A stretch of 64,000 nt of DNA from the NCBI GenBank assembly GCA_028692715.1, contig JAQUWU010000009.1, positions 1 through 64,000 on the forward strand. The letters are read 5' to 3'. Position 1 is the stretch's first letter, and every line of letters starts with the position of its first letter. The translations under genes were made by a program, and so were the position numbers. Of this stretch, positions 1 to 64,000 are shown piece after piece. The notes below the pieces were generated by a model. That model was given only the letters and a program-made list of their open reading frames with translations. It was not told the DNA's origin and made no database searches. Source of the stretch: Paludibacter sp. (GTDB taxonomy: Bacteria > Bacteroidota > Bacteroidia > Bacteroidales > Paludibacteraceae).

Positions 1-130
1 TCACTTTATGTATTACAATCCAGTAATTAGAAAAAGGGATATAAAATAAAACAGGAATGAGATTAAAAAACGTTTTATAAATTAAAAATTAAATATAAAT
101 CTGTCAAGCTAAATTAGGACAAGACAATTA

Positions 131-336
131 GTACGAACGACTCAAACAGAATGCAGCGTTCATTCGTAGGGGTACGAACGAGCCAAACAGATCTGCAGCG
201 TTCATTCGTACTAGTACGAACGAGCCAAACAGAATGCAGCGTTCATTCGTATGGGTACGAACGAGCCAAACAGAATGCAGCGTTCATTCGTATGGGTACG
301 AACGAGCCAAACAGAATGCAGCGTTCATTCGTACTA
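131..336. repeat. Five tandem 41-42 bp units, each an imperfect inverted repeat
   Basis: Units begin at 131, 172, 214, 255 and 296 (period 41, once 42). Each starts GTACGAACGA and ends TCATTCGTA, so the ends of a unit can pair (TACGAACGA against the complement of TCATTCGTA) as an imperfect hairpin. Units differ by a few substitutions: the first has ACTCAAAC for AGCCAAAC, the second ATCTGCAG for AATGCAG. The array is open in one frame, but I read that as a by-product of its composition. There are no unique spacers, so it is not CRISPR. Function unknown; an array of DNA-binding or structured-RNA sites is possible. Confidence 0.85.
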
Positions 337-499
337 GTCGGTGAAGGCCTGAAAAAGATCACGGTAGAGGTACGGAAGTACTCGATGGATATAATGGATA
401 TTTGTGGATAACTTGGTTGAAATAAGTGTGAAAAGAAAGGGGTATATTTGCGGAGAGATTATATTAACCTTGTTCTTTAACCTGATATGGATAAAAATT

Positions 500-745
500 A
501 TGATTGACAATATTCCAGATTCTGCATACGCAAAATATCAAACGACAAATAGTTTGCTAGAGAACACTTGTGTAAAATGGTTAGACAATTTATTTAATCG
601 AGAAGGAATTAAAGCTAATTTTAAAACTGAAGACAAAAATCCAGATATTGATGGTACATTCGAAATTCTAGAGAATTATAGATTTAATCTCTTTGGGTTA
701 ATTTCCCGTCGCTTGCGGCGAATATTTATCTTCCATAGTGAATAG
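500..745 (+). pseudogene. 5' remnant of a DUF4365-like protein
   Basis: The frame reads MIDNIPDSAYAKYQTTNSLL and then a segment ending in DKNPDIDGTFEIL, which resembles the start of DUF4365-type proteins (nuclease-like fold; family call from memory). The match stops near base 690, where the sequence passes into repeat-type DNA with two copies of GCTTGCGGCG (about 710 and 766), and the frame closes after 82 codons. A full family member would be roughly twice as long. A TATATTTG box at 443-450 lies upstream of the ATG at 500, so the frame opening at 404 is probably too long. I read this as a gene that lost its 3' half to repeat insertion or recombination. No function is expected from the remnant. 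Confidence 0.5.
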
Positions 746-796
746 GAACGAATAATACCCCGTCCGCTTGCGGCGTGGGTAGTTTATTAAATTTGA

Positions 797-976
797 CTAT
801 TTCAGGCTGTCCCCTTTGTAAAAGGGGGTGAGCGTAGCGGAGGGGGTTTGTATTATATTTAAAACTTTAACCCTTCCCCCCTTCGGGGTACTTCCCTTTC
901 AAAAAAGGGAAGATCACTCAGGTTGGGAGTTTTGCATAGTTTAGAATAAGTATCTAATTTTGGGATCTACTAAATA
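797..976 (+). repeat. Internally deleted copy of the DUF559 element
   Basis: The left part (about 808-848) is nearly identical to 1016-1056 of the following element, including a TCCCCTTT-GTAA-AAGGGG hairpin and GAGCGTAGCGGAGGGG. The right part (856-912) matches 1421-1475, including the last codons of the DUF559 gene (TATTTAAAAC) and a CTTCCCTTT-CAA-AAAAGGGAAG hairpin. Weaker similarity continues another 60 bp to CTAAATA. The whole ORF between is missing. This is a deletion derivative of the full copy, or its ORF-less relative, sitting directly upstream of it. Confidence 0.75.
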
Positions 977-1006
977 AGTATTGTTTTTTTTGCAATAAGC
1001 TTTCTG

Positions 1007-1546
1007 CTTCAGGGATGTCCCCTTTGTAAAAGGGGACGAGCGTAGCGGAGGGGTTCGAAATTATTTAATATCATGCCCACTCAACTAAACAATCTACCCG
1101 AAATGAAACCATTCCGCGGAAAATTGCGGAAACAAATGACTGCTGCCGAAGTGGCATTATGGCTTATGCTCAAGAATAAGCAGCTGGATGGTGAGCGATT
1201 CCTCCGGCAATACAGTATCGGACATTATGTTGTCGATTTTTATTGTCCGAAATATAAACTGGCTGTAGAACTTGATGGTGAAGGACATTTTACTGAAGCT
1301 GGAAAAACTTACGATGCCAAACGAACGGAATATCTGAATTCTGTTGGTGTACATGTGTTACGCTTCGAGAATTTTGAAGTTTTTCAATATCCTATGAGGA
1401 CGCTTGATGAGATCAGGAAGTATTTAAAACGTTAACCCTTCCCCCCTTCGGGGTACTTCCCTTTCAAAAAAGGGAAGATCATCTAGTTCGTAAGATTTAC
1501 TCAATTTAGAATATGTATATAATTTTAGTGTCTGCTAAATACTATC
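1007..1546 (+). mobile_element. Repeat-bounded element carrying a DUF559 endonuclease gene
   Basis: The left boundary follows TTCAGG at about 1010 and carries a TCCCCTTT-GTAA-AAGGGGA hairpin. The right boundary carries a CTTCCCTTT-CAA-AAAAGGGAAG hairpin (about 1455-1475) and a tail to CTAAATA. Each end has a hairpin followed by a G-rich or C-rich stretch, so the ends are loosely inverted repeats of one another. The only content is the DUF559 gene at 1073. DUF559 genes in Bacteroidota often lie inside such GGGG/CCCC hairpin repeats (family impression, not searched). No transposase is present; mobility is inferred from the second, emptied copy upstream. Confidence 0.6.
1073..1435 (+). CDS. DUF559 endonuclease-domain protein
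   Basis: A 120-residue protein, the usual length for stand-alone DUF559 proteins, which belong to the PD-(D/E)XK/very-short-patch-repair-like nuclease fold. Visible hallmarks are LRKQMTAAEVALWLMLKNKQ near residues 18-38, FLRQYSIGHYVVDFYCP (about 43-59), the acidic core AVELDGEGH (about 65-73), and the C-terminal VLRFENFEV. These fit the family pattern in which Glu and Asp residues of the beta hairpin bind metal. The start could also be the methionine at codon 11. The gene lies alone within hairpin-bounded repeats, and the last codons are preserved in a deleted copy just upstream. Nuclease activity and any role in moving the repeat are unproven. Confidence 0.85.
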   Translation: MPTQLNNLPEMKPFRGKLRKQMTAAEVALWLMLKNKQLDGERFLRQYSIGHYVVDFYCPKYKLAVELDGEGHFTEAGKTYDAKRTEYLNSVGVHVLRFENFEVFQYPMRTLDEIRKYLKR

Positions 1547-1602
1547 ATGTCAATAGTTTATATGTTATTGTCACGCTTATTTTATTTACAACACCTGTAA
1601 AT

Positions 1603-1723
1603 AGGAAAGAGAAGACTAAGTCCACATAGTATTATCCCGAATATCGTGATAATTTTGGCTACAAAAAAGTATCTTTAGATACTTTTATTATGTGATCTAA
1701 GTCTTTATTTTCTTTATTCCTTT
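1603..1723. repeat. Imperfect 120-bp palindrome in the 1436-1877 gap
   Basis: The arm near 1603-1630 (AGGAAAGAGAAGACTAAGTC then CACATAG) is largely the reverse complement of the arm near 1690-1723 (TTATGTGATCTAAGTCTTTA ... TTCCT). In the centre is a perfect hairpin, AAAAGTATC-TTTA-GATACTTTT (1665-1686). It looks like a decayed MITE or a transcription terminator region. The rest of the 1436-1877 gap is AT-rich with no gene that I can support. Confidence 0.5.
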
Positions 1724-1877
1724 CTATGGGTTCTATTGTGATAAAATATATCATAGAAGTATTGCAAACTACTTAAATAATTTATTGTTAACAATATGTT
1801 GTTTGTGTAAATTCGTGATTTTTTGTGTGATTTGCGTCCCTTTTTTGTTTTGAGATAGCCTCATTATTCGTTATTCA

Positions 1878-4800
1878 TTAAACAACCTTCTCCACTTTAC
1901 CCAGACTTACATAACATAGATATCCTTCTGTTTGATAGCCCATTTCTGCTATGAGTTGCATATATTGTTGTACTTGCTTCTGATAGTTTTCACTTTCTTT
2001 CTCGCCAAATTTATAATCAACAATAGTAGCTTTATTATTTTTGATAATTACACGGTCGGGACGATATTGTTCGCCGGTAGGAGTGAGGATAGTAGTTTCA
2101 TTAAGTACCTTCAAATCATCAGTAAACCAGTTTACTGTTTCGGGTAGATCCCAGAATTTTTCCATTTCTTCTGCAACAATAATCCCTTCGTCTTCATTAA
2201 TTCTACCTTCACGTATCATGGCGGCAATAGCATTTCCCTGATCGGATTTGCGGTTGATTTGCTTTAATATATCATGCATTATCAATCCGTAATTCAAGCG
2301 GCTGTCAGTTAATTCTTGATTGTTAAGTAAATAATCCAGACTTTGATGCCGAATGTGTAAGCGATCGGTACTGCTAACGGATGGGTAATTATTGATTTTC
2401 TCGTTAATTTCTTTATTTTCAACTTCTTTGTAAATTGCTTCTGTCGGATTTCCAATTTCAAAGCTGTTCTTTTCTTTGTTGAATTGAGCAGACAAAGAAA
2501 TTATATCAGAATCTAATTCGAAGGATTCATTCGTAAAACAACTAGTAAGTAAAGTTGATAATGAATTCATTTTATCTAAACTTTCCACTTCTTTTTTTGG
2601 GGCAGGAGCAAGGCAAATCAGTTCATTTTCAGCTCGTGTAAATCCAACATAAGCCAAATTGAGGTTGTCGATAAATCGATGCATTTTTTCATCAAAATAA
2701 TCTTCAGAAAAAATGGACTTTTCTAATGTGCTGCTATATTCAATGGGTAGTAACGGGAGTTCATTAAACGGAGCTATTTTGGGTTCACACCAAAGATAGT
2801 TTTTGATATTCCCTTTTTTCTGGTCTAGTTCCCAATCACAAAACGGGATGACAACCGCTTTAAATTCTAGACCTTTTGACTTATGAATTGTCATTATTCG
2901 CATTGAATTTTGACTATCGGGTGTAGCAATGTATTTTTTCGCACTAACTATTTCCCACCAATTAAGAAAACTATTTATATCTACCGTTTTACTTGTTGTG
3001 TAGCTGTATACTACATCCTGAAATGCTTGTACAAAAACAGCCTCGTTATACCAATTGCCAATATCAAACAGAGATATGATTTTTTCAACCATATCAAATA
3101 ACGATTTGTTTTGCAGTTGTTTCAGTGTCGCATTTTCGTCAACGCTAAACAATGCAGAAATTCGGTGTTCAACATTATTATTTTCAGCAAAACAGGCATT
3201 TAATGCTTCATTTTCAGATTTTTTTTGTTTGCCTCTTGCATATTCGTAATTGACAATTGTTTGCTGAATGCTGTCGGACGGATTGATAAATAATTTCATA
3301 ATGCCAATCAAAAATCGAACAGAACCGGCATCATTAATCAATAGTCCCTCATTGCCTAGCGCGTCATAACAGAATTCCTCTTTTGCTTTCTCTGATGTTT
3401 TATAATTCAAAAGCTCATTGATTACTAAACGTGCATCTTTTCTGTCACGTACCAAAATAGCAATATCATTGGGACGATAACCCTGAGTTTGGAGGTTCTC
3501 CAAAATTTCAGGCAGTCTGTTCATACTTTCGGCTTTCCAACCTTCTTCATTTTCATCCTGAACTATAAAGCTAAACTTTACATGTCCGATCCCCGCTTTT
3601 GGAGATGTTTTTTGATAAATATTTGAATAAGCATGTTCAATTTTGGTTGTCAATACTTCCAAATGTGGGTAAACAGGCAAGATGTCAGTTAGATTCTCAT
3701 TTAGTTTCTGTTGTAATAATTTTGATGCTCTCAGGAAAAAAGAATTATTGAAATCAATAACATTTTTATCACTGCGCCAGTTGGTGTCGAGATTTTCTTC
3801 GTGAATTTGTTCAGGCCGGAATTCACTCAGAATTTTTTCATCAAGCAGTTTCCAATCGGAATTTCGCCAACGGTAAATGCTTTGTTTCACATCGCCTACT
3901 ACAAGGTTTTCTTTGCCTGCCGATAGGCTGTTTTCCATGAGTGGTTTAAAATTTATCCACTGTAGCACGGATGTGTCCTGAAACTCATCAATCATATAAT
4001 TATCGATATGAATGCCTGTTTTTTCATATACAAAAGGCGTATCACTGTTGTCGATAATCTTGTTGAGCAGCATATTCGAATCCGAAATCAACATGGTGTT
4101 TTGTTCGTCGGTCAGCTTTTTAATTTGTACTGCTAAATCCGATAATATCCCCAAGGTGTTAATATGTTTCAGTACCATTACCGCCGAATTGTAATTTACA
4201 ATGTTTACTTTCAATAATTCCACTATTTGTAGGAAACATTTTTGAAGTCCATTGTTGTAGGCCAATTCGATCGTGTCCTTTATATTCTGAGGTTTTGATT
4301 TTGTATAACAATTTGTTAGGTCTTCCGCAAAACTTACAAAACGGTTGCTTACCTCCAGTTTCCCTTTTTGTAATTTCTCCAATGTATTGGTCGTTTTGTA
4401 GGCGAAATCATCGTGCGTCAGATTGTTTTTTGACATCAGGTTTAACCCTTCGGTAGCGGTTTTTTTTAATTCCGTTTCGAAAGCATTTTTAATTTCACGC
4501 AAATTTTTACGGTAGTTGCTCAGAAATTCACGTTCATGTAATTTTCGGTTTGTATCTTCGGCTTTGTGTTGATAGCTTTCTTTGAAAATTTCCTGTCCAA
4601 GATCCAGAATATTCTTTCGCATATTCCAACTCTCCGATTGTTCAATACGTTCTTCGGCATAAGCAGTGAGCCAATGGAGTAATTGTTTATTTTCTTCTTT
4701 TGATAAATCTAAAAATAAATTATCAACCGATTGCTCCAAGGTAGATGAGTTATCTAGTTCCAAATTATAACCTCCATGTACACCAATATCTCGGGCAAAG

Positions 4801-5150
4801 GAACGGATAACCTGTTGGAAAAATTTATCAATTGTGCTGATTGAAAAAGATGAAAAATCGTGTAATATATTGGTTAATAATTTTTTTGCTTTAGTGTTTA
4901 CTGCATCTTCCGACATACGGAATTTTTTCATTAAATTATCACGATAATCCGATTTTTCGCCCATCGATAACGCATGCAATTCTTTTAGAATACGTGCTTT
5001 CATCTCTTCCGTAGCTTTGTTGGTAAATGTAACCGCCAAAATACGTCGATAAACACGATCCCGTTTTGGATCGAACAGTAATTGAATATAATCCTGCGTT
5101 AAACGGTATGTTTTGCCTGAACCGGCGGAAGCACGATAAATGTTGAGCAT
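1878..5150 (-). CDS. UvrD/AddA-RecB-like helicase-nuclease
   Basis: A 1090-residue superfamily 1A helicase with a C-terminal nuclease domain, as in the AddA/RecB recombination-repair proteins that process double-strand DNA ends. Motifs in order: Walker A ASAGSGKT (residues 7-14), motif II DEFQDTS (about 388), motif III VGDVKQSIYRWR (about 420), motif V TIHKSKGLEF (about 757) and motif VI VGFTRAENE (about 838). At the C-terminus RPDRVIIKN...IVDYKFG (about 1033-1050) is a PD-(D/E)XK nuclease core, so it is likely nuclease-active. The start is fixed by the Walker A being only six residues in. In Bacteroidota the AddB-like partner is often adjacent; here the neighbour is a SUI1 factor and no partner is seen. 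A SUI1 gene lies 63 bp upstream on the same strand. Confidence 0.9.
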   Translation of the reverse strand: MLNIYRASAGSGKTYRLTQDYIQLLFDPKRDRVYRRILAVTFTNKATEEMKARILKELHALSMGEKSDYRDNLMKKFRMSEDAVNTKAKKLLTNILHDFSSFSISTIDKFFQQVIRSFARDIGVHGGYNLELDNSSTLEQSVDNLFLDLSKEENKQLLHWLTAYAEERIEQSESWNMRKNILDLGQEIFKESYQHKAEDTNRKLHEREFLSNYRKNLREIKNAFETELKKTATEGLNLMSKNNLTHDDFAYKTTNTLEKLQKGKLEVSNRFVSFAEDLTNCYTKSKPQNIKDTIELAYNNGLQKCFLQIVELLKVNIVNYNSAVMVLKHINTLGILSDLAVQIKKLTDEQNTMLISDSNMLLNKIIDNSDTPFVYEKTGIHIDNYMIDEFQDTSVLQWINFKPLMENSLSAGKENLVVGDVKQSIYRWRNSDWKLLDEKILSEFRPEQIHEENLDTNWRSDKNVIDFNNSFFLRASKLLQQKLNENLTDILPVYPHLEVLTTKIEHAYSNIYQKTSPKAGIGHVKFSFIVQDENEEGWKAESMNRLPEILENLQTQGYRPNDIAILVRDRKDARLVINELLNYKTSEKAKEEFCYDALGNEGLLINDAGSVRFLIGIMKLFINPSDSIQQTIVNYEYARGKQKKSENEALNACFAENNNVEHRISALFSVDENATLKQLQNKSLFDMVEKIISLFDIGNWYNEAVFVQAFQDVVYSYTTSKTVDINSFLNWWEIVSAKKYIATPDSQNSMRIMTIHKSKGLEFKAVVIPFCDWELDQKKGNIKNYLWCEPKIAPFNELPLLPIEYSSTLEKSIFSEDYFDEKMHRFIDNLNLAYVGFTRAENELICLAPAPKKEVESLDKMNSLSTLLTSCFTNESFELDSDIISLSAQFNKEKNSFEIGNPTEAIYKEVENKEINEKINNYPSVSSTDRLHIRHQSLDYLLNNQELTDSRLNYGLIMHDILKQINRKSDQGNAIAAMIREGRINEDEGIIVAEEMEKFWDLPETVNWFTDDLKVLNETTILTPTGEQYRPDRVIIKNNKATIVDYKFGEKESENYQKQVQQYMQLIAEMGYQTEGYLCYVSLGKVEKVV

Positions 5151-5213
5151 TTTAGTTAATTCAAAATTTACAATTAATAATGCATAATTAAAGGATTGCC
5201 TTTTTTTTTAAGC

Positions 5214-5549
5214 TTATTTGAAATTTATTTTTTTTACTTTAAATCCCAATCCTAAAAGGATTTCTACGATTTTCACCCGAAAATCTCCTTGCACCAAAAT
5301 CTCACCATTTCGCGACGAACCTCCTGCACCGCATTTTATTTTCAGTGTTTTAGCCAGTTCTTTCAATTCATCATCTGTCCCTTCAAACTCAGTAACTAGC
5401 GTTGCCGGTTTGCCATTTCGTTTGTCAAGTTCTACCCGCAATGGCTCTTTTTGCATTTTTTTAGGTTTAGCTTTTGTTACTTTTTCAATAGGTTCTTCAC
5501 CTTCCGGCAAGTCTGATTTTAATCCGCTAAGTTTATCTCTCCAATCCAT
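5214..5549 (-). CDS. SUI1/YciH-family translation factor
   Basis: A 111-residue protein with the eIF1/SUI1 domain in its second half: RNGKPATLVTEFEG, LAKTLKIKCGAGGSS and EILVQGDFRVKI, ending VKKINFK. This matches bacterial YciH, a stand-alone SUI1 homologue thought to act at the small ribosomal subunit in initiation fidelity or repression. The first 40 residues are charged linker. Length is typical. It is on the same strand as the helicase-nuclease downstream, with 63 bp between them containing AT-rich direct repeats, so co-transcription is possible. The upstream gap (5550-6056) holds a MITE-like insertion. Confidence 0.9.
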   Translation of the reverse strand: MDWRDKLSGLKSDLPEGEEPIEKVTKAKPKKMQKEPLRVELDKRNGKPATLVTEFEGTDDELKELAKTLKIKCGAGGSSRNGEILVQGDFRVKIVEILLGLGFKVKKINFK

Positions 5550-5852
5550 AATATTAATTCATAATTCACAATTCACAATTAAGACAACTAAAAAATTTAT
5601 TCTTTACTCAGATTTATATCTGTTGATTTTAGGATTGCTGTCAGAATTTTAATCAATTCTACACAATCATCATTCATACTTTTGTACTTTGACCTCTAAT
5701 ACCTTCTTTTACATTTGCTCCGATGCTTGTTCCGCTTCGAAGTAATTGTTTTGATAATACATATTCATTCTGTTTTTGCAAATGTTGATATAACCGAATA
5801 ATTCTAATTGCAAAAACTTTACTTTTGTCAACAACTAGATTTCCACTTTATT

Positions 5853-6012
5853 GTGACTACTCAGCACTTCAAGAAGTACTTCAATTGACGTTTTTAGGAA
5901 AATTGCAGAGTAAAAAAATGTAATTTTCACAAAAAAAATAGCCAAATTAAAGCGCATAAATGATGAATGTTGCTCCAGAACTCCCCCTTTAGGGGGTTGG
6001 GGAGCTGAGTAG
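5853..6012 (+). mobile_element. MITE family A, copy 1, with 12-bp direct repeats
   Basis: The ends are CTACTCAGC (5857-5865) and its reverse complement GCTGAGTAG (6004-6012). The element is flanked by a perfect 12-bp direct repeat TTCCACTTTATT at 5841-5852 and 6013-6024, consistent with a target-site duplication. A near-identical copy lies in inverted orientation at 23762-23941, and a fragment at 61812-61855. No coding capacity. It fills most of the 5550-6056 gap, which otherwise holds AT-rich short direct repeats of the form AATTCATAATTCACAATT. Confidence 0.8.
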
Positions 6013-6056
6013 TTCCACTTTATTTCATATACATGGCTTTAATTATGCATTATGCA

Positions 6057-6590
6057 TTATGAATTATGCATTTTATTAAACATCTCCCAAATAATAATTC
6101 CCCCTGTAACGCTAACGTTGAGCGAATGTTTAGTGCCAAATTGTGGAATCTCAATACAACCATCACAAATATCGATGACCGATTGTTGCACTCCTTTTAC
6201 TTCGTTACCTAGAATTACAGCGTATTTTTTTGTTTTGTCAAGCTGTAAGTCAGGTAACATCGTACTACCATTGGCTTGTTCTACTGAAAAAACAATATAA
6301 CCTTTTGCTTTTAGTTCTTGTACAACAATATGGGTGTCATCATAATGTTTCCAATCTACCGTATTTTCAGCTCCTAATGCCGTTTTGTGTATTTCGGCAT
6401 GAGGTGGTGTACAGGTTATTCCGCATAAATAAACAGCTTCCACCAAAAAAGCATCGGCAGTACGAAACACAGAACCTACATTGTGTAAACTTCGCACATT
6501 ATCTAAAATTACGACAAAAGGGGTTTTCTTTTCTTCTTTAAATTCCTCCACCGAAAGGCGGTTCATTTCTGTTATTTTGAGTTTCTTCAT
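6057..6590 (-). CDS. TrmH/SpoU-family RNA 2'-O-methyltransferase
   Basis: A 177-residue SPOUT methyltransferase that would transfer a methyl group from SAM to ribose in tRNA or rRNA. All three family motifs are visible: motif 1 NVRSLHNVGSVFRTADAF (31-48), motif 2 LGNEVKGV (127-134), and motif 3 IPQFGTKHSLNVSVTGG (148-164), which forms the knotted SAM site. The Asn and Arg of motif 1 are the usual catalytic residues. The exact target (tRNA G18, position 34, or 23S rRNA) cannot be told from the sequence. There is no N-terminal substrate-binding domain, so it resembles the compact TrmH/TrmL class. An 8-bp minisatellite separates it from the upstream S41 peptidase on the same strand. Confidence 0.9.
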   Translation of the reverse strand: MKKLKITEMNRLSVEEFKEEKKTPFVVILDNVRSLHNVGSVFRTADAFLVEAVYLCGITCTPPHAEIHKTALGAENTVDWKHYDDTHIVVQELKAKGYIVFSVEQANGSTMLPDLQLDKTKKYAVILGNEVKGVQQSVIDICDGCIEIPQFGTKHSLNVSVTGGIIIWEMFNKMHNS

Positions 6591-6630
6591 GAATATTTTT
6601 CACATTTTATTGATTTTGAAATTCATTATC

Positions 6631-6766
6631 ACATCACCACATCACCACATCATCACATCACCACATCACCACATCATCACATCACCACATCACCACATCA
6701 TCACATTATCACATCACCACATCACCACATCACCACATCATCACATCATCACATCACCACATCATT
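6631..6766. repeat. 8-bp minisatellite (ACATCAYC)17
   Basis: Seventeen uninterrupted 8-bp units, mostly ACATCACC or ACATCATC, with single variants ACATTATC (unit 10) and ACATCATT (unit 17). The last unit contains the TGA stop of the minus-strand S41 peptidase gene (6762-6764). Because 8 is not a multiple of 3, changes in unit number would not keep any translated frame. They would change the spacing between the peptidase gene and the methyltransferase gene. Confidence 0.9.
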
Positions 6767-7778
6767 TAATCAGACTAATAGCTTTTTCAATAATCGTATC
6801 GTAACCATTTGCTTCATCAGTTGAGTTGAGGCTATCTTTAACATCAGGTACGATACCAAATTCAGTTTGTTGCATATTAGCATCAAACATAGGTGAGGCC
6901 GAAAATCTCACCGACCATCCATTGGGTATTTCACTTGAAAATGGCAGTCCGCCACCACCGCCAGTTATATCACCCACTATTATTGCATGTGGAGCCATTT
7001 TCATCCGGTTGACAAAATCATTGGTGGCACTGAACGATTTTCTGTTGGTCAATATTATTACCGGACGTTGCCATTGAATATTCTTACTCGCTTTGGTTAT
7101 TATTTCAGTTGGTTCTGAAAAGTCAGTATGTCCATCGCCAGTTTTATGACGGATGTAACCGGTTATTGTGTCGTTTTTGAAAAAATAAGAGGCAAGTTGC
7201 TCCGACGATTCCAGGTATCCTCCACCATTTTCACGAACATCGATAATCAGTCCTTTGCAATTGCTAAAATACGTCATTATGTATCGCATGTTGGTGTCCG
7301 AAAATTGGTCTGAGAAACTGGAATAATAAATATATCCAATGCTGTCATTGGCGATTTTATTGTACTGAAAACCGCCTGAAATTCGATAGTTTTCACCCAA
7401 ATATCTTTCAGAAAAAATGAGCGATGAACTGAAATTGTCAGGGTAATCGGTAAACCATTTCCAATATCGACTTCGATCAAAGGATGAAGAGAGGTTCACA
7501 TGTCCATCCTTTAATTCACCTAACATACTACCTAATAAGTCGAAAAATTGAAATTCAGTTGTGTCGCTATCCAGTCGTAGTTTATAAACATCGTGAATTG
7601 AATCCCAGTTAATTGTTTTATAATCGAGGAAACAATAGCGGGTATCAATGATTTTCCAAAGCGCTTCAAAATTTCCTTCAGGGGTATTCGACTCCATTAC
7701 CGGTTCGTCCATACACGAAGGTAGCAGTAAACTTGTCAGCAAAACAACAATAATGTATTTAAAACCTGTTAATCTCAT
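6762..7778 (-). CDS. S41-family peptidase lipoprotein
   Basis: A 338-residue exported protein. The N-terminal hydrophobic segment ends in the lipobox LLPSC (Cys22), predicting a lipoprotein. The S41 (C-terminal-processing, tricorn-like) core shows GLIIDVRENGGG (about 176-187) and LTNRKSFSATNDF (243-255), where Ser248 is the likely nucleophile, followed by GDITGGGGGLP. A separate PDZ domain is not evident, as in many Bacteroidota S41 lipoproteins. A cell-envelope protease or peptide-processing role is inferred; substrate unknown. It lies 54 bp downstream of a putative outer-membrane protein gene on the same strand. Its stop codon lies within the terminal unit of an 8-bp tandem array. Confidence 0.85.
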   Translation of the reverse strand: MRLTGFKYIIVVLLTSLLLPSCMDEPVMESNTPEGNFEALWKIIDTRYCFLDYKTINWDSIHDVYKLRLDSDTTEFQFFDLLGSMLGELKDGHVNLSSSFDRSRYWKWFTDYPDNFSSSLIFSERYLGENYRISGGFQYNKIANDSIGYIYYSSFSDQFSDTNMRYIMTYFSNCKGLIIDVRENGGGYLESSEQLASYFFKNDTITGYIRHKTGDGHTDFSEPTEIITKASKNIQWQRPVIILTNRKSFSATNDFVNRMKMAPHAIIVGDITGGGGGLPFSSEIPNGWSVRFSASPMFDANMQQTEFGIVPDVKDSLNSTDEANGYDTIIEKAISLIK

Positions 7779-7832
7779 TCTTAATATGATGTTAGTAAAA
7801 AGGAAATTTTAAATGTGTAATTCAAAATTGAT

Positions 7833-8681
7833 TTATTCGTAAATATTTTTGAAGTTTATCGGTGCTTTATTTTTTCTACCTGCAAAAGTAATCATGTCCA
7901 AGCTTGTACCTATTAGAAAACTGAAATTCTCATTTTTATAAACGGTTTCATTTGCAGAATACTTTATTTCTTTGTAGCCTATACCAATATGCCATTTACT
8001 TCTTTTAAAGGGAAATTGGATGATTAATTTACTATCAATTCCTCGTTTGTTATGAAGAGAGCTAAAATGAAAAGCATCATCCATATTACCTAGCAAAAAC
8101 AGTTCGTAATAAGACGATCCTATTCGGGGAACAAACATATAGCCCAGCAAGGGACTTTGAACAGAGAGTTGAACTAAAGCATTTCTTCTCAGTATATTGA
8201 ATTTATAGAAAGCAATTCCTGAGATATTCAAATTTGTTGAAATGTCAGTACTAACGGGATTATTGCTGTTACGGGCAACATATTTTAGTGCAATATCGGC
8301 GTCCCAACTGCCACCTGCCATAATTGTCAGGTTATTTATTGGACGAAGATGATAATGTAGGCCATATATGTAATTTATTCCTGTCATCATCATCATAGAA
8401 GTAGATGCCGGATTTAATGCTAATCCTCCATTGATGCTCAGTTTGTTTTGTCTTGAAAGATTTAAATTATCTGCTTTAAGAAAACGATAGTTTTCAGTAT
8501 CGAATTGAAGATTTAATCCGCTGTATTGTATAGGAGAAAGATAAGGATCAGTTATATTTGTTGACGAAAGTCCTAATGTGTTTTGCTTGTTCGTAAGTAT
8601 ATACACATCATCCATTTTACTTTGAGAATGAATTGTTGTAAAATATAGTAATATTAAAATTAATAAAAGTGTTTTTCTCAT
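7833..8681 (-). CDS. Putative outer-membrane beta-barrel protein (DUF3316-like)
   Basis: A 282-residue protein with a signal peptide (about 1-19, cleaved near TIHSQS). It then alternates polar and aromatic residues as in beta-barrels, with segments such as INYIYGLHYHLRP, MAGGSWDADIALKYVARNS and WHIGIGYKEIKYS. The RNSNNPVS stretch and general layout recall DUF3316 proteins of Bacteroides, a family of unknown function; this assignment is from memory and moderate. A TATTTTTG box (minus strand, 8718-8725) sits about 40 bp upstream. The S41 peptidase lipoprotein follows 54 bp downstream, so the two may form an envelope operon. Confidence 0.6.
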   Translation of the reverse strand: MRKTLLLILILLYFTTIHSQSKMDDVYILTNKQNTLGLSSTNITDPYLSPIQYSGLNLQFDTENYRFLKADNLNLSRQNKLSINGGLALNPASTSMMMMTGINYIYGLHYHLRPINNLTIMAGGSWDADIALKYVARNSNNPVSTDISTNLNISGIAFYKFNILRRNALVQLSVQSPLLGYMFVPRIGSSYYELFLLGNMDDAFHFSSLHNKRGIDSKLIIQFPFKRSKWHIGIGYKEIKYSANETVYKNENFSFLIGTSLDMITFAGRKNKAPINFKNIYE

Positions 8682-8886
8682 CAGTTTTTCTTCGATACCT
8701 TTTTATAAATAGTATTACAAAAATAGTCTAATTTTTTTAATAAGTTTTCTGTTTAATAATCTGTTTTAGTTGTAATTGGTAATTACAATCAAAACAATCG
8801 ATTCTTAGCCGAAGTAAGTAAAAAAAATGTACCTTTGTGTTTCAATTACTACCGTAAAATATCAAATAAACATAAACATATAATTC

Positions 8887-9195
8887 ATGGAAAACCAGGA
8901 AAATCAATTAAACATCGAACTTTCGCCCGAAGTGGCAGAAGGTATTTATTCAAATTTAGCCATTATTTCGCATTCTACGTCAGAATTTGTTGTTGATTTT
9001 ATCCGCATTATGCCGGGGACACCGAAAGCAAATGTAAAATCGCGCATTATTCTTACTCCTGAGCATGCAAAACGGTTACTATTTGCTTTGCAGGAAAATA
9101 TATCAAAGTATGAAGCTCAAAGCGGGAAAATTAAAATTCCTGATAATGGTTTCGTTCCACCTGTTCCAATGGCATTTGGAGGAGGAGAGGCTTAA
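8887..9195 (+). CDS. DUF3467 protein
   Basis: A 102-residue cytoplasmic protein matching the DUF3467 pattern: LNIELSPEVAEGIYSNLAII, then HSTSEFVVDFIRIMPG, then a SRIILTPEHAKRLLFALQEN segment, and a Pro/Gly-rich tail. It is widespread in Bacteroidota and its function is unknown. A TACCTTTG box at 8830-8837 gives a likely promoter and a leader of about 45 nt. A strong terminator immediately follows, so it is a single-gene transcript. It is divergent from the outer-membrane protein upstream. Confidence 0.9.
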   Translation: MENQENQLNIELSPEVAEGIYSNLAIISHSTSEFVVDFIRIMPGTPKANVKSRIILTPEHAKRLLFALQENISKYEAQSGKIKIPDNGFVPPVPMAFGGGEA

Positions 9196-9210
9196 GTTTA
9201 TTTTATAATT

Positions 9211-9252
9211 ACAAAGAAAAGGTCAGGAGAATTATCCTGACCTTTTCTTTGT
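9211..9252 (+). terminator. 18-bp perfect hairpin terminator after DUF3467
   Basis: Stem 9211-9228 pairs perfectly with 9235-9252 around the loop GAATTA. The 3' arm ends CTTTTCTTTG. It lies 15 bp after the DUF3467 stop. Confidence 0.85.
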
Positions 9253-9268
9253 AATATCATCAATTATT

Positions 9269-9464
9269 GAGACCAGTCCGAAAAAGAGTAGAACTTGCCT
9301 ACAGCAGGTAGGTGCAAATAACGCTGAAAACTACGAATAAACGCAAATATATAAATACATATAAATCACTATAATGTCCAAATTTCTTTTTGTGTAAATT
9401 TGTGCTATTTGCGTAATTTGCGCCTGTCTGCCATCAGGTTGATTCAAAAATGGTTTTTTGGAGG
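9269..9464 (+). mobile_element. MITE family B, copy 1
   Basis: The left end reads GACCAGTCCGAAAAAGAGTA. Near it is the palindrome CCTACAGCAGGTAGG, and near the right end CCTGTCTGCCATCAGG. The sequence is the reverse complement of 22020-22203 at about 75-80 percent by eye. A direct repeat ATTATT occurs at 9263-9268 and 9465-9470. The right copy overlaps the stop codon of the peroxiredoxin gene, so the element abuts that gene. No coding capacity. It fills the 9253-9468 gap. Confidence 0.7.
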
Positions 9465-9468
9465 ATTA

Positions 9469-10236
9469 TTATTTTGGGTTGTATTTTTTATACCATAAGA
9501 ACCAAGCCGGATTAGAATAGTTGTCGGCTATGTCGGATGAATTTTCTTCATCAATTTTAGGCGGACTTAATAAAAGCACATCATTACCTACTTTCCAATT
9601 TACAGGTGTCATAACCTGTTCTCTCGAAGTGGTTTGTAATGCACTCACGACTCTTAGAAGTTCGTCGGTACTTCTACCAACATTCATCGGATAAAAATAT
9701 AATGCCTGTATAATATTATCCGGATCAATAATAAATACACCTCTAACACTTTTGGTGGAATTATTTTTTGCATTAATCATTCCGTACTCTTTCGAAATAC
9801 TAATGTTTTCGTCGTCAACAATTGGAAAGTTTATTTTAATTTTTTTGTTATTGTCGAGGGTAAGGTTCTCCATGGCTTTTTTCCATTGCTTGTGAACATC
9901 CAGTGGATCGGCTGAAACGACGACAACCTTTACACCCAATTTATCAAAATCATCCTGCAAATTTGCAAGTTCCATAATTTCTGTTGAACAAACAGCTGTG
10001 AAGTCCTGAGGATGACTGAACAAAAGTTTCCATTTCTTGCCATAATCAGAAGGGAATGTAATTATCCCATTGGTAGATTCGGCCGTAAATGTTGGCGCTT
10101 TTTCCCCGATTAAGGGAATCCTGAAAAATCTGTTCTGATTGTTTTCTGTGTTTTTACTTGAAACGTTAGCACTTTGTGACCATATTTGTGTCAATGCTAC
10201 AAATACTACAACTGTTAAGAATAATACTTTCTTCAT
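9469..10236 (-). CDS. Exported 1-Cys peroxiredoxin (AhpC/TSA, Prx6-like)
   Basis: A 255-residue thiol peroxidase that reduces H2O2 or alkyl hydroperoxides. The peroxidatic motif is HPQDFTAVC (Pro76, Thr80, Cys83). The C-terminal region MTPVNWKVGNDVLL matches the Prx6/1-Cys subgroup. Cys83 is the only cysteine in the protein, so there is no internal resolving cysteine. Unlike the usual cytoplasmic form it has an N-terminal signal peptide (1-20, ending IWSQS), so it likely acts in the periplasm or outside. The C-terminus extends to WFLWYKKYNPK. It stands alone, with the MITE family B element at its 3' end and the uracil permease gene upstream on the same strand. Confidence 0.88.
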   Translation of the reverse strand: MKKVLFLTVVVFVALTQIWSQSANVSSKNTENNQNRFFRIPLIGEKAPTFTAESTNGIITFPSDYGKKWKLLFSHPQDFTAVCSTEIMELANLQDDFDKLGVKVVVVSADPLDVHKQWKKAMENLTLDNNKKIKINFPIVDDENISISKEYGMINAKNNSTKSVRGVFIIDPDNIIQALYFYPMNVGRSTDELLRVVSALQTTSREQVMTPVNWKVGNDVLLLSPPKIDEENSSDIADNYSNPAWFLWYKKYNPK

Positions 10237-10478
10237 GATAATAAAAATTTTAATTAGTACTAGTGATTTGAAAAGATTATTGATGTCTTATTTAGAACCA
10301 TTAAACATAGTGCATGTTGTATAAGTTGTTATAATAATTGTTAATTACATTTTGTTATATTAATTGGAGCGTGAATTAAACATGTTAACTCATTGCTCTA
10401 TTCTAAATAGGCGCAAATGCTTAACATACAGTAACTTAAAAATATTTTTTAAATAAACATATACCAGTGAAGTACTAA

Positions 10479-10512
10479 AAAAGAGAGACGAACCAGTGTT
10501 CGCCTCTCTTTG
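10479..10512 (-). terminator. Hairpin downstream of the permease gene
   Basis: Inverted repeat AAAGAGAGACGAAC / GTTCGCCTCTCTTT with a CAGT loop (one mismatch), 38 bp past the minus-strand permease stop. The rest of the 10237-10549 gap is AT-rich with no gene that I can support. Confidence 0.75.
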
Positions 10513-10549
10513 AAAAAAGTTTTAGCATTGTAAACGTAAAAGAATGTAT

Positions 10550-11839
10550 TTAATTTTCCTTACTCATAACTCCAAATTTAGTTAATAACCAGAAACTGAG
10601 TGATAAAATAACTCCTACTATGGCTGCAAATGCCATCCCTTTGAGTTGAACGGTTCCAATATTTATGGCAGCACCACTTACACCAACAACAAAAGTTATT
10701 GCTCCCAGTACCATATTACTGTTTTTACTAAAATCAACTTTTTGTTCAACAAACATTCTGAACCCCTGAACGGCAATTACTCCATAAAGCAACATGGTAA
10801 TTCCACCCATTACAGCAGAAGGTATGGTGGAGATGGCTGCTGATACTTTCCCGATTAATGAGAAGGCAATAGCAAACAGAGCAGCACCACGAATGATCCA
10901 AACAGAATAAACCCGTGTGATAGCCATAACTCCAATATTTTCACCGTATGTTGTATTTGGTGGTGAACCTGCAAATCCGGATAATATGTTACTTATACCA
11001 TCTCCAAGTAATGATCGGTGAAGACCGGGATCTTTCATTAAATCAGTTCCCGTAATTTTTCCGGTTACAATTAAATGACTGATATGTTCGGCCAAAACAA
11101 CTATACATGCCGGAGCAATAATCACGATGGCATTCAAATCAAAAACAGGAGCCTGAAATTTTGGTAAAGCAAACCAGTGAGCATTTGCAATCGTAGTAGT
11201 GTCCACCATTCCTATACTTAAAGCGAGTAGATATCCGGCAACGGTTGCAATTAATATTGGTAAAACCTGTAAAAAACCTTTAAATAGTACTGAACCGATA
11301 ATTCCAATAAATAAAGTAAACATGGAGACCATTACAACATCGGGTGAAACTATAAATGGTTGAACTACCTGACCTACTGCTGTTGGCCATGGAGCAAGTC
11401 CTGCTTGTTGCGCCGCAACCGGAGCAAGTTCCAAACCGATAATGGCTACTACTGCACCCATGACTGCAGGAGGCATTACTACATCAATCCAACCAATTCC
11501 CCATTTTTTTACAATAAATGAAATCAAAACGAAAAATAGTCCAAAAAAGATAAAGCCCGATTGTGCATGCGAAAACCCTCCGGATGTCGATATTATAAGC
11601 ATGACCGGTGCAATAAATGCAAAGCTTGAACCTAGGTATGCGGGAATTCCGCCCTTGGTTACCCAGGAATAAATAAGAGTCCCTACTCCGTTCATTAATA
11701 ATGCAATTGAAGGATCGACTCCAAGCAGAATTGGAACCAGAATAGTGGCTCCAAACATTGCTGTTAAATGCTGAAAGCTAAGAGGTAAGCTTTCTAATAA
11801 TGGTAATTTTTCATGAATCCCAATGATACGTCTAGCCAT
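10550..11839 (-). CDS. uraA: Uracil permease, NCS2 family
   Basis: A 429-residue inner-membrane transporter with about 12-14 hydrophobic segments, typical of UraA-like nucleobase:proton symporters. Recognisable stretches are LPLSFQHLTAMFGATILVP near the start, KGGIPAYLGSSFAFI (about 62-76), VLAEHISHLIVTG (TM8 region with the conserved Glu) and GSPPNTTYGENIGVMAITRV (TM10 region). The glutamates in AEHISH and TYGEN correspond to the substrate and proton-coupling residues known from E. coli UraA. It lies 36 bp downstream of the phosphoesterase gene on the same strand and may share its transcript; a hairpin terminator follows. Uracil is the most likely substrate, although xanthine/purine carriers share the family. 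Confidence 0.9.
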   Translation of the reverse strand: MARRIIGIHEKLPLLESLPLSFQHLTAMFGATILVPILLGVDPSIALLMNGVGTLIYSWVTKGGIPAYLGSSFAFIAPVMLIISTSGGFSHAQSGFIFFGLFFVLISFIVKKWGIGWIDVVMPPAVMGAVVAIIGLELAPVAAQQAGLAPWPTAVGQVVQPFIVSPDVVMVSMFTLFIGIIGSVLFKGFLQVLPILIATVAGYLLALSIGMVDTTTIANAHWFALPKFQAPVFDLNAIVIIAPACIVVLAEHISHLIVTGKITGTDLMKDPGLHRSLLGDGISNILSGFAGSPPNTTYGENIGVMAITRVYSVWIIRGAALFAIAFSLIGKVSAAISTIPSAVMGGITMLLYGVIAVQGFRMFVEQKVDFSKNSNMVLGAITFVVGVSGAAINIGTVQLKGMAFAAIVGVILSLSFWLLTKFGVMSKEN

Positions 11840-11874
11840 AAATAATTGATAATAAAGTTAGTATAAATAGAAAA

Positions 11875-12858
11875 TTATTTTTTTAATGAATATGTATAAG
11901 CAATTTTTCCCTCAGCAGTAACAAAGTATAACGATACGGTTTGATTATAAATGCTAAAATAAGAAAATCCCAATTCTGCTAAAGCAAAAATTGTGTGAGA
12001 ATTACCTTCCACAGGGCGGGGATATGCACCAGTACCAGTAACTATATAATTCGTTGAAAATGCTGTGTCTTTTGCCTGTTCAAAATGATGATCATGTCCA
12101 CAGATATAAAAATCTACACTGTATTGATCAAAAATCGGTTTTATGAGTTCCTTCATTTCGTAAGTGTCACCATGATAGGTGCTGGCAGAATAAACGGGAT
12201 GATGTCCGGTGACAAAAATCCATTTTGCAGTTGAGTTTGATAAAACCTTATTCAGCCATTTTATTTCAGGAATTGAGTCTGATTGAGTTGAATCCGTTAA
12301 ATTATGATAATCATTTATTAATCCCTGCGTATCCAAAACTATAAACAATGCTTTGTCCCTCGAATTCAATATTTTGGTAAAGCTGTAGTATCGTGATGGA
12401 AAATTCCATAAACTATTTATAGTTGAATATTCAATTTCGGCATCGGGATTTCCATAATAATCGTGATTTCCGAGTGCCGGATACCATGGCACTTGTAATG
12501 CGCTATCATTATAGATGTTTTCGTAATTTAATTTCCATAAATTATCGGTTGAACTCTCAACGCCATTGTATTGAAAATTATCGCCGCAGGTAAGTATAAA
12601 ATTTAATCCTACAAGTTTCGAAATCTGAGCCATTTGATTAGCAACAATTTGTTGCCCGAAGTCTCCGTTAAATCCCCAGTCGCTTAATACAAAAAAGTGG
12701 GTAGCATCAATTTCATGTTGGTTTAATAATTCTTTTGCGTTCGGAAAATTTGCATGAGGTGTGAATAATTGGTCTAAACAGGAAGTCAACAATAAAGTTC
12801 CGAATAATATTAATATTGGAATAATCAATGTGATTTTTAGAACTTTGTTTTTATTCAT
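11875..12858 (-). CDS. Purple-acid-phosphatase-like metallophosphoesterase lipoprotein
   Basis: A 327-residue lipoprotein (lipobox LLTSC, Cys27) with a calcineurin-like phosphoesterase fold. The metal-binding motifs are all present: LSDWG (Asp60), CGDN (Asp93, Asn94 region), ALGNHDYYG (Asn131, His132), TGHHPVYS (His219) and CGHDHH (His255, His257). Spacing and the WYPALGNHDY stretch match the tartrate-resistant acid phosphatase (ACP5/PAP) subgroup, so phosphate-ester hydrolysis at the cell envelope is likely; substrate unknown. Its ATG overlaps the TGA of the upstream glycosylase gene by 4 bp (ATGA), indicating translational coupling. The permease gene follows 36 bp downstream. Confidence 0.88.
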   Translation of the reverse strand: MNKNKVLKITLIIPILILFGTLLLTSCLDQLFTPHANFPNAKELLNQHEIDATHFFVLSDWGFNGDFGQQIVANQMAQISKLVGLNFILTCGDNFQYNGVESSTDNLWKLNYENIYNDSALQVPWYPALGNHDYYGNPDAEIEYSTINSLWNFPSRYYSFTKILNSRDKALFIVLDTQGLINDYHNLTDSTQSDSIPEIKWLNKVLSNSTAKWIFVTGHHPVYSASTYHGDTYEMKELIKPIFDQYSVDFYICGHDHHFEQAKDTAFSTNYIVTGTGAYPRPVEGNSHTIFALAELGFSYFSIYNQTVSLYFVTAEGKIAYTYSLKK

Positions 12859-13394
12859 TTAATTGTTTGCTCAAAAAGGGGATTTATTTTTAGAGTAAAT
12901 CGCCAGTTTTTGTCTCGCCATTTGGGTGATGCATAGTCAATCCCAACGCGTGGAGCGGTATAAAATTCTTTTGTACTCGGGGCATTTTCAATAAAAATTC
13001 TTTTCGAGGTCAATAAGTCTTCGCCATAAAAAGTTTTATCAATTTTTAATTCGCGACCCACTTTCCCAGAGCCAATAATGTTGTCAACACCCCTTATCAG
13101 TACTGCTTGTGGGTTGTTCACTTCGCCGGTAACCACATTCAGCATCCAATACATGCCATAAATCAGGTAGACATATACTTTGCCTCCTTCAGAATACATG
13201 ATTTCTGTTCGCGCGGTCCTTCCTTTGTGTGCATGACAGGCTTCATCTTCTTCTCCCAGATAAGCTTCTGTTTCTGTAATTATGTATTTTGAAACAGATC
13301 CATCGTCGAATATTCTGAACAAAATTTTCCCGAGTAATTTTTCGGCAACGATAATGGCATCCTGCTTATAAAAGGTTTCGGTCATTCGGTTCAT
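12855..13394 (-). CDS. 3-methyladenine DNA glycosylase (AAG/Mpg family)
   Basis: A 179-residue base-excision repair enzyme that removes alkylated purines. The family signature ETEAYLGEEDEACHAHKGRT (41-60) holds the catalytic-pocket glutamate, followed by YVYLIYGMYWMLNVVT (about 74-89) with the DNA-intercalating tyrosine region, then QAVLIRG and a C-terminal RVGIDYA. It is slightly shorter than the usual 190-200 residues but complete. A minus-strand TATATTTG box at 13399-13406 is only a few bases from the ATG at 13394, so the true start may be the fourth codon (13385), or the message nearly leaderless. It is first in a minus-strand group with the phosphoesterase and perhaps the permease, divergent from rplM. 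Confidence 0.92.
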   Translation of the reverse strand: MNRMTETFYKQDAIIVAEKLLGKILFRIFDDGSVSKYIITETEAYLGEEDEACHAHKGRTARTEIMYSEGGKVYVYLIYGMYWMLNVVTGEVNNPQAVLIRGVDNIIGSGKVGRELKIDKTFYGEDLLTSKRIFIENAPSTKEFYTAPRVGIDYASPKWRDKNWRFTLKINPLFEQTIK

Positions 13395-13480
13395 GGTGCA
13401 AATATAATCATTTTTTTTCTGTCGATAAAGTACTTGATTTTCAACAAAAAATGACAGTGAAAAAAAAGATGTTTAATAGT

Positions 13481-13510
13481 TTGGTAATCCAAAGAAAAAG
13501 AGTATTTTTG
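13481..13510 (+). promoter_or_regulatory. Promoter of the rplM operon
   Basis: TTG at 13481-13483, a 19-bp spacer and TATTTTTG at 13503-13510 fit the Bacteroidota consensus TTG-N19-TAnnTTTG exactly. The predicted transcript starts near 13516, giving a leader of about 130 nt before the rplM GTG. That is long enough for autogenous ribosomal-protein control, although no known leader structure was recognised. Confidence 0.75.
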
Positions 13511-13648
13511 CAGTCCGTTTATTATTCCAGTGTAATAGTCTGTTTTATTTGCTGTAAATGTCCTATTTTGTGCCGATTAGCCTCCTCAAAATTTCGACGA
13601 CGATCAAATGAAAAGACTGAATTATTAATTAAAAAAACATTTTAAAAA

Positions 13649-14104
13649 GTGGATACGTTAAGTTATAAAACCATTTCTGCCAATAAAGCTACTGTGCAGA
13701 AAGAATGGGTAGTTGTGGATGCTACCGATTTGGTATTGGGACGTATGGGCACAAAAGTTGCAAAGCTTTTGCGCGGAAAATACAAACCAAATTTTACTCC
13801 TCACGTTGATTGTGGCGATAATGTGATTATTATCAATGCAGACAAAGTTCAGTTAACAGGTAACAAATGGAACGATCGCATTTACCTTAGCCATACCGGC
13901 TATCCTGGTGGACAACGTGAAATCAACCCTGCTAAATTGATGGAAAAAAGTCCTGAAAAACTTATTAAAAAGGTAGTAAAAGGTATGTTACCTAAAAATC
14001 GTTTAGGTGCAGTACTATTGGGTAATATGTATGTATTTGCAGGTGCAGAACACAACATGCAAGCTCAACAACCAAAACAAATCGATTTAAACTCACTTAA
14101 ATAA
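13649..14104 (+). CDS. rplM: 50S ribosomal protein L13
   Basis: A 151-residue L13. The core reads VVDATDLVLGRMGTKVAKLLRGK, then NVIIINADKVQLTGNKW, SHTGYPGG and VKGMLPKNRLG, all characteristic of L13, which binds 23S rRNA early in large-subunit assembly. The start is a GTG (VDTLSYKTISANK), matching the N-terminus usual for Bacteroidota L13; there is no better ATG. It is first in the operon rplM-rpsI-rpsB-tsf and is separated from rpsI by 5 bp. Confidence 0.98.
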   Translation: MDTLSYKTISANKATVQKEWVVVDATDLVLGRMGTKVAKLLRGKYKPNFTPHVDCGDNVIIINADKVQLTGNKWNDRIYLSHTGYPGGQREINPAKLMEKSPEKLIKKVVKGMLPKNRLGAVLLGNMYVFAGAEHNMQAQQPKQIDLNSLK

Positions 14105-14109
14105 ACAGT

Positions 14110-14496
14110 ATGGAAGTAATTAATGCCTTAGGAAGAAGAAAAGCGGCAGTTGCCCGTGTTTTCGTGAGCGAAGGAAGCGGACAAATTACAATTAACAAAC
14201 GCGATCTCTCAGTATATTTCCCTTCTCCTATTTTACAATACGTTGTAAAACAACCTTTAAACAAATTAGGTGTTGTTGAAAAATATGATATCAAAGTAAA
14301 TCTTGACGGTGGTGGTTTCAAAGGACAAGCAGAAGCTTTACGTTTGGCTATTTCCCGCGCATTGGTGAAAATTAATGTAGATGACAAATCTGCATTGAAA
14401 TCAGAAGGTTTCATGACACGTGACCCACGCGAAGTGGAACGTAAGAAACCGGGACAACCAAAAGCACGTAAAAGATTCCAGTTCTCAAAACGTTAA
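14110..14496 (+). CDS. rpsI: 30S ribosomal protein S9
   Basis: A 128-residue S9 with LGRRKAAVARVFVSEGSG at the N-terminus, the LDGGGFKGQAEALRLAISRAL core, and the invariant C-terminal tail QPKARKRFQFSKR, whose last Lys-Arg reaches the decoding-site tRNA. Length is typical. It follows rplM by 5 bp, the standard rplM-rpsI pairing. A 177-bp spacer with inverted repeats separates it from rpsB. Confidence 0.98.
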   Translation: MEVINALGRRKAAVARVFVSEGSGQITINKRDLSVYFPSPILQYVVKQPLNKLGVVEKYDIKVNLDGGGFKGQAEALRLAISRALVKINVDDKSALKSEGFMTRDPREVERKKPGQPKARKRFQFSKR

Positions 14497-14673
14497 TATC
14501 AATTCCCAATTATTCAATTTTCAATTTTCAATTATTTTTCATTGGAAATTGGAAATTAGCAAATTGAAAATTGAATTTGGTTTAGTATCTAAATTGCCGG
14601 GACTCATAGTACACTGGATGGCTACCCGATAATTGATTTTCAAAAGGAAAGTAAACAAATTAAAAAAACAAAA
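14497..14673 (+). other. rpsI-rpsB spacer with AT-rich inverted repeat
   Basis: Between 14503 and 14580 runs of CAATTTTCAATT are followed by TTGGAAATTGG and AAATTGAAAATTGAAT, which can fold into a long, imperfect AT-rich stem. It resembles the self-similar AATT-type spacer repeats near 5155, 5555, 6045 and 50325. It may form an intra-operon attenuation structure or be repeat DNA. No gene is seen. Confidence 0.45.
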
Positions 14674-15513
14674 ATGTCAAGAACAAATTTCGAAGAATTA
14701 TTAGAAGCAGGTTGCCACTTCGGTCACTTGAAGCGGAAATGGAATCCTGCTATGGCTCCTTATATTTTTATGGAGCGTAACGGCATCCACATTATTGATT
14801 TACACAAAACAGTGGTAAAAGTTGACGAAGCAGCTACAGCTTTGAAACAAATTGCAAAATCAGGTCGTAAGATCTTATTTGTTGCCACTAAAAAACAAGC
14901 TAAAGATGTAGTTTCCGAGAAGGCAACTTTAATCGGAATGCCATATATTACAGAACGTTGGGCTGGTGGAATGTTAACAAACTTTCCAACCATTCGTAAA
15001 GCTGTAAAGAAAATGTCTACTATTGATAAAATGGCGACTGATGGTACATTTGAAAATATATCAAAACGTGAGAAACTTCAAATTACCCGTCAACGTGAAA
15101 AATTGGAAAAGAACTTAGGTTCAATTTCTGATCTTACCCGTTTACCTTCAGCTATTTTTGTAGTTGATGTAATGAAAGAAAACATAGCGGTTAAAGAAGC
15201 TCAACGTTTGAATATCCCAGTTTTTGCTATCGTTGATACTAATTCAAACCCTAATGGAATTGATTTTGTAATTCCAGCAAATGATGACGCAACAAAATCG
15301 GTTGATGTAATTCTAACTGCAATGATTGCTGCAATTCAGGAAGGCTTAGAAGAACGCAAGGTTGAAAAAATTGACACAGAAGCTGCAGAAGCTCCTGTTG
15401 CTAAGGAAAAGAAATCGCGCATTACAAAAAGACCTAGAACTCATAAAGAAGATGATGACGCTTTGAACGCTAACGTAGTTAAAAAATTCATCACAGATAA
15501 AGACGAGGATTAA
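14674..15513 (+). CDS. rpsB: 30S ribosomal protein S2
   Basis: A 279-residue S2. Hallmarks are EELLEAGCHFGHLKRKWNP at the N-terminus (family LL.AG.HFGH..R.WNP), MAPYIFMERNGIHIIDL, FVATKKQAKD, ERWAGGMLTNF, LPSAIFVVDV, and NIPVFAIVDTNSNPNGIDFVIPANDDA. The tail after about residue 230 is a charged, low-complexity extension of the kind common in Bacteroidota S2. It is placed before tsf as in most bacteria, with a 176-bp spacer that contains a CCCCTAAAGGGG hairpin near 15527. Confidence 0.98.
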   Translation: MSRTNFEELLEAGCHFGHLKRKWNPAMAPYIFMERNGIHIIDLHKTVVKVDEAATALKQIAKSGRKILFVATKKQAKDVVSEKATLIGMPYITERWAGGMLTNFPTIRKAVKKMSTIDKMATDGTFENISKREKLQITRQREKLEKNLGSISDLTRLPSAIFVVDVMKENIAVKEAQRLNIPVFAIVDTNSNPNGIDFVIPANDDATKSVDVILTAMIAAIQEGLEERKVEKIDTEAAEAPVAKEKKSRITKRPRTHKEDDDALNANVVKKFITDKDED

Positions 15514-15689
15514 GAATGACCCCTAACCCCTAAAGGGGATTTTGGTTACCATAAACAAGGTTACGCGTTATGATTTATTTGTAGCTTGTAACCTGTTTAT
15601 TTATAATTAAAACTAGTAAATATAATAATAACATTGACTCTTTTAAACTCTACTTTTTGGGGTATGAGTCTAAATAAAATTACAATATT

Positions 15690-16688
15690 ATGGCAGTAAC
15701 AATGGCAGAAATTTCAAAATTGCGCACCATGACTGGTGCTGGTATGATGGATTGCAAAAATGCACTTACTGAAACCGGAAGCGATTTAGAAAAAGCAATT
15801 GAAATTATACGTAAAAAAGGAAAGGCAGTAGCTGCAAAACGCAGTGATCGTGAAGCATCTGAAGGATGTGTTTTGGCTGCTTCAAATAACGGTTTTGCAG
15901 CAGTTTTAGCATTGAAATGTGAAACTGACTTCGTTGCAAAAAATGCTGACTTCATAGCATTGACTCAATCTATACTTGATGTTGCTATGGTTTCAAAACC
16001 AAAATCTTTAGATGAATTAAATGCATTGCAAATTGATGGTCGTTTAATCTCTGACTTGATTATTGAAAAGACAGGCGTTACCGGTGAAAAAATGGAATTG
16101 GATTATTACGAATTTGTTGAAGGTGGAACAACAACAGCCTATATTCACCCGGGAAATAAATTAGCTACTGTAGTTGCATTTGCTGAAAAAGATGCAGAAT
16201 ACGAAACGATTCGTGGCTTGGCAATGCACATTGCAGCAATGTCGCCGATAGCTATTGATGAATCAGCTGTACCTCAAAAGATTAAAGATAACGAGCTGGC
16301 TGTAGCTATCGAAAAAACCAAAATAGAACTTGTTGCAAAAGAAGTTGAAGTAGCGTTGAAAAAAGCGGGAATTAATCCTACTCACGTTGATAGCGAAGCT
16401 CACAATGAATCAAATATGTCAAAAGGCTGGATTACAGCAGAAGATGCAGCAAAAGCCCGCGAAATTAAAACAACGGTTATTGCAGAAAAATCAGCGAGTC
16501 TACCTGAACAGAAAGTAAACAGTATTGCTGCTGGACGTATGGCGAAATTCTTCAAAGAATATACCCTTTTAGATCAAAAATATGAAGGAGGCAGTGAAGA
16601 AGCAGGAAAAATTACTGTAAAAGAATTGCTTGCAAAAAAACACTATACCTGTGTTGCTTTTAAACGTGTTACGTTGAATCAGGAATAA
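15690..16688 (+). CDS. tsf: Elongation factor Ts
   Basis: A 332-residue EF-Ts, the GDP-GTP exchange factor for EF-Tu. The N-terminal UBA-like domain (1-55) has EISKLRTMTGAGMMDCKNAL. It is followed by the core motif LKCETDFVAKNADF (about 75-88) and the C-terminal dimer domain (about 100-332), including LAMHIAAMSP and FFKEYTLLDQKY. The length fits the longer Bacteroidota form. From codon 102 to 114 bp past the stop, the sequence is repeated almost perfectly at 20251-21060. A terminator follows. The ATG is preceded by no strong Shine-Dalgarno, as usual in this phylum; an in-frame second Met at codon 5 is an alternative. Confidence 0.97.
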   Translation: MAVTMAEISKLRTMTGAGMMDCKNALTETGSDLEKAIEIIRKKGKAVAAKRSDREASEGCVLAASNNGFAAVLALKCETDFVAKNADFIALTQSILDVAMVSKPKSLDELNALQIDGRLISDLIIEKTGVTGEKMELDYYEFVEGGTTTAYIHPGNKLATVVAFAEKDAEYETIRGLAMHIAAMSPIAIDESAVPQKIKDNELAVAIEKTKIELVAKEVEVALKKAGINPTHVDSEAHNESNMSKGWITAEDAAKAREIKTTVIAEKSASLPEQKVNSIAAGRMAKFFKEYTLLDQKYEGGSEEAGKITVKELLAKKHYTCVAFKRVTLNQE

Positions 16689-16802
16689 GAATTATATAAA
16701 TACTATAGAAAAGTCTTACGATTAATTTTGTAAGGCTTTTTTTTATTTATTATGGCTGAGTTATTTATTTGAAATTCATTTTTACTACAAAATTAATGAC
16801 TG
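15992..16802 (+). repeat. Upstream copy of the ~810-bp tsf direct repeat
   Basis: Positions 15992-16802 and 20251-21060 are direct repeats differing at only a handful of bases, for example TTTTAAACG/TTTCAAACG, GTTACGTTG/GTTACCTTG, and one T fewer in the terminator run. The repeat starts mid-gene and ends after ATTAATGACTG. The MBOAT and SGNH-like genes lie between the copies. Confidence 0.95.
16709..16744 (+). terminator. tsf terminator
   Basis: Inverted repeat AAAGTCTTAC / GTAAGGCTTT followed by eight T residues. The same terminator is duplicated after the truncated copy near 20968-21002, with one T fewer. Confidence 0.85.
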
Positions 16803-16838
16803 TTGTTCGGTAAACTTTGCAGTGGTGGTTCTTATTTT

Positions 16839-16997
16839 AGATTTCTCACTTTGTCCTGCCTCCAGTAGGTAGGTCGAAATGACAGTCTGCATTTTATATT
16901 TTTGGAGGGGGTTGGTAGGCGGCGAAGTCGCCTACCAACCCCCTCCAACACAAAAAACGTTATAGTAATCTGTCATTCAGAGCGAAGCGAAGAATCT
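16839..16997. mobile_element. MITE family D with a 20-bp perfect hairpin
   Basis: The left end (AGATTTCTCACTTTGTC ... GAAATGACAG, 16839-16884) is an imperfect inverted repeat of the right end (CTGTCATTCAG...GAAGAATCT, 16970-16997). Between them, stem 16902-16921 pairs perfectly with 16929-16948 around GCGAAGT, giving a very stable GC-rich hairpin. The left part holds CCTGCCTCCAGTAGGTAGG, related to the palindrome in families B and C. No coding capacity. Confidence 0.65.
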
Positions 16998-17532
16998 GAT
17001 TTTTTTTTACTGGACAATAATAAAAATTTATGACTGAATTTGTAATACCGTATGCATCCTTAGTTATCCCCTTTATGTGGCACAAATGCAACGCATAATA
17101 TCAGCAAACTACATTCAAGTAAGAGCGAAACATCTCATTCTATAACCGCAAGACGGGTGATGGTATGAAGAATGTATGTTTGGGTGGTTCTCTATGTCGT
17201 TTTCATAAGTAATTCTTTTAATATGAAAAAGGTGCTTGACAAAACCATTACTGATTTTAGGCACTTTGTATGTTGAATATATCTCAGATTCATTTTTATT
17301 TATGATTTTTTCGGCTGTGCACGTTAATTCGTCATTCTGTTTTTTTTTGTTTCTATTATTTCGTCGGTACGCATGTGGTTATTCAGTTGTTCACACATGT
17401 AATCAACTACAACTACATTCTACAAATCCTCACGAAAAGATACAAAAAAAACGAAAATTATCAGTAACTTTGTTCTTTTTTTTGTGGGAAAATTATCTTG
17501 CAAAAATCAATTATACTTGATCACTAAATACC
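16998..17532. other. Non-coding DNA upstream of the MBOAT gene
   Basis: Contains a GC-richer stretch (17095-17190) unlike the neighbouring AT-rich spacers, and then AT-rich DNA. TAACTTTG at 17465-17472 is a likely -7 box for the MBOAT gene, without a clear -33 TTG. A 94-codon open frame (17236-17520) is rich in Phe and Cys and has no recognisable family; I do not support it as a gene. Confidence 0.5.
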
Positions 17533-18993
17533 ATGATTTTCACTTCAATAGGATTTGCAATATTTTTACCTGTAGTTTTTCTACTCTATTGGTTTGCAAC
17601 AAAAGGAAATTTTAAATTCCAGAATATCCTATTACTTGTTTCAAGCTATTTTTTTTACGGTTGCTGGGACTGGCGCTTTTTGTTTTTACTCCTCTTCTCC
17701 ACTTCACTTGATTTTGTGACAGGTTTAAAAATTCACGATGCTGAAAATAAAAGCACAAAAAAAATCTGGTTTTGGTTGAGTATTTGTGTGAATCTAGGAT
17801 TCTTAGGTGTTTTTAAATACTATAATTTCTTTGCAACTTCTTTTGCCGAAGGACTCTCTTCGGTGGGTGTTTATGCAGATTTTTGGACATTAAATATTAT
17901 TTTGCCTGTCGGTATTTCCTTCTACACTTTTCATGGATTATCTTATGTGATTGATACTTACAATGACAAGATTAAACCCGAAAGAAACTTCATAAATTAC
18001 GCTGTTTTTGTTTCATTCTTTCCTTTGCTTGTAGCAGGTCCCATTGAAAGAGCCACTCATTTATTACCCCAGATTATAAAAAAAAGAGAATTCGACTACT
18101 TAAAAGCGGTGGACGGCATGCGTCAGATTCTCTGGGGTTTGTTCAAAAAAATGGTAGTGGCTGATAATTGTGCAGAAATTAGCAACCATATTTTTGGGAC
18201 CTACCAAGCCCAAAGTGGAAGTATGCTTTTTTTGGGAGCCGTTGCCTTTGCTTTTCAAATATATGGTGACTTTTCGGGTTACTCAGATATTGCTATTGGG
18301 ACTGCCAAACTTTTTGGGATTGATCTTCTGCGAAATTTTGCCTATCCCTATTTTTCAAGAGATATTGCAGAATTTTGGAGACGATGGCATATTTCACTCA
18401 CATCATGGCTAAAAGATTATCTATACATCCCTCTGGGCGGTAGTAGAGGAACGAAAGCCAAAGTAATACGGAATACACTCGTGATTTTTTTAGTTAGTGG
18501 TTTTTGGCACGGGGCTAACTGGACATTTATCGCATGGGGGGGATTTCATGCCTTATTTTTTTTACCTTTAATCCTGTGGAAATCCAATCGAAAAAACATC
18601 AATATTGTTGCGGAAGGAAAGAGGCTTCCAAGTTTTAAAGATTCATTTCAAATACTTTCTACTTTCTTTTTGGTTACTGTCGGCTGGATATTTTTTCGGG
18701 CGGAAACAATCGAAAAAGCAGCAGCTTATATCAAAAGGATGTTTAGTTTTGACACAAACTATTTCGACACATCAGCATTTACTGATTTAAGTGGAAGCTT
18801 ATCTGGTTTTACACTTTTATTTTCAGTGCTCTCGGTTTTAGTGTTAATTTTAGTGGAGTGGAATAACCGGGATAAAATGCATGGATTTGATGTATCAAAT
18901 AAAAAATTCAGATGGCCAATGTATATCGCCTTGTGCCTGTCAATTTATATCTGTCAGGGCGGTTCATCAGCATTTATCTATTTTCAATTTTAG
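17533..18993 (+). CDS. MBOAT-family membrane O-acyltransferase
   Basis: A 486-residue polytopic membrane protein of the AlgI/DltB-like MBOAT family, which moves acyl (often acetyl) groups across the membrane onto exported polysaccharides or other envelope polymers. Diagnostic stretches are LLLVSSYFFYGCWDW, ILPVGISFYTFHGLSYVID, FFPLLVAGPIERA, YGDFSGYSDIAIG, FWRRWHISLTSWLKDYLYIP and VSGFWHGANWTFIAWG. The His in GFWHGANW (near residue 326) is the catalytic histidine. It is separated by 3 bp from an SGNH-like gene, the usual partnership in which the MBOAT supplies acyl groups and the SGNH protein completes transfer. Both sit between the two tsf copies and may have arrived as a unit. The acceptor polymer is unknown. 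Confidence 0.93.
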   Translation: MIFTSIGFAIFLPVVFLLYWFATKGNFKFQNILLLVSSYFFYGCWDWRFLFLLLFSTSLDFVTGLKIHDAENKSTKKIWFWLSICVNLGFLGVFKYYNFFATSFAEGLSSVGVYADFWTLNIILPVGISFYTFHGLSYVIDTYNDKIKPERNFINYAVFVSFFPLLVAGPIERATHLLPQIIKKREFDYLKAVDGMRQILWGLFKKMVVADNCAEISNHIFGTYQAQSGSMLFLGAVAFAFQIYGDFSGYSDIAIGTAKLFGIDLLRNFAYPYFSRDIAEFWRRWHISLTSWLKDYLYIPLGGSRGTKAKVIRNTLVIFLVSGFWHGANWTFIAWGGFHALFFLPLILWKSNRKNINIVAEGKRLPSFKDSFQILSTFFLVTVGWIFFRAETIEKAAAYIKRMFSFDTNYFDTSAFTDLSGSLSGFTLLFSVLSVLVLILVEWNNRDKMHGFDVSNKKFRWPMYIALCLSIYICQGGSSAFIYFQF

Positions 18994-18996
18994 TAC

Positions 18997-19971
18997 ATGA
19001 AGAAATTCTTAATCTATATTCTCGGCTTATCAATAGTAATCATTTTACTATTTTCACTTATCACTTTTATTACTGATAAAGGACTGGAGAAGTCGGAATA
19101 TGGCAATTTGAAAGAATGGAGTGATATTTTTGATAAAAAGATTCATTCGAATATTGTCATTCAGGGAAGTTCGCGTGCGTGGGTGCAGTTCAATACCTAT
19201 ATTCTTGATTCTGTTTTAAATGCAGATGCCTATAATATGGGGATGGATGGCACTCCTTTTGACCTGCAATATGTAAAGTACAAGTCCTATGTAGAGAGCA
19301 ACAAATATCCTGAACTAATTCTCCAAAACGTTGACTGGGATACAATGGATAAAAATATACCAGTATTCCAAAAATATCAATTGCTACCGTTTTTGAACAA
19401 CCATTATTTTGGCGAACAACTGTTGAACAACAATATAATACCTTACAAAGATGTTTATTTACCGTTTTTAAAATATACAGGAGAACCAAAAGCTATTCAG
19501 GTTGGAATTGCCGAGTATTTTGGCATTAAGCACTATGCATCTCCTAAGCATAAAGGATTTATGAGTGTTGAAGAAAACTGGAATGAAAGTAATTTTAAAA
19601 AGAGAAAGAATGGAGGTAAAGTTCATTGGGTAAAGGATCCTGAAGTGGAGAAACTTTTTATTGAATTCTTACAGGATTGTCAAAGTAAAAACATAAAAGT
19701 CGTTTTGGTTTTTGCACCTTATTACCATGAACTTGACAATATAATTATAGACATGACCGGATTAAAAACTTACTATAGAAATATAGCAAAAGAATTTAAA
19801 GTTGATTTTTTAGATTTTTCAACAGATTCGATTTCTAATGATAAAAAATACTTCTACAATGCTAGTCATTTGAATAAAAAAGGAGATGAAATATTTACTT
19901 TGGAATTAGCAAGAATGCTGAAAGAAATGCAAATTGTTAAATCTGCGAACGCAAATCAATCAGATAAATGA
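18997..19971 (+). CDS. SGNH-hydrolase-like partner of the MBOAT protein
   Basis: A 324-residue protein with one N-terminal membrane anchor (about 5-26) and an extracytoplasmic SGNH/GDSL-like domain. The nucleophile block is IVIQGSSRAW (Ser58 or Ser59). The mid-domain has YNMGMDGTPFDL with the conserved Asn/Gly region, and the C-terminal block NASHLNKKGDEIF carries the likely catalytic His (about 291). This layout matches the DltD/AlgX-like proteins coded beside MBOAT acyltransferases, which finish O-acylation outside the membrane. It starts 3 bp after the MBOAT stop. No polymer-synthesis genes are nearby, so the target cannot be named. Only a weak inverted repeat (AAAGGCCTTT) follows the gene. 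Confidence 0.75.
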   Translation: MKKFLIYILGLSIVIILLFSLITFITDKGLEKSEYGNLKEWSDIFDKKIHSNIVIQGSSRAWVQFNTYILDSVLNADAYNMGMDGTPFDLQYVKYKSYVESNKYPELILQNVDWDTMDKNIPVFQKYQLLPFLNNHYFGEQLLNNNIIPYKDVYLPFLKYTGEPKAIQVGIAEYFGIKHYASPKHKGFMSVEENWNESNFKKRKNGGKVHWVKDPEVEKLFIEFLQDCQSKNIKVVLVFAPYYHELDNIIIDMTGLKTYYRNIAKEFKVDFLDFSTDSISNDKKYFYNASHLNKKGDEIFTLELARMLKEMQIVKSANANQSDK

Positions 19972-20233
19972 GCATTTAAACTGAAAGGCCTTTTTATCAT
20001 TTTCTTGTATATCGTGTAAATATGTTGGTTAACATATAATAATAACTTCTTCGCATCAATTACTAATTATACTATGGTTATTGCCGTTGCTACAAACAAA
20101 TAGTATCAATTAGACTAACTTGCCCCTACCTTCCACAGTTAAGGTTGAAATGGCTATATTTTTTGTACAAATTGTCAAAAAATAAAAATACAATTGCTTA
20201 AATTATTAACTTGATAAAAGAAAGAAAATTAAA

Positions 20234-21144
20234 AATATCGATATTATAGCTTCAAAACAAAAATCTTTAGATGAATTAAATGCATTGCAAATTGATGGTC
20301 GTTTAATCTCTGACTTGATTATTGAAAAGACAGGCGTTACCGGTGAAAAAATGGAATTGGATTATTACGAATTTGTTGAAGGTGGAACAACAACAGCCTA
20401 TATTCACCCGGGAAATAAATTAGCTACTGTAGTTGCATTTGCTGAAAAAGATGCAGAATACGAAACGATTCGTGGCTTGGCAATGCACATTGCAGCAATG
20501 TCGCCGATAGCTATTGATGAATCAGCTGTACCTCAAAAGATTAAAGATAACGAGCTGGCTGTAGCTATCGAAAAAACCAAAATAGAACTTGTTGCAAAAG
20601 AAGTTGAAGTAGCGTTGAAAAAAGCGGGAATTAATCCTACTCACGTTGATAGCGAAGCTCACAATGAATCAAATATGTCAAAAGGCTGGATTACAGCAGA
20701 AGATGCAGCAAAAGCCCGCGAAATTAAAACAACGGTTATTGCAGAAAAATCAGCGAGTCTACCTGAACAGAAAGTAAACAGTATTGCTGCTGGACGTATG
20801 GCGAAATTCTTCAAAGAATATACCCTTTTAGATCAAAAATATGAAGGAGGCAGTGAAGAAGCAGGAAAAATTACTGTAAAAGAATTGCTTGCAAAAAAAC
20901 ACTATACCTGTGTTGCTTTCAAACGTGTTACCTTGAATCAGGAATAAGAATTATATAAATACTATAGAAAAGTCTTACGATTAATTTTGTAAGGCTTTTT
21001 TTATTTATTATGGCTGAATTATTTATTTGGAATTCATTTTTACTACAAAATTAATGACTGAGTTTGTATTTTAATAAAAACACAAACTGTCCTATACTGA
21101 TAATATTTTTAAAAAATAAAATTTATAATATCGATATTATAGCT
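20234..21144 (+). repeat. 18-bp direct repeats flanking the truncated tsf copy
   Basis: AATATCGATATTATAGCT occurs at 20234-20251, directly at the start of the duplicated block, and again at 21127-21144, 66 bp after its end. The core AATATCGATATT is a perfect palindrome. The second copy lies 20-37 bp upstream of a TATATTTG box (21164-21171) that would serve the response-regulator gene at 21326. The pair could mark an insertion, or be a duplicated regulatory site. Confidence 0.8.
20251..20947 (+). pseudogene. tsf: 5'-truncated duplicate of tsf
   Basis: This copies codons from about 102 to the stop of the intact tsf at 15690, plus 113 bp of 3' flank with its terminator. It lacks the N-terminal UBA-like domain and the TDFVAKN core that contact EF-Tu, so it could not act as an exchange factor. 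Only a TTG (20285) is available near the start, and no promoter box is visible upstream. The frame is intact for 220 codons with very few substitutions, which means a recent duplication or continuing gene conversion. The 16803-20250 segment with the MBOAT pair lies between the copies. Confidence 0.9.
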
Positions 21145-21325
21145 CGAAATATAAAAATATATATATATTTGCAGTATAGATTAAATTTTATAAGCTATTC
21201 TACAACAAATAGATAGGTGTGTAGTATTCTGTATTAGTAAGCCCGAATTAATTATTACTTCTATTGTAACAATTAATAAAGAGTCAATAGGAATTAACAT
21301 TATTTAATTATTTAAATTAAAAGCT

Positions 21326-21940
21326 ATGATTAAAATATTTATAGTCGACGATCATGAAATTGTACGTGAGGGACTAAAACAAATTCTATTGGATGACACG
21401 GAATTTGATGTTGTTGGAGAGGCGAGAGATGGTGTTGAATTATTTAAAAAAATTAGAAATCTAAATTCTGATATCATTTTAATGGATTTAAATCTACCAG
21501 GGAAAAATGGCAATGAACTAATAATGGAACTTAAGAAGAAAAAAATTAAATCGAAAGTGTTAGTGTTGACAATAAATCCCGAACAACGATTTGCTCTAAA
21601 ATCATTTAAAGCTGGTGCTTCCGGTTTTATCGATAAAAGTTCGGCAGTTGACGATTTGGTAACTGCCATTCACACTGTTTATGAAACCGGAAGATATTTG
21701 AGTCCGGCTTTTGCCGAACAAATTGCTTTCGATAGTTTAACGAGTGTTGACAGTAAAAATCATCAATTGACTTACAATGAACTAAAATTTGCAATGATGC
21801 TTAACGAAGGGCATGATGTGAAGAATATAGCTTCTGACCTCGGAATTGATCATGCCAATGCAGTAGCTATAAAAAGAAAAATCTTTAAAAAACTGAATAT
21901 TAAGAGTTATATTGATTTGGTCCATTATTTCAGAAACTAA
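21326..21940 (+). CDS. NarL/FixJ-type response regulator (orphan)
   Basis: A 204-residue two-domain regulator. Receiver domain (1-120): acidic pocket VDDH (Asp8, Asp9), phospho-acceptor Asp54 in ILMDLNLPG, switch Thr82 in LVLTIN, and Lys104 in GFIDKSS; all key residues are present. The C-terminal helix-turn-helix (about 145-204) is of LuxR type (LTYNELKFAMMLNEG...IASDLGIDHANAVAIKRKIFKKL), though more divergent than usual in the recognition helix. No histidine kinase is adjacent. TATATTTG (21164-21171) is a probable -7 box, giving a leader of about 150 nt; one copy of an 18-bp direct repeat lies just upstream of it. A strong terminator follows. Target genes unknown. Confidence 0.9.
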   Translation: MIKIFIVDDHEIVREGLKQILLDDTEFDVVGEARDGVELFKKIRNLNSDIILMDLNLPGKNGNELIMELKKKKIKSKVLVLTINPEQRFALKSFKAGASGFIDKSSAVDDLVTAIHTVYETGRYLSPAFAEQIAFDSLTSVDSKNHQLTYNELKFAMMLNEGHDVKNIASDLGIDHANAVAIKRKIFKKLNIKSYIDLVHYFRN

Positions 21941-21961
21941 AAATTGAGTTTAGATAAAAAT

Positions 21962-22011
21962 AAAAATATCCGCTACAATTAGTCAATTGATTTATTGTAA
22001 CGGATATTTTT
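21962..22011 (+). terminator. Terminator after the response regulator
   Basis: AAAAATATCCGCTACAAT (21962-21979) pairs with ATTGTAACGGATATTTTT (21994-22011) with one mismatch; a further T follows. Confidence 0.8.
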
Positions 22012-22019
22012 TATTCTAT

Positions 22020-22203
22020 GACTGAACTTCGAAAAGTAATTTTTGAATCTACCTGATGGCAGACAGGCGCAAATTACGCAAATTATGCAAGTTTACACAA
22101 AAGATAAATCACATATTCTATAGGTTTATATATATTTGCGATTTTCAGTGTTATTTGTGCCTACCTGCTGTAGGCAGGTTCTACTCTTTTTCGGAGTGGA
22201 CTC
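22020..22203 (-). mobile_element. MITE family B, copy 2
   Basis: The ends GACTGAACTTCGAAAAGTA and (on the other strand) GAGTCCACTCCGAAAAAGAG are imperfect inverted repeats. Internal palindromes CCTGATGGCAGACAGG and CCTACCTGCTGTAGGCAGG match copy 1 at 9269-9464 in opposite orientation. A direct repeat TTCTAT flanks it at 22014-22019 and 22204-22209. No coding capacity. Confidence 0.75.
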
Positions 22204-22214
22204 TTCTATTAAAT

Positions 22215-23642
22215 TTATAATTTAATTAGCTTTTTGATGATAGTTTTTTGCAATAAATTGATTTTAGCAAAATAAATACCTCCCGGTTTATTCAGTAAAT
22301 TTATATTAAGATTAACTCCCGAAATATCGGATATTTTAATTCCAGCAGAATTATATATTTCTATCATTAGTGGAGTATTTTCGGGATTTTTAATTGTAAA
22401 TATCCCATTTGATGCGGAAGGATAAATATCAACAAAGTTCTTATCAGTTGTTTCATTCAAACCGGTATATACAATTCCAGATTTAAACATCATTTTATCT
22501 ATAACTAATTTAGAACCTATAAATGCTAAGTTTGTATTATTCCAGGACGAAGATATAATATTTAGAATTACACTGTCAGGTGCTTGCCCCACTTCAAAAG
22601 GTAATTCTATGTATCGATATTCGGTTGCGGCATCAAGCGAAACCATTCTCCAGTCGAAGTTCGTTCCGTTTTTCTTGAAATCAATACTTACTTCAGCAAG
22701 ATCGGTTGAGGATGGAATATATTTATACCAAAACGTTAAAGTGTCAATCCTATTGCTAAACGGAGTTCCTCCAAGGTTACAATTACAACTATTACTCCAA
22801 TATCCTGTTGTGATATACCCCGGTTGAGTTCTTTCTATAATATTGTTGTTTATATCTTTTTCTTGTCCCAAATAGGATGTTAATTCTATGGCGAAATCAC
22901 CATCTTTTGCTGCTGTTGTTCTAGTAATACCATCCATTCTTTTATCATTAGGATTCCATGCATCTAGAGTTATCGGAGTAGTATAATCCGTCCAGTTCTC
23001 AAAATCTCCATTCATCAAAGTTGGTTGACTAACAACTCCAGTGAATGAAACACTGTCTAAATAAAGAGTACTACCTACAACTCCACCATCATTAGCTGAA
23101 AAATCGCTCGATACTGCCCCAAAAATTACCGAATCAGGTGTTTGTGAAAGAGCAGGATTCAATGTAAAATCAAATAAACTGTATTCGTTTTTTACACCTC
23201 CAATTTTAAAAACGTAATTACCAATACTACTTCCAGACTTCCTAAAAACAATCATAATCAAAGCTGAATCGGCAGAAGCTACATTGTATTTGTAATAACC
23301 TCTTATTCCTGTTGGCATTTGATTGTATTCGAATCCATTTTTCCAAGTACTCATATCACCTTCACCAGGATCGGAATTTATAAAATAACACATCGAAGAT
23401 CCATACTCTGTTGAAATTGTAGAAAGCTTTACAGCAAATTGTCCATGATAAAAATCAGTTGTCTTTGTTAAATTAAATGGTGTTTCATCGTAATGTGATT
23501 GAAGGTTAGATGAATAAGGGTAGTTTTCGGGTAAACTGTAAGTCGTAGAACTCCAGTTTTCGAAGTTTCCGTTAGGAATAATATCAGTTGCTTGTAGCAC
23601 AAATGAAAACAGAAGAAAACACAAGAGATTAAGTTTTTTCAT
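22215..23642 (-). CDS. T9SS-sorted secreted protein with two jelly-roll-like repeats
   Basis: A 475-residue exported protein. The start used is the ATG at 23642, giving a normal signal peptide (MKKLNLLCFLLFSFVLQATD); a promoter lies across the upstream in-frame codons, which excludes the longer frame. Two homologous modules follow, one starting IIPNGNFENWSS, the other LMNGDFENWTDYTTP, each with a xxFAVKLST/FAIELTS strand. They resemble carbohydrate-binding or PCMD-like domains. The last 75 residues (VDIYPSASNGIFTI, then IYNSAGIKISD, then GIYFAKI and KKLIKL) are a type A T9SS sorting domain, removed on export when the protein is anchored or released. Ligand or enzymatic function is unknown. 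Confidence 0.85.
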   Translation of the reverse strand: MKKLNLLCFLLFSFVLQATDIIPNGNFENWSSTTYSLPENYPYSSNLQSHYDETPFNLTKTTDFYHGQFAVKLSTISTEYGSSMCYFINSDPGEGDMSTWKNGFEYNQMPTGIRGYYKYNVASADSALIMIVFRKSGSSIGNYVFKIGGVKNEYSLFDFTLNPALSQTPDSVIFGAVSSDFSANDGGVVGSTLYLDSVSFTGVVSQPTLMNGDFENWTDYTTPITLDAWNPNDKRMDGITRTTAAKDGDFAIELTSYLGQEKDINNNIIERTQPGYITTGYWSNSCNCNLGGTPFSNRIDTLTFWYKYIPSSTDLAEVSIDFKKNGTNFDWRMVSLDAATEYRYIELPFEVGQAPDSVILNIISSSWNNTNLAFIGSKLVIDKMMFKSGIVYTGLNETTDKNFVDIYPSASNGIFTIKNPENTPLMIEIYNSAGIKISDISGVNLNINLLNKPGGIYFAKINLLQKTIIKKLIKL

Positions 23643-23685
23643 GATAATAAATTTTAGAAGTGAAAGGATTAGATGCTTTTCTGAA

Positions 23686-23716
23686 CAAATATACAAATAT
23701 GTTTTAAATAAAACAA
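23686..23716 (-). promoter_or_regulatory. Promoter of the T9SS cargo gene
   Basis: On the minus strand TTG (23716-23714), a 20-bp spacer and TATATTTG (23693-23686). Transcription would start near 23680, 38 bp before the ATG at 23642. Confidence 0.65.
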
Positions 23717-23761
23717 AATAATGTAAATATGTGTATTTATAAATTGTTGGTTGTTTTTGTA

Positions 23762-23941
23762 ACTACTCAGCCCCCCAACCCCTCCCTCCTACGTTAGGAG
23801 GTAAACACCTAAAGGGGGAGTTCTGGAGCGACATTCATCATTTATGCGCTTTAATTTGGCTATTTTTTTGTGAAAATTTCATTTTTTTTTACTTTGCAAT
23901 TTTCCTAAAAACGTCAATTGAAGTACTTCTTGAAGTGCTGA
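23762..23941 (-). mobile_element. MITE family A, copy 2 (inverted)
   Basis: Reverse complement of 5853-6012, nearly identical across about 160 bp, with about 20 extra bp (CCTCCTACGTTAGGAGG region) in the C-rich part. One end is intact (ACTACTCAGC) and the other degraded (GTGCTGACTTG). A short direct repeat TTGTTTTT flanks it at 23751-23758 and 23950-23957. The rest of the 23643-24128 gap holds a TATATTTG box at 24013-24020 for the next gene. Confidence 0.75.
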
Positions 23942-24128
23942 CTTGTCACTTGTTTTTCAATTTGTCTGCTTAACAAATTATCTTAACCGATAAAATTGTG
24001 AAAATAAATATTTATATTTGCAGAGAGAATTCTAAATTTATTATTCTTGTCAACTAGTCATTTTTTTAATATTAATACTTGTTCAAGGAAATAACCCAAC
24101 AATTATTTTAAGCACAAAGGACTAAAAA

Positions 24129-24491
24129 ATGAAAAAACTATTTTTTTATTTAACGATTTCGGTTGTATTTTCAACGTTTGTTTTTGCTCAATCAAATCAG
24201 AAACTGCTCACTAAAAAGTTCCAATATTGTGAACTAAAATACACAAACGGAAGATATATGGAATATGACAATGGTGTCAGAAAAAAAGGCTGGGGAGCGA
24301 ATTACTTATCTGATATCAATGGACGTCCTTTAAAATTCGAAACGTCGGTCGATGCGTTAAATTATATGGGTGAAACTGGTTGGGAGTTAGTACAAATGTA
24401 TGTTGAAAAAACAGGTGATGCTGTTTCAGTAGTTGCAACTCACTATATGATGAAAAAGGAAATATTGGTGGAAGAAAGAATTATAAAATAA
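24129..24491 (+). CDS. Small exported protein of unknown function
   Basis: A 120-residue protein with a signal peptide (1-20, ending FVFAQS). The mature part includes KFQYCELKYTNGRYMEYDNG, then SVDALNYMGETGWELVQMYV, which resembles the WELV motif of DUF4177-like small proteins, and VVATHYMMKKEI. It would be periplasmic or surface-located. TATATTTG at 24013-24020 is a likely -7 box, giving a leader of about 100 nt. A bidirectional terminator separates it from the convergent gene downstream. Beyond the weak DUF4177-like resemblance, no function can be given. Confidence 0.75.
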   Translation: MKKLFFYLTISVVFSTFVFAQSNQKLLTKKFQYCELKYTNGRYMEYDNGVRKKGWGANYLSDINGRPLKFETSVDALNYMGETGWELVQMYVEKTGDAVSVVATHYMMKKEILVEERIIK

Positions 24492-24511
24492 ATGGAAAGG
24501 ATTAAAAAAAT

Positions 24512-24553
24512 AAAAATCGGGAGATGAATGTTTTAATTTATCTCCCAATTTTT
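24512..24553. terminator. Bidirectional terminator
   Basis: AAAAATCGGGAGAT (24512-24525) and ATCTCCCAATTTTT (24540-24553) pair between two convergent genes and run into the stop codon of the minus-strand one. Confidence 0.7.
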
Positions 24554-25053
24554 ATACGATATGAAATTTCAATGGGAAGATTCAAATAGCTGTATATCTG
24601 TCCATAAACGGAATATGCAGTGCAATTTGAATAACAAAGTCCGGAATATATCGAAAAAGTGGATTTTGTATTTAGGTTAAATTCAATACCACCGGTTCCG
24701 CTTAATCCCCAAACATATAAATTTTTCTGTCTGAAAGCAGCTACGCCTTGTTGAGTCATGGCTTTTAATGTCCAATTCCATTTTGGACTTGTCTCTTTTG
24801 TGTATTTTATTCCTAAGTTCGCTGTTAAGTCCATACCCCACGGTACAAAACTCATTTCAGTTCCAATGATAGTTTGCAACTTTGGTTTCAATGTATATAA
24901 ATAATCAATCCCGAACGAACCGCCTCTTCCTCCAATGGAGTAATCTGTCAAAATTCCATATCTCGACTGAATATTTACTGAAATCTCCTGTGCATTTGTT
25001 TCAACTGAAAAAATAAGAATTAAAGCAAAAATGAGTGAGTAAATTCGATTCAT
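24538..25053 (-). CDS. Probable outer-membrane beta-barrel protein
   Basis: A 171-residue protein with a signal peptide (1-21, ending VETNAQE) and repeated amphipathic beta strands containing YGILTDYSIGGRGGSFGIDY, TANLGIKYTK and LYVWGLSGTGGIEFNLN, ending in IEISYRIKIGR. The size fits a small 8-stranded barrel. Its ATG overlaps the stop of the alpha/beta-hydrolase gene by 4 bp (25050-25053), so the two are translationally coupled and probably work at the same envelope location. No named family was recognised. Confidence 0.6.
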   Translation of the reverse strand: MNRIYSLIFALILIFSVETNAQEISVNIQSRYGILTDYSIGGRGGSFGIDYLYTLKPKLQTIIGTEMSFVPWGMDLTANLGIKYTKETSPKWNWTLKAMTQQGVAAFRQKNLYVWGLSGTGGIEFNLNTKSTFSIYSGLCYSNCTAYSVYGQIYSYLNLPIEISYRIKIGR

Positions 25054-25802
25054 AAATTTTCGATAAAATGTGATATTACTCCGATTACCTGATTTTGTTG
25101 TTCTTCTCTGCTGATTGATGCTACCGAATCATTTTTCTGAACACCATAATTTCCAAACTGTGCGTGATTACCACCCATAATTTTGAAATAATGTGTTTTA
25201 CGTTGTAAGGGCAAATGAAAATCGGTAATGGCATTCATTGTAGTGGCGGTGGGTAAATCCGTTTTGTGGAGCTCAATATCAGAAGCAGTAGAAAGACCAT
25301 CGTTGCTTGCGTGAACACTTAAAACGGCACCTTCCCAGCTTTTTAATGCGTCATTTGCAGGATATGAAGCCAGAAGAATTAATCCATATAAATCATTCTC
25401 GTGATTACTGATAAGTTGTGCAGCCATTGTTCCTCCCAATGAGTGACCTGCAATTATCCAACGCGAAATATTTGGATAGTTATTAATCACTTTTATTCCA
25501 CCTTCTGCATTTAATACTGCTAGGTTTGCAGGCATTCTTACTGTAACAATCAGCAATTTTTGGTTTGAAGATATCAATTTATCTAGCCAGTCAAGATAAG
25601 CATGCGGATCGACCAAACCACCGGGATAGAAAATTATTCCGGTGGTAGGTGTTTCTGTTTTCGATTCTAATATTAACCAATTGGCCGTTTCAGAATACTT
25701 GTTTTGGAGGTTTTGTTCTGAAAGTGGTTCGGGTAAAGAAGAACAATTCGATAGTAAAAAAACGGTGTAGAAAAGTCCAAGGAACTTGAAAAATTGTTTC
25801 AT
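25050..25802 (-). CDS. Alpha/beta-hydrolase lipoprotein
   Basis: A 250-residue lipoprotein (lipobox LLSNC, Cys20) with a compact alpha/beta-hydrolase fold. The nucleophile elbow is AGHSLGG (Ser121), with probable acid Asp168 in HASNDG and probable base His213 in GGNHAQFG. The early FYPGGLVDPHAYL stretch forms the oxyanion region of the dienelactone-hydrolase-like/Abhydrolase_5 group. An esterase or lipase-like activity at the envelope is likely; substrate unknown. It overlaps the small beta-barrel gene by 4 bp and follows the S9 peptidase gene by 17 bp, so the three form one minus-strand operon. Confidence 0.85.
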   Translation of the reverse strand: MKQFFKFLGLFYTVFLLSNCSSLPEPLSEQNLQNKYSETANWLILESKTETPTTGIIFYPGGLVDPHAYLDWLDKLISSNQKLLIVTVRMPANLAVLNAEGGIKVINNYPNISRWIIAGHSLGGTMAAQLISNHENDLYGLILLASYPANDALKSWEGAVLSVHASNDGLSTASDIELHKTDLPTATTMNAITDFHLPLQRKTHYFKIMGGNHAQFGNYGVQKNDSVASISREEQQNQVIGVISHFIENL

Positions 25803-25819
25803 AATTCAAATGAAATATT

Positions 25820-27898
25820 CTATTTCAACCATTTATCCAGCCATTCAAAGAAAGTTCGTTGCCATAAAATCCCATTTTGTGGTTGCAGTACCCAATGATT
25901 TTCATCAGGAAAAATCAACATTTCTGCCGGAACTCCACGTAATATAGCTGCATTGAAGGCCGCCATTCCTTGCGAAGCTAAAATGCGGTAATCTTTTTCT
26001 CCATGAATAACTAAAATAGGGGCATCCCATTTGTCGATAAATAAATGAGGAGAATTAGCATAGGATTTCTGAACTGTTGCATTGTTTTTGTCCCAATAGA
26101 CACCACCTAAATCCCAGTTTACAAACCACATTTCTTCTGTTTCAAGGTATTGTTGAGGTAAATTAAACATTCCATCGTGAGCTATAAATGCTTTAAAACG
26201 TTTTTCGTGATGACCGGCTAACCAGTAAACTGAAAAGCCTCCATAACTTGCTCCCACGCAACCTAATTTGTCTTTATTTACATAGGGTTCCATTGTCAGT
26301 TCATCGATAGCCGATAGATAATCTTTCATGTTTTGTCCACCATAATCTCCACTGATTTGTTCGAGCCATTCGTTGCCAAATCCCGGCAATCCACGACGGT
26401 TGGGAGCCACAATAATATAATCATTGGCTGCCATCATTTGGAAGTTCCAGCGGTACGACCAGAACTGACTAACAGCCGATTGTGGTCCGCCCTGACAGTA
26501 TAATAATGTAGGATAGGTTTTTGTTGAATCAAAATCCGGTGGATAAATAACCCAAGTTAGCATTTGTTTGTTGTCAGTAGTAGTAATCCAACGTTCTTCC
26601 ACTTTCCCCATTTTTAATTGGGCAAGAATTTCTTTATTCTCAAACGATAGTTCAGTGTCAATTCCCGTTTTTGGGTTAACCACATACACTTCATTTGGCT
26701 TACTCATCGAATGTTTTAGCGCTATGAGTTTTTCTCCGGCAGGGACTACAGCTTCGTAATCGTGAGTTCCAACAGTTATTGGTACAATAAGACTGTCAGC
26801 TATATCTGCACGATAAATTTGAGTCACCGCATGCCAGCAACTAATAAAATAAATAGATTTGCTGTCGGCCGTCCAGCTTAGTCCTTCTGAGTTTTGATCG
26901 AAATTTGCCGAGATATTTAATTTTATTCCTGTTTCAAGATTCATTGCAAACAAACGAACTTTGTCCGATTCGCAACCATCACGTTCCTGACTTTCCCATG
27001 CCAACCATTTTCCATCGGGTGAAAAAACCGGGTTCTGATCATATCCCATCATTCCTTCAGTTTTATTTACGGTTTTTCCGCTTTCTAAATTGTAAAAATA
27101 AATGTCCGAATTGGTGGAAATGGCATATTCCTTTCCTGTTTTTTTGCGACAAGTATATGCTACTGTTTTTCCATCAGGGCTCCAGGCTAATTGTTCAATG
27201 CCTCCAAAAGGTTTCATAGGACTTTCGTAGGGTTCATCTTTCAGAATATCTGTTTCATTTGAAATTTTATTTTCATTAAAATCGGCAACGAATGGATGAG
27301 GTATAGTTGTAACCCATTCGTCCCAGTGTTTGTACATTAAATCGTTTACAATAATTCCACTCGCTTTCGGAAGGTCAGGATATTTGTCAATAGTACGTTC
27401 GCCGTATTTAACATCGGCAACAAAAAGTATTTTTGTTTCATCGGGTGAAAATATGAAATCTGTAATTCCACCTTCGCGCTCAGTTATTTGTTTCCGTTCT
27501 GAACCATCTGCTTTCATTATCCAAAGTTGCATACTGCCACTTTCAGAAGATAGAAATGCAATTTTTTCTCCATCTTTCATCCATTTGGCTGCTACTTCTT
27601 TGGTAGCTGTTTCCGTAATTTGTTTTTTATTTGAACCATTAATATTCATAACAAAAAGTTCCGAATTACCTTTATTTTCTGGAATGCTGTAATACGAAAC
27701 GCTGTAAAGAATTTTTGAGTTGTCGGGCGAAACCTGTAAACTTCCAATTCGTCCAAATGACCAAAGCACTTCTGGTGTCATGCGTCCGTTTTCAATTTTC
27801 GGATGTTGTTTCCCTATGATTGTTGATTCGTCTTTTGGCGTACACGACACCGCCAGTATGGCTATTGACATAAGCGTAGTTTTTAATAATGTTTTCAT
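25820..27898 (-). CDS. S9-family prolyl oligopeptidase-like peptidase, lipoprotein
   Basis: A 692-residue protein with an N-terminal lipobox (ILAVSC, Cys19), a WD40/PD40-type beta-propeller (about 40-420, with repeats such as FSPDETKILF, WSPDGKTVAY and FSPDGKWLAW) and a C-terminal alpha/beta-hydrolase domain. The catalytic triad is Ser in GASYGGFS (about 549), Asp in HGEKDYRI (about 632) and His in DENHWV (about 667). This is the acylaminoacyl-peptidase/dipeptidyl-peptidase architecture, typical of envelope peptidases that trim oligopeptides in proteolytic Bacteroidota. Length is normal. A promoter at 28073-28103 would give a leader of about 170 nt that includes a MITE fragment. Confidence 0.92.
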   Translation of the reverse strand: MKTLLKTTLMSIAILAVSCTPKDESTIIGKQHPKIENGRMTPEVLWSFGRIGSLQVSPDNSKILYSVSYYSIPENKGNSELFVMNINGSNKKQITETATKEVAAKWMKDGEKIAFLSSESGSMQLWIMKADGSERKQITEREGGITDFIFSPDETKILFVADVKYGERTIDKYPDLPKASGIIVNDLMYKHWDEWVTTIPHPFVADFNENKISNETDILKDEPYESPMKPFGGIEQLAWSPDGKTVAYTCRKKTGKEYAISTNSDIYFYNLESGKTVNKTEGMMGYDQNPVFSPDGKWLAWESQERDGCESDKVRLFAMNLETGIKLNISANFDQNSEGLSWTADSKSIYFISCWHAVTQIYRADIADSLIVPITVGTHDYEAVVPAGEKLIALKHSMSKPNEVYVVNPKTGIDTELSFENKEILAQLKMGKVEERWITTTDNKQMLTWVIYPPDFDSTKTYPTLLYCQGGPQSAVSQFWSYRWNFQMMAANDYIIVAPNRRGLPGFGNEWLEQISGDYGGQNMKDYLSAIDELTMEPYVNKDKLGCVGASYGGFSVYWLAGHHEKRFKAFIAHDGMFNLPQQYLETEEMWFVNWDLGGVYWDKNNATVQKSYANSPHLFIDKWDAPILVIHGEKDYRILASQGMAAFNAAILRGVPAEMLIFPDENHWVLQPQNGILWQRTFFEWLDKWLK

Positions 27899-27947
27899 TT
27901 TTATTAGAGTTTATATAAGTTTATTTTTGGATAAGAAAATCATCCTA

Positions 27948-27993
27948 AACCTGTCTGCAGCAGGTAGGTTCTACTTTTTTTCGGAGTGGACTC
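27948..27993 (-). repeat. MITE family B fragment in a 5' leader
   Basis: CCTGTCTGCAGCAGGTAGG and TTTTTTTCGGAGTGGACTC match one end of the element at 22020-22203. Only this end is present. It lies between the S9 peptidase start and its predicted promoter. Confidence 0.7.
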
Positions 27994-28072
27994 ATTAATG
28001 CAAAGTGATAGTTTAATTCATAATTTCCGTTTCTTACCGTGTGTTGAGTAGTAACGATTTTAGTTGAATATG

Positions 28073-28103
28073 CAAATATAAAGCTTTTTGTATCATTATA
28101 CAA
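28073..28103 (-). promoter_or_regulatory. Promoter of the S9 peptidase operon
   Basis: On the minus strand TTG (28103-28101), a 20-bp spacer and TATATTTG (28080-28073). A separate TAACTTTG on the plus strand (28168-28175) probably serves the divergent methyltransferase gene. Confidence 0.65.
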
Positions 28104-28200
28104 TTGAAATGTAAATCTGGAGAAATCATTTTCTATGATCAAAACAAAACGATATAGAAAATAGTTATAACTTTGTATATAAAAATTTTAAAAAAATAAA

Positions 28201-28809
28201 ATGCAAAAAGATAATTTTGCCCATAAAGCAGCAGAATGGGACACACCCTCTAAAAAAGGAATGACAGATAAATTTGTCAAAGAAATGATGCTCCAAATTA
28301 CCATTCATCCACAATGGAAGGGGTTGGAGATAGGTGCAGGCACCGGTTTGGTAGGTTTGCAAATTGCTCCATATTTAAAAAATATTGTGTTCGAAGATAC
28401 TTCTGAAGCAATGCTCGAAGTACTAAAAAGTAAACTGGGAAAAGATTCTCCACACGAAATTCTTCATGCTGAAATCTTTGAATATACAAAGCAAGATATT
28501 GATTTTGTTTTTTCATGTATGGCATTTCATCATTTGCCCGACATTGATAAAGCGCTTAAGCATATCAATAAAATTATTACAAAAGATGCCATAATAGTGG
28601 TAGGTGATATACTTACCGAAGATGGATCTTTTCACCGTTTTGAACCCATACATCACAAAGGCTTCGATTTGAGTAAGTTAATGCATCAGTTTATTGATGC
28701 CGGTTTTGAGATACTTACAGCTCATTCCTACAATACGCTTACACGTGAAAGAACTCCAGGCGTTTTTACAGATTACGAACAATTTATTCTCGTGGCAAAA
28801 AAGATCTGA
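28201..28809 (+). CDS. Class I SAM-dependent methyltransferase
   Basis: A 202-residue methyltransferase with the SAM-binding glycine loop GLEIGAGTGLVGL (41-53), the acidic strand-2 residue in IVFEDTSEAML, and motif IV-like DFVFSCMAFHHLPD (about 100-113), as in the UbiE/BioC-like Methyltransf_11/25 group. The N-terminal FAHKAAEWDTPSKKGMTDKF suggests a small-molecule substrate class often annotated only generally. Substrate unknown. TAACTTTG at 28168-28175 places transcription about 20 bp before the ATG. It is divergent from the S9 peptidase. Confidence 0.88.
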   Translation: MQKDNFAHKAAEWDTPSKKGMTDKFVKEMMLQITIHPQWKGLEIGAGTGLVGLQIAPYLKNIVFEDTSEAMLEVLKSKLGKDSPHEILHAEIFEYTKQDIDFVFSCMAFHHLPDIDKALKHINKIITKDAIIVVGDILTEDGSFHRFEPIHHKGFDLSKLMHQFIDAGFEILTAHSYNTLTRERTPGVFTDYEQFILVAKKI

Positions 28810-28891
28810 TTTTTACAAAATCATTTTTTTGTATTAGAGTACTTCCTCCGTTCAAAAGTTGTATTTTTGTATTCCCTTTTTTAAGCGATTT

Positions 28892-29998
28892 ATGAAAATA
28901 CGATTTTTTTTGATTTATATTTCAGTGTTTACCTTTCTGTTTTTCATGTCTTCATGTGATGATATGAAAGATATTCCAACACTGTCTAATTTGCCCGAAA
29001 CCCTTGGAGAATCAGGTAATCTTTATCTGCTTTCGGAGGGACTTTTTAATATGAATAACAGTACGTTATGTCGGATTAATTTTGAAAATAAAACGCTAGT
29101 ACAGGATTTTTTCAGTGCAACAAATGGACGTGGATTAGGAGATACCGCAAACGATTTACAGGTTTATAATAATAAGCTTTGGATAGTAGTAAATGTATCA
29201 TCGCAGGTTGAAGTGTTGGACTTGAATACAGGAATCTCAATTCGGCAAATTTCTATTTTAGATGAAAATCTAAAAGCACGTCAACCCCGTTTTATTACCT
29301 TTCAAAACGACAAAGCCTATGTTTGTTCTTTCGATGGAACAGTAACTCGTATTGACATTCCAACACTGAGGATTGATGGCGTTACTACATGTGGTAGAAA
29401 TCCCGATGGAATTACGGTGGCAAATAATAAATTATTTGTTTCTAATTCCGGTGGCCTTGATAATCCTGATTTTGACAGCACTGTATCAGTAATAGATATT
29501 CCAACTTTCAAGGAAATAAAGAAAATAGATACTGGTTTAAATCCGTACAGACTGGCAACAGATAGTGCCGGAGATGTTTATGTTGTTACCAGAGGAAATA
29601 ATTCAGATATTAAGGCGAAGTTTTGCCGGATTAATAGCGAAACTGATAAATTGGAACAGGTTTTTGTCGAAATTCCTGCCATAAATTTTTGTATTATGAA
29701 AGATACAGCTTATTTATACAATTTCGATTATGTGAAAAATACCTATGCAATTCAAACTTTTGATTGTAAAACAGAACAACTCATTTCTGAAAATTTTATA
29801 ACTGATGGAACACAACTTGACCGCCCATTTGCTATTTCAGTAAACCCCACAAACGGATATGTGTATATCACTGATGCACATAATTACACGGTAAAAGGTG
29901 ATTTGTTTTGTTTTAATTCAGCCGGGAAATTGATTTACAAGTTGGAAAGTGTAGGTTTAAACCCGAATTCAATTGTTTTTGACTCGAATAATGATTAA
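28892..29998 (+). CDS. YncE-like beta-propeller lipoprotein
   Basis: A 368-residue lipoprotein (lipobox FMSSC, Cys22 from this start). An in-frame ATG at 28859 exists, but TATTTTTG at 28862-28869 looks like the promoter -7 box, so I take the ATG at 28892. The body repeats a beta-propeller pattern: LYLLSEGLFNMNN, VEVLDLNTG, VTRIDIPTLR, NPDGITVANNKLFVSNSGG, VSVIDIPTFK, and FAISVNPTNGYVYITDAHNY. This is the YncE/DUF5074-like seven-bladed fold. Such lipoproteins often accompany TonB receptors for cofactors, but none is adjacent here. The ligand cannot be stated. Confidence 0.82.
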   Translation: MKIRFFLIYISVFTFLFFMSSCDDMKDIPTLSNLPETLGESGNLYLLSEGLFNMNNSTLCRINFENKTLVQDFFSATNGRGLGDTANDLQVYNNKLWIVVNVSSQVEVLDLNTGISIRQISILDENLKARQPRFITFQNDKAYVCSFDGTVTRIDIPTLRIDGVTTCGRNPDGITVANNKLFVSNSGGLDNPDFDSTVSVIDIPTFKEIKKIDTGLNPYRLATDSAGDVYVVTRGNNSDIKAKFCRINSETDKLEQVFVEIPAINFCIMKDTAYLYNFDYVKNTYAIQTFDCKTEQLISENFITDGTQLDRPFAISVNPTNGYVYITDAHNYTVKGDLFCFNSAGKLIYKLESVGLNPNSIVFDSNND

Positions 29999-30107
29999 CT
30001 ATATAAATAAAAGCTTCTATTTTTTTTAATAAACAATTATCCTGATTAAAACGTTTAAAAATTTAAGAATGTATTAAACACCATATTGTTAATTTAAATA
30101 AAGTTTT

Positions 30108-30491
30108 ATGTCAAGAATAATTATTTTGATATTACTGCATGTGATTGCAGATTATTTTCTTCAGGGAAGTAAGTTAAGTAAATTAAAAGCTTTAAAGTTA
30201 TCCTACTTGTTTGAGCATGTTGCAATATACACCGGAATATTTATTGTTTTTAGTCCGCTTTTACTTGGTTTAACAATAGTTGAGGGTGTAATCTTTAGTT
30301 TGATCAACGGAGCTGCGCATTTTGTTGTTGACTTTATAATAGGTAAATTAAAACTGAAATATCACGATACGAACGAATCTGCTTATTTATCTGTCGTCGG
30401 TGCTGATCATACAATACATATTATAATTTTAATTCTAACTTATATTTATATGTTTCCAAATGCGATAAATGCGGCATATTTACTGAATTAA
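30108..30491 (+). CDS. DUF3307 membrane protein
   Basis: A 127-residue integral membrane protein with about four hydrophobic helices. It matches DUF3307: LLHVIADYFLQGSKLS (His11, Asp15) at the start, INGAAHFVVDFIIGKLK in the middle and VGADHTIHIIILIL near the end. The conserved His/Asp residues in the membrane suggest metal or proton chemistry, but the family has no established function. A hairpin terminator follows at 30512. It is a monocistronic gene. Confidence 0.85.
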   Translation: MSRIIILILLHVIADYFLQGSKLSKLKALKLSYLFEHVAIYTGIFIVFSPLLLGLTIVEGVIFSLINGAAHFVVDFIIGKLKLKYHDTNESAYLSVVGADHTIHIIILILTYIYMFPNAINAAYLLN

Positions 30492-30511
30492 AATTCATAT
30501 TGTTATTTGTG

Positions 30512-30540
30512 AAAAGGAGTTTTTTCGGCTCCTTTTTTTT
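30512..30540 (+). terminator. Terminator after DUF3307
   Basis: AAAAGGAG (30512-30519) and CTCCTTTT (30529-30536), followed by T residues. Confidence 0.75.
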
Positions 30541-30630
30541 GTTCATTAATTGTTTGAAATAATTCATACCAAATTGTAATCGATTATCAGTTATTTTTTA
30601 TAATTTTGATCTCATATTTTTTTTTAAGAG

Positions 30631-31413
30631 ATGAACGTATTTAAGATTATTTACAAAAAGATATATCACTATTTTACAGCAAGAAACACCAATGGTTTTG
30701 GGGTTCACTCGCCGTTTATGTTTCAATTTATACAGAATGTTCTGGGAGAGAAACATTTTTTTTATGTATTTTCCAGTATTGAATTAATGAGGAAAGATGT
30801 GTTAAAAAATAATGAAAAGATATATATTACTGATTACGGAACTGGAAAAAACAGACAAAGTACCGTTAAAGAAATAGCAAAAAAATCTGCTAAATCACCT
30901 AGATTTGGGCAACTTTTATTTAGGATAGTTCATTATTTTAAATTTAAAAATGTCTTGGAATTAGGCACTTCGTTAGGAATTTCAACAGCATATCTCGCCT
31001 CTTCATCGTCTCAGATAAAATGTACTACAATAGAGGGATGTCCGCAAACGGCATCGCAGGCGCGAAAAGTATTTAAAAAATTAAATTTACAAAATATAGA
31101 ATTAGTAGAAGGAAATATCGATGTTGTATTAAATCAGGTGCTTGATAAATATCAAACGTTGGATTTAATTTACATTGATGCTAATCATAAACAAGAGGCG
31201 GTAATTCGTTATTTTGAAAAATGCTTACCAAAAATACATAACGAATCAATAATTATTTTCGACGATATACATTGGTCAGAGGATATGGAACAAGCATGGA
31301 ATAAAATATTGGGATATGATGAGATTTCCAGTAGTATTGATCTGTTTGAAATGGGAATCGTTTTTTTTAATAAAGATTTAAGTAAAAAACGCTATAAAGT
31401 TTTTTATAAATAA
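30631..31413 (+). CDS. O-methyltransferase-like SAM enzyme
   Basis: A 260-residue class I methyltransferase. The N-terminus NTNGFGVHSPFMFQF is typical of a Bacteroidota group of uncharacterised O-methyltransferases (Methyltransf_24 type). The SAM-binding motif VLELGTSLGISTAYLA lies at about residue 109, followed by TTIEGCPQTASQARKVF, and then LDLIYIDANHKQEAV and IIIFDDIHWS, the metal/substrate-side acidic motif. Substrate unknown. It lies between DUF3307 and the cobalamin adenosyltransferase; the 117-bp gap after it holds a fragment of the palindromic MITE core (31472-31493). Confidence 0.85.
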   Translation: MNVFKIIYKKIYHYFTARNTNGFGVHSPFMFQFIQNVLGEKHFFYVFSSIELMRKDVLKNNEKIYITDYGTGKNRQSTVKEIAKKSAKSPRFGQLLFRIVHYFKFKNVLELGTSLGISTAYLASSSSQIKCTTIEGCPQTASQARKVFKKLNLQNIELVEGNIDVVLNQVLDKYQTLDLIYIDANHKQEAVIRYFEKCLPKIHNESIIIFDDIHWSEDMEQAWNKILGYDEISSSIDLFEMGIVFFNKDLSKKRYKVFYK

Positions 31414-31531
31414 ATTCAATTTTTGAGCCGAGCATGAATACGGATATTCACAAAAATTGATGAAAATATGTTCTGCGAGCCTACCTGTTTTCAGCTAGGT
31501 TACAAGTTACTTATTAAAAAAATATTTAAAC

Positions 31532-32083
31532 ATGAAATTATATACAAAAACAGGAGACAAAGGACAAACCGGCTTAATAGGTGGGAGTAGAGTAATGAAA
31601 AATGATGTTCGTATTGAGGCTTATGGAACAGTGGATGAGTTGAATTCGTTTATTGGTTTATTGACTTGTCAACCAATAACGAATCAGGATTTGATATTTT
31701 TAAGATCAATTCAACATCAATTGTTCTCAATTGGGTCTTATTTAGCAACCGATAGGTCTAAAGTAGAACTTTCCACAGCTTCTATACTAAAAGATGAAGT
31801 TATTGTTAGGCTTGAATCGGAAATTGACAGGATTGATGAAATATTACCTAAATTAAGCTCTTTTATCCTTCCAGGAGGCTCGCAGACAGGCTCTATGTGT
31901 CATATTTGTCGTGCAATAACCAGAAGAGCCGAAAGGAGACTGTTTGATGTAAAACAAGTGTATGATGTAGATAATCAAATAATTATATTTGTTAATCGGT
32001 TGTCCGATTATTTTTTTGCATTATCGAGATTATACACTCTTAAAAATGGGGGTGAAGAAATTTGCTGGAAAAGTAAGGATTAA
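31532..32083 (+). CDS. PduO-type cob(I)alamin adenosyltransferase
   Basis: A 183-residue ATP:cob(I)alamin adenosyltransferase, which makes adenosylcobalamin for B12-dependent mutases. It begins with the ATP-binding motif YTKTGDKGQTGLIGGSRV. Next comes RIEAYGTVDELNSFIGL, then the core SSFILPGGSQTGSMCHICR and ITRRAERRL with the conserved Arg residues, and NRLSDYFFALSR at the end. Length and motifs are standard for the PduO/MMAB class. No B12-dependent enzyme or cobalamin riboswitch is recognisable nearby, so it likely serves enzymes coded elsewhere. Confidence 0.95.
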   Translation: MKLYTKTGDKGQTGLIGGSRVMKNDVRIEAYGTVDELNSFIGLLTCQPITNQDLIFLRSIQHQLFSIGSYLATDRSKVELSTASILKDEVIVRLESEIDRIDEILPKLSSFILPGGSQTGSMCHICRAITRRAERRLFDVKQVYDVDNQIIIFVNRLSDYFFALSRLYTLKNGGEEICWKSKD

Positions 32084-32159
32084 TAAAAAAAATTCCTATT
32101 TTTGCACGAAATTAAAAAAAATGAATTCTAAACTTATTTACTAAAAAATTGAGCTGATT

Positions 32160-32381
32160 ATGTATTGGACGTTGGAATTAGCTTCTAGAATAGAGGATGC
32201 CCCTTGGCCGGCTACGAAGGATGAATTAATCGATTATGCTATGCGATCCGGATCTCCGCTGGAAGTTATTGAAAATCTGCAAGAAATTGAGGATGAAGGA
32301 GAAATATATGAGTGTATTGAAGATATTTGGCCTGATTATCCAAGTAAAGAAGACTTTTTCTTTAATGAAGAAGAGTATTAA
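32160..32381 (+). CDS. DUF2795 small acidic protein
   Basis: A 73-residue protein that matches Bacteroidota DUF2795: MYWTLELASRIEDAPWPATK, then DELIDYAMRSGSPLEVIENL and IEDIWPDYPSKEDFFFNEEEY. It is strongly acidic and probably cytoplasmic; function unknown. TATTTTTG at 32097-32104 is a likely -7 box, giving a leader of about 50 nt. Confidence 0.9.
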   Translation: MYWTLELASRIEDAPWPATKDELIDYAMRSGSPLEVIENLQEIEDEGEIYECIEDIWPDYPSKEDFFFNEEEY

Positions 32382-32557
32382 TCATTTGTAAAAATACTTT
32401 AATTAGTATACGAAACGAAGGTATTTTATGCTTAAATAGTACAAAAATGTGTTTACCAAAACAATTTTTGTGCTGTTTTTCAGTTTGAATAAAACCATGA
32501 TTAGCACTTAAAGTTAATGTAATGAATTCGAAAGTGTAAAATCACTGATATTATCCT

Positions 32558-33508
32558 ATGAGAAAAGTAGTTTTAAGTTTCCTGTCATTACTTATTTGCG
32601 TAGGTTCGGTCTATTCTCAATTTGATGCTCAGTTAAGTCAATATATGTTTCACAATTCATCATTTAATCCGGCAGCGGTTGGTGAAGATGATATGATTCA
32701 GGTGACTGGTCAACTGCGCTCGCAATGGTTAGGAATTCCAAATGCCGGTCAAACTTTAATATTTAGTATAAATAGCCCTTTTAAAATTCAAAATTCAAAG
32801 CACGGAATTGGTATTCGGTTTATTGATGATAAAGTTGGTCTATTTACAAATCAAACTTTGCATTTACAATATGCATATAAGAAAAAACTAAATGATGGAG
32901 TTTTAAGTGTTGGAACTGATTTAGGGTATACTAGTCTTGGGTTTAATGGAGACAGTGTTTCTGAGATTTCAATAGGTGAATATCATAACATATCCGGTGA
33001 TCCGGAAATTCCACAATCAAGTGTTGTTGGAATGAGTTTTGATATGAATTTAGGAGTGTTTTATTCTACACCCAGTTATTATGTCGGATTATCGTATTTA
33101 CATTTAAATAATCCCACAGTAAATTGGGGCGACTTCTCAGAATTCAAATTGTATAGTTCACTTTTTTTTACAGGTGCTTATAATTGGGCGTTACCAGATT
33201 CAAAATTGGTGCTTAAACCCAGTACACTGATAAAAACAGATTTTAGCTCATTACAATTCGACTTAACAGGACGTGTAGAGTACGATAATAAATACTGGGG
33301 AGGTCTATCCTATCGCTTGCAAGATGCAGTCGTGTTTCTAGCCGGTATAAATATTTCGAGTGGAGTCACAATTGGATGCTCGTATGATTTACCAACTTCA
33401 AGAATTCTTTCAGTAAGTCCTGGTTCACTTGAAGTTCTTTTCCTTTATAATTTCGAATATGTTTTTGCAAAACGAACCAATAAATATAAAAGTATAAGAA
33501 TCCTTTAG
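32558..33508 (+). CDS. porP: PorP/SprF-family type IX secretion outer-membrane protein
   Basis: A 316-residue outer-membrane barrel protein with a signal peptide (1-20, ending SVYSQ). The family N-terminus FDAQLSQYMFHNSSFNPAAVGEDD and the QLRSQWLGIPNAGQT stretch are diagnostic of PorP/SprF. Later strands include HGIGIRFIDDKVG, LHLQYAYKKKL and WGGLSYRLQDA. PorP/SprF proteins help export and hold T9SS cargo at the surface. Position immediately before gldK-gldL-gldM-gldN matches porP of the P. gingivalis porPKLMN cluster, but a 647-bp gap with its own promoter separates it here. A second family member lies at 47934 beside the giant adhesin. Confidence 0.93.
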   Translation: MRKVVLSFLSLLICVGSVYSQFDAQLSQYMFHNSSFNPAAVGEDDMIQVTGQLRSQWLGIPNAGQTLIFSINSPFKIQNSKHGIGIRFIDDKVGLFTNQTLHLQYAYKKKLNDGVLSVGTDLGYTSLGFNGDSVSEISIGEYHNISGDPEIPQSSVVGMSFDMNLGVFYSTPSYYVGLSYLHLNNPTVNWGDFSEFKLYSSLFFTGAYNWALPDSKLVLKPSTLIKTDFSSLQFDLTGRVEYDNKYWGGLSYRLQDAVVFLAGINISSGVTIGCSYDLPTSRILSVSPGSLEVLFLYNFEYVFAKRTNKYKSIRIL

Positions 33509-34155
33509 TGAATTAGAAATGTTGATTAATTTACTATATTTTATTTGAACTGTAGTAGTTGAATAGCGATTTTTTAAATGGTCTCTTTCAATAATTTTAA
33601 AAGTGAAGCGTTAGTGTATTGTTGTTTGTTATTATTTAAAAGAATTTGTATATATATTTAAGCATGAGAATGTGAGCTCTTCAAGAGTTGAAAACTCAAA
33701 ATTTAATTTATTATATTTTTTATTCGCAGAATATATCGTTTTTTTTTAAGCTGTTTTTTTTTATTCATTAAAATTTTGTTGACAAAAAAATAATTGGAAA
33801 AGTTAAATTTTAAAACAGCTAAATTATATGATAAAGCCCTTGCATTTCACCTAAAATAAGTATCTTTGTCGATGTTTATGCAGATTAATTTATAGAATAA
33901 TTAAATATGTAAAACATTTTTTCAAAATCAGATCTTGTTTTGGAATTTTTTTTAAATAAAATAATTACAAGTAATTTCTACCAGAATTAAAGGATGTATT
34001 ATTAAAACATAAATGTATCAAAATAGTTTCTAACTAAATTTCAAATTGAAGTTATAGAGAAACAAATTTATAATTAATCACATTAATTTAAGTGAATTAC
34101 AAAATAATTTGAAATAGATTTAGTTGTAATTCTTAAAATTAAAAATAGAAGTAGA
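33509..34155 (+). promoter_or_regulatory. porP-porK gap with a promoter and long leader
   Basis: TTG at 33840-33842, an 18-bp spacer and TATCTTTG at 33861-33868 make a good promoter; the start site near 33875 gives a leader of about 280 nt before porK. The leader is AT-rich with several short repeats of ATTTCAAATT type. No riboswitch family was recognised and no ORF is credible. The 33509-33840 part shows no other feature. Confidence 0.6.
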
Positions 34156-35520
34156 ATGAAAAAATATCTAACAATCGTTGCACTAATTTTCCTTTTTCTT
34201 GCATGTAATAAACCTGCAGGTGAATTAGTAGGTATTGGACAAAAGGATACATTTACGGAGGCTCAACCCTATGGGATGGTTTTCATAAAACGTGGTTCAT
34301 TTATGATGGGAGCAAATGATCAATCTGCTTTAGGTGCAATAAATGACAAATCCATTAATGTCTCTGTTGATGCTTATTGGATGGACGAAACTGAAATTAC
34401 TAACGACAAATACAAACAATTTGTATTCTGGGTTCGTGACTCAATAGTTCTTCGTACACTAATTGTAAACGGGAGAGATGAGTTTGCTATGAAATTTAAA
34501 AATGAAACAGAAGAAGTTGATCCTCAATATGCTCGATTAAACTGGAAAGCAAAGATGCCTTATAATTCTAAGGATGAAGAAATTAGAGATATTTTAAATA
34601 CTCTTTATTATCAGGATAATAATTCAATGGGTTTTAAAAAACAAATTGATCCGACTAAATTACGGTACTCATATTCATGGATTAATTATGATCAGGCAGC
34701 TTTACCTCAGAATAAGTACGATGTAAATACAGGTGCTTATCCAAAGAATGCAGTTGCGAGAGTTGATACTTCATATGTTGAGAATGGTGTAATTAAAAAT
34801 ATAACCATTAATCGACCTTTGGTTACAAGAAAGGATTTGATTTCTACCCGCATTGTAAATGTATATCCCGATACCATTATGTGGCTTCGAGATTTCCAGT
34901 ATTCATATAATGATCCTAAAATGAGAATGTATTTTTCCCATCCCGGATTTGCTAACTATCCTGTTGTCGGTGTAACCTGGGAACAAGCAGAGGCATTTTG
35001 TCAGTGGAGAACTCAGCTATTTAACAATGCTAATCGTATTGGCGGTCAGGATTATAGATTGCCTACTGAAGCAGAATGGGAATATGCTGCACGTGGTGGT
35101 AGACGTATGGCTTTATATCCATGGGGTGGAAACTATGTTCGCGATAGTAAGGGCTGTTATTTGGCTAACTTTAAACCGATGCGAGGTAGTTATACCGATG
35201 ATGAAGGTGCAACCACAATGAAAGTTGCTATGTTCCCTCCAAACGATTATGGATTGTTTGATATGGCTGGGAATGTTGCTGAATGGACTTCATCAGCATA
35301 CAATTCTTCTAGTAGTACTTTGGTTTCTGATATGAATCCTACATTCCAGTATAACGCTAAGAATAGTGACTCGGATGTTTTAAAAAGAAAAATCATAAAA
35401 GGTGGATCGTGGAAGGATATAGCCTATTATCTGCAATGCGGTGTTAAAACTTATGAATATCAAAACGAAAGTCGTCCTTATATTGGATTCCGTTGTGTTC
35501 GTTCTTATAATGGTGAATAA
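34156..35520 (+). CDS. porK: T9SS/gliding lipoprotein GldK/PorK
   Basis: A 454-residue lipoprotein (lipobox FLACN, Cys17) with the formylglycine-generating-enzyme-like (SUMF1) fold. Landmarks are GMVFIKRGSFMMGANDQ (about 38-54), VDAYWMDETEITNDKYKQFV, YPVVGVTWEQAEAFCQWR, YRLPTEAEWEYAARGG, YGLFDMAGNVAEWTSSAY and the C-terminal YIGFRCVRSY. GldK/PorK forms, with GldN/PorN, the large periplasmic ring attached to the outer membrane in the type IX system. The fold is used structurally; sulfatase maturation is not implied. It is first in porK-porL-porM-porN with 28 bp to the next gene. Confidence 0.96.
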   Translation: MKKYLTIVALIFLFLACNKPAGELVGIGQKDTFTEAQPYGMVFIKRGSFMMGANDQSALGAINDKSINVSVDAYWMDETEITNDKYKQFVFWVRDSIVLRTLIVNGRDEFAMKFKNETEEVDPQYARLNWKAKMPYNSKDEEIRDILNTLYYQDNNSMGFKKQIDPTKLRYSYSWINYDQAALPQNKYDVNTGAYPKNAVARVDTSYVENGVIKNITINRPLVTRKDLISTRIVNVYPDTIMWLRDFQYSYNDPKMRMYFSHPGFANYPVVGVTWEQAEAFCQWRTQLFNNANRIGGQDYRLPTEAEWEYAARGGRRMALYPWGGNYVRDSKGCYLANFKPMRGSYTDDEGATTMKVAMFPPNDYGLFDMAGNVAEWTSSAYNSSSSTLVSDMNPTFQYNAKNSDSDVLKRKIIKGGSWKDIAYYLQCGVKTYEYQNESRPYIGFRCVRSYNGE

Positions 35521-35548
35521 ATAGATCTGAAATAAAAGAATAAAAAAT

Positions 35549-36442
35549 ATGTCTGAAAAGCAATCGAAATTTGATATTTGGTGGAGTAAGCCAGAGGTAA
35601 AACAAAAAGTTGGAGCAGTGTACAGTTTAGGTGCTTCTGTTGTAATTATTGGTGCAATGTTTAAGATTCTTCACCTGCCTGGTGCTGAACTTGTATTAGG
35701 AATAGGTATGACCACCGAAGCTATGCTTTTTGCATTAGGTGTTTTTGACTCACCGCATAAAGAATATGAATGGGATAAAATTTACGATTTTGAAGGAACA
35801 GGTGAAAGTATTGCTGAAGTAAAAGCTGAAAAATCTGTTGTAGCAGCAGCAACAGCAGTACCTTCAAGAGCTGTAGGTTTGAATTATTCCGAAACCATAA
35901 ATGATGATGATGTTAAGAAGCTTTCTGAAGGAATCAAAAATCTTACCACAACGGCGGAACAGTTTGCCGAATTAACGTCTGTTGTAGGATCTACAAATCA
36001 ATTTGTGAAAAATATTGATGGAGCTTCTGAAGCTGCAAAGAAATATGTAACTAGTCAGGATCTTTTAAGTAATGCTACAAATCAATTATCCGATTCCTAT
36101 CAGGGAATTGCTGATAGCATGAGTTCTGTGGAAAAAAACACAAAACTTTATGCAGGAAAAATCGATGATGTTAATAAGAATTTGTCTTCTATCAATTCGA
36201 TATATGAAATTCAGTTAAAAAATATTCAAGCTCAATCAGAAGGACTTACCCAGCAAACCGAAAAAGTCCGTATAGTTAATGATGAACTCGGAGTTATTGT
36301 AAACGATGTTGTAAAAATGAAAACTGCTACACTAGTGGCTGCTGAAGAAACAGAAAGTCTAAAAGCAAATACAACAAAGTTATCAAAACAGATTGCTGAT
36401 TTGAATCAAGTTTACGGCAATATGTTAAATGCGCTGAGCTAG
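35549..36442 (+). CDS. porL: T9SS/gliding motor protein GldL/PorL
   Basis: A 297-residue inner-membrane protein with two transmembrane helices near the N-terminus (about 21-40 and 45-66: VYSLGASVVIIGAMFKILHL, then LVLGIGMTTEAMLFALGVFD), followed by a cytoplasmic region rich in predicted helix and coiled coil (about 120-297). GldL with GldM forms the proton-driven motor that powers type IX secretion and gliding. An acidic residue inside the second helix (Glu57) is a candidate for the proton path, by analogy with known GldL work. It is in one operon with porK upstream and porM downstream (38-bp gap). Confidence 0.96.
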   Translation: MSEKQSKFDIWWSKPEVKQKVGAVYSLGASVVIIGAMFKILHLPGAELVLGIGMTTEAMLFALGVFDSPHKEYEWDKIYDFEGTGESIAEVKAEKSVVAAATAVPSRAVGLNYSETINDDDVKKLSEGIKNLTTTAEQFAELTSVVGSTNQFVKNIDGASEAAKKYVTSQDLLSNATNQLSDSYQGIADSMSSVEKNTKLYAGKIDDVNKNLSSINSIYEIQLKNIQAQSEGLTQQTEKVRIVNDELGVIVNDVVKMKTATLVAAEETESLKANTTKLSKQIADLNQVYGNMLNALS

Positions 36443-36480
36443 GTTAAGAATTAAAACAACTAATTTAAATATATTTTCGA

Positions 36481-38019
36481 ATGAGTGGAGCAAAAAATTG
36501 TCCCGAAACGCCCAGACAACGCATGATTGGAATGATGTATTTAGTTCTGACAGCAATGTTGGCACTGAACGTTTCTAGCGCAATATTAAATGGGTTCACA
36601 TTGGTGGATAATAGTTTACACACAACAATAAAATCGGCTGAATTAAGAAATCAATCTTTATACGATGAATTTAACTACTTGGATGAGTTAAATCATAATA
36701 AAGTTAAGGAATGGCTTGATAAGGCGAACGAAGTTAGAACTAAATCAAATAGCCTATATAGTTATATTGAAGATTTTAAGGTTCAGTTGGTTAGAATGGC
36801 TGATAAAGATAAAGCAAATGATAGTGCTTATGTAAAACAAATAAATGCCAAAGATGATACTAATAAAACCGGAGAATACGCAATTACAAAAGGAAATGGG
36901 AAGATTTTACAATCTAGAATAAATGAATATAAAAACTTTTTAATAAGTTTTTTCAAAGATAATCCCGACAAACAAAAAATGTATCAAACCATTTTTGCAA
37001 CAGATGGTAATAAAACTATACCATGGGTTGATGCTACTTTCGAATCGATGCCTTTATCAGCAGTTATAACAGTTTTAACTAAATATCAAAGTGATATAAG
37101 AACTTCTGAAGCTGAAGTGGTTGAGTTTTTAAAAGGACAAACAGATGTGAAAGATTTTCGTGTAAACAAAATTACTGCGCTTGTAGTGCCAAATACACCT
37201 TACGTAATAAAAGGTGGAAAATATAGTGCTCAGATTGTATTGTCGGCTGTAGACTCAACCAAAAAACCCGATTATTATATAAGGGGTGTAAAAATTAATG
37301 AAAAAGGACTTTATGAAATAATATGTAATACTGCCGGAACTTTTCCATATAATGGCGAAATAAAAATACGTGGCAATGATGGTAATGTAAATTCATATCC
37401 TTTTAAAAGTGAATATGTAGTAGGTGAGCCTTCTGCTACAATTTCTAATGAAGATTTGAATGTTGTTTACAGAGGTATCGAAAACAAATTCAATATATCA
37501 GTACCGGGCATCCCAGCTGAGAATGTATCTGTAGATGTTCATGGTGGAACTTCACAGAAAGTTGGAGGAAGATATATTATTAAACCAACACAAGATGGCG
37601 AAATAAATATTAATGTGTATGCTACAATCGAAGGTAGAAAGCAGAGAATGGGTGGAGGGGTATATAGAGTTAAATACATACCCGATCCAAAGTCGTATTT
37701 GCAATATACTGATGGAGGTGGAGTTGTACGTCAAACACAGGATGAAACATTGACTAAGAGAACTTTGCTTTCTGATAATATTTCAATCATTGCAAGTTAT
37801 GGACAAGATGAACTTATAAAAGCTAATTTTAATGTGACATCATTCTCTATGGTTGCACCTAATGGAATAGATGATACAAGAGGTTCAAAATTTAGTAGTA
37901 AGATGAAGTCATTTATCAATAACCTTGAAGGAGGGGATTATTTGATTATTAAAAATATTAAAGCAGTGGGTCCTGATGGAAAAACCAGAAGTTTAAGCCC
38001 TATTCAGATTCAAATTTAA
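36481..38019 (+). CDS. porM: T9SS/gliding motor protein GldM/PorM
   Basis: A 512-residue protein with one N-terminal transmembrane helix (about 15-34, GMMYLVLTAMLALNVSSAIL) after the conserved NCPETPRQRMIGMMY start, then a long periplasmic region. The N-terminal part of that region is helical (SLHTTIKSAELRNQS, LDELNHNKVKEWLDKANEVR). The rest is four beta-rich domains seen in known GldM structures, including VPNTPYVIKGGKYSAQIVLS and the C-terminal SPIQIQI. It dimerises, passes through the periplasm and links the GldL motor to the GldK-GldN ring. Length is as expected for the family. Confidence 0.96.
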   Translation: MSGAKNCPETPRQRMIGMMYLVLTAMLALNVSSAILNGFTLVDNSLHTTIKSAELRNQSLYDEFNYLDELNHNKVKEWLDKANEVRTKSNSLYSYIEDFKVQLVRMADKDKANDSAYVKQINAKDDTNKTGEYAITKGNGKILQSRINEYKNFLISFFKDNPDKQKMYQTIFATDGNKTIPWVDATFESMPLSAVITVLTKYQSDIRTSEAEVVEFLKGQTDVKDFRVNKITALVVPNTPYVIKGGKYSAQIVLSAVDSTKKPDYYIRGVKINEKGLYEIICNTAGTFPYNGEIKIRGNDGNVNSYPFKSEYVVGEPSATISNEDLNVVYRGIENKFNISVPGIPAENVSVDVHGGTSQKVGGRYIIKPTQDGEININVYATIEGRKQRMGGGVYRVKYIPDPKSYLQYTDGGGVVRQTQDETLTKRTLLSDNISIIASYGQDELIKANFNVTSFSMVAPNGIDDTRGSKFSSKMKSFINNLEGGDYLIIKNIKAVGPDGKTRSLSPIQIQI

Positions 38020-38056
38020 CAACAGAATTTTCAACGAATTTTTAATCGAAAATAAT

Positions 38057-38965
38057 ATGAAAAAATATTGGATTGCAAGTTTAGTCATTTTATTGACTGT
38101 TGTGCCAAATTTACTTTTTGCTCAGGTAAAACAAGTTCCTTTTTTTGATAGTAAGGGTATGATACGATTGCAAACGACAGAATTAGATGCATTAGCAGAT
38201 ACTATTGCTGTTGTAAATCACAGAGCTGATGACGTAGTTTGGTCAAGGGTTGTTTATCGTATTATTGATATGCGTGAAAAACAAAATTATCAATTATATT
38301 TTCCACTTCGTCCCAACGATGAGTATAAAAGTTTATTTCGTGTCATGCTTGAAGCAATTGCTGATGGTGTCCCTGTATATAAAAAGAATAGTCGTGAAAT
38401 AAAACCTTCATTTGTAGATTCTTTACAATTAAAGGGTACTGAATTATCAAAAACATTTGCTTATAATGATAATTCAGATTATAATTTATTACTCGTAAAT
38501 CCTATCACTCAACAAATAACACTCGAGAATACTCAATATAGAAATTACGTTAAAAACCAATTAAAGTTTTTAATTCAGGAAATTATCTTTTTTGACAAAC
38601 ATACTTCACGTATGTACTCTAAAATAATGTCAATTGCTCCATTATATGCTTTACAACCCGATAATATTGAGTCAAAAGAGTCAATGGCATATTTCCGGGG
38701 TTCTGTTTTATGTTGGTTTGCATTTGACGAGTTACGTCCATATTTGGCCAAACAGTATGTTATTCCAAATGGTAATGAGACTCAACGTCTGACATATGAT
38801 GAGTTCTTTTCACAAAAAATATATTCTACTTATCTTCTGGGAGATAGTAATATGTTTAACCGAATGTTGTTGGAATATGTTGTGAATCCTGATAAAATTC
38901 GTAAAGAACAAAAACGCATTGATACCGAATTAATGAATGTAGAACAAGATATTTGGGAGTATTAG
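38057..38965 (+). CDS. porN: T9SS/gliding ring protein GldN/PorN
   Basis: A 302-residue periplasmic protein with a signal peptide (1-22, ending LLFAQ). Family landmarks are ADDVVWSRVVYRIIDMREKQN (about 57-77), YFPLRP, FRVMLEAIADGVPVYKKN, and the late IFFDKHTSRMYSKIMSIAPLY. GldN/PorN binds GldK/PorK to build the periplasmic ring and contacts GldM. It is last in the operon, 37 bp after porM, and ends 26 bp before a perfect 22-bp terminator hairpin. Confidence 0.95.
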   Translation: MKKYWIASLVILLTVVPNLLFAQVKQVPFFDSKGMIRLQTTELDALADTIAVVNHRADDVVWSRVVYRIIDMREKQNYQLYFPLRPNDEYKSLFRVMLEAIADGVPVYKKNSREIKPSFVDSLQLKGTELSKTFAYNDNSDYNLLLVNPITQQITLENTQYRNYVKNQLKFLIQEIIFFDKHTSRMYSKIMSIAPLYALQPDNIESKESMAYFRGSVLCWFAFDELRPYLAKQYVIPNGNETQRLTYDEFFSQKIYSTYLLGDSNMFNRMLLEYVVNPDKIRKEQKRIDTELMNVEQDIWEY

Positions 38966-38991
38966 GCAAATAAGTGTACTGATTTTAATTT

Positions 38992-39038
38992 CAAAGAATA
39001 AAAAAAGACGACATATTGTCGTCTTTTTTTATTCTTTG
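38992..39038. terminator. Perfect 22-bp hairpin ending the porKLMN operon
   Basis: Stem 38992-39013 pairs without mismatch with 39017-39038 around a TAT loop; the A-rich and T-rich arms make it usable in both directions. Confidence 0.9.
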
Positions 39039-39104
39039 AATGGTTTAGTTTTAAAATTCAGTAACTTTGTGCGGAAATTTTAATCTCAAAGTATCAATGG
39101 AAGT

Positions 39105-39758
39105 ATGAGAAATATTATTTTAGCTGACAATCAGGATATATCTAAATTTGGATGGCGATATATTCTTGAACATCAATTTGATTTTTCAAATACAGTGGAG
39201 GCTTCAGGAAAAGCTGAATTATTGAAAATGCTCATTGAAAACCCCGATTCATTGATTATTCTTGATTATACTCTTTTTGACTTTGAAAGTGTAAACGATT
39301 TGATTATTCTTCAAATAAGGTTTGAACAAGCCGACTGGATATTATTTTCAGATGAATTAAGTGATGAATTTTTACGAACATTACTTTTCAATACAACTAC
39401 GTTTAGCGTTTTATTAAAGGATAGTTCTACTGAAGAAATTTTGACTGCATTTAAAGAAGCATCGAAGGGTGGTCGGTTTATTTGTAATCATGTAAGCAAT
39501 ATGCTATTAGATAGTTCGAAAGCCAACTCAAATAAACCGATAAAGCAAAAGTTGACAATCACAGAGCAAGAGATTCTAAAAGAAATGGCTTTGGGAAAAT
39601 CGACAAAAGAAATTGCCGCTAAAAGGCATGTGAGCGTTCATACTGTAATGACACACAGAAAGAATATATTTAGAAAAATTGAAGTCAATAATGTCCATGA
39701 AGCTACAAAATATGCTATGCGTGCTGGCATAGTTGATTTGGCTGAGTACTACATTTAA
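39105..39758 (+). CDS. NarL/LuxR-type response regulator (orphan)
   Basis: A 217-residue regulator. The receiver domain (1-125) has Asp8 in LADNQ, phospho-acceptor Asp54 in LIILDYTLFD, Ser82 in ILFSDE and Lys105 in VLLKDSS. The second acidic residue of the pocket is Asn9, a common Bacteroidota variant. The LuxR-type HTH (about 148-212) is canonical: LTITEQEILKEMALGKSTKE, IAAKRHVSVHTVMTHRKNIF. No histidine kinase is adjacent. Position directly after porN suggests, but does not show, control of type IX secretion; TAACTTTG at 39062-39069 gives it its own transcript. mnmA follows by 20 bp. Confidence 0.9.
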   Translation: MRNIILADNQDISKFGWRYILEHQFDFSNTVEASGKAELLKMLIENPDSLIILDYTLFDFESVNDLIILQIRFEQADWILFSDELSDEFLRTLLFNTTTFSVLLKDSSTEEILTAFKEASKGGRFICNHVSNMLLDSSKANSNKPIKQKLTITEQEILKEMALGKSTKEIAAKRHVSVHTVMTHRKNIFRKIEVNNVHEATKYAMRAGIVDLAEYYI

Positions 39759-39778
39759 TATTAAATTTATAATTTATA

Positions 39779-40840
39779 ATGAATATTGCTGCGTTATTAT
39801 CGGGAGGAGTTGATAGTTCTGTCGTTGTACACTTGTTGAAAGAGTCTGGTTATACACCTACTCTTTTTTATATTAAAATAGGTATGGATGACGATGAACT
39901 ATTGCACTGTAGTTCTGAAGAAGATATAGAAATGGCAACCCTCATTGCCCGTAAATACGGTTGTAAATTAGAAATTGTTGATTTACATCAGGATTATTGG
40001 GATAATGTAGTGGCTTATACGATTGAAAAAGTAAAACTAGGGTTGACTCCAAATCCAGATGTCATGTGTAATAAACTGATTAAATTTGGTGTGTTTGAAC
40101 AACGTGTAGGAAAGTATTTTGATAAAACTGCTACAGGTCATTATGCAACCACAACACATATAAATAATAAAACTTATCTTTCTACAGCAAAAGACCCTAT
40201 TAAAGATCAGACAGATTTTTTGGCACAAATAAATTCTATTCAAGTTTCAAAACTCATGTTTCCGGTCGGTAATTTGATGAAAAATGAAGTTCGTGAAATC
40301 GCTTTGCGTGCAAATCTTCCGAGTGCTAAACGACAAGATAGTCAGGGCATTTGTTTTCTTGGGAAAGTTAATTATAATGATTTTATTCGTCGTTATTTAG
40401 GCGAAAAGGAAGGCCCAATTGTTGAATTTGAAACGGGTAAAATTCTTGGAAAACATAAAGGCTATTGGTTTCATACAGTTGGTCAACGTAAAGGTTTAGG
40501 TTTGTCGGGTGGTCCTTGGTACGTAATTAAAAAAGATGTCCCCGGAAATATTGTTTATGCCTCAAAAGGTTACGATGTGGAGGCACAGTACGGAAATAAA
40601 TTTTCAATGAGAGATTTTCATTTTATTACCGATAATCCATGGCAATACACATCTAACGAAATAGATGTAACTTTTAAAATCCGACACACACCTGAATTTA
40701 CAAAAGGGAAAATTATTAAGTACAATGATAATTATCAATTGATTTCAGAACAACGGCTACAAGGTATTGCACCCGGTCAGTTTGGAGTAGTATACGATGA
40801 CTCATCGCAAATTTGTATCGGTAGTGGGGAGATAATTTAA
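39779..40840 (+). CDS. mnmA: tRNA 2-thiouridylase MnmA
   Basis: A 353-residue ATP-dependent sulfurtransferase that makes 2-thiouridine at the wobble position of tRNA for Lys, Glu and Gln. It carries the PP-loop SGGVDSS (8-14), catalytic Cys97 in [12 protein letters not shown] and persulfide Cys192 in SQGICFLGK. Further landmarks are TGHYA (119-123), [10 protein letters not shown] (142-151), [14 protein letters not shown] and the C-terminal [10 protein letters not shown]. Full length for the family. It lies 20 bp after the response regulator and may share its transcript. Confidence 0.96.
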
Positions 40841-41313
40841 AACCATGGCTAATGCTTTGCTCTATTTTTATTCGTGATTTTATAAAAATAGTTAAAGTTT
40901 CGATCTGGGATTGACCTATTTTACGCTGAAAAATACTTTCTCAACAATTTTCGTGTAAAAAAATATACTTTTTATTTAAAAAATATTTGACATAAAAAAA
41001 AATTAAACATTACATTTTATTTTAGTAGAATTGGATGTTTTTTTTAATTTAATTCCAAAAACACCCTAATTTAATCACATTTAGCATCTTTGTTTCGGAA
41101 TAAAAACACCAGCCTCTTTGATTAACAAATCTTCCCCCTTTGATACCCGTATCTCTTGTAGTATTAATTCGATTTAGTCTGTACTGAATACTACAAGCAC
41201 TTATATATCAGACATATAAAAGAATTTATTATATTTGTCTTTCGGAATATCATACTAAACAATTTTCTTATAAATTGATGTATGTCGAAATGATTTTTTA
41301 ATAAATCCTATAT
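40841..41313 (+). other. Gap upstream of the SprB-like gene
   Basis: AT-rich, with one notable hairpin: CTTGTAGTATT (41155-41165) pairs with AATACTACAAG (41187-41197). TATATTTG at 41230-41237 is a likely -7 box, giving a leader of about 70 nt. No gene is credible. Confidence 0.5.
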
Positions 41314-44300
41314 ATGAAAACAGCAATCATAAATATTTCCTTTCTCATTTTGATGGTTGGAATCATTCAAAATGTTAATGGTGCCGATATATTTGTATTC
41401 AGCACTCAGGATTTAATGAGAGTTAATTTCTCTGATACTACAAGCGATTCATCAATTGAAAATTCAGTTTATACTACTTTCTCTAAAATTGCGAAAATAG
41501 ATTCTTTGCCAGATTTAACAATGAATTCAAGTGCGGTTTTAAGTGTAGTTGATGGAGTAACGTTTTATAAAGTGTGCAGTAACACGCTGGCTGAGCTTAC
41601 TTTCACGAATACTTCTTCTACTATTGCCAATAACGTCAGTTATACAATTGATTGGGGAGATGGTAGCTCCATATTTACCGCGAATGCATGGAGTTCATTG
41701 AATCATTTATACTCAATTGGATTGTGGAAACTTACCTATACCATAGTTTCTAAATTTGGCTTTACCAATTCAAAAACAATAAATATTTATGTTGGATCAA
41801 ATCCGGCTGTTTCGTTGGGAAGTCCTGGTAATACAGATAATTGTAGTAATACTCCATTGACATTTCCGATTACTGGAACTGAAAATAATCCTCCCGGAAC
41901 AACTTATACTGTAAGTTTTAATGACGGAACAGCTTCACAAGTTTTTAATCATCCACCACCTGCGTCCATAACCCATGAATTCGCAAGTACATCCTGTGGT
42001 GTAACAAGTTATAATGGTACTTCACCTTATCCAAATTCATTTTCAGCTAGTATTGTAGCTTCAAATATGTGTGGTGTTTCAGCCGTAAATGTTGTACCAA
42101 TTTATGTCTCAACAGCACCCGTAGTTGATTTCGATTTGCCATCAAAACCAATTGCTATAAATAATTCTATTTGTTTTACAAATAGTACAACCGGTTATGT
42201 AAATGAGGGAGCAAACTGTCTGGTTGTTCCTAAAATGGTTTGGAGTATTTCTCCTTCAACTGGTTTTTCACTAATAAGCGGTGTGCTAGGAAGTGATTTT
42301 AACCAGGATAACTCAAATTTATGGGTAAGAGGAACGGATGTAATTTGTCCTGTATTTACTGTTCCCGGCGTTTATACAATTAGTTTGCGTGTAGATACAA
42401 AACGCTGTGGAAATGATCAGATCGTAAAAACAATTTGTGTAGAAGCCCCTATTATTCCTGAATTTTATTTGGATAATAAAATTGGTTGTTCACCATTGGA
42501 AGTTTCGGCTACTGATAAAACAGATCTTACAAATACCTGTAATTCTGCGTATAGCTGGACTGTTGCTTATGTTGCAGGATATGGTGGTAAATTGCCTGCT
42601 CAATGGTCATTTAACACCGGTACAACTAAGACGTCAAAAAATCCAAGTTTCAAATTTGTAACTCCGGGTACCTATAAATTGAGATTATCTGTAACCAATT
42701 CAGCCGGTACCAAATATACAGAACAAACAATTGTAGTTACTCAACCACCAATAGTTAGTATTGATAGTATCCCTGACTTTTGTGGAACTGCATCTATTCA
42801 TCCTGTAGCAGCAGTTAATACTTGTACTCCTTTAACCGAACATATTTCTTATTCCTGGAGTTTCCCTGGTGGTAGTCCTGAAAGTTCAACTTCTCTCAAT
42901 CCCGGTATTATAACTTACAATGCAGTGGGAAAATATGAAGTTACTTTGACTGTCTCAAACGAGTGTGGGGCAACATTATCGACAAGTAATATATTTTCAG
43001 TAAACCAAATACCTTATGTAAATATCATTGAAGACAAATTGATAAATAATGGTCAGGTGTTAGACAAAATAGTATTTGAAGGACTTGATAATTCAACGTA
43101 TTTGTGGGTAAATGATAATCCGTCTATAGGGCTAGCAGATAGTGGTGAAGGAGATATTGAATTGTTTACGGCAATAAACAATACGAATACTGTTCAAATT
43201 GCAACGATAAGCATAAGACCAATAGCAGCTTTAACAGGTTGTGAAGGAGTATCAATGTCATTTAAAATAAGCGTAAATCCATCGGGTGATTTGAATCAAC
43301 CCGAAAATATAATTGTTTCAAATAATGAAACAACCACTGAAATTGTATTTACAACAGACAAAATTGGAGGCGAAACAGATTATTCATGGAAAAATAACAA
43401 TTCTTCGATTGGTTTAGGTTTAAGTGGCGAAGGAAGTATTAAACCTTTTAAAGCAATAAATAATACCAATGAGCCAATAATAGATACTGTTTCTGTAACT
43501 CCATATTTTAAAAATGGAGGAAAAATAAGTGATGGTGTTACAAAATCATTTAGCATTACTGTGTTGCCTACTGCTCAGGTAAATCCAATTGAAAATATTG
43601 AAGTTTGTAATGGAATTCATCTTTCTGAAATTAATTTTAGTACCAACAGAACTACGGGAACAACTTCATATAAATGGACAAACGATAATCCGGCAATTGG
43701 AATAGGTTTCGAAGGAGAAGGCGATATTGAAAATCTAATTGTCAAGAATACAAATTCTGTCTCTATCATGGCTACAATTTCGGTTATCCCTACATATGAA
43801 TTTGAAGGTGTAAAGAATGTTGGCGAACCGATTCAGTTTACAATAAAAGTAAATCCCGGACCTGTAATTATTAGTCAACCTGTTTCCAGCTATGTTTGTC
43901 CCGGTGGGAAAATTGAACCTTTAAAAATTGAATATGAAGCGGGTGCTGGAACTCCTGTTTATCAATGGTATTGGACAAAAATAAAATTAAATTCTGGTGG
44001 AATAATCATCCCGAATGCAACATCAGACACTTATAATCCGCCTACAAATGCCCCTGGTACAATTTATTATTATTGCACCATAAGCTTACCTTCTGGTATT
44101 TGTTCAAGTGTTACATCCGAGGTAGCAACAGTATCCATAAATGATGGTGCAATAATCCAAAATCAACCAACAAAATTACAGAATATTTGTCTGGGTGGTA
44201 CCATAAATAAGCCGTTGAATTTCAGTTTTACGGGTGGTTCCGGAATTGCTACTTATCAATGGTTTTACAGTGAAAACAATTCAATTCAAGCTGCTAAATT

Positions 44301-47300
44301 AATACCTGCTGCCATTGATTCTGTTTATACACCGCCTGTATTTACCCAACCTGGAGATTATTATTATTTTGCAGAACTAACTATGACAGGTGATGGCTGT
44401 GGAACTGTTCAAACCGATTTAGCAAATGTGCATGTCGTTTCGGATCCGTTAATTAACAAACAACCGATTGATTCACAGATTATTTGTCAGGGAACTGCTG
44501 CCAAAGCATTAACCCTCAATGTTTCGGGTGGTTTAGGTACATATAAATATCAGTGGTATGTAAATTCGGTCGATGATAATACATCCGGATCTGTTATTGT
44601 TGGAGCAAATAGTGTCTCCTATTTGCCTTCATCCGAATTAACCGGAACCGCATTTTATTATTGCGAAGTAACCCAACCTAATGGTTTGAATTGTGCTGTA
44701 ACTAGTGAAACTTCAATAGTAACAGTAAATCCGATTCCGGTTTTTACACAACAACCGGTTTCAGCTACCATTTGTTTTGGAAATGTTCCAAATCTTTTGT
44801 CTGTTGGCTACCAATATGGTGTTGGGAATCCACAGTATCAATGGTATATCAATGCTGTTAATTCAAATACAAAAGGTTCTACAATTCAGGGGGCGACGCA
44901 AAATACATATTTACCCGTTAGCTCTACTGTTGGAACAAGTTATTATTACTGTGTGATTTCATTCTCAACTGGTGGTTTTTCAAAAATTATTTCTAATGTT
45001 GCTGCATTGACTATTTTACCTGTACCGGCTATTAGTTCTAAGCAAATTATCATTTGCAATGATGAAATATTTTCTGTAATTCCTGATAATTCTAAAGGTG
45101 ATGTTGTTCCTGAAGGTGTTGTTTATAAGTGGTCGGAACCCGTTATTACTCCTGCAGGATCAATAAATGGAACAACCGCTCAGACAACTCCGGTATCTGA
45201 AATAACTCAACGGTTATTTAATAAAACTAATTCTCCGGCTACAGCTGTTTACACTATTTCAGCTATCTCCGGGTCGTGTATTGGTGAAAGTTTTGAAGTA
45301 TCTGTTTTGGTTGTTCCTACAATTAAAGTAAACGAAAAAATTATAAATGTAAGTTGTTTTGGTGTGGGTAATGGCTCAATTCATCTCAGTATAACAGGTG
45401 GTTTACCTTTTGAATCGTTGAATTCTTATACTATTTCATGGACAGGACCTAATGGTTTTAAATCGAACTCTAAAGATATTGAAAATCTTATTGCAGGTGA
45501 ATATATCGTAGCTATTTCGGATAGTAGCGACTGCTCTTCAGTATTTACCTATAATATTTCTGAACCAACGGCAATTGAAATTATAGCTGATGAAGTTCAA
45601 CAGTTAAGTTGCTTCGATAGTAGTAATGGCCATATATTTGTTTCTGTAAAAGGCGGAATTCCTCCATATAGTTATAACTGGACAAAAGATGGAGACTCAT
45701 TTGCAAGCACTGAAGATATTGATAATTTATCCTCAGGAAATTATATATTGACTGTTTCAGATTCGAAGAGTTGTAATGTGAAATCTTTAAATTTCAATAT
45801 TCCAAAACCTGAAAAGCTAACGATTGATTTGGGGAAACAAGAAAATATTAAATGTAATGGCGATAATTCTGGTGCTATTTCGGTAACTATTTCAGGTGGA
45901 ACACCATTTAAAAATTATGATGAATCGACCTATTATATTTATTCATGGCAAGGACCCAATGGTTTTACAAGTGTAAGTAAAGATTTGCTTAATCTTAATG
46001 CAGGTATTTATCAACTTACCGTTACGGACAAAAATTCTTGTACTGCATTTAAACAGATTGAACTGACGGAATCACCCGAACTAATTGTAGATGTTGAAAT
46101 CTCTCCTGTTACCTGCTTCAAAGCAAACGATGCGTCCATTAAATTAAATATATCCGGAGGTACTGCACCTTATTCTATCCAATGGAATAACTTTGGAAAA
46201 AGTGAAATTCAGAAAAATTTAGCACCCGGAGAATATATTGCAATAGTGACAGATGCTAATAATTGTCAGAAAACGGTAGTTGCAGTTATTCCCGATACTG
46301 ATTTTTCTATTGATCCTATTGTGAAAAATGTAAGTTCTTATGGAGCACACGACGGAAGTATCACCTTGAATGTGAATGGTGGGATTAATCCAATTAATTT
46401 GACATGGGATGATGATCCAAATGCTGGTAGCCAGAGAAATAACCTCGGTCCGGGCACATATACTTTGATGTTAATGGATGGCGCACCTTGCCATATTACC
46501 GAAACTTTTGTTATCACTGAACCTCAGCAAATGCAGATAACTTCAAAAATAAAAAATGCATTAGCATGTGATAATTTGAATAGTGGTGCAATTGATTTGT
46601 TTGTTATTGGTGGACTTGCTCCTTATAGTTACAAATGGTCAACCGGTTGTGAAACAGAAGATTTGTCGGATGTCCCTGCAGGAATTTATCTTGTTACGGT
46701 AACTGATGCTATAGGTAGTTCAAAAAAGTATAAGTTTGAGATTATCAGACAAATGCCTTTGGAATTAAGTGTTGAATCCAAGATAGTCATTGACTTTGAT
46801 ACGAAAAATTATAAATTGATGAATACTGCACATGTATCAGGAGGGTTTGCTCCTTATCAAATACAATGGGACAATGGAAAACCCTTTGGCCAGAGAAACG
46901 AATCAATGGAAATAAATAAAAATACGGTTGTTTCTTTAACAGTGACTGACAGTGTTGGTTGTGCAGCAACTTTAAGTTTTAATGCTATTGTTCCAAGTCT
47001 TGGAATCGTATATAGCTTAGTTGAATGTAATAAGTTCTTGTATCAATTCTCCGCATTTGAAACCAACGATCAGATTTTTAATTATACTTATTTATGGGAT
47101 TTTGGAGATGGTGAAACGTCAACGACAATTAACCCTCAGCATAATTATAAAACGTCCGGTATTTTTAAGGTAACATTAACGGTGAAAGGTGAGGCGGGAG
47201 AATGTGTGATTGAAAAAACACTGGATGTTAATATTCTTACAAAACTGACACTTGATCGTGAACCAAAATATTGTCAGGGAGATTCTACAATCGTTTATGT

Positions 47301-47928
47301 GAATGGTGCACATACCTACAAATGGAATACAGGAGCAACAGGTGACAGTATTATCCTTTCAAAACCAGAAAATTATAGTGTTATTGGAACAACTCTCGAA
47401 GGATGTAAAGACACAATGTATTTTAGTGCTTCTAGTTACGATGTTTTAGGATTTTCAATTTACACCGAAAACGATGAAATTATTCTTGATGGTACAGAAA
47501 CTCATATTTGGAGTGATAATATCCCTTATACACAGTATTTCTGGGATTTAGGTGATGGCTCTGTTGCCGAAGGAAATAATATATATCATGTTTATAATAT
47601 TAATAAAGAGGGCTATTTCGATGTCAAACTGATGGTTATAAATCCTAATGGATGTACAGAAAAGGCAACAAAACGTATGTGGATTTCAATCCCTGAGTTG
47701 CCAAATACCTTTAGTCCAAACGGTGATGGAATTAATGATTATTTCCTTCAAAACTGGGACGTTAAAGTGTATAACCGAAATGGAGCCGTACTGTATGAAG
47801 GGAAAGATGGTTGGGATGGAAACCACAATGGAAAGCAGGTAACAAATGACATTTATTTTTATGTTGTGTATTATCAAACTCCTTCCGGAACAAAGACAAA
47901 ACCCGGATATGTAAGAATTATAAGATAA
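41314..47928 (+). CDS. Giant SprB-like surface adhesin with type B T9SS sorting domain
   Basis: A 2204-residue secreted protein. Order: signal peptide (1-24); PKD-like domains (about 88-165, 385-480, 480-570); three homologous modules with WxNDNPxIGL and GEGDIE (about 568-847); four Ig-like modules with YQWYxxx and YYYCxIS (about 848-1230); a PKD-like linker; about seven SprB-type repeats (about 1337-1892; pattern CFGxGNGSIxLxxxGG...YxxxVTDxxxC); two further PKD domains (YLWDFGDGE near 1928, YFWDLGDGS near 2072); and a type B gliding-motility-associated C-terminal domain (about 2123-2204, with NTFSPNGDGINDYF and VYNRNGAVLYEG). Such proteins are carried along the cell surface or act as adhesins. 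The SprF-like gene starts 5 bp later. Ligand unknown. Confidence 0.93.
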   Translation: MKTAIINISFLILMVGIIQNVNGADIFVFSTQDLMRVNFSDTTSDSSIENSVYTTFSKIAKIDSLPDLTMNSSAVLSVVDGVTFYKVCSNTLAELTFTNTSSTIANNVSYTIDWGDGSSIFTANAWSSLNHLYSIGLWKLTYTIVSKFGFTNSKTINIYVGSNPAVSLGSPGNTDNCSNTPLTFPITGTENNPPGTTYTVSFNDGTASQVFNHPPPASITHEFASTSCGVTSYNGTSPYPNSFSASIVASNMCGVSAVNVVPIYVSTAPVVDFDLPSKPIAINNSICFTNSTTGYVNEGANCLVVPKMVWSISPSTGFSLISGVLGSDFNQDNSNLWVRGTDVICPVFTVPGVYTISLRVDTKRCGNDQIVKTICVEAPIIPEFYLDNKIGCSPLEVSATDKTDLTNTCNSAYSWTVAYVAGYGGKLPAQWSFNTGTTKTSKNPSFKFVTPGTYKLRLSVTNSAGTKYTEQTIVVTQPPIVSIDSIPDFCGTASIHPVAAVNTCTPLTEHISYSWSFPGGSPESSTSLNPGIITYNAVGKYEVTLTVSNECGATLSTSNIFSVNQIPYVNIIEDKLINNGQVLDKIVFEGLDNSTYLWVNDNPSIGLADSGEGDIELFTAINNTNTVQIATISIRPIAALTGCEGVSMSFKISVNPSGDLNQPENIIVSNNETTTEIVFTTDKIGGETDYSWKNNNSSIGLGLSGEGSIKPFKAINNTNEPIIDTVSVTPYFKNGGKISDGVTKSFSITVLPTAQVNPIENIEVCNGIHLSEINFSTNRTTGTTSYKWTNDNPAIGIGFEGEGDIENLIVKNTNSVSIMATISVIPTYEFEGVKNVGEPIQFTIKVNPGPVIISQPVSSYVCPGGKIEPLKIEYEAGAGTPVYQWYWTKIKLNSGGIIIPNATSDTYNPPTNAPGTIYYYCTISLPSGICSSVTSEVATVSINDGAIIQNQPTKLQNICLGGTINKPLNFSFTGGSGIATYQWFYSENNSIQAAKLIPAAIDSVYTPPVFTQPGDYYYFAELTMTGDGCGTVQTDLANVHVVSDPLINKQPIDSQIICQGTAAKALTLNVSGGLGTYKYQWYVNSVDDNTSGSVIVGANSVSYLPSSELTGTAFYYCEVTQPNGLNCAVTSETSIVTVNPIPVFTQQPVSATICFGNVPNLLSVGYQYGVGNPQYQWYINAVNSNTKGSTIQGATQNTYLPVSSTVGTSYYYCVISFSTGGFSKIISNVAALTILPVPAISSKQIIICNDEIFSVIPDNSKGDVVPEGVVYKWSEPVITPAGSINGTTAQTTPVSEITQRLFNKTNSPATAVYTISAISGSCIGESFEVSVLVVPTIKVNEKIINVSCFGVGNGSIHLSITGGLPFESLNSYTISWTGPNGFKSNSKDIENLIAGEYIVAISDSSDCSSVFTYNISEPTAIEIIADEVQQLSCFDSSNGHIFVSVKGGIPPYSYNWTKDGDSFASTEDIDNLSSGNYILTVSDSKSCNVKSLNFNIPKPEKLTIDLGKQENIKCNGDNSGAISVTISGGTPFKNYDESTYYIYSWQGPNGFTSVSKDLLNLNAGIYQLTVTDKNSCTAFKQIELTESPELIVDVEISPVTCFKANDASIKLNISGGTAPYSIQWNNFGKSEIQKNLAPGEYIAIVTDANNCQKTVVAVIPDTDFSIDPIVKNVSSYGAHDGSITLNVNGGINPINLTWDDDPNAGSQRNNLGPGTYTLMLMDGAPCHITETFVITEPQQMQITSKIKNALACDNLNSGAIDLFVIGGLAPYSYKWSTGCETEDLSDVPAGIYLVTVTDAIGSSKKYKFEIIRQMPLELSVESKIVIDFDTKNYKLMNTAHVSGGFAPYQIQWDNGKPFGQRNESMEINKNTVVSLTVTDSVGCAATLSFNAIVPSLGIVYSLVECNKFLYQFSAFETNDQIFNYTYLWDFGDGETSTTINPQHNYKTSGIFKVTLTVKGEAGECVIEKTLDVNILTKLTLDREPKYCQGDSTIVYVNGAHTYKWNTGATGDSIILSKPENYSVIGTTLEGCKDTMYFSASSYDVLGFSIYTENDEIILDGTETHIWSDNIPYTQYFWDLGDGSVAEGNNIYHVYNINKEGYFDVKLMVINPNGCTEKATKRMWISIPELPNTFSPNGDGINDYFLQNWDVKVYNRNGAVLYEGKDGWDGNHNGKQVTNDIYFYVVYYQTPSGTKTKPGYVRIIR

Positions 47929-47933
47929 AAAGA

Positions 47934-48857
47934 ATGAAGTATATTGCTGCCATATTATTTGCCCTTTTTACTATCACTCCGACTTTTTCTCAATCGAATA
48001 TTCGATTGAATAATTTTCGGGATAATACTTATTATATCAATCCCGGAAGTATAAATGACGAATATGATGCGGTTTTTAGTTTGGCAGCCCGTAAGCAATG
48101 GCTTGGTTTCCCTGGATCACCAAACACATTGTTTGCTGCAGGAACACTTTATTCCGATAAAATTCAGACGCAATTTGGATTAAAAGTTTTTGCCGATAAA
48201 CTGGGATATAATACCATTACTAATCTTTCATTGTCCTATTCTTATGGAGTAATATTAAATAGAGAATGGCAGCTAAATATGGGGGTTGCAGCCAGTTTTC
48301 AATGTTTATCATACGATAGATCTGAGGTAAATGTTATGACACCCGATGATCCGGCTTTGTATGATAATTTATTGCAACAAAATGATTTTAATGCAGATGC
48401 AGGTGCTGAATTAATAGGAAATTCATGGAAGTTCGGTTTGTCAAGTATGAACTTGCTGACTTTATTTTACAATGATGATACGCAACAGGTAAATTCCAGT
48501 TATGCCTATGCTATGTATAGAAAAAAAACACTACACCCCATTGACTTACAATATGGAGCTTGTGTTATTCGCTACAATGATTTATATCAAATGGAGCTAA
48601 ATATTACAACTTTTTTTAAATTTAGTCAAGAATCAGACATGTTTCACGCAGGATTGTTTACCCGAAATAACATCGATAAAAACAATTTGTGGAACGAAAT
48701 GGGAGTATTGTTGGGTTGCAGTTTGAGTGAATCTATTCAGTTAAGTTATAGTTATGATTTTAATGTTAGTGGAATTAGTCGCAGTTCAGTTGGCACACAT
48801 GAATTAATGTTGACTTATAAACTAAACAAAATAGCGTTTAAAAAATATCGGTATTAG
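47934..48857 (+). CDS. PorP/SprF-family partner of the giant adhesin
   Basis: A 307-residue outer-membrane protein with a signal peptide (1-20, ending TFSQS). Family features: IRLNNFRDNTYYINPGSIND in place of the usual FNPA motif, AARKQWLGFPGSPNT and repeated barrel strands (LSLSYSYGVIL, WQLNMGVAAS, IQLSYSYDFNVSG). SprF-type proteins are required for secretion and surface attachment of SprB-type cargo with a type B sorting domain. The 5-bp gap to the adhesin gene supports a dedicated pair. It is distinct from the porP copy at 32558 and about the same length. Confidence 0.93.
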   Translation: MKYIAAILFALFTITPTFSQSNIRLNNFRDNTYYINPGSINDEYDAVFSLAARKQWLGFPGSPNTLFAAGTLYSDKIQTQFGLKVFADKLGYNTITNLSLSYSYGVILNREWQLNMGVAASFQCLSYDRSEVNVMTPDDPALYDNLLQQNDFNADAGAELIGNSWKFGLSSMNLLTLFYNDDTQQVNSSYAYAMYRKKTLHPIDLQYGACVIRYNDLYQMELNITTFFKFSQESDMFHAGLFTRNNIDKNNLWNEMGVLLGCSLSESIQLSYSYDFNVSGISRSSVGTHELMLTYKLNKIAFKKYRY

Positions 48858-48920
48858 TCACAGAAAACAAACTCGTTTTCTCAAGCATAATGAAATTTAT
48901 GTCTTGTAAGTAATTTTAAT

Positions 48921-48960
48921 TCCCCACTCGCCCTCTCCAAAAGGAGAGGGAAGGGGTGAG
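48921..48960. repeat. REP-like GC-rich hairpin
   Basis: CCCTCTCC-AAAA-GGAGAGGG (48931-48950), bordered by TCCCCACTCG and AAGGGGTGAG. It lies between convergent genes and may also end transcription. The same motif class is common in Bacteroidota genomes (impression, not searched). Confidence 0.65.
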
Positions 48961-48965
48961 GTCTT

Positions 48966-50273
<1,308 letters not shown>

Positions 50274-50356
50274 TTATAATTTTATACTAGCCAATACCTA
50301 AGTTACTGGCAAAGTTGGTGTTTTCAATTGTAAATTGTAAATGAATTAATCGTAAA

Positions 50357-51304
50357 TTACAGAGGATATTCTTCAAAAGCATAAAGTAATGTTGAGAGAT
50401 ATCGTTCACCAGTGTCGGGCAATAATGCAACAATCACTTTTCCTTTATTCTCAGGACGTTGAGCCAATACTGAAGCTGCGTAGGCTGCTGCTCCAGATGA
50501 GATTCCAACCAATAAACCTTCTTCTTGTGCCAATTGTCGTGAAGTTAAAATTGCATTATCGTTACTAACCTGAAGTACTTCATCAACTACATTAGCATTG
50601 TAATTTTTTGGAATAAATCCGGCTCCAATACCTTGTATTTTATGCGGACCGGGGTTTCCTCCAGAAATAACGGGTGAATCAGCAGGTTCTACAGCAACTA
50701 TTTTAATGGATGGATTGTGTTTTTTTAATGCTTCACCCACACCACTTACTGTTCCACCGGTTCCTACTCCCGCAACGAAAATATCAACTTTTCCATCAGT
50801 ATCTCGCCAAATTTCTTCGCCTGTAGTCAATCTGTGCACGTTTGGATTCGATGGATTTTCGAATTGCTGTGGAATAAATGAATGCGGATTTTCTTCGTGT
50901 AATTCTATTGCACGTGCTATTGCCCCTTTCATTCCTGTTGCTCCGGGGGTTAAAACCAGATTTGCGCCGAATGCTTTTAATAAATTTCGGCGTTCCATAC
51001 TCATCGTTTCGGGCATGGTAAGGGTGAGTTTATAACCCTTTATGGCTGAAACCATGGCAAGACCAATTCCTGTGTTTCCGCTTGTAGGTTCTATGATTTC
51101 AACTCCGGGTTTCAATATCCCCGCTTTCTCAGCATCTTCAATCATTGATAAGGCAATTCGTTCTTTCACACAACCTGCAGGATTGAACGATTCGAGTTTT
51201 GCGATAACTGTGGTTCCAAGTCTTTTTTTTGAACTGTAATTCGATAAATACACAAGGGGTGTATTTCCTATTAATTCCGTAAGATTTTTTGCAATTTTTG
51301 CCAT
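50357..51304 (-). CDS. cysK: Cysteine synthase A
   Basis: A 315-residue O-acetylserine sulfhydrylase (PLP fold type II), which makes cysteine from O-acetylserine and sulfide. It starts [13 protein letters not shown]-like ([14 protein letters not shown]), with the PLP lysine Lys47 in [11 protein letters not shown], the substrate-binding loop PTSGNTG (73-79), the phosphate-binding [11 protein letters not shown], and the late VGISSGAA. The segment around Lys47 reads AGCVKER where most family members have GGSVKDR. It is divergent from uvrA; a promoter and palindromic candidate operator lie upstream. metY follows. Confidence 0.95.
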
Positions 51305-51342
51305 AATGATAAATTATTTATGTGTTTGCTTTTTTTATAATG

Positions 51343-51373
51343 CAAATATACAGCAGTTTTTACATCTTCACAA
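51343..51373 (-). promoter_or_regulatory. Promoter of the cysK-metY operon
   Basis: On the minus strand TTG (51373-51371), a 20-bp spacer and TATATTTG (51350-51343). The start site near 51337 leaves a leader of about 33 nt. Confidence 0.7.
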
Positions 51374-51380
51374 TCGCAAT

Positions 51381-51418
51381 GATAGGGTATTTTCCATACC
51401 CTGTTTATGGTATGGAAC
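51381..51418. promoter_or_regulatory. Palindromic candidate operator between cysK and uvrA
   Basis: GGGTAT-TTTCC-ATACCC overlaps CCATACC-CTGTTTA-TGGTATGG, so three alternating copies of a GGTAT/ATACC half-site lie just upstream of the -33 element of cysK. This is the layout of a dimer-binding regulator site, plausibly for sulfur or cysteine control. The regulator is unknown. Confidence 0.5.
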
Positions 51419-51482
51419 TTTTATAATAAAATCATTTTACTGTAATTTATGTTTATAAACCGTATTAAGCTTATCGGCTTAC

Positions 51483-51513
51483 TTGCCTGTGAGTTTTCAT
51501 TTTCGTATCTTTG
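51483..51513 (+). promoter_or_regulatory. Promoter of uvrA
   Basis: TTG (51483-51485), a 20-bp spacer and TATCTTTG (51506-51513). The box overlaps an in-frame TTG at 51511, which therefore cannot be the true start codon. Confidence 0.65.
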
Positions 51514-51534
51514 CGAGTTCTAAAAAAGACAGTT

Positions 51535-54384
51535 TTGACAATAAATTCCGACATACAACCCATTGAAGCTTCAGAGCAGGTAGAAGTGATAGGAGCAAGG
51601 GTTCACAATCTCAAAAATATCGATGTTTCTATTCCCCGCAATGCTTTGACCGTGATTACCGGATTGAGTGGAAGTGGAAAATCATCCTTGGCTTTCGACA
51701 CTATTTTTGCCGAAGGTCAACGCCGTTATATTGAAACATTTTCTGCTTACGCTCGTAGTTTCCTCGGAAATATGGAGCGTCCGGATGTTGATAAAATTAC
51801 GGGTTTGAGTCCTGTTATTTCTATCGAACAAAAAACAACCAACAAAAATCCACGTTCAACGGTAGGTACAACTACTGAAATTTACGACTTCCTTCGTCTT
51901 CTTTTTGCTAGGGCAGGAGAGGCGTTCTCGTATGTAACTGGAGAGAAAATGGTGAAATATTCCGAAGATCAAATAGTTGACCTTATTTTGAAGGATTATG
52001 AAGGAAAGAAAACTTATCTTCTTGCTCCATTAGTGCGAGGTCGTAAAGGACATTATAAAGAACTATTTGAACAAATTCGTAAAAAAGGTTATCTTCATGT
52101 TCGTATTGATGGTGAAATACGGGAAGCAACTTATGGCCTGAAATTAGATCGTTACAAAAATCATGATATCGAAGTAGTGATTGATAAGTTAATGGTGGCT
52201 GAGAAAGATCGTCAGCGTCTGAAACAATCCATGCAGAAAGCGATGCAACAAGGTAGTGGAATTGTTATGTTGCTCGAAAAGGATAATGATGAGGCACGTT
52301 ATTTCAGTAAAATGCTTATGTGTCCTACCAGTGGAATCTCGTATGATGAACCTGCCCCGCATAATTTCTCGTTCAATTCTCCTCACGGAGCCTGTCATAA
52401 ATGCAAAGGGCTTGGTTATGTGAATCAGATTGATATGTCTAAAATTATTCCTGATAAAAAACTAACCATCTATAATGGCGGAATAGCACCACTGGGAAAG
52501 CATAAAAACACTACCATTTTCTGGCAAATTGAGGCAATACTTGAAAAATTCGGTTACACCTTGAAAACTCCGCTGGAAGAAATTTCGGAAGAAGCCATTG
52601 ATGAAATAATGAACGGAACCGAAGAACGATTACAAATTAAAAATCAGGCTATTGGCACGAATTATTTTCTGAGTTACGATGGAATTTTGAAGTATATTGA
52701 AATGCAATCGGAAAACTCAGCCTCGGCAACTGAGCAAAAATGGGCAAATCAATATTCTAAAACCGTAGATTGTCCCGAGTGTGGAGGAGCTAAACTCCGA
52801 AAAGAATCATTGCATTTTCGTATACACGATAAGAATATTGCTCAACTTTCGGCAATGGATATTTCCGAACTGTCCAAGTGGCTTGAAACTGTAGAACAAT
52901 ATCTCTCGGAAAAACAGAAAGCGATTGCTGTTGAGATTCTCAAAGAAATCAGGACTCGCTTACAGTTTTTATTAGATGTAGGATTGAATTATCTGTCGTT
53001 GAGTCGCAGTTCACAATCACTTTCAGGAGGTGAAAGTCAGCGAATTCGTTTGGCCACACAAATCGGTTCGCAATTAGTAAATGTATTGTATATTCTCGAT
53101 GAGCCAAGTATTGGATTACACCAACGCGACAATCAACGATTGATTCGTTCGCTAAAACAATTGCGTGATTCTGGAAATTCAGTTATTGTAGTGGAACACG
53201 ATAAGGATATGATGATGGCCGCCGATTATGTGGTTGATTTAGGTCCACATGCCGGGCGGTATGGAGGCGAGGTCGTTTTTTCCGGAACTCCGGAAGAAAT
53301 GTTGCTTGCCAATACTTTGACATCTGAGTATTTAAATGGGCAAAAGCGTATTGAAATTCCTTCCGAAATTCGTCCGGGAAATGGAAATTCTATAACTATT
53401 CGTGGAGCAAAAGGAAATAACCTAAAAAACATTGATGTCACTTTTCCTTTAGGAAAAATGATTTGTGTTACCGGGGTTTCGGGAAGTGGTAAATCTACTT
53501 TGATAAACGAAACTTTACAACCAATACTCAGTCAATATTTTTACCGTTCACTGCAAGATCCATTAGAATATAAAAGTATTGATGGACTGGATTATATTGA
53601 TAAAATTGTAGAAGTGGATCAATCACCAATTGGTAGAACTCCACGCTCAAACCCTGCTACCTATACTGGTGTATTTTCAGATATTCGTAATGTTTTTGCT
53701 ACTTTACCCGAGGCTAAAATTCGAGGTTATAAAGCGGGACGTTTTTCGTTTAATACAGCCGGTGGACGTTGCGATGTATGTGGCGGAAATGGTTATAAAA
53801 CCATTGAAATGAATTTCCTACCCGATGTGCATGTCCCTTGCGAAAGTTGCGACGGCAAACGTTACAATAAAGAAACGCTGGAAGTTAGGTTTAAAGGGAA
53901 GTCGATTGCCGATGTATTAGGTATGACAATTGATCAGGCGGTAGAATTCTTTGAAAATCAGCCTTCTATTTTAAACAAAATTAAAACGCTGCAAGATGTT
54001 GGATTGGGCTATATTAAGCTCGGACAATCGAGCACTACATTATCAGGTGGTGAAAGTCAGCGGGTAAAACTTGCTACCGAACTCTCGAAACGTGATACCG
54101 GAAAAACGCTTTATGTATTGGATGAACCAACTACCGGATTACATTTCGAAGATATTCGTGTGTTATTGGGTGTTTTAAATCGATTGGTGAATAAGGGAAA
54201 TACCGTAATTATTATCGAACATAATATGGACGTAATTAAAGTGGCTGATTATATTATCGATATTGGACCTGAAGGTGGAGCCGCAGGTGGAAAAGTGATT
54301 TGTACCGGAACACCTCAGGAAGTTGCCAGCCATCCTGAAAGCGAAACAGGTAAGTTTTTGAAACTGGAACTTGAATTAAAATAA
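51535..54384 (+). CDS. uvrA: Excinuclease ABC subunit A
   Basis: About 949 residues; the damage-recognition ATPase of nucleotide excision repair. Two ABC modules are visible: Walker [10 protein letters not shown] and GVSGSGKST, signatures [11 protein letters not shown] and [11 protein letters not shown], and Walker [10 protein letters not shown] and LDEPTTGLH. The zinc-binding Cys pairs include CHKC, CPEC and the [15 protein letters not shown] module. The frame is open from a TTG at 51511, but that codon lies in the -7 box; I take the next in-frame TTG (51535, reading [15 protein letters not shown]), since no ATG precedes the conserved [14 protein letters not shown]-like segment. A terminator follows. 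Confidence 0.95.
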
Positions 54385-54398
54385 AAGGAATATAAACG

Positions 54399-54434
54399 AA
54401 AGAGCCGACATATTTAACTATATGTAGGCTCTTT
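54399..54434 (+). terminator. uvrA terminator
   Basis: AAAGAGCCGACATA (54399-54412) pairs with TATGTAGGCTCTTT (54421-54434), one mismatch, loop TTTAACTA. Confidence 0.8.
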
Positions 54435-54560
54435 TGCTTCTTATGAAATTTCGGAATTTCGAAATGTACTTATGCACTATATTGTTCAATATTTGATCTG
54501 TGTTAAATTGATGTACGTTGATTTTGATTTAAAAAAGGTACAAGTTGTTGAAACTTTATA

Positions 54561-55499
54561 TCATTGTTCGGTTTGATTGTCTATAATTCCTTCGTTTGTA
54601 TATTTTAGTACTAAATTTTTTGAAATATCAGTCTGATTTTTCTCAAGCGCATCATAATAGGGTTTTAGCAATGCAGTAATTCTTGCTCCGGGGTATTTAC
54701 TAATTAAATACTGATATGCTTTTTCGAAATAGTCAGATACTTTTGTTGGATTGTCGGAACTGTTAAGTGGGGTGTTGTCAACACCATAAAACAGTATAGA
54801 TAAATATTTTTTTTTGCTTTGGTTGCATTCGTTTCTATATTGAAATTCAGGATTTTCGTATATAAACTTATCATACCATATAAGTCTGTCAATCAGTTTT
54901 GCCGGTGAGATTACAATTGAAGCATCCCGAACAAATCCTTCCGCATTTTCGATGTTTAATTGTATTTGATATGCTTTCATTGTAGGGGAAATGATATTGT
55001 AAAAATATTTTGCAATAAAATTTCGGTCTTGTTTTATATAGGTTATTCCTTCTTCAGTATCAATATCAAAGCCATTATTTAGAAGAATTTTACGATAATT
55101 TTTGAGTGTTTGAGGGAGTGGATTCGCTTGTTCAATTGCAAAAGCATCAAAATTGGTCGAATCGTCAGCATATGCCTGATTTAATAAATCTTCCATTCGT
55201 TCATAATATTTGTTGAAAATGTCAAAGGCTGAATCACAGGTAGAATAAGACTGTCGTATAAATATCTCTTTATACCTTTTTGCCCCAATAGTTACTGTCT
55301 TGATGTTAGTACTGTCAAGCTGAGAAATATATAATTTGTAATCCGTTAAAATTGGATTTTCAAGGATTTTAGCATTTATTGTTTCCGAAACTGATTCGTC
55401 GTTTTTTATATTATTTGCGTTGTCATTTTCACTTTTTACTTTGCAGCTACACATTACTATTGCAGAGAAAATTAACAGAAAGGGGAGTGCTATCTTCAT
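54561..55499 (-). CDS. Lipoprotein of unknown function
   Basis: A 312-residue lipoprotein (lipobox in IVMCSCK, Cys19 or Cys17). The mature protein is largely helical and charged: FIRQSYSTCDSAFDIFNKYY, QTLKNYRKILLNNGFDIDTE, KAYQIQLNIENAEGFVRDAS and the late DYFEKAYQYLISKYPGARIT. There are no membrane segments beyond the signal. No family was recognised. It starts 6 bp after the stop of another unknown lipoprotein on the same strand, so the pair is an operon and the products probably work together in the periplasm or at the outer membrane. Confidence 0.75.
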   Translation of the reverse strand: MKIALPFLLIFSAIVMCSCKVKSENDNANNIKNDESVSETINAKILENPILTDYKLYISQLDSTNIKTVTIGAKRYKEIFIRQSYSTCDSAFDIFNKYYERMEDLLNQAYADDSTNFDAFAIEQANPLPQTLKNYRKILLNNGFDIDTEEGITYIKQDRNFIAKYFYNIISPTMKAYQIQLNIENAEGFVRDASIVISPAKLIDRLIWYDKFIYENPEFQYRNECNQSKKKYLSILFYGVDNTPLNSSDNPTKVSDYFEKAYQYLISKYPGARITALLKPYYDALEKNQTDISKNLVLKYTNEGIIDNQTEQ

Positions 55500-55505
55500 T
55501 TTTTT

Positions 55506-56093
55506 TCAATTTAATTCAATAATCCCGGTACTTAATATTTTCCCTTTTCTTTGAACAATACTATCTTCTTCATTTAAAAGTGCAATAGATGATGATCCTT
55601 CATTTTCGATATTGAATACTGAGTCGGTAATACAAATATTAAAAGATGTGTCAATTGAAACCATTTCCTTGAAGTTGTCTTTATATTGATATTCTAAGTT
55701 TACAAGTGATAATAATTTGCTATCGATAATTTGCCCCGTTAAATCATAGGTCGTCAGCACGGGAACGTACGATTCCAATTGTTTTAGGGTTATAGTAGCA
55801 ATGTAGTTTCCGTTAGTGGGGATTTGAGTGAATGCTAATGAGTATTCATCTGTGAAAGTGGAATTTTTACAATTGAACTCAATTAGATTTTTTGAGTTTA
55901 AATTGTTTGGACTAATTTTAATAGGTAATTTGGATTGTTTGAAATTTAACAAAAAAGAATTGAAATTTTTATCCTCCGATTGCTTGAATGACAAAATGTG
56001 TGATGGTTTGTTTGCTTGTTCAGCGTTATTCTTTTGTGATAAATTGCAACTTGTCAGCAACAAAATTCCAATGATGATTATATGAACTTTCAT
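55506..56093 (-). CDS. Lipoprotein of unknown function
   Basis: A 195-residue lipoprotein (lipobox LLTSC, Cys16). The mature part is beta-rich: SFKQSEDKNFNSFLLNFKQS, YSLAFTQIPTNGNYIATITL, VLTTYDLTGQIIDSKLLSLV and SIDTSFNICITDSVFNI, ending GKILSTGIIELN. No known family was recognised. It is first of a two-gene minus-strand operon. The upstream 800-bp gap carries a MITE family C element. Confidence 0.75.
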   Translation of the reverse strand: MKVHIIIIGILLLTSCNLSQKNNAEQANKPSHILSFKQSEDKNFNSFLLNFKQSKLPIKISPNNLNSKNLIEFNCKNSTFTDEYSLAFTQIPTNGNYIATITLKQLESYVPVLTTYDLTGQIIDSKLLSLVNLEYQYKDNFKEMVSIDTSFNICITDSVFNIENEGSSSIALLNEEDSIVQRKGKILSTGIIELN

Positions 56094-56361
56094 AGCAATT
56101 GTATATTTTGGTTTAGGTAGAGAATTCCATTTTAACAGGAAAAGATTGTTGTAACCATTATTTTTTTTACCTTAATTTTTTTCAATACAAACTGAATGCC
56201 AATAAAATGTTATTACGGAAATTTTAAATTTAATTAAAGAGATAAATTTTCAATGTGTTAACTCTTAACTCTTTGCGCTGTGAAAAATATCTGACACACC
56301 CTATTGTTAAAAAAGAGCTGCAATAAATTTTAGACGAATTTATATTCTCATTATTTAATAA

Positions 56362-56626
56362 CAATGGTTCGTTATAACACAATTTGTTAGTTTAGTATTC
56401 AGGTAATTAAAACGATTAACCCTTTGAAAATATCAAATATATTTTTTTTAATTAAACGCAAAGAACGCTAAGCATAATAATTTTGTAATATACAGTACTT
56501 CAAATATATATGCAAAGAACGCAAAGAGAAAAACTTGAAGTTTTTCTTGGCGGCTTAGCATCTTAGCGCCTTTGAGCCTGCCTGCTGCAGATAGGTTGAA
56601 AAATAAAATTTTATAACGAACTATTG
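56362..56626. mobile_element. MITE family C, copy 1, with 6-bp target duplication
   Basis: Ends CAATGGTTCGTTATAA (56362-56377) and TTATAACGAACTATTG (56611-56626) are 16-bp inverted repeats with one mismatch. TAATAA directly flanks both sides (56356-56361 and 56627-56632). Inside are AACGCAAAGAACGC stretches, GAGAAAAACTTGAAGTTTTTC (imperfect hairpin) and CCTGCCTGCTGCAGATAGG. No coding capacity. The remainder of the 56094-56935 gap is AT-rich, with TAAATTTG at 56895-56902 as a likely -7 box for the ACT gene. Confidence 0.85.
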
Positions 56627-56935
56627 TAATAAGGAATGAAAATAATATAATGTCTCATTAATAAACTCGTAATATGCTGTTTATCATCTTTATATTAAAT
56701 AGTAAATGGTACATTGTTTAATGGTACATACTTAACAATTTTTTAATATTGCTTTGATGTTGTCTGTCCAAATTGCAAATGTACGAAATTCCTGTTAAAC
56801 ATACTCCTTTTGGGCTTTAGTATTTGTTACGATTCTATTAAATATTTTAAAAATAAAAAATCAAATTTAATGTAACTGAACCCATTAATTTGTTTAAATT
56901 TGCGAATCAAAAAAATAACACAATCTATTAATATT

Positions 56936-57355
56936 ATGACTATCCGCCAACTATCCGTTTTTTTGGAAAACAAAACAGGACATTTAAACCAAATATTAAC
57001 TGTTCTCGCAAAAAACAATATTAATATTATTGCTCTCACAGTAGCCGACAGTAGCGATTATGGTTTGCTCAGGGCTATTGTTTCTGACCCTCAAAAAGCC
57101 TCTGAGGTTTTGCGCGAAGCAAATTTTATAGTACGTATTCATGATATTCTTTCTATCGAAATGGCTGCTGCGCCAGGGTCAATGTCACAGATATTGGACT
57201 TGTTTAGTGCCGCTGATATTGCTATTGAATACGTTTACGCTTTTAGTTTTGGAAGCAAGTCCATTCTTATAATACGAACAGATGATCCGGGAAAAGCGAA
57301 GAAAATTATTGAGAAAAATAAACTCAAATTTATTACCGAAGATGACCTTAAATGA
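56936..57355 (+). CDS. Tandem ACT-domain protein
   Basis: A 139-residue protein of two ACT domains: TIRQLSVFLENKTGHLNQIL, VLAKNNINIIALTVADSSDY, then SIEMAAAPGSMSQILDLFSA and IAIEYVYAFSFGSKSILIIR. I take the start at the ATG at 56936, because an upstream in-frame ATG (56900) overlaps a TAAATTTG promoter box. Such small ACT proteins are commonly coded beside phenylacetate-CoA ligase genes in Bacteroidota and probably bind an amino or aryl acid to control them. The ligase starts 91 bp downstream. The ligand itself cannot be read from the sequence. Confidence 0.88.
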   Translation: MTIRQLSVFLENKTGHLNQILTVLAKNNINIIALTVADSSDYGLLRAIVSDPQKASEVLREANFIVRIHDILSIEMAAAPGSMSQILDLFSAADIAIEYVYAFSFGSKSILIIRTDDPGKAKKIIEKNKLKFITEDDLK

Positions 57356-57446
57356 CAAATGACAGTTAGCAGTTAACAGTTAGCAGTTGATTTTTGTCGC
57401 ATTCAAAGAGAATAATATTACCCGAAGAGCAAATAATAGAATTTTT

Positions 57447-58745
57447 ATGATCTGGAATAAAGAAATAGAATGTATGAGCCGCGATAATATGCGGGACTTA
57501 CAAAGCAAGAGACTAATACAATTGGTTCAACATGTATATGAAAATGTGGCTTTTTATCGCCAACGAATGGATGAAAAGGGAGTGAAACCCTCTGATATAC
57601 ATTCAATAGATGATATTATAAAATTGCCATTCACATATAAAACTGATTTACGCGATAATTATCCGTATGGTTTGTTTGCAGTGCCTTTGAAGAATATTGT
57701 ACGTGTTCATGCATCGAGTGGAACAACCGGGAAGCCAACCACAGTAGGATATACTAAAAAAGATATTGAAAACTGGCGCGAAATAGTAGCTCGTTGTTTA
57801 ACCATGGCTGGTGTTTCAAACGACGATATTATGCAAATTTCGTATGGTTACGGTTTATTTACGGGCGGTTTAGGTGTGCATTACGGCGCCGAAACGGTTG
57901 GTTGTACTGTTGTCCCGATTTCCGGAGGAAATACCCGCCGTCAGTTACAATTAATGTCTGATTTTGGCTCTACGGTATTGGCTTGTACGCCTTCTTATGC
58001 GCTCCATCTAGCAGATGCACTCTCAGAATTTGGTTATTCTCTGAATGACATGAAATTAAAAATTGGTGTTTTTGGGGCAGAACCATGGACTGAACAGATG
58101 CGTAAGGAACTGGAAAAAAAATGGGGAATTCATGCTCACGATATTTATGGACTGAGTGAAATAATGGGACCGGGTGTTGCAAATGATTGTATTTATCATA
58201 CTGGTTTACATGTTCACGAAGATCATTTTTATCCTGAAATTGTTCATGCTGATACAAAAGAGCCGCTCCCTGATGGAACAGAAGGTGAATTGGTTTTTAC
58301 TACGCTTACCAAAGAAGGGATTCCTTTGCTTCGTTATAATACCAGAGATTTATCAACTTTGAATCGTGAAACCTGTGCTTGTGGAAGAACTTCGGTACGA
58401 ATGAAAAAAATAACCGGACGTAGCGACGATATGTTGATTATCAGAGGTGTGAACTTATTCCCTTCTCAGATAGAACATGTATTGCTTGAAATGGGTGAAA
58501 CGAGCGCACATTATATGCTTTATGTCGACCGCGCAAATAATCTAGACACTCTGGAATTAAAAGTTGAATTGGATGAATCAAAATTGATTGATACAATAAA
58601 AGATTTACAAAATCTTTCCCATAAAATTGAACATGCTTTGAATAGTGCTATTGGTCTGAGCGTAAAGGTTACTTTAGTAGAACCAAAAGCGATAGTTAGA
58701 AGTGAAGGAAAAGCTGTAAGGGTTATTGATAATAGAAAGAAATAA
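57447..58745 (+). CDS. Phenylacetate-CoA ligase-like enzyme (PaaK family)
   Basis: A 432-residue AMP-forming ligase that activates phenylacetate or a related aryl acid with CoA. Landmarks are IDDIIKLPFTYKTDLRDNYP, the adenylate loop HASSGTTGKPTTVGYT, GYGLFTGGLGVHYG, FGAEPWTEQMR, DIYGLSEIMGPGVA and the C-terminal GRSDDMLIIRGVNLFPSQIE with the hinge, ending IVRSEGKAVRVIDNR. Length is standard. I take the start at 57447 (MIWNKEIECMSRDNM), the family N-terminus; a longer in-frame extension from 57387 has no similarity. The neighbouring ACT protein and aminotransferase suggest aromatic amino acid breakdown. The usual indolepyruvate:ferredoxin oxidoreductase is not here. Confidence 0.92.
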   Translation: MIWNKEIECMSRDNMRDLQSKRLIQLVQHVYENVAFYRQRMDEKGVKPSDIHSIDDIIKLPFTYKTDLRDNYPYGLFAVPLKNIVRVHASSGTTGKPTTVGYTKKDIENWREIVARCLTMAGVSNDDIMQISYGYGLFTGGLGVHYGAETVGCTVVPISGGNTRRQLQLMSDFGSTVLACTPSYALHLADALSEFGYSLNDMKLKIGVFGAEPWTEQMRKELEKKWGIHAHDIYGLSEIMGPGVANDCIYHTGLHVHEDHFYPEIVHADTKEPLPDGTEGELVFTTLTKEGIPLLRYNTRDLSTLNRETCACGRTSVRMKKITGRSDDMLIIRGVNLFPSQIEHVLLEMGETSAHYMLYVDRANNLDTLELKVELDESKLIDTIKDLQNLSHKIEHALNSAIGLSVKVTLVEPKAIVRSEGKAVRVIDNRKK

Positions 58746-58780
58746 ATTTTGAATTTTCCTCTATCAGAGGTTGGGTTTGT

Positions 58781-60076
58781 ATGATACAAAAAGAATTAGT
58801 TGACTCTCTTTTTTCGCAGTTTGGCGAAGCCGATATAACACGTTTGTCCATTCGTCAAGTAGGAAAATTAGTAGCACAAATTGAGACTGAAAGCGGACAG
58901 GAATTTATCCATATGGAGATGGGTGTTCCCGGTTTGCCGGCGACTTCCATTGCCGTTGAAGCTGAAAAAGAAGCCTTGAATGCAGGTGTTGCAAATGCAT
59001 ATCCCAATATAGAAGGAATACCTTTTGCAAAAACAGAAATAGCCCGTTTTGCAAAACTCTTTTTAAATATTGAGGTGACTTCATTAAACTGTGTTCCAAC
59101 GGTTGGTGCCATGCAAGCAAGTTTTGCCGCTTTGTTGGCTGCTGCACGAACAAACTCTGAAAAACCCTACACTTTGTTTATTGATCCGGGATTTCCGGTT
59201 CAGAAATCGCAATTGCAAATAATAGGTGTTCCTTATAAATCATTTGATATTCTGAACTTTAGAGGAGAGAAGCTGAAAGATAAATTAGAAGAGTTTTTAA
59301 TTCAAGGTGATATTTGTTCTATTTGTTATTCTTCGCCCAATAATCCTTCCTGGATTTGTTTTTCGGAATCTGAACTTCAAATTATTGGCGAATTAGCAAC
59401 CAAATACGATGTAATTGTAATTGAAGATTTAGCCTATTTTGGAATGGATCTCAGAGAAAATTACGGTGTTCCCGGTTTGCCTCCTTTTCAACCTACTGTT
59501 GCCCGATATACCGATAATTATATTTTATTGATGTCTGCTTCGAAAATTTTTAGTTATGCAGGTCAGCGTATCGGTATGATGATAAGCTCTGAGAAACTTC
59601 GAACACGCCATTATCCAAACTTAAAAAAATATTTTAGCTCCGATGTGCTGGGGAATTTTATTTCTTACGGAGTATTATATGCAACCACAGCAGGCACTTC
59701 ACATTCAGCTCAGTTTGCACTTGCTGCAACATTAAAAGCCGTAAACGATAATCAGTTACGATTCACAGATGCTTTACATTTTTATGGAGAGAAAGCCAAT
59801 ATCATGAAAGCATTGTTTCTGAAATACGGATTTCACATTGTTTACAATGATGAAGATAGAGAATTAGCCGATGGTTTTTATTTCACAATTGAGTATCCAG
59901 AAATGACAAGCGCAGAACTAATGAAAGAGTTTCTGTATTATGGTATAAGTGCTATATCATTAGTAATCACCGGAAGTGAAAATAGAAGTGGCTTGCGGGC
60001 ATGTGTTTCATTTGTTCGTATGGAGCAAATGGAAATTCTTGAAAGCAGATTGAAAGAATTTGTCGATAGAAAGTAA
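58781..60076 (+). CDS. PLP-dependent aminotransferase (class I/II)
   Basis: A 431-residue fold-type I aminotransferase. The PLP lysine is Lys255 in MSASKIFSYAGQRIG. Other landmarks are MEMGVPGLPATSIAVEAE, YPNIEGIPFAKTEIARFAK, CVPTVGAMQASFAAL (PLP-phosphate loop), YSSPNNPSWICFSESE and VIVIEDLAYFGMD with the Asp that binds the pyridine nitrogen. It starts 35 bp after the PaaK stop, in the same direction, so transamination and CoA activation of an aryl acid are probably coupled. Which amino acid it uses is unknown. A bidirectional terminator follows. Confidence 0.9.
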   Translation: MIQKELVDSLFSQFGEADITRLSIRQVGKLVAQIETESGQEFIHMEMGVPGLPATSIAVEAEKEALNAGVANAYPNIEGIPFAKTEIARFAKLFLNIEVTSLNCVPTVGAMQASFAALLAAARTNSEKPYTLFIDPGFPVQKSQLQIIGVPYKSFDILNFRGEKLKDKLEEFLIQGDICSICYSSPNNPSWICFSESELQIIGELATKYDVIVIEDLAYFGMDLRENYGVPGLPPFQPTVARYTDNYILLMSASKIFSYAGQRIGMMISSEKLRTRHYPNLKKYFSSDVLGNFISYGVLYATTAGTSHSAQFALAATLKAVNDNQLRFTDALHFYGEKANIMKALFLKYGFHIVYNDEDRELADGFYFTIEYPEMTSAELMKEFLYYGISAISLVITGSENRSGLRACVSFVRMEQMEILESRLKEFVDRK

Positions 60077-60107
60077 AAAAAGGCAGAATTTGATTTTCTG
60101 CCCTTTT
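60074..60107. terminator. Bidirectional terminator
   Basis: AAAAAAGGCAGAA and TTTCTGCCCTTTT pair (with a bulge) around TTTGAT between convergent genes. Confidence 0.75.
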
Positions 60108-60114
60108 GTGTAAT

Positions 60115-60780
60115 TTAAAATTCTATATCATATAAGCCTTCAGCATCTTTTTCGAACCAATCGAGACTCATATCAGTCATAGGATGACTTCTAAGTCGTT
60201 CCAAAATTTCAAAATTGATTGTCGCTGCATGACTACCCGCCATACTTACCCTATGTACTTGATCGACAGTCTTAAAACTTGCAGCCAATACTTTAGTGCT
60301 AAGTTTGAATTGTTCGATATTATCCACAATATGTTTTACAACTTCAATTCCGTGTGAAGAAATATTATCCAGACGATTTACATAGGGTGCTACCCAATCG
60401 GCTCCGGCACGAGCTGCAACTAATGCTTGTTGTTGTGTGAAGATAGCCGTAGCTGTAACATTGAATCCGGCATCTTTTAGCATTGGCATTGCTTTGTAAC
60501 CCTCAAGGGATACCGGTATTTTTACATAATAATTGTCACCTAGACTATATTTTGCTTTGTATGCTTTTGCCTCACGTACCATATCTACAGCATTGCGACT
60601 AATCATTTGAATATGCAGCATTTTGTCTCCTACTATATCAATTATTCCAGGTAATATCTCAGACAATGTTTTTTTTTCGGCGGCAATAATAGTCGGATTA
60701 GTTGTTACCCCTGCAATTGGGAAATAATAAAAAAGTTCTTTCAGTTCGGCAACGTTTGCCGTGTCAGCTAAATAAATCAT
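60115..60780 (-). CDS. Transaldolase / fructose-6-phosphate aldolase-like protein
   Basis: A 221-residue TIM-barrel aldolase of the short FSA/TalC type. The Schiff-base lysine is Lys87 in YYVKIPVSLEG. Further landmarks are DTANVAELKELFYYFPIAGVTTNPTI-like N-terminal sequence (Asp6, and GVTTNPTI at 24-31), NVTATAIFTQQQALVAARAG, WVAPYVNRLDN and VLAASFKTVDQV. It interconverts sugar phosphates (transaldolase or F6P aldolase activity; these cannot be separated here). The minus-strand TAATTTTG at 60807-60814 is a likely -7 box. It is convergent with the aminotransferase and divergent from an unknown gene. Confidence 0.92.
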   Translation of the reverse strand: MIYLADTANVAELKELFYYFPIAGVTTNPTIIAAEKKTLSEILPGIIDIVGDKMLHIQMISRNAVDMVREAKAYKAKYSLGDNYYVKIPVSLEGYKAMPMLKDAGFNVTATAIFTQQQALVAARAGADWVAPYVNRLDNISSHGIEVVKHIVDNIEQFKLSTKVLAASFKTVDQVHRVSMAGSHAATINFEILERLRSHPMTDMSLDWFEKDAEGLYDIEF

Positions 60781-60934
60781 ATATTTTGTATTTAAATTTG
60801 TAATTGCAAAATTACTTTAAACACAAGCAATAACCTTAGAACAACTGTTAAAAGGGCTATTTTTTTTTAAACCAATAAGAGTTCGTCATTATTCTAGGGG
60901 TTTTCATTATTTATTGTAATTTTGCACCATTATA

Positions 60935-61483
60935 ATGAATCGAATGATATCAAAAATACAAATACAATTAACCGGCGTGGCTGCGGAGCTGGTATTAGGC
61001 AATTATATGCCCAAAGACAGCACAATTTTTAATAATTGGGAAGACTTTTTCCACTACAACGATGTCATTCATGAATCTCAATTGTTGGTGGAATATATAT
61101 CAAATATTCAAATAATGGAAAATGAGCAATTAATTTTTTCCGGAAGTATTCCTGCACTTCAGTTGCGACAACAAAAAAGTTTTATTCCTGTTCTACAGGA
61201 GAATTCATTATATCTTCGAACAGAGTGTGCTGAACGGGCAGTTTATCAGACTGTATTTGAGGTAGAAAATTTTGATAAAATGAAATTGTTTTTCGAAACT
61301 CAGGATTATGATTTGCTTTTTAAAGTTGGAAATTCATTTCTGTCAAAAGTTATTTATGATGACAAAGTACTTAATAATGAATGGAAAAGTGGTAAGCCGG
61401 TGGGAAATATTTGCCTATTGTGTAGATGTGAAAATGGCTTTTTGGTTCCTTTGTATGATGCAATAAAAAAGTTAAGTCGTTAA
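60935..61483 (+). CDS. Uncharacterised cytoplasmic protein
   Basis: A 182-residue protein without signal peptide or membrane segment. It contains the stretches QIQLTGVAAELVLGNYMPKD, NWEDFFHYNDVIHESQLLVE, LFSGSIPALQLRQQKSFIPV-like and a Cys-containing block NICLLCRCENGFLVPLYD near the end. No family was recognised. TAATTTTG at 60917-60924 puts the transcript start within a few bases of the ATG, so translation may begin at the fourth codon (60944). It stands alone, and a large repeat-filled gap follows. Confidence 0.7.
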   Translation: MNRMISKIQIQLTGVAAELVLGNYMPKDSTIFNNWEDFFHYNDVIHESQLLVEYISNIQIMENEQLIFSGSIPALQLRQQKSFIPVLQENSLYLRTECAERAVYQTVFEVENFDKMKLFFETQDYDLLFKVGNSFLSKVIYDDKVLNNEWKSGKPVGNICLLCRCENGFLVPLYDAIKKLSR

Positions 61484-61517
61484 TGTTTCTTTTTGATTTT
61501 CTATGCTTTTCTATTCT

Positions 61518-61772
61518 CAATGGTTCGTTATAAAAACAACTATTGTATTTAAATACAACAATTTAGTTATAAGATTTAATGACTTTAATGATTGCTCCAA
61601 ATAAAAAAGTAAACGCAAAGGTCGCAAAGTTTTAAATACCTTATATTCAACAACAAGAGAAAGAACGCTAAGACAAAAACTTTCAGTTTTTCTTTGCGGC
61701 TTTGCAACTTAGCGGCTTTGCGCCTGCCTGCTGCAGGTAGGTTCAAAAAATCTTTTTTTATAACGAACTATT
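61518..61772. mobile_element. MITE family C, copy 2, with 7-bp target duplication
   Basis: Ends CAATGGTTCGTTATAA (61518-61533) and TTATAACGAACTATT (61758-61772). CTATTCT flanks both sides (61511-61517 and 61773-61779). The interior resembles copy 1: AACGCAAAG and AAGAACGCTAAG stretches, an AAAAACTTTCAGTTTTTC hairpin, and CCTGCCTGCTGCAGGTAGG. Confidence 0.85.
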
Positions 61773-61811
61773 CTATTCTGTATCCAATCCCAAAATCTGT
61801 AATTTTTATGT

Positions 61812-61855
61812 TACTACTCAGCCCCTCAACCCCCCTAAAGGGGGAGTTCTGGGGA
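61812..61855 (-). repeat. MITE family A fragment
   Basis: ACTACTCAGCCCCTCAACCC then CCCTAAAGGGGGAGTTCTGGGG matches one end of the family A elements at 5853-6012 and 23762-23941. The other half is missing. Confidence 0.7.
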
Positions 61856-62004
61856 GTCAATTAAAGTTAATTCGTAATTTTTTTTTACTTTCATGGTGAA
61901 TTTACCTTGCATGTTTGTGACAAAATTGCTACTCAAAAACAACTGTATTAGTGCTGAGTTACAATTTTTTCCTGTGCCGAAAAACGCAAATAATACCATC
62001 TGTA

Positions 62005-62035
62005 CATATAAAATAGCCCAAAGCTATTTTATATG
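62005..62035. repeat. 13-bp perfect hairpin
   Basis: CATATAAAATAGC (62005-62017) and GCTATTTTATATG (62023-62035) around CCAAA. It lies in the repeat-filled 61484-62393 gap, 359 bp before the receptor gene. It could be a terminator or a repeat remnant. Confidence 0.6.
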
Positions 62036-62149
62036 TCTACTGTGGTTAATGCCGATGTATACAAACAAATAGGGCAATGAGACAAAGTCGAAATTGGACT
62101 GTATTGTTTGTGCTATCGGTATAAACGCAAACTTGTAAATACCCATAGT

Positions 62150-62287
62150 TCAACATGGTATCTAAACTGAATTTTGTGGGAATTTGCGCTATTTGTGTAT
62201 TTCGTAAGTACGGAACGTCGAAATACTCTGTTTACGCCTGTCTTCCATCAGGTAGATTCAAAAAAGACTTTTCGGAGGACACTCTTT
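62150..62287 (+). repeat. MITE family B, right-hand part
   Basis: Contains GGGAATTTGCGCTATTTGTG, then GCCTGTCTTCCATCAGGTAG and AAAAGACTTTTCGGAGGACA, matching the right half of 9269-9464 and the corresponding end of 22020-22203. It ends about 107 bp before the receptor ATG. The left part of the element is not recognisable. Confidence 0.6.
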
Positions 62288-62393
62288 TATTGGAAAATAT
62301 TATTAAGATATTTAATTTTTCGCCAAACATTTTTAAGCATTTAATTGTTTCCTTTATAAATTTAAACTTAATAATAGGAAATTAAATATTTAT

Positions 62394-64000
62394 ATGAAGG
62401 AGAAACTATATTTGTTGTTGTTATTTATTGTATTACAGATTCCGGCATTTGCTCAAAAAGGAACAATTAAAGGGCGTGTTTTTAATGAAAAAACGAATCA
62501 ACCTTTGGAGTTTGCCAATATATTAATTCAGGGAACTCTTATAGGTTCTACATCCGATCTTGATGGAAATTTTATTTTTGCAGGAATAGATCCCGGCTTT
62601 GTAAGATTGGTAGTTAGTACATTAGGTTTCGAAACAAATGTTTCAGCAGAGATACAGGTGCAGGGAAACCAGACGGCTTTTATTGATATATCGCTGAAGG
62701 AATCAGCAGTTGCACTTCAGGAAGTTACGGTGCGTCAGAACTTGAATCTGAAACGAATTGAAAGTCCTTTATCCGTTTTGAATATTGGTGTTCAGGAAAT
62801 AGAGAAAAGTGCAGGTGCCAACAGAGATGTTTCAAAAGTTGTACAGTCACTTCCCGGAGTGGGTGTAACTGACCCAAATAGAAACGATTTAATCGTTCGT
62901 GGTGGTGGTCCATCTGAGAATGTGTTTTATCTTGATGGTATTGAAATTCCAGTCATCAATCACTTCGCTACACAAGGATCCTCGGGAGGTTCTGTGGGGA
63001 TTATTAATCCCGATTTTGTTCGTGAAATTGGTTTTTATACCGGAGCATTTCCTGCAAACAGAGGGAATGCTTTGAGTTCTGTAATGGATATAAAGCAAAA
63101 AGATGGAAGTAAAGACAGGATTCATACAAAACTTTCGGTAGGTGCTTCGGATGCTGCTTTGACTCTTGATGGACCAATTGGGAAAAAATCAACTTTTATT
63201 GTCTCGGCACGTCAATCTTATTTGCAATTTCTATTTAAAGCTATTGGATTACCTTTTTTGCCTACCTACAATGACTTTCAACTTAAATACAAATATAAAA
63301 TTGATGCTAAAAACGAAATTTCATTTATTGGTATTGGTGCCATTGATGATTTAGTACTAAATACTGAATTGAAATCGAGCGGATCCGAAGCTCAAAAGTA
63401 TTTATTGTCTTATTTACCCGTTTACAAGCAGTGGAATTACACCGTGGGAACCGTTTATAAACATTTTGCAGGAACACATTATGATACCTGGGTATTGAGC
63501 CGTAATATGTTACGTAATACAAATTTTAAATATCAGGACGATGACGAGTCAAAGCCCAAAACACAGGATTATTCTTCTGACGAAGCCGAAAATAAACTGC
63601 GATTTGAAAGAACATATCCCGATTTACCTATCAAGTTATCGTATGGAGCTGGGCTGAAGTATTCGCATTATACCAATACGACTTACCGTCAACTTTTTAT
63701 CAATAATATGGTAGATAGTTTAAATTACAAGACTAAAATAAATTTGTTTGGTTATCAGGCTTTTGTTCAGGCATCTGATGAATATCTGGAAGATAGATTG
63801 AGAGTGTCTTTGGGTATAAATTTTGCCGGACTTGATTATAACAACAATATGCGAAATCCCTTAAATCAATTTTCACCACGTTTATCAGCTTCGTATTCGT
63901 TGTCCGAAAAGTTAGACTTAAATGGGAATATTGGTCGATATTCGTTACAACCGGCTTATACAACACTTGGTTTTAAAAATTCCGCAGGAGATTTTGTAAA
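62394..64000 (+). CDS. TonB-dependent receptor (partial, runs off the end)
   Basis: The first 535 codons of an outer-membrane receptor, open to the window edge. Signal peptide 1-21 (MKEKLYLLLLFIVLQIPAFA), then a carboxypeptidase-like regulatory domain (about 22-105: GTIKGRVFNEKTNQPLEFAN, GTLIGSTSDLDGNFIF, VVSTLGFET). The plug domain follows (about 110-240: VSKVVQSLPGVGVTDP, DLIVRGGGPSENVFYLDGIE, FYTGAFPANRGNALSSVMDI), then barrel strands ending SLQPAYTTLGFKN. No SusC-type signature region was seen, so glycan import is not implied. Preceded by a 910-bp repeat-rich gap. The substrate cannot be told from this part. Confidence 0.92.
   Translation, partial: MKEKLYLLLLFIVLQIPAFAQKGTIKGRVFNEKTNQPLEFANILIQGTLIGSTSDLDGNFIFAGIDPGFVRLVVSTLGFETNVSAEIQVQGNQTAFIDISLKESAVALQEVTVRQNLNLKRIESPLSVLNIGVQEIEKSAGANRDVSKVVQSLPGVGVTDPNRNDLIVRGGGPSENVFYLDGIEIPVINHFATQGSSGGSVGIINPDFVREIGFYTGAFPANRGNALSSVMDIKQKDGSKDRIHTKLSVGASDAALTLDGPIGKKSTFIVSARQSYLQFLFKAIGLPFLPTYNDFQLKYKYKIDAKNEISFIGIGAIDDLVLNTELKSSGSEAQKYLLSYLPVYKQWNYTVGTVYKHFAGTHYDTWVLSRNMLRNTNFKYQDDDESKPKTQDYSSDEAENKLRFERTYPDLPIKLSYGAGLKYSHYTNTTYRQLFINNMVDSLNYKTKINLFGYQAFVQASDEYLEDRLRVSLGINFAGLDYNNNMRNPLNQFSPRLSASYSLSEKLDLNGNIGRYSLQPAYTTLGFKNSAGDFV

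Follow-up and report, generated by a model that had tools for sequence, protein, structure and literature searches.

In Campbell-type (single-crossover) integration the homologous segment is directly repeated at the two ends of the inserted DNA, and of the two copies of the target gene one is complete and one truncated. Transformation of Streptococcus pneumoniae, as outlined by Johnston et al. (2013; PMC3784515), generates merodiploids in which two alleles lie in tandem and one of them carries an insertion; the duplications outlined there span ∼ 100–900 kb and are bordered by pre-existing repeats. In Burkholderia thailandensis, the account given in PMC9946442 describes a RecA-dependent duplication and resolution of 208.6 kb between IS elements, for which a change of state was shown. 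Among the titles listed for literature on merodiploids and Campbell integration, on MBOAT and SGNH proteins, and on tsf in connection with genomic islands or partial copies, none names a locus comparable to the one described here.

The locus lies in the window, which is the whole stretch of 64,000 nucleotides of Paludibacter sp. DNA that was analysed and which contains no N letters. An intact tsf gene encoding 332 amino acids (15690–16688, forward strand) was identified from the list of open reading frames, a genome search and Pfam. Local alignment showed that a large part of this gene, together with its terminator and 3′ flank (15992–16802, forward strand), is directly repeated at 20251–21060 (forward strand). 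The alignment covers 811 and 810 bp, respectively, and comprises 805 identical positions, five substitutions and one 1-bp indel, the latter in a T run. Three of the substitutions are within tsf (16000, 16661 and 16673) and two more are in the 3′ flank, and a repeat finder placed the start of the repeat at 15986/20245. The right copy lacks approximately the first 100 codons of tsf, with the remainder in frame, and a terminator-like hairpin is present in both copies (16707–16742 and 20966–21001). By self-comparison this repeat is by far the longest in the window, being followed by repeats of 184 columns at 79% and 143 columns at 94%, and no third location of tsf turned up when the genome (4.85 Mb, 122 contigs) was searched. 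Between the copies lies an insert of 3,448 bp (16803–20250) carrying the genes for an MBOAT-family protein and an SGNH-like protein, both intact, and the tsf duplication around an MBOAT-SGNH module that formed the core of the original prediction is thus borne out.

As in Campbell-type integration, the target sequence is repeated directly and near-identically on both sides of the insert, and one target gene is whole and the other truncated. Unlike in that system, no vector, integrase or circle was seen at the tsf locus, and closure of a circle would be illegitimate; the locus is more aptly viewed as a tandem pair of alleles, one filled and one empty. Nor is the repeat a short att sequence restoring a gene end, since it extends over 810 bp and includes the terminator. 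The tsf locus resembles the pneumococcal merodiploids, as these are outlined in PMC3784515, in that two alleles lie in tandem and one of them carries an insertion, but differs from them in its unit of 0.9 kb and in the 1-bp overlap at its junction. With the B. thailandensis region, as presented in PMC9946442, for which a change of state was shown, it would share a copy state that is alterable by recombination between direct repeats. We regard it as a fossil of DNA import, of a kind already known in bacteria.

The duplicated unit probably reaches past tsf. An exact-match search showed that positions 20234–20251 (X′) are an exact copy of the 18-mer at 21127–21144 (X), and no further exact occurrence was found in the genome. 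The last base of X′ is also the first of the second tsf copy, and X lies 66 bp after that copy, at the end of the right-copy spacer (21061–21144), which is without a module. None of 5000 shuffled spacer pairs shared a run of 18 bases, the longest being 17. With two mismatches allowed the 18-mer was found at four places in the genome compared with three for its reversed control, and is thus no commoner. Beyond the 18-mer, no significant homology was found between the spacer and the stretch before the second copy (50 of 1000 shuffles reached the local score). In a global alignment the spacer of the relative G018 is gapped at X, which suggests that X either is a young feature of the locus or has disappeared from G018. 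As read from the sequence, the duplicated unit probably comprises ∼ 894 bp (the 3′ part of tsf, its terminator and the spacer up to X), with the left copy filled and the right copy empty.

At its left end, within the spacer of the left copy, the insert begins with a short interspersed element detected by genome search (element A; 16803–17021, edges approximate), which may be MITE-like. Relatives of element A are present in the same genome on contigs C111 (end), C65 (start), C66 and C44. A search of 10 genomes gave eight matches in this genome, two of which were the element itself and its own hairpin, one match each of at most 45 bases in two relatives, and no match in the other seven. After element A the 3′ flank of tsf seems to pick up again at 17023–17044, where 20 of 22 bases equal those at 21047–21068, in a comparison made by eye. 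The first 14 bases of this segment also repeat the bases preceding element A (13 of 14), and new flank is thus confined to 17037–17044, with seven of eight bases matching. There follows a decayed fragment from the interior of the tnpC transposase gene of an IS66-family element (17065–17232, forward strand; sequence and family searches). It adjoins, directly at 17232/17233, a foreign segment (17233–17509) that aligns, in a congener, with the 5′ end of parC on the reverse strand and with the sequence between parC and glyS; parC is shorthand for the DNA gyrase/topoisomerase IV subunit A gene. This segment is 84% and 85% identical to the congeners G063 and G020, respectively; against the native locus the identity is 70%, over 128 columns.

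The foreign segment ends in a glyS deletion junction, located at 17502–17509 by comparison with G063 and G020. Beyond it are the gene for the MBOAT-family O-acyltransferase (17533–18993, forward strand, 486 amino acids), that for its SGNH-like partner (18997–19971, forward strand, 324 amino acids), a decayed interspersed element found by genome search (element B; 20070–20205), which has relatives elsewhere in this genome, on C111, C110 and other contigs, and finally X′. The open reading frames of at least 80 codons in the insert are the two module genes, a TTG-start frame over the parC/glyS fragment and two frames inside the MBOAT and SGNH genes, the family-library scan covering the first two; no intact integrase or recombinase gene was seen among them.

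The MBOAT protein matches Pfam domain PF03062 with 102.7 bits against a curated cut-off of 27 (E 3.1e-29). Its SGNH-like neighbour gave no match in Pfam, no sequence match in the PDB, and a weak match to an NCBIfam SGNH/GDSL family that lies far under the cut-off (16.2 compared with 300 bits). This protein has a probable N-terminal membrane helix and the motifs GSSR and NASHLN, seen by eye, which we take to be SGNH-like; its single-sequence structural model is poor (pLDDT 42.8). DltB together with DltD constitutes an MBOAT and SGNH pair for O-acylation. AlgI with AlgJ/AlgX is another such pair, as outlined in PMC4148444. In likeness to both, the MBOAT protein of the window has DltB-like sequence and adjoins an SGNH-like protein; unlike DltB, it falls under the cut-off of the DltB equivalog family TIGR04091 (155.5 of 375 bits). 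From its family membership, the module is likely to encode a predicted two-component O-acyltransferase acting on a surface glycan. Moreover, comparison with G063 gave dN/dS ratios of ∼ 0.07 for MBOAT and ∼ 0.16 for SGNH. The low dN values (0.037 and 0.090, respectively) against a dS of 0.55 indicate that both genes stayed under constraint.

Within a set of 100 genomes, own genome included, the closest MBOAT homologues are those of G020 (93% amino acid identity) and G063 (92%). The SGNH-like gene was matched in 14 of the 100 genomes at 1e-5, again counting its own, with an identity of 81% in G063 and of 82% in G020 over the 283 residues up to the contig end. In G063, G020, G022 and G009 the pair directly follows glyS, giving the order glyS-MBOAT-SGNH, and the genes named at this donor-type locus are glycine-tRNA ligase, DNA gyrase/topoisomerase IV subunit A and class I fumarase. 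In the module of the window glyS is gone, and its upstream region is fused to its downstream region and hence to MBOAT. The 8-mer TAAAATCA is common to both glyS break sites in G063 and G020, the window having AAAAATCA, and this shared sequence suggests that glyS was apparently lost through deletion between 8-bp direct repeats.

The native fumarase-parC-glyS locus is on contig C69 and is without the MBOAT-SGNH pair; one further, distant MBOAT is encoded in the genome (C34, 45%). Relative to G063/G020, the synonymous differences per site (pS) are 0.39/0.41 for MBOAT and 0.39/0.43 for SGNH, compared with 0.68/0.70, 0.75/0.76 and 0.70/0.72 for the native glyS, parC and fumarase genes. This contrast (0.39–0.43 against 0.68–0.76), together with a native locus without the module, argues for a foreign module, whose most likely source is a relative of G063 and G020 outside the sampled genomes. 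Counter to the contrast, tsf and rpsB have pS values to G020 of 0.48 and 0.59, nearer to those of the module than are the values of glyS, parC and fumarase, which may be due to codon constraint in highly expressed genes. Comparison of composition with neighbouring genes, proposed at the outset as a check, showed no contrast and was set aside as a mark of foreignness, the GC3 values of the two module genes (0.324 and 0.295) being within the range of eight neighbours (0.231–0.367). In G063 the module is on a 280-kb contig and there is no tsf match in that 75%-complete assembly, which suggests that the joining of tsf and module was a separate, unseen step. As for a vehicle, a distant blastn search with the module gave two weak records out of 72,556 plasmids, and viruses gave no near match; 16 viral contigs encode MBOAT relatives, the best with 56% identity over the full length and another with 68% over 131 residues. 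The glyS-deleted congener origin, the IS66 remnant at the left edge and the probable extension of the duplicated unit past tsf to the 18-mer had been missed in the original prediction.

Relatives were drawn from collections with one genome per species and numbered 63 (39 plus 24, with 15 candidates per genome scored in the latter 24). Four of them have no tsf match (G007, G009, G013 and G063). None of the 63 showed a second tsf copy, in assemblies that are mostly fragmented and in which a copy could be missed; extra tsf matches came from neighbouring parts of one gene or did not exceed 55 bp. Out of 80 tsf loci, four (L033–L036) were looked at further. The region downstream of tsf was read, up to 6.0 kb, in the 20 relatives fetched with at least 2.0 kb after tsf, a set that leaves out contigs ending at or inside tsf, such as the fetched G002, G003 and G021. 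The first open reading frame of at least 110 codons was taken as the downstream gene. This is a gltX-like gene in nine relatives, named by NCBIfam in G048 and by sequence likeness in the eight others, a response regulator gene in G018, and some other gene in the remaining 10. In the window the response regulator gene, identified by Pfam, is at 21326–21940 (forward strand). The ancestral order that had been predicted, tsf directly followed by the sequence from 21061 onward, is thus present in G018, whereas other genes occupy this place in 19 of the 20 relatives. The converse arrangement, MBOAT-SGNH beside tsf with no second tsf copy, which had been named as the case against the prediction, was not seen in these 20. 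Indeed, the tsf locus gave no MBOAT or SGNH match in the 16 relatives searched there, and G048, G052, G054 and G056 have no genome-wide MBOAT match at 1e-20.

The differences between the tsf copies are clustered at the edges, with one at 16000 and then five in the last 142 bp, and the 660 bp between (16001–16660) are identical (P ∼ 2.6e-4 under uniform scatter of six events). This clustering suggests that gene conversion between the copies maintained the identical core, although part of the clustering may stem from tighter constraint on coding sequence. Near-identity had at first been read as the sign of a recent event, with gene conversion as the alternative; it is the alternative that accounts for the clustering. 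Recency is doubtful and not supported, since element A is inside the left copy, decay is seen in both element B and the IS66 fragment, and the differences are clustered. At 16661 and 16673 the bases found in relatives do not settle which copy is native, and the right copy's base at 16000 is in no relative with data. Comparison of tsf with 16 relatives in bins of 100 bp, made to find a mosaic that would mark the crossover, gave no clear switch; G018 and G048 are somewhat closer to tsf in its 3′ part.

A probability of about 0.5 is given to a history of import from a congener, loss of glyS, a single crossover of a filled with an empty tsf allele, and later conversion. The MBOAT-SGNH pair was imported from a congener resembling G063 and G020, in which it forms the tail of a glyS-MBOAT-SGNH cluster; the apparent loss of glyS between the 8-bp direct repeats fused the glyS upstream region to MBOAT, and the pair came to occupy the spacer after tsf. 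DNA of this filled allele may then have closed on itself, or been joined end to end, at an illegitimate X′|tsf junction with a 1-bp overlap. A single recombination with an empty tsf locus would yield the heterozygous duplication, whether as a Campbell-type integration or an equivalent merodiploid, and later gene conversion would have held the 660-bp core identical. As a crossover between the tsf copies would remove the module, selection for the module would preserve the duplication.

A duplication that was filled afterwards fits the locus almost as well as a Campbell-type merodiploid. Here a spontaneous tandem duplication of ∼ 894 bp would have come first, and the module would later have entered the left spacer, replacing ∼ 40–60 bp. 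Such an order is possible, if tentative: X′|tsf is a non-homologous junction of the short-junction type with a 1-bp overlap, both spacer edges seem to survive in the left copy, as with insertion into a complete copy, and the capacity of this spacer to accept insertions is attested by element A and the IS66 remnant. It needs two independent events at one place, however, and recombination would be expected to eliminate an unfilled tandem repeat of 894 bp sooner than an unrelated insertion could enter it. The crossover is preferred because a bare repeat would be lost quickly, whereas a useful enclosed module would protect the repeat by selection. The claim that the locus is exactly the product of one crossover with a circle therefore holds for the foreign module, the direct tsf duplication and the whole tsf gene, but not for the single circle crossover itself, as duplication followed by filling leaves identical anatomy.

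An error of assembly is unlikely to have produced the arrangement. In that case a wrong join would have been made through the identical 660-bp core, and the module would lie elsewhere or on a small circle with a tsf fragment. The exact core does exceed ordinary short-read length, the assembly consists of 122 contigs with 5.34% estimated contamination, and a graph through the core would also permit a module-free chromosome plus a 4.26-kb circle. Against this, the tsf copies differ at both edges and the junction carries an 18-mer of the native spacer; moreover, the long matches of element A are confined to its own genome among the 10 searched, which argues that the insert belongs to this organism. 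Still less probable is arrival of the module inside an IS66-flanked transposon that landed after tsf. The tnpC remnant does abut the foreign parC fragment, and an IS66 element with tnpB and tnpC genes is present on contig C37 of the same genome, but what remains of tnpC is internal sequence, and 16690–20260 matches the C37 element at the left side only, with no second match. Related IS copies, the hallmark of a composite transposon, are thus not found at both ends of the insert, and transposition does not duplicate 810 bp of its target. We consider it very unlikely that the tsf duplication is a maintained recombination switch, from which the module would loop out as a ∼ 4.26-kb circle and reintegrate with tsf intact throughout. 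Were this the case, cells of the population would differ in surface acylation with translation unaffected, and repeated pop-in and pop-out would account for the identical 660-bp core.

The locus is a readable record of stepwise gene acquisition between species of one genus. The steps recorded are the donor locus, the deletion of glyS, an essential gene that was redundant here, while the region upstream of it was retained, and arrival beside an essential translation gene, tsf, that was left unbroken, later conversion being probable. Such a record shows how a cell-surface gene pair can pick up a putative housekeeping promoter region en route. The glyS upstream region retained in the window contains a TAnnTTTG-like box (TAACTTTG), which we liken to the Bacteroidetes TAnnTTTG consensus and which would be in keeping with a putative promoter activity of this region; alignment shows the box to be identical in G063.

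The gene order 3' of tsf is variable within the genus (loci L113-L131, L248, L249, L257 and L258 from relatives). When this order was scored in 20 relatives by the first ORF of at least 110 aa, tsf was followed by a gltX-like gene in nine, by a response regulator gene, as in the window, in one, and by other genes in the remaining ten. Some relatives in the genus (L017-L022 and L024) have a short tsf, with open frames of ∼ 276-295 aa, from which a central stretch of the 332-aa tsf (window 15690-16688) is missing.

In G009 (L193 7668-10082), one of four relatives with the order glyS-MBOAT-SGNH, the MBOAT and SGNH matches are each split in two, close to their 3' ends. This suggests that both genes may be frameshifted there, or may contain sequence errors.

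Parts of element A, a short interspersed (MITE-like) element, are present at the end of source-genome contig C111 (87135-87264) and at the start of contig C65 (11-154), and the two contigs may therefore be neighbours, broken at the element A hairpin. Within the window, two inverted repeat pairs, 23808-23949 with 5853-5993 (94% over 143 columns) and 22039-22203 with 9269-9451 (79% over 184 columns), are probably interspersed elements. Short direct repeats of 84-94% identity cluster near the window start, at 129-338 and 801-1541.
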